Shown: in pieces, positions 1 through 36,030 of the stretch | Position numbering within the stretch: position 1 is the stretch's first letter | Layout of the letters: each line of letters opens with the position of its first letter | From: Methanomassiliicoccaceae archaeon | Lineage (GTDB): Archaea > Thermoplasmatota > Thermoplasmata > Methanomassiliicoccales > UBA472 | Assembly (NCBI GenBank): GCA_003135935.1 | Contig: PNBI01000026.1 | Span: 1-36,030, forward strand | Direction: 5' to 3' | Length of the DNA stretch: 36,030 nucleotides | Program-made: the position numbers and the translations under genes | The notes under the pieces: model-generated | The model's database searches: none | What the model saw: the letters and a program-made list of their open reading frames with translations, nothing else | Told to the model about the DNA's origin: nothing

Positions 1-219
1 CACCAGGTCGATGTCTTTCAACTTGAGCCCCGCGGTCTCGACGGCCTTGAGGACCATCGGGACAACGACTTCGGCATGATGATTGGCCGCTTCCCTGGGA
101 TGGATGCCGCCCGTTTCGGGCTTGTACATCTTCATCTCGTTGGCCAGGACCCTCCCCTTTTCGTCAACGATCCCGACCCCGCAGGTGTGGGCGGTGCCTT
201 CGATGCCGAGCGCTATCAT
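1..219 (-). CDS. kae1: Kae1 / tRNA N6-adenosine threonylcarbamoyltransferase (KEOPS), N-terminal part, truncated by window edge
   Basis: Reverse translation from ATG at 219 reads MIALGIEGTAHTCGVGIVDEKGRVLANEMKMYKPETGGIHPREAANHHAEVVVPMVLKAVETAGLKLKDIDLV, the typical Kae1/TsaD N-terminus (GIEGTAHT..., GGIHPREAA.HH). Confidence 0.9.
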   Translation of the reverse strand, partial: MIALGIEGTAHTCGVGIVDEKGRVLANEMKMYKPETGGIHPREAANHHAEVVVPMVLKAVETAGLKLKDIDLV

Positions 220-297
220 GTCGACAGTCCATCGACTAAGAAATAATCAATCTTTCATTTGCGATCGATGTTATAACGAGATCGAGAGGTGCTTAGC

Positions 298-540
298 TCA
301 TTTGCCGTCGCAAGAGCAAGCGTTGATCTTCTCGACGATCTTGATCGCGCCCTCGAAGACCTCGTCGTCGACCACCAGGATCGGCGTATGCTTGCTCAGG
401 AGCTGATAGTATGCGGCTTCTGCCATTCCGTCCGCCGTCTCCATGTTGATTATGTTGACCTTGACTCCCTCTGGAATACGCTCCTTGACCCAGTCGCATT
501 TTTGGCAGCCGGTTTTTGTGAATAGAAGAATCTCTGACAT
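298..540 (-). CDS. Glutaredoxin/thioredoxin-fold small redox protein
   Basis: 80 aa, MSEILLFTKTGCQKCDWVKERIP...HTPILVVDDEVFEG; N-terminal CxxC and the TP-I/L-V loop of glutaredoxins. Confidence 0.8.
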   Translation of the reverse strand: MSEILLFTKTGCQKCDWVKERIPEGVKVNIINMETADGMAEAAYYQLLSKHTPILVVDDEVFEGAIKIVEKINACSCDGK

Positions 541-656
541 CGCGTTACCGCCAATCGAATCAGGTGCCAGGGATTAATAGATTGCGAAACTACTAGCGAA
601 GAGAGAACGACTTTGGATGAAGGCATTAAGACCTATCGAAGAGGATATCGCGACGT

Positions 657-1415
657 ATGGTGAGCCCCGACCCTGACCCGACCGAGCGTTTCACCGGGCG
701 ATCGTCTGATTACAAAATGCATAGGCCTCGATATCCTGATGCCCTCTTCCAATACCTGCTGGACAATTCGATCATCTGGAAAGGCTGCTCGGTTGCCGAT
801 GTAGGCTCCGGGACTGGGATCTTCGCCAGAGGGCTGCTTGACCGGGGCATATTGGTCTATGCCGTCGAACCCAATCGTGAGATGAGAGAGTGCGCGGACG
901 ATGCCCTGGGATCGATGACAGGCTTCCATAGCGTGGTCGGTCGTTCGGAGACGACCACATTGGGCACGGCGAGCGTCGATGCGGTGACGGCCGCCCAGGC
1001 CTTCCATTGGTTCGAAACCGTTCCGACCAGGATCGAGTTCGCCCGTATCCTCAGACCAGGAGGCCAGGTGTGCATCGTCTATAATGAAAGGGACGTATGC
1101 AATCCGTTCTCTCGTGAATATGAAAGACTGGTCGGGGTCTACACCGAGCCTGACAAGGAGAAAAGGGAGCGGTCAAGGGACCCCCGAGCTTTCTTCGATG
1201 GCAGATGCAAGGAGGCGAGCTTCCCGAACCAACAGGAGCTGGATCGAGAAGGGTTGTTGGGGCGCGCTCTTTCCAACTCTCATATGCCGAAGAAGGGGGA
1301 GGAGGGATACGAAGAGATCGCTCGTCGCATCTCCGAGACCTTTGACCGTCATCAGCAGAACGGCCGGGTTATCATGCGCTATAACACTCTCGTCTATCAC
1401 GGCACTCTAGATTGA
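657..1415 (+). CDS. Class I SAM-dependent methyltransferase
   Basis: 252 aa; RFTGRSSDYKMHRPRYP start, motif I VADVGSGTGIFARGLLDRG, AAQAFHWF, RPGGQVCIVYN. Confidence 0.85.
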   Translation: MVSPDPDPTERFTGRSSDYKMHRPRYPDALFQYLLDNSIIWKGCSVADVGSGTGIFARGLLDRGILVYAVEPNREMRECADDALGSMTGFHSVVGRSETTTLGTASVDAVTAAQAFHWFETVPTRIEFARILRPGGQVCIVYNERDVCNPFSREYERLVGVYTEPDKEKRERSRDPRAFFDGRCKEASFPNQQELDREGLLGRALSNSHMPKKGEEGYEEIARRISETFDRHQQNGRVIMRYNTLVYHGTLD

Positions 1416-1509
1416 TTATGCGTTAGCCAGATTTCAAGATCAGCCAATCATACTTTGGTTCGATGACGAAACTCATATCTATGGGGAAGGTATACTCCAG
1501 AATCCACAA

Positions 1510-1582
1510 GGGCTCATGGTCTAGCGGTTATGACGTCTGCTTGACACGCAGAAGTTCGCCAGTTCGAATCTGGCTGAGCCCA
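1510..1582 (+). tRNA. tRNA-Val (anticodon GAC)
   Basis: Cloverleaf by eye: acceptor GGGCTCA/TGAGCCC, anticodon arm TCTGC-TTGACAC-GCAGA, T arm GCCAG-TTCGAAT-CTGGC, discriminator A; no encoded CCA and no intron. Confidence 0.93.
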
Positions 1583-1639
1583 CTCCCATCCTCCCCTGCT
1601 TTCTCTTGAATTCGCGCATCATTCGCATTTCGAGCCGCC

Positions 1640-3955
1640 CTACTTCTTGACCTGCCTTTTTCGCAACACGACGAATGCGACGATAATTAATGCGAAAATA
1701 AGGACCACCACTAATATGATCGAGGTCTGCTGGTCTTGATGGAGGGGCAACTCTACTGTACTTACTCCATACCAAATGGGAGTGGTGAACCCTGTCCTAT
1801 TACCGAAGAAGTAGATTGTCAAATCGTTATTATGGTTTTCTATCCAATTCATACTGCATTTGGGCGCATTTCCTTCAAAGTGCAGTTGGGTCAAGTTGGT
1901 GCAGGAGTAGAACGCCGAATAGCCTATGGAAATGACATTGCTAGGGATTGTAACATTAACCAAGGAAGTGCAATAATTGAAAGCCCAGGCCCCTATGAAC
2001 TTAATGCTGCCAGGGATGGTGAAGTTGCCAGCCTTGCCTCCTGGACACACCATCAAAGTGGTCAATATCTTGTCGTATAATACGCCATCGATGCTTGCAT
2101 AGGATGCGCTGTCCGAGCTAACGTTTATTGAGGTAAGGGCACTGCAATGAAAGAACGCGCGACTTTCGATGGAAGCGATGCTATCAGGAATGTCAATCGA
2201 ACCAGCCTTGCCACCAGGACACAGTATCAAAGTGGCCAAAGTCTTGTTATACAATACGCCATCGATGCTTGCATAGGCAGAGTTGCTTGAACTCACGTTT
2301 ATCGAAGTCAGGGAAGTGCAGAATGAAAACGCGTCAGTCCCGATAGATGTGACGTTATTGGGTATTGCCACTGAGGTCATTGTGAAGCAGTCGTAGAACG
2401 CATAATCCCCTATGGAAGTGACCCCGTTCCCGATGGTCACCGAGGTCAGGGAGATGCATCGGACGAACGTGCGCTCACTGATAGAGGCAACTCCATTTCC
2501 GATGCTTGCTGTGACTAGGGCACTGCACCAGGAGAATGCCCCATTCCCGATCGAGGTGACGCTATCTGGTATGGTCACGGATGCCAGACCAGAGCTATAG
2601 AATGCGAGATCTCCGATGGCAAGGACGCCACTGGGAATGACGACCGAATCCAGGGAGGAACAGGAAGCGAACGCACTGTAGCCAATGGACGTCACTCCGC
2701 TTCCGATCGTCACGGAGGTCAGGGAGGAACACTGTTCGAAGGCACCTTCCCCGATGTGCGTAATGTTATCAGGTAAGGTGATCGAGCTCAAAGAGGTGCA
2801 ACGCGAAAACGCATACATACCTATGGTCGTGACGCCGCTTCCGATGTTCACTGAGATCAAAGAGGTGCAGAATTGGAAGGCACCAATGTCGATTTGTGTG
2901 ACGCTGTCCGGTATCGTCAATGAGGTCAGGGAGCTGCAATTGAAGAACGCGGAGTCCCCGATGGATGTGACCCCGTTGCTTATGGTAATGGATGCCAGGG
3001 AAGAGCACGAGAAGAACACCCCGCCCTTAATGGAAGTGACGCCATCTGGTACTGTAACCGAGGTCAGGGAGGTGCAGTGGCTGAAAGCGGCTCCCCCGAG
3101 GCTCGTAACGCTGTTCGGGATTGCCACCGAGGTCAGGTTAGCACAGTACAAGAACGCCCCGTCCCCGATGGAAGTGGGGGCGCCGGGGACGACGAACGAC
3201 CCCTCCCTTCCCCCAGGGACCCGGATCAATGTGGTCAAGTCCTTGCTGAACAGCAATCCATCAAGGCTGGCAAAGCTCGGGTTGCTGGCGCTCACAGTAA
3301 TCGAGGTCAGCGAAGGGCAGGCACTGAAAACCATGGAACCTATATGTGTGACGCCGCTGGGAACGTTGATCGATGTCAGAGAGTCATCGAAGTTTAGCGC
3401 CCCATCCTGGATATACGTCACACTATCAGGGATTGTCACCGAGGTCAGTGAAGCACACTGGCTGAGAACTGACGAACCGATGTATGTGACTCCGTCAGGG
3501 ATGACCACGGAGATCAGAGTGGCGCACAATTGGAACGCGCCCATCTCGATGGAGGTGACCGGTTTCCCGTCGATCACACTGGGGATCACGACGTTCCCCC
3601 CCGCGCCGTGATACACTATAATCACGATCTCCGTGCCTTCGTTGTTGTAGAAATAATCATAATCGCCACTTGTTAGATAGCCATTATCGGCTGCGATAAC
3701 AGTATTGGCGCTGGAGGCACAGAACATAGCGCTCAACAGTATGAACGATGCGAGGATCGTGCTTCCAAATCTCCAATATAATATATGGCGGCGAGAAACC
3801 GAAGCCGCATTTCGAGCTTCATCGCGATTCGGAAGGCGCGAAATCAATTCTCCCCACTCTCTTGAACATATCCTTGATAGATTGAATATAAAATTGCGTG
3901 CTAATATAGATGTCAATGCTCTCAGACCCAAACCACCATCGACAGGATTATTCAT
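1640..3955 (-). CDS. BspA-like leucine-rich-repeat (LRR_5) surface protein with C-terminal transmembrane anchor; start uncertain
   Basis: ORF of up to 850 aa (4192..1640) with many ~23-aa repeats of the type LTSVTIPDSVTSIGDGAFxxCSS; signal-peptide-like segment STILASFILLSAMFCASSANTVIAAD; C-terminal TM IILVVVLIFALIIVAFVVL followed by RKRQVKK. Upstream ORF extension overlaps another likely gene, so ATG at 3955 (or later) is preferred. Confidence 0.85.
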   Translation of the reverse strand: MNNPVDGGLGLRALTSILARNFIFNLSRICSREWGELISRLPNRDEARNAASVSRRHILYWRFGSTILASFILLSAMFCASSANTVIAADNGYLTSGDYDYFYNNEGTEIVIIVYHGAGGNVVIPSVIDGKPVTSIEMGAFQLCATLISVVIPDGVTYIGSSVLSQCASLTSVTIPDSVTYIQDGALNFDDSLTSINVPSGVTHIGSMVFSACPSLTSITVSASNPSFASLDGLLFSKDLTTLIRVPGGREGSFVVPGAPTSIGDGAFLYCANLTSVAIPNSVTSLGGAAFSHCTSLTSVTVPDGVTSIKGGVFFSCSSLASITISNGVTSIGDSAFFNCSSLTSLTIPDSVTQIDIGAFQFCTSLISVNIGSGVTTIGMYAFSRCTSLSSITLPDNITHIGEGAFEQCSSLTSVTIGSGVTSIGYSAFASCSSLDSVVIPSGVLAIGDLAFYSSGLASVTIPDSVTSIGNGAFSWCSALVTASIGNGVASISERTFVRCISLTSVTIGNGVTSIGDYAFYDCFTMTSVAIPNNVTSIGTDAFSFCTSLTSINVSSSNSAYASIDGVLYNKTLATLILCPGGKAGSIDIPDSIASIESRAFFHCSALTSINVSSDSASYASIDGVLYDKILTTLMVCPGGKAGNFTIPGSIKFIGAWAFNYCTSLVNVTIPSNVISIGYSAFYSCTNLTQLHFEGNAPKCSMNWIENHNNDLTIYFFGNRTGFTTPIWYGVSTVELPLHQDQQTSIILVVVLIFALIIVAFVVLRKRQVKK
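1900..3560. repeat. Tandem ~69-bp coding repeats (23-aa LRR_5 units)
   Basis: Recurrent 'acc/gtc gag gtc agg gag/ca gtg cag ... aat/gaa cgc ... atg gaa gtg acg cc' pattern on + strand, antisense of the LRR ORF. Confidence 0.85.
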
Positions 3956-3976
3956 GATACCGATGATTAGGAGCCG

Positions 3977-4150
3977 GTGGCCGAAGTGAAGGTGCATTGC
4001 CTCTGGCATGCCAAGGATGGAAGATGCGCCAGCTGTAAGGCCAGAAGGATACGCCTTGATGTCCTCGCCATCAAGGACTATGAGATGTGCCGGGGCGAAG
4101 AGGATTACGCGGTATGCGAGTTCTATAAAGAGAAACCAGTCGCACCATAG
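3977..4150 (+). CDS. Small Cys-rich protein (54-57 aa), GTG start at 3977 or 3986
   Basis: Not in the supplied ORF list. Reads (MAE)VKVHCLWHAKDGRCASCKARRIRLDVLAIKDYEMCRGEEDYAVCEFYKEKPVAP*; Cys spacing C-x8-C-x2-C-x17-C-x8-C; stop 14 nt before the next ATG. Confidence 0.65.
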   Translation: MAEVKVHCLWHAKDGRCASCKARRIRLDVLAIKDYEMCRGEEDYAVCEFYKEKPVAP

Positions 4151-4163
4151 AAGAAGTGAAAGG

Positions 4164-4772
4164 ATGCCGAAGCCCGTTGATGTCGATCCCAACTCATTGA
4201 TGAAGGTCGATCAATTGACAGAGGAAGAGGTCGAGAAACTCAAGTGCGAGCTGCATTCCAGCCATCGAGATCGACGGTCAGCCGCATTCGAACTGCTTCA
4301 CCAGCTACTCAAGGACCGGGCGATATTCGGGCTTTCGCCTTCTGAATTGTCCAGCGAACTTCAGAATGCCGACGTCGAAACGAGGAAACAGGCATCCTGG
4401 GCGATTGGAAAGATGGCACAGAACAAACTCCCTGGCGATTACTCTCTCGATCTAATGGAGCTTCTGACCTCAGATCCAGACCCTGAGGTGAAGGAGAACG
4501 CCGCTTGGGCCATAGGCGAGATTGCTGGCGTCCAAATAGGGAGGGAGAGGTCGATAGCATTCCTTAATCTCCTCCTGGCAGACGAGAGCTTCGAGGTTAA
4601 GGGAATGGCAGCATGGGGCATCGGGCGACTGGCGGATAAGCTGTTCCTGGGCAACACGAGTTCCTTGACCCCTTTGGTCAAGATGGCCGAGGACCAGAGC
4701 GAGTTCGTTCGCAAGAGCGCCAGATTCGCCTTGGAACGCCTTGCCAAGATAGGGATAATCCCCCGGCCCTGA
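4164..4772 (+). CDS. HEAT-repeat / PBS-lyase-like repeat protein
   Basis: MPKPVDVDPNSLMKVDQLTEEEV..., repeats with ...RKQASWAIGKMA..., ...VKENAAWAIGEIAG..., ...VKGMAAWGIGRLAD... Confidence 0.85.
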   Translation: MPKPVDVDPNSLMKVDQLTEEEVEKLKCELHSSHRDRRSAAFELLHQLLKDRAIFGLSPSELSSELQNADVETRKQASWAIGKMAQNKLPGDYSLDLMELLTSDPDPEVKENAAWAIGEIAGVQIGRERSIAFLNLLLADESFEVKGMAAWGIGRLADKLFLGNTSSLTPLVKMAEDQSEFVRKSARFALERLAKIGIIPRP

Positions 4773-4855
4773 TTTGTCTGAAATCCCCTGCCGAGGATAT
4801 TGGAGAAGAATTAAGAAAGGAAGTTCTATTCTTTGGTCGCTTGGAGCTGTAAAAA

Positions 4856-6814
4856 ATGGTTCTGGGATTGGGCATCGATACCGGCGGCACCTTCACCGAT
4901 GCGGCAGTGGTGGATTTGGACACCAAGAAGGTTATCGCCAAGGCCAAGGCACCAACGACCTACCACGACCTATCGATAGGCATCGCCTCGGCGATCGAGC
5001 AGGTCGTTAGGATGGGCGGATTCGACGTCAAAGAGATCTACCTGGTCGGGCTTTCGACCACTCTGGCAACGAACTCCTTACTAACTGGTAAAGGTGGAGA
5101 GGTCGGACTGATCGGTATGGGTTGGAAACCCGCTGATGACTGGGTCCTGGGATGCAAGATCGCTCGTTTCGTAAAAGGCGAATTCGATTCGCTCGGCAGG
5201 ATGGTTGAGCCGCAGGATGAGGAGGAGCTATCCGCGGCGATAAGGGAAGTCGCCAAGGACGTCGACGCCATCGTCATCTCTGGCATGTTCAGCGTCACCA
5301 ATCCCTGGCACGAAGAGCATGCCGCGGAGCTGGTACGTCAGCTGACCAATCTGCCGGTGGTTACCGGGCATTCGTTGACAGGGGAGCTGGGGATCAAGGA
5401 ACGCACCATCACAGCGGTTCTCAACGCAAGATTGCTGCCAGTCATCGAGGAGTTCCTCACCGCGGTGAAAAGCGCTCTCACAGCGATGAATATCAAGGCC
5501 AGGATACTGGTCTTCAAAGGGGATGGTGGGCTGATGAGCTTAGAGGTCGCCATGAAGACACCGGTGGAGACCATCCTCTCTGGTCCGGCCGCTAGCCTAA
5601 TGGGTGGAAAGGCTCTGGCTCAGTTGGACGATTGCATCGTAGTGGATGTGGGCGGGGCATCAACGGACATCGCGTTCTTGGAAGGCGGATTCCCCCGTCT
5701 CGACCTGGATGGAGCGATCGTAGGGGAATGGAGGACCCGGGTGAAGGCAATTGATATGTGGACCTGTGGCCTGGGTGGCGATTCTCTGGTCTCGCTGACC
5801 GAGGACGGCGATCTGCTCATCGGACCGCAGAGGGTGGTGCCACTGGCCGTGGCATCGACGATGAAAGATGACTTTAACCAGCGTCTGCTGGCGGCTCAGG
5901 ACACCACTTTCTACGTGATTGGCAAGTCGGACCTGACCAATCTGAATTCAAGCGAGCGGAAGGTGCACGATTTCATCGCTGCCAATGGGCCATCGACCCT
6001 TTACGAAACGATGGACGGAACCCCGGACGTTGTGCTGGTAAATGAGAGCATCAGGTCGCTGATGAAGCGAGGCAATCTGCTTAGGACGGGGCTCACCCCG
6101 ACCGATATCATGCATCTGACCGGGGAATACATCAGGGGAGATGCGGAGGCATCACGGATAGGCCTCCAAATCCTCGCTCAGAAAATGGATTCCGATCCTG
6201 ACAAGCTTGCAGAAAGGATCATGACTCGGGTGGTCACAAGGATAGGAGAGGAGATAGTCAAGAAAGCTATGGCAGACGCGATCGGCCCGATGCCATCCTC
6301 GAAGCAGACCGATGCGATGTTGCACGCAGCTATGGGCGAAACGGTGTTCCATCGGCTTTCGCTGCGCGCTACTCTGGACAGACCAATAGTGGGAATAGGC
6401 GCACCGGCATCGATCCTGGTCCGGCCGCTGGAAAAGAGGATGGAGGCTCGCATCATTATACCCGAGAATTATGACGTTGGCAACGCGGTGGGGGCAGTCT
6501 GTAGCGAGATGACCGAATCGACCAGCATCGAGATCTCGCCGGTGGGAGATAAGTTCATGCTATTCTGGCAGTTCTCCGCACCGATGCAGTTCTCACATTT
6601 GGAAGAGGCGGTTTCGTCGGCCAGAACGCAGGTGGAGAGATATGTGACCGAGAGGTTGACTATCGCCCGTGCCACGGACATTAAGGTCAGAGTGCAGCGA
6701 GAAGATGTTCGCTTCAGCGATGGCTACGGCAAGGAAATGAAGTTCGTCAACGCCGTTTTCGTTAGGGCCACCGGCACCGGGAAACCGTCGCTTGACGATA
6801 TTCCAACTCGTTGA
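4856..6814 (+). CDS. Hydantoinase/oxoprolinase family protein (HyuA-like)
   Basis: 652 aa; MVLGLGIDTGGTFTDAAVVDLDTKKVIAKAKAPTT, GLSTTLATNSLL, GDGGLMSLEVAMKTPVETILSGPAASLMGG, DVGGASTDIAF. Confidence 0.9.
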   Translation: MVLGLGIDTGGTFTDAAVVDLDTKKVIAKAKAPTTYHDLSIGIASAIEQVVRMGGFDVKEIYLVGLSTTLATNSLLTGKGGEVGLIGMGWKPADDWVLGCKIARFVKGEFDSLGRMVEPQDEEELSAAIREVAKDVDAIVISGMFSVTNPWHEEHAAELVRQLTNLPVVTGHSLTGELGIKERTITAVLNARLLPVIEEFLTAVKSALTAMNIKARILVFKGDGGLMSLEVAMKTPVETILSGPAASLMGGKALAQLDDCIVVDVGGASTDIAFLEGGFPRLDLDGAIVGEWRTRVKAIDMWTCGLGGDSLVSLTEDGDLLIGPQRVVPLAVASTMKDDFNQRLLAAQDTTFYVIGKSDLTNLNSSERKVHDFIAANGPSTLYETMDGTPDVVLVNESIRSLMKRGNLLRTGLTPTDIMHLTGEYIRGDAEASRIGLQILAQKMDSDPDKLAERIMTRVVTRIGEEIVKKAMADAIGPMPSSKQTDAMLHAAMGETVFHRLSLRATLDRPIVGIGAPASILVRPLEKRMEARIIIPENYDVGNAVGAVCSEMTESTSIEISPVGDKFMLFWQFSAPMQFSHLEEAVSSARTQVERYVTERLTIARATDIKVRVQREDVRFSDGYGKEMKFVNAVFVRATGTGKPSLDDIPTR

Positions 6815-6864
6815 TCGTGGTAAAAAGGGTTTCGGAGCGATTTGAAAAAGACCGCTCCAGAAGC

Positions 6865-7131
6865 TTACTTCTTTTCCTTTGGCTCGCATCCGTCCTTCTC
6901 TTCCTCGTCCTCTTCTTCCCAATCCCCTTCTTCCTCCTCATCTTCCTCCGGGATTGTCAAGAAGTCGTCCAGTTCAGCCTCGAGCTCCATCAGCGCCTCG
7001 AGGGCCTTTTTCTTCTGCCCCTTCTCGACCATTTCCCTAATGGCTGAGACGCTATCAAGGACCAGGCACATCTCTTCGTCGATCTCATCGAACATGTCGT
7101 TCATCTCATCGAACATGTCATAAAGTCCCAT
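6865..7131 (-). CDS. Small acidic protein of unknown function
   Basis: MGLYDMFDEMNDMFDEIDEEMCLVLDSVSAIREMVEKGQKKKALEALMELEAELDDFL... with Glu/Asp-rich tail; ORF track extends start to 7146. Confidence 0.65.
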   Translation of the reverse strand: MGLYDMFDEMNDMFDEIDEEMCLVLDSVSAIREMVEKGQKKKALEALMELEAELDDFLTIPEEDEEEEGDWEEEDEEEKDGCEPKEKK

Positions 7132-7213
7132 TTTGCTCGACCTCAAAAATCACTAAAGAAGCCGCACCGCTAAATAGATTCGGTGCGTGAATTGCGAAAG
7201 CAGATGACCGATC

Positions 7214-7963
7214 TTAGAATCCAGGTTCGATGACGTACTTGCAGAAGTTGTACTGCGTGCCGAAGGTTTCCGCCTTCGTCACTCTGGATGGCATGCCCAG
7301 TCGCTTCTCGAAGATCGCTTCCAGTATCCCTTCGTTCATCAGGCAGAGCGTCTTTCCGACGTCCGGCGCCTTGGAGCAGTCGTACTCCTCCTTGATTATC
7401 AGGGTCACCGGGTGCAGAGCGTAGACATTGATCTCGCCCAGTTCGTGGACCTTGAAGAACTCTTTCACCTCTCCGATGACACCCTCGACGTTGTTGGACT
7501 TCATCCGCCTGGCGATCTCGGTCCCGATCTGCCGGCCAATGTCCTTGAGGACTGGGTCCATGTTGAACCCTATCGCCTCCATACCGATGACGATCGAGCG
7601 TATCACGCCCTTGAGGAAGGTACTGGGAGTGCCGATCGACCGGGCAATGGTGATCTCCACCTGCTTCATCAGGTCTTCGCGGGGAACGACCGAGCTGCCC
7701 ACCGGCTTTGAGACCAGATAGAATATCTTGCGGCGATTGTCGTCGGGGTCGTCGCGATAGGCGATCAATCCCTCCTTGACCATCTTGTCCAGATGGACCG
7801 ACAGCGTGGACTGCGCCTTATTGGTCAGGACGGCGATCTCGCTTAGGCTGAGGTCACGCCGTTGAAGCTCGCTCAATATCCTCTGCCTGACTGGGTTCGA
7901 AATCTGGCGCAGACCTGCCGTGGTAGAATAGACATCGAACGCGTCCGGCTTCTTGTCGTTCAT
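7214..7963 (-). CDS. ArsR-family transcriptional regulator with C-terminal V4R-like sensor domain
   Basis: HTH region LRQISNPVRQRILSELQRRDLSLSEIAVLTNKAQSTLSVHLDKMVKEGLIAYR; C-term TLCLMNEGILEAIFEKRLGMPSRVTKAETFGTQYNFCKYVIEPGF resembles the V4R (4-vinyl reductase) signature. Start MNDKK at 7963. Confidence 0.8.
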   Translation of the reverse strand: MNDKKPDAFDVYSTTAGLRQISNPVRQRILSELQRRDLSLSEIAVLTNKAQSTLSVHLDKMVKEGLIAYRDDPDDNRRKIFYLVSKPVGSSVVPREDLMKQVEITIARSIGTPSTFLKGVIRSIVIGMEAIGFNMDPVLKDIGRQIGTEIARRMKSNNVEGVIGEVKEFFKVHELGEINVYALHPVTLIIKEEYDCSKAPDVGKTLCLMNEGILEAIFEKRLGMPSRVTKAETFGTQYNFCKYVIEPGF

Positions 7964-8085
7964 TTGGGTCCGACCTGGGTTACAAAGAATGTAATCGACG
8001 ATATTTAATCTTGGTTCCATGGTTTTCCCCAGCCAACAATCCAACGTTTTTTCTAACCCCGACCGAATTACCTTGCGGTGAACGA

Positions 8086-9093
8086 TTGCGAATATTGACG
8101 GAGCACGGCCCGAAGGACTATCAGGCCGTGTGGATGGAGGGGGGCAAGCTCAAGATGATCGACCAACGCCTGCTCCCGGAGAAGTTCGAGATCGTCGTGT
8201 TCGAAGATGTGGAGGATGTTGGCAGAGCGATCAAGGACATGACCGTCCGAGGAGCGCCAGCCATTGGAGCAGCGGCTGCATACGGGATGGCTCTGGCGGC
8301 ATTGAAGGGAAAGGACCTGGACGAGTCCGGTGAGCTGCTCAAATCGCAGCGACCGACCGCGCATGACCTCTTCTACGCTGTCGATTTCATGCTAGGAGCA
8401 TTGAAGAGAGGGGAGGAGCCGACGAAGGCCGCCAATCGATACGCCAACCAGATCGTTGAGAAATGCCGCCTGATCGGAGTCAATGGGGCACTCCTCATCA
8501 AAGATGGCGATAAGATCATGACGCATTGCAACGCCGGAGCGCTGGCAACGGTCGACTATGGGACAGCACTCGCTCCAATCAGGGTCGCCTGGCGAGGGAG
8601 GAAGAAGCTGTTCGTCTATGTGTCGGAGACGCGACCAAGGCTACAGGGAATGAAGCTCACCGCTTACGAGCTGCGCAATGAGGAGATCCCGCATGCCATC
8701 ATAGTGGACGGTGCATCGGGCCACTTCATGAGGAAAGGAGTGGACCTGGTCATCGTTGGCGCTGACAGCGTGGCTCTGAACGGCGACTTCGCCAACAAGA
8801 TCGGCACCTTCGAGAAGGCGGTGCTGGCAAAGGAACTAAGGATACCTTTCTATGTGGCCGCCCCTATCTCCACCTTCGATTTCGATACGGAGAGTGGGAA
8901 GGACATCGTTATCGAGGATCGGGATGAGGACGAGGTTCTAGTAATGAATGGAAAGCGCATCGCGCCGGAGGGGTGCGGGGCATTGAACCCTTCATTTGAT
9001 ATGACCCCGGCCAAGTACGTCACCGGCTTCATAACCGAGATCGGCGTGCTCGATCCGGAACAGATAGCCAGGGTGAGAGGTGCCAGGATATGA
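8086..9093 (+). CDS. mtnA: S-methyl-5-thioribose-1-phosphate isomerase
   Basis: KMIDQRLLPEKFE, MTVRGAPAIGAAAAYG, THCNAGALATVDYGTAL, SETRPRLQGMKLTAYEL, VGADSVALNGDFANKIGT, PFYVAAPISTFD. ORF track start is TTG 8011; TTG 8086 fits the family length better. Confidence 0.9.
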   Translation: MRILTEHGPKDYQAVWMEGGKLKMIDQRLLPEKFEIVVFEDVEDVGRAIKDMTVRGAPAIGAAAAYGMALAALKGKDLDESGELLKSQRPTAHDLFYAVDFMLGALKRGEEPTKAANRYANQIVEKCRLIGVNGALLIKDGDKIMTHCNAGALATVDYGTALAPIRVAWRGRKKLFVYVSETRPRLQGMKLTAYELRNEEIPHAIIVDGASGHFMRKGVDLVIVGADSVALNGDFANKIGTFEKAVLAKELRIPFYVAAPISTFDFDTESGKDIVIEDRDEDEVLVMNGKRIAPEGCGALNPSFDMTPAKYVTGFITEIGVLDPEQIARVRGARI

Positions 9094-9728
9094 AGATCGA
9101 GGGCGAACTGCGCAAGGAGATCATTGACAACGGCCGCGAATTGTATGCCATGCACCTGATGACTGGCATCGGTGGCAACATCTCCGGTCGCATCGACGAT
9201 GATGCCATTATCATCACTCCCTCTGGCGTTTGCAAGGGGAGGATGAGGGCATACGACCTCATCCGCATGCTGATCGAGACCGGGGAGGTGACCGCCGGAG
9301 GGAAGCCTTCGATGGAAACGCCATTCCATCTGGCATTCTACCGCCGGAGGAAGGACGTGGGCGCGGTCGTCCATTGCCATCCGTTGTTCTGCACGCTGCT
9401 GTCCGTAACAGGAGAAACAGTCCGCACCGACCTGACCCCAGAGGGGTTGATGGTGCTCAAGGACGTGTCGTTCATTCCCTATGCCACGCCCGGTTCCGAG
9501 CAGCTGGCCAAGAACCTGTCCGAAGGGATGATCGGCCATGACGCTTTCATATTGGAGAATCATGGCGCCATCACCATCGGCAAGGACGTGGCGGACGCGT
9601 GCCACAAGATGGAGACGCTGGAGTTCATGGCGGAGCTGCAAGTGCGGGCCCGAGGCAACGACCGCCTGAAGCCTCTTTCCGCAGAGGAAAAGGGCAGGAT
9701 AATGACCTTGGTAAATAATGGGAAGTGA
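9090..9728 (+). CDS. Class II aldolase/adducin family protein (fuculose-phosphate aldolase-like)
   Basis: TGIGGNISGRIDDDAIIITPSG, VVHCHPLFCTLLS, DAFILENHGAITIGKD; 4-nt overlap with mtnA. Confidence 0.88.
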   Translation: MKIEGELRKEIIDNGRELYAMHLMTGIGGNISGRIDDDAIIITPSGVCKGRMRAYDLIRMLIETGEVTAGGKPSMETPFHLAFYRRRKDVGAVVHCHPLFCTLLSVTGETVRTDLTPEGLMVLKDVSFIPYATPGSEQLAKNLSEGMIGHDAFILENHGAITIGKDVADACHKMETLEFMAELQVRARGNDRLKPLSAEEKGRIMTLVNNGK

Positions 9729-9732
9729 GACA

Positions 9733-10815
9733 ATGATCATCGTCACCAAATGGTTCGGGGTGTTCCTGTGCGACAAGGAGAAGGTGCGCAAGAGCATCCT
9801 CTTCGAGAAGGAAACTAAGTACATCGCGGCGAAGCTCGCCCTGATCCAGCATGGACAGATAATCCCTGAGGAGGAGGAGATCTCCAAGGGTTTGAAGCGC
9901 CTCAGGGTGGCGGACGCCCGCCTTTCCAAGATCGGCAAGCCAGAGGTGTTCGATTCCTCGTTCATCAAGGCGGAGGATTTCGGCTACTCGCAGGAATTGA
10001 TGCAGGTAGTGATGGTCGAGCTGGGGAAACTCCGCACCCGCGAACCACTGGCCCCGGACAAAGGCATATTGCAGGCGATCAGGGCGAGTGATGACGTCAC
10101 CGAGCAGATAAACGCGCTTTCGGAGAGACTGCACGAATGGTACGGCCTCCACTTCCCGGAATTGAGCGATTACGCCAAGGACGAAAGGTACGCGGAGCTG
10201 ATCGCCAATCATGGAGAGAGGGAGGAAGTCCTGAAGGCGCTGGAGCTGAGGCTCGAGTCGGTCGGGGCGGAGCTCATGGACGAGGACATCACGGTCATCC
10301 AAGAGTTCGCGACTGCCGTCTTCTCACTCTACGAGACGAAGGAGCGCCTCGATGGCTACGTCCAACGTCGGATGGAAGAGTATGCCCCTAACTTGACTTT
10401 CCTGGTTTCGGCGAACCTGGGAGCGAGATTGATCTCGTTGGCCGGTGGACTAGGGCGCCTGACCAAACTACCCTCATCGACGGTGCAGCTGCTGGGAGCG
10501 GAGAAGGCGATGTTCCTGCACCTGCGTTCTGGCAAGGCGCCGCCCAAGCACGGCATCATCTTCCAGTATCCGGCGATCCACCGCGCTCCCTATTGGCAGC
10601 GAGGAAAAGTGGCTCGGACGTTGGCCGGCAAGGCGTTAATCGCGGCGAAGGTCGACTTCTACAAAGGGGAGTACATCGGCGAGAAGTTGAAGGAGGACAT
10701 GGATAAGAGGATCGAGGAGATAAAACAGAAATACCCTGAACCGCCAAAGAAGCAGCCGTTCAAGCCCCCTCAGCAGGGAAGGCGCCCTCCGGTGAGGGGC
10801 CATTACAAGAAGTGA
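9733..10815 (+). CDS. nop5: C/D box sRNP protein Nop5 (Nop56/58 homolog)
   Basis: Nop domain: TFLVSANLGARLISLAGGLGRLTKLPSSTVQLLGAEKAMFLHLRSGKAPPKHGIIFQYPAIHRAPYWQRGKVARTLAGKALIAAKVD; basic tail. Confidence 0.95.
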   Translation: MIIVTKWFGVFLCDKEKVRKSILFEKETKYIAAKLALIQHGQIIPEEEEISKGLKRLRVADARLSKIGKPEVFDSSFIKAEDFGYSQELMQVVMVELGKLRTREPLAPDKGILQAIRASDDVTEQINALSERLHEWYGLHFPELSDYAKDERYAELIANHGEREEVLKALELRLESVGAELMDEDITVIQEFATAVFSLYETKERLDGYVQRRMEEYAPNLTFLVSANLGARLISLAGGLGRLTKLPSSTVQLLGAEKAMFLHLRSGKAPPKHGIIFQYPAIHRAPYWQRGKVARTLAGKALIAAKVDFYKGEYIGEKLKEDMDKRIEEIKQKYPEPPKKQPFKPPQQGRRPPVRGHYKK

Positions 10816-10843
10816 GACTAACGGCAAAAGGGAAGTTTTACAC

Positions 10844-11761
10844 CTAACCCCAATACCAGACAACGACTTGATCCTTTGGTGCAGGATCCACTTGGAACAC
10901 ATACCAATAGGTCCCTGCCTGGATCTCATGATCGAATACGCCGTGGAGCCCTCTCTGCATGGAATGAAGCTGATCGAATTCGAACTGCCCCCCGCCCAGC
11001 ATTGAATCGATGTTGCTCATTGAGAAGAGGTAGAACGTCACGTTTGAACCAGTGACCTCATACCGAAGCCGCTCACCATCCATCACCTCAAGGCTGCCTA
11101 AAGATGTTCCCGAGGATTCAATGCCATAGATGATGCTCGACGGATTCTCGTTCAACACCCTGGCCGAACCAACGGACTCCATGGTGCTTCCATTCTGATC
11201 CAAACCAACCAATCCAGCGGAGCTCGAATTGCTCATGTTGATCTCATAGAGGTATTCGGGGCAGCACACGAGCATTTGATAGACCAGCCCCGATTCGGCT
11301 CCAACAGATGTCAGCACAATCACATTCTGCCATTGAGAATAATTCCATTCGTGAAGCACGCGATAATCAATGTAAGTTCTGACGAACTTGTCCCCGATTG
11401 CCGTTTGGATCTTACATTCCTTCACCCACTGGCCGACGCCAGGTGCAAATTGGAAAGAGAAGGATCCAAAAGGATCGCGAGAGTTGTTCCATAATGCATC
11501 GCTGCGGTAGGATAGACCGGAAGATGAAGAATTGGAAATGGATATGTTCATCTTCCCTACGATCGGCGAACCGCCTATGTTCGAACCGGAAAGCGTGTAG
11601 TTTAGCCAGTCTCCAGTCTTGAACAACGGCTTATCTTGGTCTTGAACGGGGGCCAAAGGTGAAAAGAATGCATACATAGTCGACCCGATGAGGGCGATAA
11701 GAGCGACCACTACGATGATCAATACCCAACGCCTTTTCATCGATCCCCCTATCTTCATCAA
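10844..11761 (-). CDS. Predicted exported/membrane-anchored protein of unknown function
   Basis: 305 aa; MKRRWVLIIVVVALIALIGSTMYAFF N-terminal TM then an extracytoplasmic-looking Ser/Asn-rich domain with multiple N-x-S/T sequons. Confidence 0.75.
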   Translation of the reverse strand: MMKIGGSMKRRWVLIIVVVALIALIGSTMYAFFSPLAPVQDQDKPLFKTGDWLNYTLSGSNIGGSPIVGKMNISISNSSSSGLSYRSDALWNNSRDPFGSFSFQFAPGVGQWVKECKIQTAIGDKFVRTYIDYRVLHEWNYSQWQNVIVLTSVGAESGLVYQMLVCCPEYLYEINMSNSSSAGLVGLDQNGSTMESVGSARVLNENPSSIIYGIESSGTSLGSLEVMDGERLRYEVTGSNVTFYLFSMSNIDSMLGGGQFEFDQLHSMQRGLHGVFDHEIQAGTYWYVFQVDPAPKDQVVVWYWG

Positions 11762-11942
11762 TAGTAGAACTAGAAGTTACTGCCAACCCCTTGATGACGC
11801 CTTGCAAGTATATCGGATTCTCAACTTAAGTATTGATATAGCCCATTTCATTATCCAATGAACGTTGCTGGCCTCATGGTATCTTCCTAGTCTTGTGCCA
11901 TAAGCTATATTAACTCCGGACCTTTTCCCTGAGCCGATATAT

Positions 11943-12329
11943 ATGTCGTGGACGCAAGCTGAGGTTCGTGAGCTTAAGGAAGGCAGGTACGTCGTAATCG
12001 ATGACGAGCCCTGCAAGATACTCTCAATCCAGATGTCCAAGCCAGGGAAACACGGAGAAGCGAAAGCGCGAATCGATGCGGTTGGCTTGTTCGATGAGAA
12101 GAAGCGCAGCATCGTTCACCCGGTAACCCACAAGGTCCAGGTCCCGATGATCGACAAAAGGAAGGCGCAGATACTGGCTATCTCCGGAAAAGAGGTACAG
12201 CTCATGGATCTAGAGAATTTCGAGAACTTTTCACTTGCGATCACCGAGGAATTCGAGGGACAGCTTCATCCAGGCGAGGAGGTCATGTATATGATCGCCC
12301 TCGGCCGCCGCAAGATCACAAAGGTATGA
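11943..12329 (+). CDS. Translation initiation factor aIF5A
   Basis: 128 aa; DEPCKILSIQMSKPGKHGEAKARIDAVGLFDEKKRSIVHPV with hypusine loop KPGKHG. Confidence 0.96.
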   Translation: MSWTQAEVRELKEGRYVVIDDEPCKILSIQMSKPGKHGEAKARIDAVGLFDEKKRSIVHPVTHKVQVPMIDKRKAQILAISGKEVQLMDLENFENFSLAITEEFEGQLHPGEEVMYMIALGRRKITKV

Positions 12330-12340
12330 AGTGAACCCGA

Positions 12341-13258
12341 ATGGTACTCCCCACAGCTAGATTCGCCTTCGCGACGGCTGATTTCGAGGATGCGGATTTC
12401 GTCATCCTGGGCGTTCCATTCGATAGGACGGCAACCTTCAGATCCGGTGCGATGGCCGGCCCCAACGCCATCCGCGAAGCCTCGCTGAGCTTCGAGCCAT
12501 ACGTTTTCGAGCACGACTTATTGCTGACGAAGATCAAGATCCACGATGCTGGCAACATCGAAGATGTCTATACATCAGAAGAAATGGTCAAAGCGACTGA
12601 GAAAAGGGTCGCGGAGATCGTCGATGCAGGCAAGTTCCCCATCATTTTGGGAGGGGACCACAGCGCCACCATCCCCGCGGTGAGGGCTTTCAAGAACATC
12701 GGCGTGATGACGATCGATGCCCACCTTGATTTCAGGGAACAATACGAGGGGAATCGACTGTCCCATGCTTGCGTGCTGCGCCGTAACGCAGACCAGGTCG
12801 GCATCGAGAACGTCCTCGCATACGGCGTCAGATCGATCTCGATGGAAGAAAAGAACGCCGCGATGCCCGAGTATATCGATGCCTATACCATCCATGAGGA
12901 GGGAGTTGAGAAAACATTCAAGAAGGCGCTGAATATGATGAAGCGGGAGGACATCTATTTCTCGCTGGACATAGACGGCATCGACCCGGCCTTCGCGCCA
13001 GGCACCGGAACGCCAGAGCCTTTCGGATTGAGCTCCCTCGATGTCAAGACGTGCATAAGAATGCTGGCCCCGAGGATGGTCGGCTTCGACGTGACCGAAG
13101 TCTCGCCGCCTTACGACAAGGGCAACACTGCGGTGTTGGCGGCCAGGCTGGTAATGGAAGTCATCTCAGTGGTCCACAAGCACCGGGAAAGAAGTCATCA
13201 ACCCAAGCGGATTCTAAGGTTCGATATCACTTTGAGATCGAGCCAAGGATCTCCCTGA
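12341..13258 (+). CDS. speB: Agmatinase (ureohydrolase family)
   Basis: LGVPFDRTATFRSGAMAGPNAIREAS, LGGDHSATIPAVRAF, TIDAHLDFREQY, SLDIDGIDPAFAPGTGTPEPFGLS. Confidence 0.93.
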   Translation: MVLPTARFAFATADFEDADFVILGVPFDRTATFRSGAMAGPNAIREASLSFEPYVFEHDLLLTKIKIHDAGNIEDVYTSEEMVKATEKRVAEIVDAGKFPIILGGDHSATIPAVRAFKNIGVMTIDAHLDFREQYEGNRLSHACVLRRNADQVGIENVLAYGVRSISMEEKNAAMPEYIDAYTIHEEGVEKTFKKALNMMKREDIYFSLDIDGIDPAFAPGTGTPEPFGLSSLDVKTCIRMLAPRMVGFDVTEVSPPYDKGNTAVLAARLVMEVISVVHKHRERSHQPKRILRFDITLRSSQGSP

Positions 13259-14585
13259 CCACTTTCTCGCATCGATCCGCGATCTCGTGTGCCTTCTGCT
13301 CGGTCTTCCCTTCAGAATAGATGCGGAAGATCGGTTCCGTACCCGACGGCCGGATCAGTGTCCATCCCCCTTCGAAGTACACCTTGACTCCGTCCGTGGT
13401 ATCGACCCGCTGCTCTGCGAATGCTTCGCAAACCGCCTTTAGCACGTCCTCTTTGGCGAGGTCCGGGCACGCCAGTTTCCTTTTGTCCAGGCAGTAATCG
13501 GGCACTTTCGCCAATAGGGATGACATCGAACCTTCTATGGCCAGGATCTCGATCATCTTGGCTGCAGTCATGGCCGCATCGCGACAGTACTGATGCTTGG
13601 GGAAAATCAGCCCGCCGTTCTCCTCCCCGCCGAACAATGCATCGATCTCGATCATTTTGCGAGCGACGATCGGCGCGCCGACGCGGGTATAGACCACTTC
13701 GCCGCCCGAGCGTTTCACCACTTCTTCCACGCAAAGCGAAGTCGAGACGGGTGTGACGACGACGCCTCCGCCGTTCTCGACGACCATGGCGCCGGCAACG
13801 ACGGCCAAGCTCCTGTCCCCATAGACGAACCTTCCCTTGTCGTCGATGAATATCGTCCGGTCCGCGTCTCCATCATGGGCGATGCCCAGGTCGGCGCCTG
13901 TCTGCTTGACCATGGCGATGAGGTCCTTCAGGTGCTCCTCGGTCGGTTCCGAGGGATGCCCGGGGAATGTTCCAAGCGGGTTGCAATTGAGCGTTATGGT
14001 TCGCACGCCTAGCTCCTCCAAAATCTGGGGGGTGCAGACCGATCCCGCGCCGTTGGCGCAATCCAGAACGACCTTCAGGCCAGCAGCGCGGATGACCTTC
14101 CTCTCCACGTTGGCCAGGACCGCCTTCTGGTAGCTGGCGATCGCTCCGGTCGTTCGGGTCGAGCTGCCAATCTGCTTCCAGTCCGGTCGTGAGAATTCCT
14201 TCTGGAAATAGAACGCTTCGATGGCCAGTTCCTTCTCGCGCGGCATCTCCGTTCCGTCGGAATCTATGGCCTTGATGCCGTTGAACTCTGGAGGATTGTG
14301 CGAGGCAGTGATCATCACTCCGCCGGAGAGGTGGCCGTTTTTGACGAAGAACTGCAACGCCGGTGTTGGCAGCAACCCGAGGTCCAGAACCTCGGCCCCA
14401 GCGGTCATCAGACCAGCGGCGCAAGCGCTCTTGACCATGTCGGCGCTGGTCCGGGAGTCACAGCCGATCGCCACCCGACCTTTCATGAAGGTACCGACCG
14501 CCTTGCCGACGTCCAACGCCAGCTGGCCGTCCATGAACTCGTTGACGACGCCCCGTACCCCGTTGGTGCCGAACAGCCGTGCCAT
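13227..14585 (-). CDS. glmM: Phosphoglucosamine mutase / phosphohexomutase
   Basis: MARLFGTNGVRGVVNEFMD, GVMITASHNPPEFNGIKAID, AHDGDADRTIFIDDKG, FGGEENGGLIFPKHQYCRDAAM, RPSGTEPIFRIYSEG. Start set at ATG 14585. Confidence 0.9.
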   Translation of the reverse strand: MARLFGTNGVRGVVNEFMDGQLALDVGKAVGTFMKGRVAIGCDSRTSADMVKSACAAGLMTAGAEVLDLGLLPTPALQFFVKNGHLSGGVMITASHNPPEFNGIKAIDSDGTEMPREKELAIEAFYFQKEFSRPDWKQIGSSTRTTGAIASYQKAVLANVERKVIRAAGLKVVLDCANGAGSVCTPQILEELGVRTITLNCNPLGTFPGHPSEPTEEHLKDLIAMVKQTGADLGIAHDGDADRTIFIDDKGRFVYGDRSLAVVAGAMVVENGGGVVVTPVSTSLCVEEVVKRSGGEVVYTRVGAPIVARKMIEIDALFGGEENGGLIFPKHQYCRDAAMTAAKMIEILAIEGSMSSLLAKVPDYCLDKRKLACPDLAKEDVLKAVCEAFAEQRVDTTDGVKVYFEGGWTLIRPSGTEPIFRIYSEGKTEQKAHEIADRCEKVVREILGSISK

Positions 14586-14590
14586 TTCGC

Positions 14591-15277
14591 TTACCTTGCC
14601 TTGTGCCGTTGCGATATCAATATGATGTGGATGATGTCCGCGGCGTCCTTGCACTTGTCGCATGAGTTCTCTATCCCGTGAAGGATGTCGCGCATGAGGA
14701 AGATGGCTTTCGGATCGATGTCCGCGAAAAGGATGTCCTTCTTGGTGGAGAAGTACATGTCGTCCATGATGTGCTCCTGCAGCTCGACCTCCCTCTCGTA
14801 CTTGATGACCGCGTCAGCGTCTATCCCGAGGCTGTCGATGCTGTTCTTGAGCTGCTTGGCGGCCTTCTCTAGCTCGCGGCTCATGGCGCAGTACTTGTTC
14901 CAGAGAATCACTGGGATCACGACCTTGGCTTCGATGACGAGCTGCATGTTCATCCCTGCCTCTTTGGCCCAATCGGCGACATAGTCCATGCGCCGGATCA
15001 GGTGCATCAGGTCCTCCCTCTCCTTCGCCTCCAGGTCTCCTTTGGACAATTCCTCGGTGATGAATATCTCAAGGTTGTCCGCTTCCTTCTCGGAGAGGAT
15101 CATACGCTTGATGGCATCCAGTGCGCGCTCGTTGTCCTCTTTGCACAAAGCTACCGCTGCCCGGTTGAGCTCCGATGTGGTATCGACCACCTTCTGGGCG
15201 TGGTCCCTGATCCCTTTCATGACCACTGATTCGCGCCTCTTGCTGAACCAATCCAACAAACTCTCCTTCTCACTCAA
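14591..15277 (-). CDS. DUF47 / PhoU-like (TIGR00153-type) protein
   Basis: 228 aa helical protein; LLDWFSKRRESVVMKGIRDHAQKVVDTTSEL..., EADNLEIFITEELSKGDLEAKEREDLMHLIRRMDYVADWAKEAG. Confidence 0.85.
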   Translation of the reverse strand: MSEKESLLDWFSKRRESVVMKGIRDHAQKVVDTTSELNRAAVALCKEDNERALDAIKRMILSEKEADNLEIFITEELSKGDLEAKEREDLMHLIRRMDYVADWAKEAGMNMQLVIEAKVVIPVILWNKYCAMSRELEKAAKQLKNSIDSLGIDADAVIKYEREVELQEHIMDDMYFSTKKDILFADIDPKAIFLMRDILHGIENSCDKCKDAADIIHIILISQRHKAR

Positions 15278-16355
15278 GTTTGACCGCCTCCGCGATGCCT
15301 TCTCTCGGTCTTTGGTAGACCACCGCTGCCTTCCGGTTCACCATCAGATAGACCTCCTGACCTTCATGATAAAGATTGCCCTCTGCGACTGGAACATCGA
15401 ACTCCACCGTGTCCTCGCTCGCCGCCATGCCGACGATGCGCCAGTAGTTGCCCATATAAATGGTTTGCGTAATTCGCGTCCTCATCCCCTCAGTGAAGGG
15501 GAAAACGAACTCCGGGCGGACTGATACCACGACGGCATCTCCCTCGGCGCATTCGCAGGTGGCGACATCGATTATCGAGCCGTCGCGGAGCTCGATGGCC
15601 GATTTCCCTTCCTCGCGATGCGTCACCCACCCCTCGAAGAGATTGGTCTCTCCCACGAAGTTGGCGGTGAAGATGTCCAATGGCCTCGTGTAAAGCTGCG
15701 CCGGGGTGCCTGTCTCAACAATCCCTCCGGCGCGCATCACCACGATCCGATCGGACACGGACATGGCCTCCTCCTGGTCATGAGTCACATGCACGGTCGT
15801 CAGGCCAAGCCTCTTGACCAATCGACGCAGCTCATAGCGCAGGTCGACCCGCACCCTTGCATCCAAGGCAGAGAGCGGCTCATCGAGCAGCAAAAGCTTG
15901 GCTCCAGTGGCCAGAGCACGAGCTAAGGACACCTTCTGCTGCTCGCCGCCGCACAGCTCGGATGGGAACATCTCCATTTTTTCCAAGAGCTTCACCAGCT
16001 CCAGGTACTTGTGGGCGATCTCTACCTGCGCCTCCTTGCTCTTCTCGTGCACCCTCGGTCCGTAGCCGACGTTGTTGGTGACGGTCATGTTCGGGAATAG
16101 CGCGATGTTCTGGAACACGTAGCCTATGTCCCTCTCCTCAATGGGGACGCCCTTCATGTTCTTCTCGCCGATGAAGACCTCGCCACGGGTCGGCACCAAG
16201 ATGCCGGCGATGGCGCGAATCAGTGTGGTCTTGCCGCAGCCGGAAGGACCAAGGATCGTCACGTACTCCCCATCCTCGATGCGGAGGTCGACCTCGTCGA
16301 CTGCCACCACACTACCGTAGATGACGCTCACCTTGGACAGCTGAACGGTCGGCAT
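15270..16355 (-). CDS. ABC transporter ATP-binding protein (ATPase 1)
   Basis: Walker A GPSGCGKTT, signature-position LCGGEQQKVSLARALA, Walker B LLLLDEPLSALD, C-terminal TOBE-like region. Confidence 0.95.
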   Translation of the reverse strand: MPTVQLSKVSVIYGSVVAVDEVDLRIEDGEYVTILGPSGCGKTTLIRAIAGILVPTRGEVFIGEKNMKGVPIEERDIGYVFQNIALFPNMTVTNNVGYGPRVHEKSKEAQVEIAHKYLELVKLLEKMEMFPSELCGGEQQKVSLARALATGAKLLLLDEPLSALDARVRVDLRYELRRLVKRLGLTTVHVTHDQEEAMSVSDRIVVMRAGGIVETGTPAQLYTRPLDIFTANFVGETNLFEGWVTHREEGKSAIELRDGSIIDVATCECAEGDAVVVSVRPEFVFPFTEGMRTRITQTIYMGNYWRIVGMAASEDTVEFDVPVAEGNLYHEGQEVYLMVNRKAAVVYQRPREGIAEAVKLE

Positions 16356-17446
16356 TATTCCACCCTCAATTCCTCTCGAAGCCCCTTCTCGGGCATCTTG
16401 AACACCGATGCGCTCTCAGGGCTCCACTTGATCATGACCTTATCTCCAGATGCCAGTTTTCCCAAGCGCCAGCTCGGGATCTTGGCTGAGAAATGGACCG
16501 TTCCTTCTACCAGGAGGTCGATATGCAGATTCCTGCCTTCGAAAAGCACACGCTCGACGATCCCTTCGAAGAATGAATCCCCTTCCCTGGCAATCTCGGT
16601 ATTGCCGATCTTGACCCCAACAACGACTTGCTCACCCACCTCCATAGCGCATGGGCGGGCGAATACCGTCATGCCGCTTTCGGTCTTCACCGTCGTCTTG
16701 ACTCCCTTATCGATGATCTCGCCAGTGACAAAGTTCGACTGGCCCACGAAGTTGGCCACGAACGGAGAGATCGGATTATCGTAAACTTGGGCGGGTTCTC
16801 CCACCTGCAGTATGTGGCCATTGCGTATCAAACCTATGCGGTCTGCCATCACCAATGCTTCGTCCTGGTCGTGGGTGACGTGGATCACGGTTATCTTCAA
16901 CGACTTGGCCAAGGAGCGCAGCTCGTGCCGGAGGCTGATGCGCAGCCTTGCGTCCAACGCCCTCAACGGCTCGTCGAACAAGAGCACTTCTGCACCTGAC
17001 GCCAGCGCTCTTGCCAAAGCGGTGCGCTGCATCATTCCCCCGCTCAGTTCGCGCGGGAAGGCGTCTGGCCGTTTGGTCAGACGGACTAGGTCAAGCATGT
17101 CTGCCAACGTCCGCCTGCGCTCCTCCTCTGGCAGGTCGTGGATGTCCGGGCCGAAGAGGATATTCTCCGCCACGGTTAGCTGTGGGAATAGCGAGTAGGT
17201 CTGCGAGAGCAGCGCTGTCCCCCTTCGTTCTGGCTCGAGGTCGGTGACGTCCTTATCATCGATGAACACCTTCCCCGAGTCCAGGCTAGTAAGTCCGCAT
17301 ACGACTCTCAAGGCGGTGGTTTTCCCCGCGCCGGTCGGGCCGAGCAGGCAGAGATATTCCCCATCCCTCACCTCAAGGTTGAGGTCGTCGGCGGCATGGA
17401 TGTCGCCGTAGCGCTTCTGCACCCCTTCCAACCGTACCGAGGGCAA
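16355..17446 (-). CDS. ABC transporter ATP-binding protein (ATPase 2)
   Basis: Walker A GPTGAGKTT, signature-position LSGGMMQRTALARALA, Walker B VLLFDEPLRALD, C-terminal regulatory domain. Confidence 0.95.
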   Translation of the reverse strand: MPSVRLEGVQKRYGDIHAADDLNLEVRDGEYLCLLGPTGAGKTTALRVVCGLTSLDSGKVFIDDKDVTDLEPERRGTALLSQTYSLFPQLTVAENILFGPDIHDLPEEERRRTLADMLDLVRLTKRPDAFPRELSGGMMQRTALARALASGAEVLLFDEPLRALDARLRISLRHELRSLAKSLKITVIHVTHDQDEALVMADRIGLIRNGHILQVGEPAQVYDNPISPFVANFVGQSNFVTGEIIDKGVKTTVKTESGMTVFARPCAMEVGEQVVVGVKIGNTEIAREGDSFFEGIVERVLFEGRNLHIDLLVEGTVHFSAKIPSWRLGKLASGDKVMIKWSPESASVFKMPEKGLREELRVE

Positions 17447-19111
17447 TCAGTTCGCCCCCTTTCCCCGTCGGGTGAAGTAACGCAGCCCGAGCATCAGGAC
17501 ATACGAAATCGCAATCAGGATTATGCACGCAAGTGCTGCGCTGTAGAAGTCCTTGGGCGCCTTGGTGATCAATGTGACGATAAAATTGGGAGCGGTATTG
17601 GCATTCGAAACGACCGCCCTGGTGGCACCGGTCTCTCCCAAGCTACGGGTGAAGGCCATGATCGCCCCCGCTAGGATCGAAGATTTGATCATGGGGAGGA
17701 GAACCCTCCTGAAAGCCTGGATCGGCTTGGCGCCCAGGGTGCGCGCAGTCTCCTCGAAGGCCGGGTCGACCTCCTCCACCGCTCCCGTGACATTCCTCAC
17801 TACCAGAGGATAAGTGAAGGCGATATGCGCCAGTATCACCAGCAACATGCCGACGTCCGAATTTACCGCATTCCCCCCGACCCAGAACAGGCTCAGCGAG
17901 TAACCCAACGCCGCCGTTGGGACGATCAGCGGAATGTTGACCATGGTATCTATCACTTCGGGAAGGCGCTTAGAGCGGCCCCTGGCGATATAGAGAGCCA
18001 ATGGTACGCCCAATGCTAAATCGACCAGAGTGACCACGCCGGCCACGGTGAAGGAATAGATGATGCTGCTCCCGAACCCGCCCCAGTTGCCGCTGCTGGT
18101 AGGGTTGAAAACGAAAACGCACGTGAAGATGAAGAACGATGGCAGAAGGACCATCACGGCCAGGAAGACCATGGTGGAGGAGTCCTTGAGCTTGGGGAAG
18201 AAGCCGCGTGAGAGCAGTTTCTCCGGTCGAGGCCATACCTTCCCCATTGGAAGGTGTACTCTCTTCACCACCACTCGGATGAGGACCATTAGCACCAAGG
18301 CAATGATTATCAGAAGGATGCTCACGAACGCCAAGGCGGCATTGTAGTTTGGATCGGTCGTCTGGGCAATGGCCTTCCAGCCGTCAATGAGAGTCGGCCC
18401 GGTGTTGAAACCTTTGCTTCCTGATAGGGTGGCGAGAGCGATCACGGTTCCCCCGGTCTCGCTCAGGCTGCGCGCCAAGCAGAGAATGATGCCAGTGACC
18501 AAGCCTGCCCGGAAAAGAGGGAGAGTGATGGTCCGCGCCGCAGTCAAAGGAGAAGCACCTAATGTGCGGCCAGCGGTCTCATAGTTCTGGTCGATCTGCT
18601 CCAAGATGGCCGAGAGCGATCGCACCATGTACGGGTAAGAGAAGACGATGTGCAGGAGAATTAGCAATAGCAAGGGCGAACTCACCACGCCCAGACCCAG
18701 CGGGTTGACGATGTCCCCCGGGGCTATTCCCCAGAACAGCGCTGCCGAGAAGCCGAGGGCGGCGGTCGGGACCACTAGGGGCATGTCGATGAGCGTATCG
18801 ACCAGTGCCTTGCCCCGGAACTTCTTCCTGACCATTATCCAGGCCATCGGAAGCCCGGCCATGAAGTCGATGAGCGTGACGAGGCCGGCGATCTCGAAGG
18901 AGTTGATGATGGCGTTGGTTATCATCGTCATCTTGACCGGGTCGCTCAGGACGACCGAATTGATGGCGTCCCAGTTCGTGAACGCGTACGTCAAGACGAA
19001 AATCGTCGGGATGATGACGAAGCTCAGGAAGAACAAGATGACCAGGGCTAGCCATCCTTTACGGATGCTCCTACGGCTGATGAATTCCAGCACCCTTTCT
19101 AGCCGAGCCAT
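17447..19111 (-). CDS. ABC transporter permease, two fused BPD_transp_1 domains
   Basis: 554 aa; two copies of the EAA-loop pattern (YETAGRTLGASPLTAARTITLPL and FEETARTLGAKPIQAFRRVLLPM), each with ~6 predicted TM helices. Confidence 0.93.
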   Translation of the reverse strand: MARLERVLEFISRRSIRKGWLALVILFFLSFVIIPTIFVLTYAFTNWDAINSVVLSDPVKMTMITNAIINSFEIAGLVTLIDFMAGLPMAWIMVRKKFRGKALVDTLIDMPLVVPTAALGFSAALFWGIAPGDIVNPLGLGVVSSPLLLLILLHIVFSYPYMVRSLSAILEQIDQNYETAGRTLGASPLTAARTITLPLFRAGLVTGIILCLARSLSETGGTVIALATLSGSKGFNTGPTLIDGWKAIAQTTDPNYNAALAFVSILLIIIALVLMVLIRVVVKRVHLPMGKVWPRPEKLLSRGFFPKLKDSSTMVFLAVMVLLPSFFIFTCVFVFNPTSSGNWGGFGSSIIYSFTVAGVVTLVDLALGVPLALYIARGRSKRLPEVIDTMVNIPLIVPTAALGYSLSLFWVGGNAVNSDVGMLLVILAHIAFTYPLVVRNVTGAVEEVDPAFEETARTLGAKPIQAFRRVLLPMIKSSILAGAIMAFTRSLGETGATRAVVSNANTAPNFIVTLITKAPKDFYSAALACIILIAISYVLMLGLRYFTRRGKGAN

Positions 19112-19203
19112 CCAAACGCCTGAAGCTTCCAGGTGGAGAATCGGATATTAATGTAAATACTATTCCTTCTGGATGGACGTAGAAGTGTGGATATTGACCC
19201 GGT

Positions 19204-20160
19204 TCAACGGTTCGCTAGGATGCCCTCTACCACGGACTCGTTGTCGGTGACCTTGATCCCCGGCCCGATGATGGAGCCAGTAATCTTGCAGTTCGCGCCG
19301 ATGCTTGCGCCTTTCATGATCAGGGCGTTATCGACGCGCGCTCCCTCTCCGATCCTTACGTCAGGCTCGATGCAAACGTTCGGGCCGATATGGCAGCCCT
19401 TCATCTCCTTGGACTGAATGAGATTCGGCGGGATCTGCTGACAATCGAGGTTTGACAGTACGGGCGGGCTCTCCCGGTCCAACATCTCTCTTTGAGCTAC
19501 CAAGGTGTTCTTGAGGGTCCCGCAGTCCACCCAGAACCCCTCGAAGCGTTGACCGAAGAGGCCATATTCCAGTACGCGAGGGAAGACCTCGCGCTCGATG
19601 GAAACCTGACCCTTACCGATATAGTCAAGTATCTCTGGCTCGAAGACATAGACGCCAGCGTTAATGAGATTGGACTTCGCCTCCTCCCGCGAGGGCTTCT
19701 CCTGGAAATCGATGATGCGCATGTTCCGCCCGATTTCGACCACTCCGAACGCAGACGGGTCCTCCACTTCCCACAATGCCAGCGTGCCGATTCCGCCGGT
19801 CTCGCGATGCCCCCTGACCATCGCCTTGATGTCCAATGAGGAGACGCAATCCCCGTTCAGAACGATGAACGTTCCATCGATGTGCTGGGCCACGTTCGTT
19901 AGCGCCCCTCCTGTCCCCATCGGGCTGGACTCGTTCACTAGGATGACCTTGCGCCCGCATGGCTCGACGCGGAAGTAATCCTCCAGCGCCTCCTTCATGT
20001 AGCTGACGGCGAGAATCACAGTGTCGACGCTCGACGGCAATGTGTCGATGACCCGGCGGATGAGCGGCTTGCCAGCTATGGGCACCAATGACTTTGGGAT
20101 AGAATATGTCAGAGGTCTAAGGCGGGTCCCCAGACCACCAGCGAGGATGACGGCCTTCAT
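19204..20160 (-). CDS. Sugar-1-phosphate nucleotidyltransferase with C-terminal left-handed beta-helix
   Basis: MKAVILAGGLGTRLRPLTYSIPKSLVPIAGKPLI, MGTGGALTN, LNGDCV; C-term VRIGEGARVDNALIMKGASIGANCKITGSIIG hexapeptide repeats. Confidence 0.92.
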   Translation of the reverse strand: MKAVILAGGLGTRLRPLTYSIPKSLVPIAGKPLIRRVIDTLPSSVDTVILAVSYMKEALEDYFRVEPCGRKVILVNESSPMGTGGALTNVAQHIDGTFIVLNGDCVSSLDIKAMVRGHRETGGIGTLALWEVEDPSAFGVVEIGRNMRIIDFQEKPSREEAKSNLINAGVYVFEPEILDYIGKGQVSIEREVFPRVLEYGLFGQRFEGFWVDCGTLKNTLVAQREMLDRESPPVLSNLDCQQIPPNLIQSKEMKGCHIGPNVCIEPDVRIGEGARVDNALIMKGASIGANCKITGSIIGPGIKVTDNESVVEGILANR

Positions 20161-20212
20161 GGTCAGACTTCTTTTCTTACCAGCTTCCTAACCAGCGCCG
20201 TCTGCGCAACCC

Positions 20213-20428
20213 TCAGAGCGGTGAAATGCTCACCACGTTGTTGCCCCGAAGGATCACTACCCCCAGGCGCCTGGTCTGCTCAGCGGTCCTCTCTTCCGTC
20301 TCCTCGAGCACCATGTTCATATACTCATCATATCCAGTAAGCTTTCCCTCAAGGACGCGGTTGTCCTTCAGGAGAAGCGATATCTTCTTATTCATCGATT
20401 TCTCGAGCAGCGCAAGAGGCATGACCAT
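20213..20428 (-). CDS. Sm-like archaeal protein (Lsm)
   Basis: 71 aa; KISLLLKDNRVLEGKLTGYDEYMNMVLEE...LGVVILRGNNVVSISPL (Sm1 and Sm2 motifs). Confidence 0.93.
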   Translation of the reverse strand: MVMPLALLEKSMNKKISLLLKDNRVLEGKLTGYDEYMNMVLEETEERTAEQTRRLGVVILRGNNVVSISPL

Positions 20429-20556
20429 CCAATATCACTCATCTCCAAATATTGGCTGAGGTGTTTAAACCTTTCCCAACCCCCTGTTAATCGGTAACCA
20501 GTAAACGGGGTTTGAATATTCACGGCAACGGTGCGAGGAATGAAATGGAGCGAGGC

Positions 20557-21060
20557 TCACTGCTTCTGCAGCTGCTCCTCCATCCACTTCTTGATGTCCT
20601 CCTTCTTCGAGGAGGCGATGCCGAAGTACTCGGCGAAATGCTTGCTGGTAGTGAGCAGGAAGGTATGCGAGGAACGCTTGGCGGTGATCAGGTTCGCCGA
20701 GCGCAGTATCTTGATATGCTCGTACACCTCCGATCCGAGCGATTTCGCGAGTTCGGACTGAAGCACTGGCTGATTGTAAGCGATGAAGGCGGCGGTCTTG
20801 AGCGCGTCCTTCGGCAGCTCTACCTCCGCAAATGGCATGCCGTAGTTCGAGTATTGCTTGCGCAACTGCATGCTGTACCGCACCCCGATCTTCACCACCT
20901 CGACCGATGAACCGACCTCATCGTACTGCTTCTTCAGCCGGGCGATCGCCCTGCGCACGATATCCGGGGAGAGCTGGGTGGCGCTCTCGATCTCAGCCAT
21001 CCTCAACGGTCTGGAGGAAGCGAACAGCACCGATTCCACGGCGCGCAGCGGCTCGTCCAC
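20557..21060 (-). CDS. scpB: Segregation and condensation protein ScpB
   Basis: 167 aa winged-helix protein, VESVLFASSRPLRMAEIE...LPKDALKTAAFIAYNQPVLQSELAKSLGSEVYEHIKILRSANLI; follows scpA. Confidence 0.9.
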   Translation of the reverse strand: MDEPLRAVESVLFASSRPLRMAEIESATQLSPDIVRRAIARLKKQYDEVGSSVEVVKIGVRYSMQLRKQYSNYGMPFAEVELPKDALKTAAFIAYNQPVLQSELAKSLGSEVYEHIKILRSANLITAKRSSHTFLLTTSKHFAEYFGIASSKKEDIKKWMEEQLQKQ

Positions 21061-21061
21061 C

Positions 21062-21964
21062 TCACATCACCGGGGCCTGCTTCGTTTCCGCCGCCGCCCT
21101 GGCATCCTCCAGGGTACCGATGTCCCAGGGGATCTTGATCTCCATGAATATCTGGCCATAAGGCAGGTCATCCTGCCAGAGCGCGATCTTGCCGTTCCTA
21201 GCGAGGAAGAGCAATGAGATGAACACCGTGACCCTGTCCTCCTTTCCGCCGCAGAAGATGTCGTCGATCGAGATCGGCCCGTTGCCGCATTTCATGATGC
21301 GGGTCCAGACCATTTCCACGTCCTTCTCCAGGTCCTCGGAATGGTTGCGAGGGTCGTACTTCTGATCGGACCTTGTCAGCTGCTCGCGGATCTTGGCTCT
21401 CGCCTCCGCTACTTCCGCGTCCGCTCTGGCCTCCTCGAAAGCGTCCAGCAGCTCGACCAATGATACCGGCCTTTGCGATTGATGGCGCACCGCCTCGCAC
21501 AGGTCGATCTGCTCCGGAACGTCCGCTGCGAAGCAGGGAACGTCGTCCGGGGCGAACATATCCTCGATGGCGTCGAAATCCCAATCGGAGCAGAACAGCT
21601 GCTGCTTCTCGTCGTTCGCGGCGAGCACCTCCTCGCTCTGCATCTTCAGGATGCTCCAGGCCATGAAGACCAGCTTGCCGGCGACGATGAAGTTGACCTC
21701 GGACTGCTGCATCTTGCGCAGGTAGAGATCGGTGAATGAAATCAGGTCGATGTCCCAAGGATCGTAGTTGTTGCTCAGCACCAGGTCGAAGACCATCTGC
21801 AAGGACCGGTCCACCGGGTCTCGCGGCACCGCCTGATCGCCTTGCTCGTAAGCCTGGGCGAGCGAAAGGTAGCGGTCCAGCTTCTGATGGCGGTCGCTCT
21901 CGTCAATGAGCGCCTTGTGGAACATCAGATGCCCGAGCACGCCTTCCAGGCTGGAGGAGCTCAT
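21062..21964 (-). CDS. scpA: Segregation and condensation protein ScpA
   Basis: 300 aa kleisin; DLVLSNNYDPWDIDLISFTDLYLRKMQQSEVNFIVAGKLVFMAWSILKMQSEEVL; 4-nt overlap with smc. Confidence 0.92.
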   Translation of the reverse strand: MSSSSLEGVLGHLMFHKALIDESDRHQKLDRYLSLAQAYEQGDQAVPRDPVDRSLQMVFDLVLSNNYDPWDIDLISFTDLYLRKMQQSEVNFIVAGKLVFMAWSILKMQSEEVLAANDEKQQLFCSDWDFDAIEDMFAPDDVPCFAADVPEQIDLCEAVRHQSQRPVSLVELLDAFEEARADAEVAEARAKIREQLTRSDQKYDPRNHSEDLEKDVEMVWTRIMKCGNGPISIDDIFCGGKEDRVTVFISLLFLARNGKIALWQDDLPYGQIFMEIKIPWDIGTLEDARAAAETKQAPVM

Positions 21965-24900
21965 GCTGCTCCCTCCGCCTTCTCGTCGGGGATGTGCAGC
22001 TCTTCCTGCAAATCCTTGATGTCCCCGATGTTCGCCTTCATGATGACGCGAGATATGCCGCCCTCGCCCTTGGTAACGCCGACCACATGGTCAGCTTTGC
22101 TAAGGGTTACCTTCCTCAGCGAGATCATCACGAACTGCGCGGTCTTCGAAGCGCGCTGCACTCGTTGCGCTACCATATCCGCGTTCACCGCGTCCAGGAA
22201 CATGTCCACCTCGTCCAGGAGGTAGAACGGCGAAGGCTGGAATTGCTGGATGGCGAAAATGAACGCCAGCGCGGCCAGGGACTTCTCCCCTCCGCTCAGC
22301 GCCTCCAACCTCAGCACCTTGCCCAAGCGGGGCTTGACCTTCATTATCAGACCGGCCTCGAACGGCGAATCCGGATTCTCTAGAACGAGTTCGGCCTCTC
22401 CGCCTCCGGAGAGCTCCGCGTAAGTGCGCTGGAAATTCTCGTTGATGCCGACGAAGACCTTCCCCAGGGCGATCTTCTTCTTCTCGTTCAGCTCATCCAT
22501 GAGCTTGATGAGGTCGCGGCGCTGCTCTTCCAGGCGCTTGGTCTCCTCTCTGAGCTCGGTATGGCGCCCCTTCTTTTCGTCGTAATCTTCGATGGCACGC
22601 AAGTTAATGTTTCCCATGTTACCCAGCTGCGCCTCGCACCTGGATATGGCGTCCTTCAATTCCTCCAATGTTGGCAACGGCAGGACGACCTGCATCTTGT
22701 AAGTGGCGATCTCGGTCTCCAGCTCCTTGAGGCGGTCCTCCGCCGCCTTCTGCTTAGTCTGCATGCCGATGTTAATGTCGTCGGAGGTCTCGATGCGGCC
22801 TTGCACCTTGTCCCGCTCGCTTTCCAGCTTGGTCTTGTCCCGGAACGCGCCATCGCGTCGGTCCCTGAGCCCCTTCAGCTCGTTGCCCATCGACTCCTCG
22901 ATCTTCTTCAGGCCGTTCAGCTCGATGGTCAGCTTCGCTTCCTTCTCGGCGGACGCCTTGGCGGTCTTATGGAGCTTGACCAGCTTATCTTTCCCTTCAT
23001 CATCGAGGTCCAGGAATTCCTGGTGGCGTTGCTTGACCAGGCCGATCTGGGTCTCGGCCGTTTCCTTGGCCGATTTCAGCTCGGCGACCTTGCCAGTCAG
23101 GTCGGCGATCTGGCCTTGCAGCGACCTGAGCTTTTGCGATAGCTCCTTCGGAGCGATGTCGGTGATGCGCTTCCTGCCAGCATCCCTCTCGCCCTTCAGC
23201 CTCTGCAGCGTTTCCTCGGCAATGTGCAGCTTTCCGGCCGCCTCGGTGGCGCCTCGCTCGGCTTCGCTCAAATCCGATGAGTACTTGCGGATCTCCTCGT
23301 CCGCCTGGAGCAGGCGCCCCTTGAGCTCCTTCTTCCTCGATTCCAACGCGTCCAACTTAATGTTGTTGACCCCACCGGTCGAACTCGCCGCCCGGATGGC
23401 CGCCTCGACCTGCAACAGGTCCGCGCGGACCTTCCTCAGCTCCTCGTTCACGTTCTCGGCGTGCTCCGTGCTCTTGCGCAGCTCCTCGGCCACCTCGTCC
23501 AAGCGGCCCTTGCCCGAGCCGAACTTGAGGTTGCTCTGCTCCACCGTCCCGCCGACCATGGCGCCGGATGATTCGATAAGCTCGCCGCTCACGGTCACGA
23601 GGCGCACCCCGCCCATCAGCCTGCGCGCCTTGTCCAGTGATTCTACGACCACCGTGTCACCGAACACGTACCAAAACGCCGCGCGATATTTCTCGTTGAA
23701 TCGTATCAGGTCGATAGCGAAGCCAGCCGCTTCCTTCTCCGCCAGTATCGCCTTGCCCCGCGGCTTCCCGTCCAACATCTTGTTCAGCGGCAGGAAAGTC
23801 GCCCGGCCGAGATTGTTACGCTTGAGGAACTGGATGGCGCTGGCGGCCACCTCATCGTCGTCCACGACGATGGACTGCATCCGGTTGCCAGCAGCGACGT
23901 TCAAAGCGACCTCATACTGCTTCTCGACCTCGGCCAGCTCAGCGATGGTGCCGTGGATCCCTTTGATCTCGCGTCTGTCCCTCGCTTCGAGCAAAGCCCG
24001 GACGGCGCGGTTGTAGCCCTTGGCCACGTTCTCGGCCGCCTCCTGCTCCGCCTTCAATTGATTGTAATCCCTGGTCAGGCTCCTTATCGCCTGCTCCAGC
24101 TCATCCGCCTGCCGGGTCAGCTTGACCTCCAGGTTCTTCTTCTGGAACAGCTCGTCCTGCATTGACTTCATCTCGCCGGATGAGCTCTTGTCAGACGAAC
24201 GGAGATTGCGGATGTTGAACTCCGAGTCGGACATCTCGAACTCCAGGGTCTTCTTCCCTTCCTCCAGATTGGCGAGCTCGACCTTCAGCCGGTCACGCTT
24301 CTCTTCCAAGCGGTCCTTCTCCAATAATAGTTCGCGCTTCTCGTCCTCGAGCTTCTGCACCTTCTCGTCGAGCGAGGCCACCTTCTTGTCCAGCGTCCCA
24401 AGTTCCTGGTCGGAGGATGCCACCTTTCCCTGCACCTGCTCCAGCTCGGCCTTCCTCTGGTCCAAGGTTCGAAGCTGCTCCAAGTAGCCTTGCCCGGAGG
24501 ACTTGACCTTCGCTTCCAAGTCGGCCAGCTCCTTGGTGACCGCCTCGCGCTCGGACAGCTTCTCCTTCAGCAGAGCCTCGAGCTCCTCCACGTCCGCCTG
24601 GGCGCGCTTCCCCTGCTCCTGCGTCCTGGCAAGCTCGATCTTGACCGCGTCCATCTTCTCCTTGAGGTCCTTCGCCTCTGAGCCTCCGCGGGTCTCCAGG
24701 TCCTTCTCGAGGGCGGCGACGCGAACGCCCGCCTCCTCGATCTTTCGCAATATCTCTATCTTCTTCAGTTTGAGCCCCTCGATCTCCTTGAGGTAGTCGG
24801 CCGACTGCTTGCGGATGGATTCGATCTCTGTGCCGGTGGACTCACGGCGCTTATGGGCCATCTGCAGCTTGGCCATCTGCAGCCGATCACGTGCGTCAAT

Positions 24901-25560
24901 GAACTTGAGGGCCGCGGTGCGCTCCTCCTCCAGCTGCTTGATCTGCTTCTCTATCTCGGCCAGGATGATGGCGATGCGGTCGATGTTCTCCTCGGCCTTC
25001 TTGCGCTCGTCCAGCGCTTTGAATATCTCCTCGTCGTACTTGCTGATGCCAGAGATGTCGTCCAGGATCTTGCGGCGATCGATGGTGGACATGCCAACGA
25101 TTCTGGTAACGTCCCCTTGCTGCACCAGGTTGTAGCCTTCCGCGGAGATGCGTGAGTTGGCCAGCAACGAATCGAATTCGGTGAGAGACGACTTGCGATC
25201 ATTCACATAGAAATATGAGTTATAACCGTCAGTGGTCTCGGAGAGCTTCACGTGCCTGGTGAGCTTGACGACCTCGGAATCGATGGGGATGGTCCGATCC
25301 GCGTTGTCGAATACCAATGAAACCTTGCAATAATCTGATGCTTGCTTGGACTCGCCACCGTTGAATATAAGGTCGGTCAGCTTCGCCGCCCTCAGGGCCT
25401 TTGAGCTCTTCGGGCCCAGGACGAATAGGATCGCATCGGAGATGTTGCTCTTGCCAGATCCATTGGGTCCAGTGACGGAGGTGAACCCTTCCAGGAACGG
25501 TATGGTCATCTTCTTTCCAAACGATTTGAAGTTCTCGAGCTCCAGCTGTTTTAGATACAT
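21961..25560 (-). CDS. smc: Chromosome segregation protein SMC
   Basis: 1199 aa; GPNGSGKSNISDAILFVLG, central hinge, long coiled coils, LSGGEKSLAALAFIFAIQQFQPSPFYLLDEVDMFLDAVN. Confidence 0.98.
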   Translation of the reverse strand: MYLKQLELENFKSFGKKMTIPFLEGFTSVTGPNGSGKSNISDAILFVLGPKSSKALRAAKLTDLIFNGGESKQASDYCKVSLVFDNADRTIPIDSEVVKLTRHVKLSETTDGYNSYFYVNDRKSSLTEFDSLLANSRISAEGYNLVQQGDVTRIVGMSTIDRRKILDDISGISKYDEEIFKALDERKKAEENIDRIAIILAEIEKQIKQLEEERTAALKFIDARDRLQMAKLQMAHKRRESTGTEIESIRKQSADYLKEIEGLKLKKIEILRKIEEAGVRVAALEKDLETRGGSEAKDLKEKMDAVKIELARTQEQGKRAQADVEELEALLKEKLSEREAVTKELADLEAKVKSSGQGYLEQLRTLDQRKAELEQVQGKVASSDQELGTLDKKVASLDEKVQKLEDEKRELLLEKDRLEEKRDRLKVELANLEEGKKTLEFEMSDSEFNIRNLRSSDKSSSGEMKSMQDELFQKKNLEVKLTRQADELEQAIRSLTRDYNQLKAEQEAAENVAKGYNRAVRALLEARDRREIKGIHGTIAELAEVEKQYEVALNVAAGNRMQSIVVDDDEVAASAIQFLKRNNLGRATFLPLNKMLDGKPRGKAILAEKEAAGFAIDLIRFNEKYRAAFWYVFGDTVVVESLDKARRLMGGVRLVTVSGELIESSGAMVGGTVEQSNLKFGSGKGRLDEVAEELRKSTEHAENVNEELRKVRADLLQVEAAIRAASSTGGVNNIKLDALESRKKELKGRLLQADEEIRKYSSDLSEAERGATEAAGKLHIAEETLQRLKGERDAGRKRITDIAPKELSQKLRSLQGQIADLTGKVAELKSAKETAETQIGLVKQRHQEFLDLDDEGKDKLVKLHKTAKASAEKEAKLTIELNGLKKIEESMGNELKGLRDRRDGAFRDKTKLESERDKVQGRIETSDDINIGMQTKQKAAEDRLKELETEIATYKMQVVLPLPTLEELKDAISRCEAQLGNMGNINLRAIEDYDEKKGRHTELREETKRLEEQRRDLIKLMDELNEKKKIALGKVFVGINENFQRTYAELSGGGEAELVLENPDSPFEAGLIMKVKPRLGKVLRLEALSGGEKSLAALAFIFAIQQFQPSPFYLLDEVDMFLDAVNADMVAQRVQRASKTAQFVMISLRKVTLSKADHVVGVTKGEGGISRVIMKANIGDIKDLQEELHIPDEKAEGAA

Positions 25561-25641
25561 AGCTTTCCTCCCGTTTGGAGGGCAAAGTGAAGCGGTCGCT
25601 CATCGTAGAGCAGACCAACTGTTTGCAATCCCATCCCTCTA

Positions 25642-25659
25642 GTCCGACGTCTGTCGGAC
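25642..25659. promoter_or_regulatory. Perfect 7-bp inverted repeat GTCCGAC-gtct-GTCGGAC upstream of smc
   Basis: Read directly in sequence; lies near the expected transcription start relative to a minus-strand TATA-like element (CTATTTATACC, approx. 25682-25693). Confidence 0.55.
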
Positions 25660-25839
25660 GTCGATTAGTATTGGGGTGTTGGTATAAATAGATTGTTGGA
25701 ATTTGCAATCCCAGATGATGCAATAGTGAAACATTTTGGCAATTTTTTCAGATGCGAATGTTTCTCAACGTGAATCGAAGACTGCTGATGGTAGCAATGA
25801 GTTCTGCATTGCAGGAGGTCATTTCTCTCGCTAGATGCC

Positions 25840-26787
25840 TTAACTCATCGTTGCTTCCCTTTCGTGCTTTACGATCTTGCTAATACCCTCATCTATGGAG
25901 ATGCTGGGCTGCCATCCGGTGATGTTCTTCAACCGGCTAATGTCAGCGTAACTTTTCTCATATCGTCCTTCGACCGGAGTCTCCTTGACCTGGAGGTTGC
26001 CGAAATGATTGGACAACGATTGGACTACGCGATCGATCGAAGTCGGCTCCCCTTTACCTATATTGACGTACATTTCTTTCGAAGGGGAACTTGCCAATTT
26101 CATCAAGGCGGTTGCCACATCGTCAGCGAAAATGTAGTCGAACTCGTTCTCCTTTTGGAACAAGGTGATTGGTTTGTTCCTAAGTGCGCTTCGTGTCCAT
26201 CTGGATATTACATCTCGGGAGCCTTCGCCATATACCCGGAAAATCCTTGCACAAATCGCCTGGACATCGGGATGAGTCTCCGAATAGAATTGTACTTCCT
26301 TCTCTCCAAAAAACTTAGCAGACCCACACAGATTCCTTGGATCCTTTTGCGAATCCTCGCGTATCGGAGTTGCGAGTGCCTTGGCATCGTTATGCAGATA
26401 GAGATTGGGATCATAGACAAGGTACGATGAGGCGAAAACGAATCTTCCTTCAGACTCTTGCTTGGACATCGCTGAAAGGAGTCTATGAGTCACTCGAACA
26501 TTGTTTTGGTAATTCGAACCCCAGAAAGATGAGGTCTCTTCGCTTCTCTCGAAAGTTGCCGCCAAATGAAAGATGACATCAGGTTGCAGTGCCGAAATGA
26601 CATCTTCGATCGCAGTAACAACCAAATTGCTTTGAATATAAGTAACGGACTCAGGAAGATTGTTTGGCTTTGCTTTCTTGTCGATGACGGTCAGTATCGC
26701 GCCCAGCTTCCACAATCTTCGAATCAGGTATGTACCAATCACACCTGCGCCACCTGTTATTAGAATCCTTCTTCGGCCTAGATCCAT
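25840..26787 (-). CDS. NAD-dependent epimerase/dehydratase (extended SDR)
   Basis: MDLGRRRILITGGAGVIGTYLIRRLWKLGA, VIFHLAATFE, FASSYLVYDP; start ATG at 26787 overlaps the upstream gene stop (TAATG). Confidence 0.88.
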   Translation of the reverse strand: MDLGRRRILITGGAGVIGTYLIRRLWKLGAILTVIDKKAKPNNLPESVTYIQSNLVVTAIEDVISALQPDVIFHLAATFERSEETSSFWGSNYQNNVRVTHRLLSAMSKQESEGRFVFASSYLVYDPNLYLHNDAKALATPIREDSQKDPRNLCGSAKFFGEKEVQFYSETHPDVQAICARIFRVYGEGSRDVISRWTRSALRNKPITLFQKENEFDYIFADDVATALMKLASSPSKEMYVNIGKGEPTSIDRVVQSLSNHFGNLQVKETPVEGRYEKSYADISRLKNITGWQPSISIDEGISKIVKHEREATMS

Positions 26788-27410
26788 TAGAACCACTTAC
26801 CCCTAATCTCTCGCCATTCCTGCTCAAGCATCGAGTGTAGGATCGAATCCCAGAAACGGCCCTTCTTCCATTGATGATCCCTCATGGATCCTTCCTTCCT
26901 GAACCCAAAATCCTCAAGAATCGACATATGCTCCTTTCTGAACTCGAAGGTCTCGGTGAATATCTTGTGAAGGGCCATCTGATCAAACCCGTATGCGCAA
27001 AGCAAAGCGAGCGAGCACCTCATGTCATTCTCATAGAGGTCCTTGTCTTGGGCTCTTGAAGGGTCGACCAGAAATGACAGCTCAGCCCTCCTGTTTACTG
27101 TGTCTATTCTTACTAGGGCACAATAACCAATGAGTTCCTCTTTATCCCCTATTAAGCTCCTTATTGCGAAGACTGCCTGGCTCTCGTCCTTGCTGATTCG
27201 TTGGAACCATTCCTCCTGATTCTGATCCGTTAATGGTTTCCACTGCCTGAGGGTATCGATCTGAGAATTCCTCCATTCCTTTATCTTAGTAAGATCCTCA
27301 TGAATGAGTGCTCCCAAGCATCTTCCTTCCAACGCCATGACCTTTTCCTTTCTCCTCATCGCACCAGCAATCTGATTTTCATCATATCTATCTTTTCCAA
27401 CAAAAGTCAT
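26787..27410 (-). CDS. GNAT N-acetyltransferase, PseH/RimJ-like
   Basis: LTKIKEWRNSQIDTLRQWKPLTDQNQEEWFQRI..., ELSFLVDP, ALHKIFTETFEFRKEHMSILEDFGFRKEGSMRDHQWKKGRFWDSILHSML. Start may be internal (MALEGR, approx. 27338). Confidence 0.82.
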   Translation of the reverse strand: MTFVGKDRYDENQIAGAMRRKEKVMALEGRCLGALIHEDLTKIKEWRNSQIDTLRQWKPLTDQNQEEWFQRISKDESQAVFAIRSLIGDKEELIGYCALVRIDTVNRRAELSFLVDPSRAQDKDLYENDMRCSLALLCAYGFDQMALHKIFTETFEFRKEHMSILEDFGFRKEGSMRDHQWKKGRFWDSILHSMLEQEWREIRGKWF

Positions 27411-27454
27411 CTCCAGGTATAAATAGAGACAGTGGCAATTCCAAGAAGAGCTGA

Positions 27455-28465
27455 ATGAAGAGCGGTGACGATTTCAATGTCCTGATTACCAGTGCCTCAC
27501 GGAAGGTCTGGCTGATTAAGGCCTTTAAACAGGCGATTGCTGAGGAAGGCAAAGGGAAGGTGATAGCGGGAGATGCGAGTCCTAGATCGCCTACACTCTG
27601 CCTCGCCGATGAAGGCGTGATTCTTCCACCAGATGACAATCCAAACCAGGAGAGCTGGTTGCAAGAATATTGCATAAGAAAAGGAATTAAACTGCTGGTT
27701 CCGACCCGGGATGAAGAACTCCCGATCTTCGCGGGTCTTTCGAAGTCGTTTCTTGCCGAAGGAATTAGGATAATGGTGGCTGAAAGTGAAGTCATTGAGA
27801 CTTGCCGTGATAAGGGAAAATTCGTCGAATTCTGCCAAGCCCATGGGTTCAGAACTCCCATGACTTTTAGCGCCATCGATGAAATCCATAATCGTGATTT
27901 CCCTCTATTTCTCAAGGAACGGTTTGGCAAGGGAGGCAAGAACATTTTCCAGGCGAAAGACCGCGCAGACCTGGAATACATCCTTAAGAGGATGCAGGAC
28001 CCGATCGTCCAGAAATTCGTCGATGCCACAGAGTATACTGTCGACGTCCTTTCCAATTTCGAAGGTGAAGTCATCAGCGCTATCCCACGGGAGCGCTCCC
28101 TCATTATTGCTGGAGAATCACAGGTCTCTATAACTAGGATGAACTGGAAGATAATCCATGAAGCATCGAATCTATCCACAGAACTCGGGCTCGTAGGTCA
28201 TAACACCATCCAGTGCTTCGAAACCGAGGGTGATGTGGAGTTCATTGAGGTAAACCCTCGATTCGGAGGAGCGGCGAACCTCGGTTTTGCTGCTGGTTGC
28301 TGCAGTCCAAGGTTATTGATCGATATGGTTCGTGGCAAACCAGTGCTGCCACGGCTCGGTCAATTCAAGCCAAATTTGATGATGCTACGGTATTCGCAAG
28401 ATCTCTTCATACAAGAGGAGGAGCTGGTGCATTCATTTGACAAGAATCAAAGCCGTGTTGTTTGA
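27455..28465 (+). CDS. ATP-grasp domain protein (carbamoyl-phosphate-synthase-like ligase)
   Basis: NVLITSASRKVWLIKAFKQA...GDASPRSP...; FPLFLKERFGKGGKNIFQ; ATEYTVDVLSNFEGEVISAIPRER; EGDVEFIEVNPRFGGAANLGFAAG. Confidence 0.88.
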   Translation: MKSGDDFNVLITSASRKVWLIKAFKQAIAEEGKGKVIAGDASPRSPTLCLADEGVILPPDDNPNQESWLQEYCIRKGIKLLVPTRDEELPIFAGLSKSFLAEGIRIMVAESEVIETCRDKGKFVEFCQAHGFRTPMTFSAIDEIHNRDFPLFLKERFGKGGKNIFQAKDRADLEYILKRMQDPIVQKFVDATEYTVDVLSNFEGEVISAIPRERSLIIAGESQVSITRMNWKIIHEASNLSTELGLVGHNTIQCFETEGDVEFIEVNPRFGGAANLGFAAGCCSPRLLIDMVRGKPVLPRLGQFKPNLMMLRYSQDLFIQEEELVHSFDKNQSRVV

Positions 28466-29144
28466 CCTGGATGATACCTTGTATTTCGAGCCGAACTATG
28501 TGCATAGTGGCTTCAGGGCTATTGCTCAATACACCGCAAAACGTCATGGACTGGATGAACATAGAGTCTTGAACGATCTTATGGAGATCCTTCAGAAAGA
28601 AGGTAGGGGGAAGGTATTTGATTATTGGATTGAAAGAGAGGGTTTGCATGATTTGGTCACAGTCCCAGAACTGGTGAATGTTTATCGGGAGCATGTCCCG
28701 ACAATCAATTTCTATCCTGATGTGGCACCGACACTGAAACGATTGCGTGCTAAGGGACTATTATTGGGGGTCATAACAGATGGAAACCTGTTGGCACAGA
28801 CTAATAAGGTCCAAGCCCTCGGAGTAAGAGACATGGTAGACCTGGTCATTTGCACAGACGAGAGAGGACAAGCTTACTGGAAGCCCAACCCTCGAGTGTT
28901 CTTGGACGCATTGGGCAGCTTAAAAATAAGGCCGAAGGAATCAATCTATATCGGCAATGATCCAAGAAAGGACTTCTCCGGTCCAGAACAGATAGGTATG
29001 TGGGCGGTGCACATTGAGCGTTCCCATGTTGGAGAACATTCCTGCCAAGCGGATTTCCATATCATTGGGCTCGACCAGGTTGAGAAAGCCATCCGATTCT
29101 TTGATTCGAAATTAGAACAATTTGATGCCGGTCGGAACCAATGA
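28437..29144 (+). CDS. HAD-superfamily hydrolase
   Basis: IKAVLFDLDDTLYFEP, LLLGVITDGN, KPNPRVFLDALGSL, IYIGNDPRKDFSGPEQIGM. TTG start at 28437 overlaps ATP-grasp gene by 29 nt. Confidence 0.9.
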   Translation: MTRIKAVLFDLDDTLYFEPNYVHSGFRAIAQYTAKRHGLDEHRVLNDLMEILQKEGRGKVFDYWIEREGLHDLVTVPELVNVYREHVPTINFYPDVAPTLKRLRAKGLLLGVITDGNLLAQTNKVQALGVRDMVDLVICTDERGQAYWKPNPRVFLDALGSLKIRPKESIYIGNDPRKDFSGPEQIGMWAVHIERSHVGEHSCQADFHIIGLDQVEKAIRFFDSKLEQFDAGRNQ

Positions 29145-29260
29145 TGTATCGATGACTTCGGAAACTTTGACAGAGAATGTGTAGGCCAGAGATGATTAAT
29201 TGATGGTTGCATCGAACTTGGCCGTATACTCAGCATCTTTTCATATGACCATTTCACTAT

Positions 29261-30370
29261 ATGGCTAGCGATCTGCTTCAAAATGAATATTCCAAGGAGT
29301 ATGCGGTGTTGATCGGGGAATTCAGGATCGGGGACAGAGCCCTAGGGGGGGACCACCCTGTTTACGTGGTTGCGGAATTGTCGGCCAACCATCTCCAGGA
29401 TTTTCATATTGCGGAAGAGATCGTTAAAAGAGCCAAGCTAGCAGGCGCCAATGCTATCAAGACCCAAACCTACTCACCAGATAGCCTCACAATCAATTTT
29501 GCCACTGGTGGAGAAAAAGCCTGCCAAGGCACCATCTGGCAAGGCACACCACTCTATGAACTTTATTCTAGGGCATGCACCCCAATGGAATGGCAGGAGA
29601 AAATTAGGGATCTAGCGGTTGGATTGGGCATGGATTTCTTCTCCACCGCCTTCTCTGAAAAGGATGTCGAATTCTTGGAGAAACTCGATGTGCCTGTCCA
29701 TAAGATCGCCTCCTTTGAGATAGTCGACATACCTTTGATCGAATACATGGCCTCGACCGGAAAGCCGTTAATCATATCAACCGGGATGGCAACGATTGAT
29801 GAAATCCATGAGGCCGTCGATACTGCAGTTTCCTTTGGCGCCCCCCAAGTGCTCTTGCTGAAATGCACAAGCGCCTATCCTGCCAAGCCAGAAGAGATGC
29901 ATCTTGCCACAATCCCTGACATGCGGAAACGCTTTGGTGTCCCTGTTGGATTATCTGACCATTCAATGGACTTGGAAGTGCCCATGACAGCAGTGGCGAT
30001 GGGTGCTTGCTTAGTTGAGAAGCATCTTACCCTCGATCGCGGCCTTGGTGGACCAGATTCGAAGTTCTCACTCGAGCCGGATGAATTTGACCGGATGGTC
30101 AAATCGATCAGATTGGTGGAGAGATGCAAGGGAAATATTACATATGGACCAACGGAGGAAGAGAAGAACAGCCTTCCTTGTCGTAGGTCGTTGTACGCCG
30201 TCAAAGATATTATGGCCGGAGAGAAGCTAAGCCTGGATAATGTCAGATCGATTCGACCGGCATATGGCCTTCATCCAAGAGAGATGCGATCAGTCCTTGG
30301 GAGAAAAGCTGCGAGGAATATCAAGGCGGGCGAACCTCTTGAATGGTCAATGCTGTCTGACGAATCGTGA
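29261..30370 (+). CDS. pseI: Nonulosonic acid synthase, pseudaminic acid synthase-like
   Basis: YVVAELSANHLQDFHIAEEIVKRAKLAGANAIKTQTYSPDSLTI, GTIWQGTPLYELYSRACTPMEWQ, KIASFEIVDIPLI, SDHSMDLEVPMTAVAMGACLVEKHLTLDRGLGGPDSKFSLEPDEF; C-terminal SAF domain. Confidence 0.9.
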   Translation: MASDLLQNEYSKEYAVLIGEFRIGDRALGGDHPVYVVAELSANHLQDFHIAEEIVKRAKLAGANAIKTQTYSPDSLTINFATGGEKACQGTIWQGTPLYELYSRACTPMEWQEKIRDLAVGLGMDFFSTAFSEKDVEFLEKLDVPVHKIASFEIVDIPLIEYMASTGKPLIISTGMATIDEIHEAVDTAVSFGAPQVLLLKCTSAYPAKPEEMHLATIPDMRKRFGVPVGLSDHSMDLEVPMTAVAMGACLVEKHLTLDRGLGGPDSKFSLEPDEFDRMVKSIRLVERCKGNITYGPTEEEKNSLPCRRSLYAVKDIMAGEKLSLDNVRSIRPAYGLHPREMRSVLGRKAARNIKAGEPLEWSMLSDES

Positions 30371-31116
30371 CCAGCGTCCGATGTGATAGAATGAACACCA
30401 TCTGCATCATACAGGCGAGGATGGGCAGCACCCGACTGCCAGGAAAAGTCATGATGGATATCATCGGAAAGACGATGCTACAGAGGACCTATGAACGGGT
30501 GAGCAAAGCCAGAAGCATTGATTCGACCATCGTGGCCACGAGCACCCTCGCAGCGGATGATCAACTGGAGCGCTATTGCAATGAGAATGCTTGGCCCTGC
30601 TTCCGGGGTAGCGCTGAGGACGTATTGGAACGCTACTATTCGGCCGCGATTGCCTTCAAGGCGGATGTTATTGTGCGGATTACATCCGATTGTCCTCTCA
30701 TCGATCCTTCTGTTACTGACAAGGTAATCCAACATTTCCAGAAGATTGATTGCGATTATGCCAGCAACGGCTTCCCCCTGAGGACCTTCCCCCGAGGATT
30801 GGACACCGAGGTCTTCAGCTTCCGTGCGCTCGAACGCTCTTGGCATGAGGATACTGATCTATCGACGAGGGAGCATGTCACCCAATATATTCAAAGAAAC
30901 CCACGAAAATTTCGGTTGACGGGAATAATGAATCCAATCGATTATTCTCATCTTAGATGGACGGTGGACGAACCGAGGGACCTAGAGTTCGTGAGGCGCG
31001 TGTACTCGATGATGGCAAGGGACTATTTCAGCTGGGAGGATGTGGTATCCTTGTTGAAGAAGTCTCCTGAGCTGATAGATATCAACAAGGATGTTACGCA
31101 AAAGGCATTGCCTTGA
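30367..31116 (+). CDS. SpsF/PseF-like cytidylyltransferase
   Basis: ICIIQARMGSTRLPGKVMMDIIGKTMLQRTYERV, FRGSAEDVLERYYSAA, VRITSDCPLIDPSV, DYASNGFPLRTFPRGLDTEVF; start codon region overlaps PseI stop. Confidence 0.87.
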   Translation: MTSVRCDRMNTICIIQARMGSTRLPGKVMMDIIGKTMLQRTYERVSKARSIDSTIVATSTLAADDQLERYCNENAWPCFRGSAEDVLERYYSAAIAFKADVIVRITSDCPLIDPSVTDKVIQHFQKIDCDYASNGFPLRTFPRGLDTEVFSFRALERSWHEDTDLSTREHVTQYIQRNPRKFRLTGIMNPIDYSHLRWTVDEPRDLEFVRRVYSMMARDYFSWEDVVSLLKKSPELIDINKDVTQKALP

Positions 31117-31125
31117 TTAAAAGAA

Positions 31126-32271
31126 TCAAAAGATGTCCCTTAGACATTTCCTAACGTCTTCGATTACCTGGTTGACCTGGCCATCCGTCATCGTGCCGAA
31201 TATCGGTATGCTAAGTATCTTGCCATAGGCTTCCTCTGCTTTTGGACAGAGACCTGCCCCGGTGCCGAACGTTGTTACATAATATGGATGAAGATGAACT
31301 GGAATATAATGCACATTTACGCCGATGCCAAGCTTCCTGAGCCCGACGAACATCTTATTCCGGTTTATGGACCCGCCTTCGATCTCGATGACGAATAGAT
31401 GATAAGCATGCTTGCATCCCGATGTCACCCCCAGCATGCGAATGCCTTTTATGTCCTTGAATTCCTGTAAGTATACGGCCGCAATTTCTCGCCGTCTCTC
31501 CAGCCATCTTGGCAACTTTCTCAACTGGCTAATCCCTAGAGCGCATTGGATGTCCGTCAATCTGTAGTTATAACCCAGCTCGGTCATCTCATAGAACCAG
31601 GTCTGGTCTGCCTCCCGTTGTCGAGCCGTTCTATCAATCCCATGATTGCGGAATCTCCGCATACTTTCCTCAAATTCGTCATTCTCGGTAAGCACCATCC
31701 CCCCTTCTCCAGTGGTGATGTGTTTCACCGGATGGAAACTAAGCGCGGTTAGGTCGGCCAAAGCTCCGATCTTCTTCCCCTTATACTCCGCCCCCAGAGC
31801 GTGGCAGGCGTCAGAAATCAAAATCAGATCCTTTTCATATGCTATCTCATTCAGTTCGTCGTAAGGGCAGGGGTTGCCAGCATAATCCACGCTCACAATC
31901 GCTTTTGTGGCTTTCGTAATCTTCGATCTTACTTGATTTGGATCGATCAAAAGTGTATCGGGATCGACGTCAACGAAGACCGGCCTGCCACCTTGGTATA
32001 CGATGCAATTGGCACTCGCCGCGAACGTCATAGGGGTAACAAGGACTTCATCGCCTGGCCCTATTCCAGCTGCTGCGATGGCGGTATGCAAGGCTGCAGT
32101 TCCATTTGACACTGCCACACCGTATTTGGCCGATGTGAATGAGCATATTGCCCGTTCGAACTCCTCGATCCTCGGGCCGGTGGTAAGCCAATCTGATCTC
32201 AGGACCTCGACGACTGCATTGATGTCCTCTTCATCTATTGACTGCTTACCATAAGGGATCACTCCGCGCAT
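31126..32271 (-). CDS. pseC: UDP-4-amino-4,6-dideoxy-N-acetyl-beta-L-altrosamine transaminase-like DegT family protein
   Basis: IPYGKQSIDEEDINAVVEVLRSDWLTTGPRIEEFE, VTPMTFAASANCIVYQGG, DACHALGAEYKGKKIG, SFHPVKHITTGEGGMVLTEND. Confidence 0.92.
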   Translation of the reverse strand: MRGVIPYGKQSIDEEDINAVVEVLRSDWLTTGPRIEEFERAICSFTSAKYGVAVSNGTAALHTAIAAAGIGPGDEVLVTPMTFAASANCIVYQGGRPVFVDVDPDTLLIDPNQVRSKITKATKAIVSVDYAGNPCPYDELNEIAYEKDLILISDACHALGAEYKGKKIGALADLTALSFHPVKHITTGEGGMVLTENDEFEESMRRFRNHGIDRTARQREADQTWFYEMTELGYNYRLTDIQCALGISQLRKLPRWLERRREIAAVYLQEFKDIKGIRMLGVTSGCKHAYHLFVIEIEGGSINRNKMFVGLRKLGIGVNVHYIPVHLHPYYVTTFGTGAGLCPKAEEAYGKILSIPIFGTMTDGQVNQVIEDVRKCLRDIF

Positions 32272-33245
32272 CCAGATTCCTTCACTAGGGTTTTCAATTG
32301 TTCAACCGACAGCCACTCAGCATTCGAATCGCTCGAATAACGGAATCCTTCTGGTATCGGCTTCTTGCTTTCCCATTTGATGTAGCCCCAGGACGGTTCC
32401 GAAGGCTCAATGATAAACATATCATCATGATCGACGGTACTTCGCATCTCATCTTCGGATATCAAGACCTCATGAATCTTCTCACCCGGACGGACCCCTG
32501 TATATTCAACGGAACACCCTGGGGCTATCGCCTTGCCTAAGTCGGTCAATGACATGCTTGGTATCTTTGGGACGAAAATCTCCCCACCGTGCATGCGTTC
32601 AACGTTCTTAATCACGAAATCCACACCTTGATTAATGGTGATCCAGAAACGGGTCATTCTTTTATCCGTTATCGTAATTTTGCCAGCCTTTCTCTGCTGC
32701 AGGAATAGTGGAACCACGCTGCCCCGGCTTCCGATTACGTTGCCATATCTGACGCAGCTGAACCGTGTCCCCTTCGCCCCACTGTAAGAATTAGCCTGGA
32801 TGAAGAGCTTCTCCGCCACAAGCTTCGTGGCACCATATAGATTCACAGGATTGACCGCTTTGTCCGTACTGAGGGCAATGATTTTTGAGACCCCGCAGTC
32901 AAGGGCAGCCTCAATGACGTTCTTCGCACCATTGACGTTGGTATTTATCGCTTCGATAGGATTGTACTCGCAGGCGGGTACTTGCTTCATCGCTGCCGCA
33001 TGTACAACGATATCGACATCTCCCATCGCCCGCGTCAGCCTCCCTTGGTCCCTGACGTCTCCTATGAAATACCGAATGCTAGGGTGGTTGAACCCCGATA
33101 TTCTCATCTCATGCTGCTTCAGTTCGTCTCTGCTGAAGATGATGAGTTTCTTGGGCTTGTACTCGTTCAACATGACCTTTGTGAACTTCTTGCCAAAAGA
33201 ACCAGTACCGCCAGTGATGAGCACTACCTTATCATCCCAACGCAT
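32259..33245 (-). CDS. pseB: UDP-N-acetylglucosamine 4,6-dehydratase (inverting)-like
   Basis: VVLITGGTGSFGKKFTKVMLNEYKPKKLIIFSRDELKQHEMR, VVHAAAMKQVPACEYNPIEAINTNVNGAKNVIEAA, SVVPLFLQQ. Confidence 0.94.
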   Translation of the reverse strand: MRWDDKVVLITGGTGSFGKKFTKVMLNEYKPKKLIIFSRDELKQHEMRISGFNHPSIRYFIGDVRDQGRLTRAMGDVDIVVHAAAMKQVPACEYNPIEAINTNVNGAKNVIEAALDCGVSKIIALSTDKAVNPVNLYGATKLVAEKLFIQANSYSGAKGTRFSCVRYGNVIGSRGSVVPLFLQQRKAGKITITDKRMTRFWITINQGVDFVIKNVERMHGGEIFVPKIPSMSLTDLGKAIAPGCSVEYTGVRPGEKIHEVLISEDEMRSTVDHDDMFIIEPSEPSWGYIKWESKKPIPEGFRYSSDSNAEWLSVEQLKTLVKESGCAE

Positions 33246-33329
33246 GTTCGTTCCTAAAGGTTATCGGGATATTTATGTTGTTGCGGATGGCGATTCGACT
33301 AGTATGTCGATCAGCTAAAGCGAACCATT

Positions 33330-34520
33330 GTGAGAATCGCCAGCGAAGAACAGATTATTACCACCAATTACATTGATGGGACGATGCCACGCGTCGCGCT
33401 GCTACGCTCTCGTTTTCCAGATGTCAGGCTGGAGAAGGAAGCCAGGGCGCTGACGAAAGGCGGATTCCAGGCGGAGATAATCGCCTGGGATCGGAAGAGG
33501 GGATCGCCCTCCATCAAGGCGGATGATGGCATCAATGTCATGAAGCTTGAGTTAGCAGCTCCGCCGAGCAGCATCCTCGTCATTCTGCTGCTCCCGGTCT
33601 GGATGTGCTATGCGTTCACGAAATTGCTCCGGAGCAAGGTGGACACGGTGCATGCCGCAGACTTTGATGCCTGCCTCCCAGCTATGCTGGCCGCGAGGAT
33701 AAAGAACATTCCAGTGGTTTATGACATCTACGACCTTTACGCCGAGACCATGGCCTTCCCGTTCATGAAGAACTGGCTTCGCAAAACAATCAGTTCCTTA
33801 GACCGTCAGCTTATGGAGCAAGCGAGAACGATAGTCCTGCCGGACGAATCACGCTTAAGTCAGATAGGCGAGCAGTTCAATGAAAAGACGGTCTACGTTT
33901 ACAATTCGCCTGAGGAGAAGCCTGATGAACGCATCCTCAATCTCGCAAGTCAAGAACATGAAGGCTTCGTACTGTTCTTCGGAGGCGAGGTGACCGAAGA
34001 TCGCTGTCTTCATCTTGTGATCGAGGCAGTCACGGACCTTCCAGAGGTGGATTTGAAGATCGTTGGACCAGCAAGTGGTGCTTACGCCCAGCAATTGAGA
34101 GAGCTGGCATCAAAGGCCCCGAACGTTGATCTTCAGCTGTCCTGGCATCAACCCGATTACATCATGAAATGCGTGAGGGAATCAGATGCATTATTCGCCA
34201 TCTATGATCCAAGCATCCCCAACAATAGGTACTCCAGCCCGAACAAGCTGTTCGAGGCGATGATGTGCCAAAAGCCAATCATCGTCAATCCTGGAACGTC
34301 GATGGACCGGATCGTTCAGGGCGAGAATTGCGGAATCGTGATGGAAAACCTGACAACGTCAGCCCTGCGAAGTGCGATCTTGAAATTGAAGAACGATGCT
34401 CATCTCCGCGTGACACTCGGCAAGAATGGAAGAGCCGCATACGAGGAACGATATGGATGGTCGATCATGGAACAACGCCTCATAGAGGCACACAAAAGAC
34501 TCGTTCATTGGCTGCAATGA
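33330..34520 (+). CDS. Glycosyltransferase family 4 (GT-B) protein
   Basis: VALLRSRFPDVRLEKEARALTKGGFQAEIIAWDR, HAADFDACLPAMLAARIKNIPVVYDIYDLYAET, LFFGGEVTEDRCLHLVIEAV, NKLFEAMMCQKPIIVNPGTSMDRIV. Start may be at MPRVALL (33384). Confidence 0.88.
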   Translation: MRIASEEQIITTNYIDGTMPRVALLRSRFPDVRLEKEARALTKGGFQAEIIAWDRKRGSPSIKADDGINVMKLELAAPPSSILVILLLPVWMCYAFTKLLRSKVDTVHAADFDACLPAMLAARIKNIPVVYDIYDLYAETMAFPFMKNWLRKTISSLDRQLMEQARTIVLPDESRLSQIGEQFNEKTVYVYNSPEEKPDERILNLASQEHEGFVLFFGGEVTEDRCLHLVIEAVTDLPEVDLKIVGPASGAYAQQLRELASKAPNVDLQLSWHQPDYIMKCVRESDALFAIYDPSIPNNRYSSPNKLFEAMMCQKPIIVNPGTSMDRIVQGENCGIVMENLTTSALRSAILKLKNDAHLRVTLGKNGRAAYEERYGWSIMEQRLIEAHKRLVHWLQ

Positions 34521-34538
34521 TAGAGTATCTGTGACTAC

Positions 34539-35489
34539 TCAATCCAACGAAACGGTGCAACCCTTGGCCAGTGATTCCTTGGCCTTTTCGATGAGCTCTA
34601 CCGTCCTGACCCCTATGGTACCGGAATTCCTGGTCTCGCTCTGCGGGTCGGAGATCGATTGCACGAAATGCAACAGCTCTGTCCGAATGGTGTTGTTCCT
34701 CTCGACACCCAACTTATAGGTGTAGCCGGACTCATAGATCGTGATCTCTTGGCCGACCGCATCGATGTATGCCGATCTGCCCTCTCCGATGACACTAATC
34801 TGGCGGACCTTTCTTGGAGATAGCCAGCTCAGGGTCGCATGTGAGATGACGCCCGACTTCAGCTCAGAGATGATGTAGGCGGTCTCCTCAAGTTCCTTTC
34901 GCCGGAACGGCTTGGCCACGCAGGTCACCCGATTCGGCCACTCATCCAGCAGGAAGTTTATGATATCGAAATAGTGAGGAGCTAGGTCCACGATCACGTC
35001 ACGGTCGGCGAAGGGCTGTTCGAGGTTGGTCCATTCAAGCTCGATCAGGAAGACCTTTCCAAAGAACTTCTCCTTGATCAACCGCCTTATCTCCAGCAAC
35101 GCATTGTTGAAACGATAGATATGGCCGACGGAAAGAGTCAATCCTTTCTGCTCCGCCAATGCCACCAGTGTCTTGCCTTCCTCGCTCGATAGAGTCAATG
35201 GCTTCTCAACCAGGACGTGCTTTCCCGCCTCAAGCGCCTCTTTACAGGCTGGATAATGCAGAATGTTCGGCAAGCAGATATTCACAGCTTTTATGCTCGG
35301 GATTGCCAGGACCTCGTGATAATCTTGGACGAGCGTCTCCACTCCATATCGGTCCCTGGCAAGCTCCAGGTTCTTTTTCGATAGATCCGACACCGCCTTG
35401 ACCTTCACATTGGGGATGTTGCTCCATTCTTCCACGATCTTGCGGCCCCAATAGCCTACTCCGAGGACGCCGACCTCAAAGGATTTCAT
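34539..35489 (-). CDS. Gfo/Idh/MocA-family oxidoreductase
   Basis: MKSFEVGVLGVGYWGRKIVEEWSNIPNVKVKAVSD, HVLVEKPLTLSSEEGKTLVALAEQKGLTLSVGHIYRFNNAL. Confidence 0.92.
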   Translation of the reverse strand: MKSFEVGVLGVGYWGRKIVEEWSNIPNVKVKAVSDLSKKNLELARDRYGVETLVQDYHEVLAIPSIKAVNICLPNILHYPACKEALEAGKHVLVEKPLTLSSEEGKTLVALAEQKGLTLSVGHIYRFNNALLEIRRLIKEKFFGKVFLIELEWTNLEQPFADRDVIVDLAPHYFDIINFLLDEWPNRVTCVAKPFRRKELEETAYIISELKSGVISHATLSWLSPRKVRQISVIGEGRSAYIDAVGQEITIYESGYTYKLGVERNNTIRTELLHFVQSISDPQSETRNSGTIGVRTVELIEKAKESLAKGCTVSLD

Positions 35490-36030
35490 TTCAGCCCTCC
35501 AAAGAAGCCCTTGACTTGCTCGCTGACGTACTTGACCTCTTCATCCTTCATCTCTGGGAACATCGGAAGCGAAAGCACTTGGGCGCCGAGCCTTTCTGCC
35601 ACCGGGTAACTGCCCTCCTTGTAGCCATACATTTGGATATAGACCGGTTGCAGGTGGATCGGGACCGGGTAGTGGATCGCTGTCTCGACCCCTTTTTGAG
35701 AAAGATATGCGGCCAGTTCATCACGGCGCTTCGTCCTTATGACATATAAGTGGAAAACCGGTGTCGAATCCTTGTTCGCTAGAGGTGGCAAGCCCATCTC
35801 CTTTAGCTCCTTCAGTTCCTGGAAATACAACGAAGCTATCGCCCTCCGACGCTCGTTCCACGATTCAAGATGCCTCAATTGGACTCTGCCGATGGCGGCA
35901 TTGCAAGTGTTCAGGCGCGCCGTGAACCCGACCATGTCGTGGATGTAGCGGGAAGCTCTTCCGCAATCCCTCATCTTCGCCACTTCTTTTGCAAGCTCGT
36001 CATTATCGGTGGTCACCATGCCGCCGTCGC
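35486..36030 (-). CDS. DegT/DnrJ/EryC1/StrS aminotransferase, C-terminal part, truncated by window edge
   Basis: ...GGMVTTDNDELAKEVAKMRDCGRASRYIHDMVGFTARLNTCNAAIGRVQLRHLESWNERRRAIASLY...GVETAIHYPVPIHLQPVY; 4-nt overlap with downstream oxidoreductase. Confidence 0.9.
   Translation of the reverse strand, partial: DGGMVTTDNDELAKEVAKMRDCGRASRYIHDMVGFTARLNTCNAAIGRVQLRHLESWNERRRAIASLYFQELKELKEMGLPPLANKDSTPVFHLYVIRTKRRDELAAYLSQKGVETAIHYPVPIHLQPVYIQMYGYKEGSYPVAERLGAQVLSLPMFPEMKDEEVKYVSEQVKGFFGGLK

Follow-up and report, generated by a model that had tools for sequence, protein, structure and literature searches.

The window, as the whole 36,030-nucleotide stretch of DNA analysed here is called, comes from a Methanomassiliicoccaceae archaeon and contains a pair of overlapping genes within a nonulosonic acid (NulO) biosynthesis cluster. 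The first (27455-28465, + strand, ATG start) encodes a putative ATP-grasp carboxylate-amine ligase of 336 residues, which is PRK12767-like with a PylC-like N-terminal domain (Pfam matches ATP-grasp_3, E 6e-17, and PylC-like_N, E 8e-17). The second (28437-29144, + strand, TTG start) encodes a putative HAD hydrolase of 235 residues, which is TIGR02253-like and belongs to subfamily IA (Hydrolase, E 1e-19; HAD_2, E 8e-19). The 29-nt overlap between them is credible, since a GGAGGAG sequence lies about a dozen nucleotides 5' of the TTG and the HAD proteins of relatives begin at a nearly identical position. Open reading frames and domain matches thus agree with the preliminary description of this DNA, in which an overlapping ATP-grasp and HAD pair was followed by pseI and a cytidylyltransferase gene on the same strand.

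The pseI gene (29261-30370, + strand) encodes a pseudaminic acid synthase that scores 426 bits against TIGR03586 (cut-off 340); with an AAGGAG upstream, its true start is probably the GTG at 29306 or the TTG at 29309. The next gene (30367-31116, + strand), with a probable true start at the ATG at 30391, encodes an SpsF-like CMP-sugar cytidylyltransferase (CTP_transf_3, PF02348, E 9e-35) that reaches 20 bits against the PseF model, for which the cut-off is 206. Further downstream and on the - strand are the genes for the aminotransferase PseC (31126-32271; TIGR03588, 474 bits against a cut-off of 424) and the dehydratase/epimerase PseB (32259-33245; TIGR03589, 506 bits against 408). Upstream of the ligase gene and divergent from it are two more genes on the - strand, one for a PseH-like GNAT N-acetyltransferase (26787-27410; 42 bits with the PseH model, below the cut-off of 93) and one for an SDR of the epimerase/dehydratase family (25840-26796). 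This SDR accompanies the ligase in close relatives, with homologues that adjoin the ligase or lie one gene off at five loci of the survey described below (L016, L019, L020, L021 and L022); at four of these, L016, L020, L021 and L022, the homologue stands between PseG and the ligase. L019 also has a homologue of the window's GNAT (205 bits), which lies beside an SDR-methyltransferase-ligase-HAD series.

Elsewhere in the window is a gene for a BspA-type leucine-rich-repeat protein of the surface-protein type (1640-4192, - strand; LRR_5, 425 bits). Genes for a Nop-domain protein and for one of the IF-2B family indicate that the genome is archaeal. At the far end, a gene for a Gfo/Idh/MocA dehydrogenase, to which the archaeal UDP-GlcNAc 3-dehydrogenase model comes nearest but below its cut-off, overlaps one for a DegT aminotransferase that continues past the window's edge (34539-36028, - strand). 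This region, 98% identical in a congener, suggests a separate amino-sugar route.

The predicted model of the ligase (pLDDT 91.6) matches the folds of ATP-grasp carboxylate-amine ligases and carboxylases, the best match being the uncharacterised protein of PDB 2pn1. Among 21 relatives, E265 and N267, which would be expected to hold ATP and Mg, are invariant, and K120 and K154 are nearly so. By model and alignment, then, the protein has the fold and the conserved ATP/Mg residues of ATP-grasp carboxylate-amine ligases. The HAD model (pLDDT 95.3) matches small-molecule phosphatases. Its motifs I (DxD; D10 and D12), II (T/S; T114) and III (K; K149) are all in place, and D10, D12, K149 and D179 are invariant in 19 relatives, with T114 nearly so. 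Motif IV reads N174-D175...D179 in the window, N174 replacing the usual metal-binding aspartate, which is found at position 174 in 17 of the 19 relatives. At codons 174-175, the window and L022 read N-D, most relatives D-N.

A ligase alignment, scanned against contigs of GTDB genomes, yielded 80 loci from bacteria and archaea, and a further six came from plasmids. These loci are the best matches to the alignment, with the window protein as reference, and are not a random sample. Adjacency was counted in the 83 loci with at least 400 nt 3' of the ligase, and the numbers vary with the length of the contigs and with the simple method used to call open reading frames. A HAD homologue lies directly 3' of the ligase in 64 of the 83, and 48 of these adjacent pairs overlap, an upper bound because the most upstream start was taken in each case. 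The preliminary description had read the overlap as a sign of functional coupling, and the survey bears this out: with a HAD gene directly downstream of so many related ligases, the arrangement is not due to chance. Three close relatives, L016, L018 and L021, have a ligase with no HAD next door. Two of them, from Nitrospirota genomes of the magnetotactic type, hold PseG, SDR and ligase together (L016, 2267-3286; L021, 9998-10948). A scan of viral contigs with the single ligase gave no match, and a phage collection gave one weak match to it.

Pairs lying mostly outside NulO clusters would, by the preliminary description, speak against its proposal, and this is where most of them are. A pseI gene is present in the locus for 15 of the 64 pairs and absent for the other 49, although some of the latter loci are short or break off close to it. 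A Bac_transf sugar transferase is encoded in 42 loci without pseI or pseG, and in 35 of them the end of its gene lies no more than 150 nt from the start of the ligase. Many of these loci also have genes for a PglF/PglE-like dehydratase and aminotransferase. By gene content, this second context is a bacillosamine-type pathway. In relatives such as L052 and L010, Bac_transf is fused or adjacent to the ligase, L052 having a Bac_transf-ATP-grasp fusion followed by HAD, whereas the window locus has neither such a domain nor such a neighbour. A search of 369 genomes, all from one bacterial class, for a fusion resembling PglB2 of Neisseria found none.

Acetyltransferases appear to be sparse around the pair. 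In family tallies, which cover only clusters with the pair, each acetyltransferase family other than the MBOAT O-acyltransferases has fewer than three matches among 108 other genes near bacillosamine-type pairs. A regular expression for hexapeptide acetyltransferases, used without a positive control, found almost none near the pairs and is given no weight here. PseH exceeds its cut-off in none of 24 genomes and gives no match whatsoever in four of them, which is weak evidence, as the model is narrow. Of 19 NulO loci, 9 have methyltransferases close to the ligase. Neighbours of the ligase of about 300 residues were considered as formyltransferases, but this assignment was rejected, as they are methyltransferases.

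On a quick ligase tree, made without bootstrap, the window falls in a clade of 17 rows with 97% SH-aLRT, of which 16 are NulO-associated, and the context changes 13 times, against 37 in shuffles. The two contexts thus separate on the tree, which makes the NulO association old and specific. In the window's own order, the ligase is found in 2 of 61 genomes, the window's included, and from this rarity it was probably acquired by transfer.

The two contexts have one intermediate in common. UDP-4-amino-6-deoxy-HexNAc is the product of pseB and pseC in NulO clusters and of the PglF/PglE-like genes in the loci with Bac_transf, and in known pathways it is N-acetylated next. In Neisseria, according to two reports, PglB2 has an ATP-grasp domain where PglB has its acetyltransferase domain, and the resulting sugar is glyceramido rather than acetamido (PMC11130364, PMC6959607). 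The common intermediate and this precedent make amide formation at that step most likely here as well. One suggestion of the preliminary description, that an amino acid or acyl group is ligated, gains support from the conserved pair, its context and the ligase fold, the substrate itself being inferred.

Our reading, which we consider probable though well short of certain, is that the pair forms a transferable module that N-acylates an amino sugar, with the ligase making the amide on the amino group and the HAD removing a phosphate. PseB and PseC, or PglF and PglE in the other context, would make a UDP-4-amino-4,6-dideoxy sugar. The ligase would then spend ATP on an amide bond between a carboxylic acid and an amino group, most likely the one at position 4 of this sugar, and the HAD would strip a phosphate, either from the attached phosphorylated acid after ligation or from the free acid beforehand. 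Through PseI and the cytidylyltransferase, the acylated sugar would become a NulO with an N-acyl group other than acetyl. The identity of the acid is the least certain step. Glycerate derived from 3-phosphoglycerate would fit best, given the di-O-methylglyceroyl pseudaminic acid known from Campylobacter jejuni (PMC3068675) and the methyltransferases in the NulO loci; 3-phosphoglycerate would leave an N-glyceroyl group once the HAD had acted, a proposal that we consider less likely than not. More tentative is the full picture of an unrecognised, horizontally mobile module of archaea and bacteria, in which the 4-amino group of a UDP-sugar would receive from the ligase a small phosphorylated acid, 3-phosphoglycerate for example, and a dedicated HAD would dephosphorylate the product, the two replacing the acetyltransferase in both NulO and bacillosamine-type pathways. 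Since the window has a GNAT of its own, its 4-amino group may still be acetylated, or acetyl and another acyl group may both be attached. Other points against the N-acylation reading are N174 in the window's HAD and the close relatives whose ligase has no HAD beside it.

The GNAT kept beside the ligase would also suit a later decoration, in which the substrate of the ligase is the free NulO or CMP-NulO, downstream of PseI; N-5 or N-7, for instance, would lose its acetyl group and receive an amino acid or glycerate in its place. The di-O-methylglyceroyl group of C. jejuni is at N-5, where it is thought to replace the acetyl group (PMC3068675), and amino-acyl NulOs exist, such as Leg5GluNMe7Ac of C. 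botulinum (PMC13317340); the NulO-specific ligase clade of the window points in the same direction. Most pairs, however, are found in clusters without a NulO synthase, so that a common substrate downstream of PseI is impossible there, and we regard late decoration as unlikely, though worth keeping in view. Epimerisation of NulOs at C-8 was considered and rejected as a role for the pair, as the enzymes known to do this, reductases/SDRs and a cytidylyltransferase-reductase, are neither ATP-grasp nor HAD proteins.

Whether the window's pathway works at all is a question raised by comparison with a congener (G002, locus L134) that has the same locus, with flanks that are 80-91% identical in DNA. 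At the protein level, the two are 94% identical in PseB and 82% in PseC but only 62% in PseI and 59% in the cytidylyltransferase. Between the flanks, the congener has a PseG-GNAT fusion (225.7 bits with PseG) and then pseI and the cytidylyltransferase gene, whereas the window has the SDR, GNAT, ligase and HAD with its diverged pseI and cytidylyltransferase. By blastn against L134, the alignable flanks stop at 25696 and resume at 31152, which leaves 25697-31151 of the window opposite 10772-14324 of L134. Similar flanks with different or diverged genes between them indicate that a 5.5-kb cassette has been exchanged between two species of one genus. PseG with a C-terminal GNAT domain occurs in archaea at L134 (10945-12438) and L017 (8515-9975), and these proteins are probably PseG-PseH fusions.

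No PseG above the cut-off was found in the window's genome, which is 92% complete. The PseG of the congener has no match within the window, and the 116-nt gap between HAD and pseI, translated in three frames, holds no evident PseG remnant. PseG does appear to have gone from this genome together with the fusion of the congener type. The missing PseG and the abrupt boundaries could mean that the cassette is a recent recombinant with no working pathway or one that needs genes missing from the assembly; relatives in the order seldom carry PseI (6 of 101 genomes), just as they seldom carry the ligase. Against this, every reading frame of the cassette is intact and the ligase keeps its catalytic residues, and either case seems improbable.

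The same exchange, with the pair where the congener has its PseG-GNAT fusion and no PseG found in the genome, could instead mean that the HAD, with or without the ligase, frees the sugar from UDP by way of a phosphorylated intermediate. The preliminary description had raised such a detour in place of PseG and had proposed a survey of gene neighbourhoods for the pair with PseB, PseC and PseI but lacking PseG. In that survey, genomes with PseG dominate. Of 23 ligase-bearing genomes in the NulO context, 20 encode a PseG-like protein, which scores above the curated cut-off in 13 and has E <= 1e-18 in the other 7, and whose gene is often part of the ligase's own operon. In the Methanobacteriaceae locus L020, for example, the operon holds PseB, PseC, the cytidylyltransferase, PseG, SDR, ligase, HAD and PseI. 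Of the remaining three, L019 breaks off at the end of its contig 60 residues into a PseG that immediately follows the HAD, and two are without PseG. The pair is therefore no general replacement of PseG. It is also common in the loci with Bac_transf, where the sugar has to remain attached to its phosphate carrier, and an ATP-grasp ligase has no part in the PseG reaction; we rate the replacement as very improbable. In the window's genome itself, a purely local substitution may still apply, or pseG may be part of the 8% that is not assembled; the most straightforward reading places pseG elsewhere in the genome or has another hydrolase serve. A NeuC-type candidate in this genome was set aside, as it scores 67 bits against a cut-off of 236 and is probably an ordinary epimerase.

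The folds nearest to that of the HAD are those of mouse and human N-acylneuraminate-9-phosphatase, along with archaeal HADs, but with an identity of only 18-20% to the animal enzymes, a HAD just as common where there is no NulO synthase, and a 6-deoxy sugar as the product of PseB, so that C-9 of the product has no oxygen to phosphorylate and a NulO-9-phosphate detour is chemically closed, a role like that of animal NANP is barely credible.

The ligase-HAD pair is thus widespread in surface-glycan clusters. Searches of one literature library returned no published function for the pair and no account of it as a module, of its division between NulO and bacillosamine-type contexts or of the archaeal cassette exchange. 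What is already known is an ATP-grasp ligase beside spsE and spsF in Clostridium acetobutylicum (PMC4000134) and PglB2 in Neisseria. If one reaction does serve both contexts, it would explain the origin of glyceramide and similar N-acyl groups and would allow better prediction of nonulosonic acid structures from genomes, with the warning that PseB/C/I clusters need not make diacetyl pseudaminic acid. The congener's locus offers a natural comparison, with and without the pair, inside one genus.

Several known systems resemble parts of the window's cluster. The carbamoyl-phosphate-synthase-like proteins represented by PRK12767 and PDB 2pn1 have the same fold as the ligase and match it over its full length, although the ligase remains below the equivalog cut-off (NF009405, 276 against 390 bits). 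The canonical CMP-pseudaminic acid pathway (PseB, C, H, G, I and F) has its PseB, PseC and PseI in the window, all above their curated cut-offs; in contrast, PseG was not found there, the PseH-like and PseF-like proteins fall below theirs, and SDR, ligase and HAD are additional. In the flagellin-glycan island of C. acetobutylicum, the ATP-grasp protein CA_C2189, for which a function has only been proposed, is likewise encoded beside a NulO synthase gene (spsE) and spsF, but the published table of genes lists HAD only as part of a fusion with an N-acetyltransferase, ten genes off (PMC4000134). Neisseria PglB2, a phosphoglycosyltransferase-ATP-grasp protein associated with a glyceramido-acetamido trideoxyhexose, similarly ties an ATP-grasp ligase to the UDP-4-amino-6-deoxy-HexNAc pathway in the place of the acetyltransferase, and a HAD hydrolase is marked among the N. 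oralis pgl genes in a legend (PMC6959607). The order of domains in the Bac_transf-ATP-grasp fusion of L052 is that reported for PglB2 (PMC11130364, PMC6959607). Unlike PglB2, to which it is likened by architecture and context, the window's ligase is a separate protein adjoining pseI, with no fusion to a sugar transferase. By this analogy, the window's cluster is most likely an unusual-acyl branch of NulO biosynthesis, for which PglB2 would be a close functional model.
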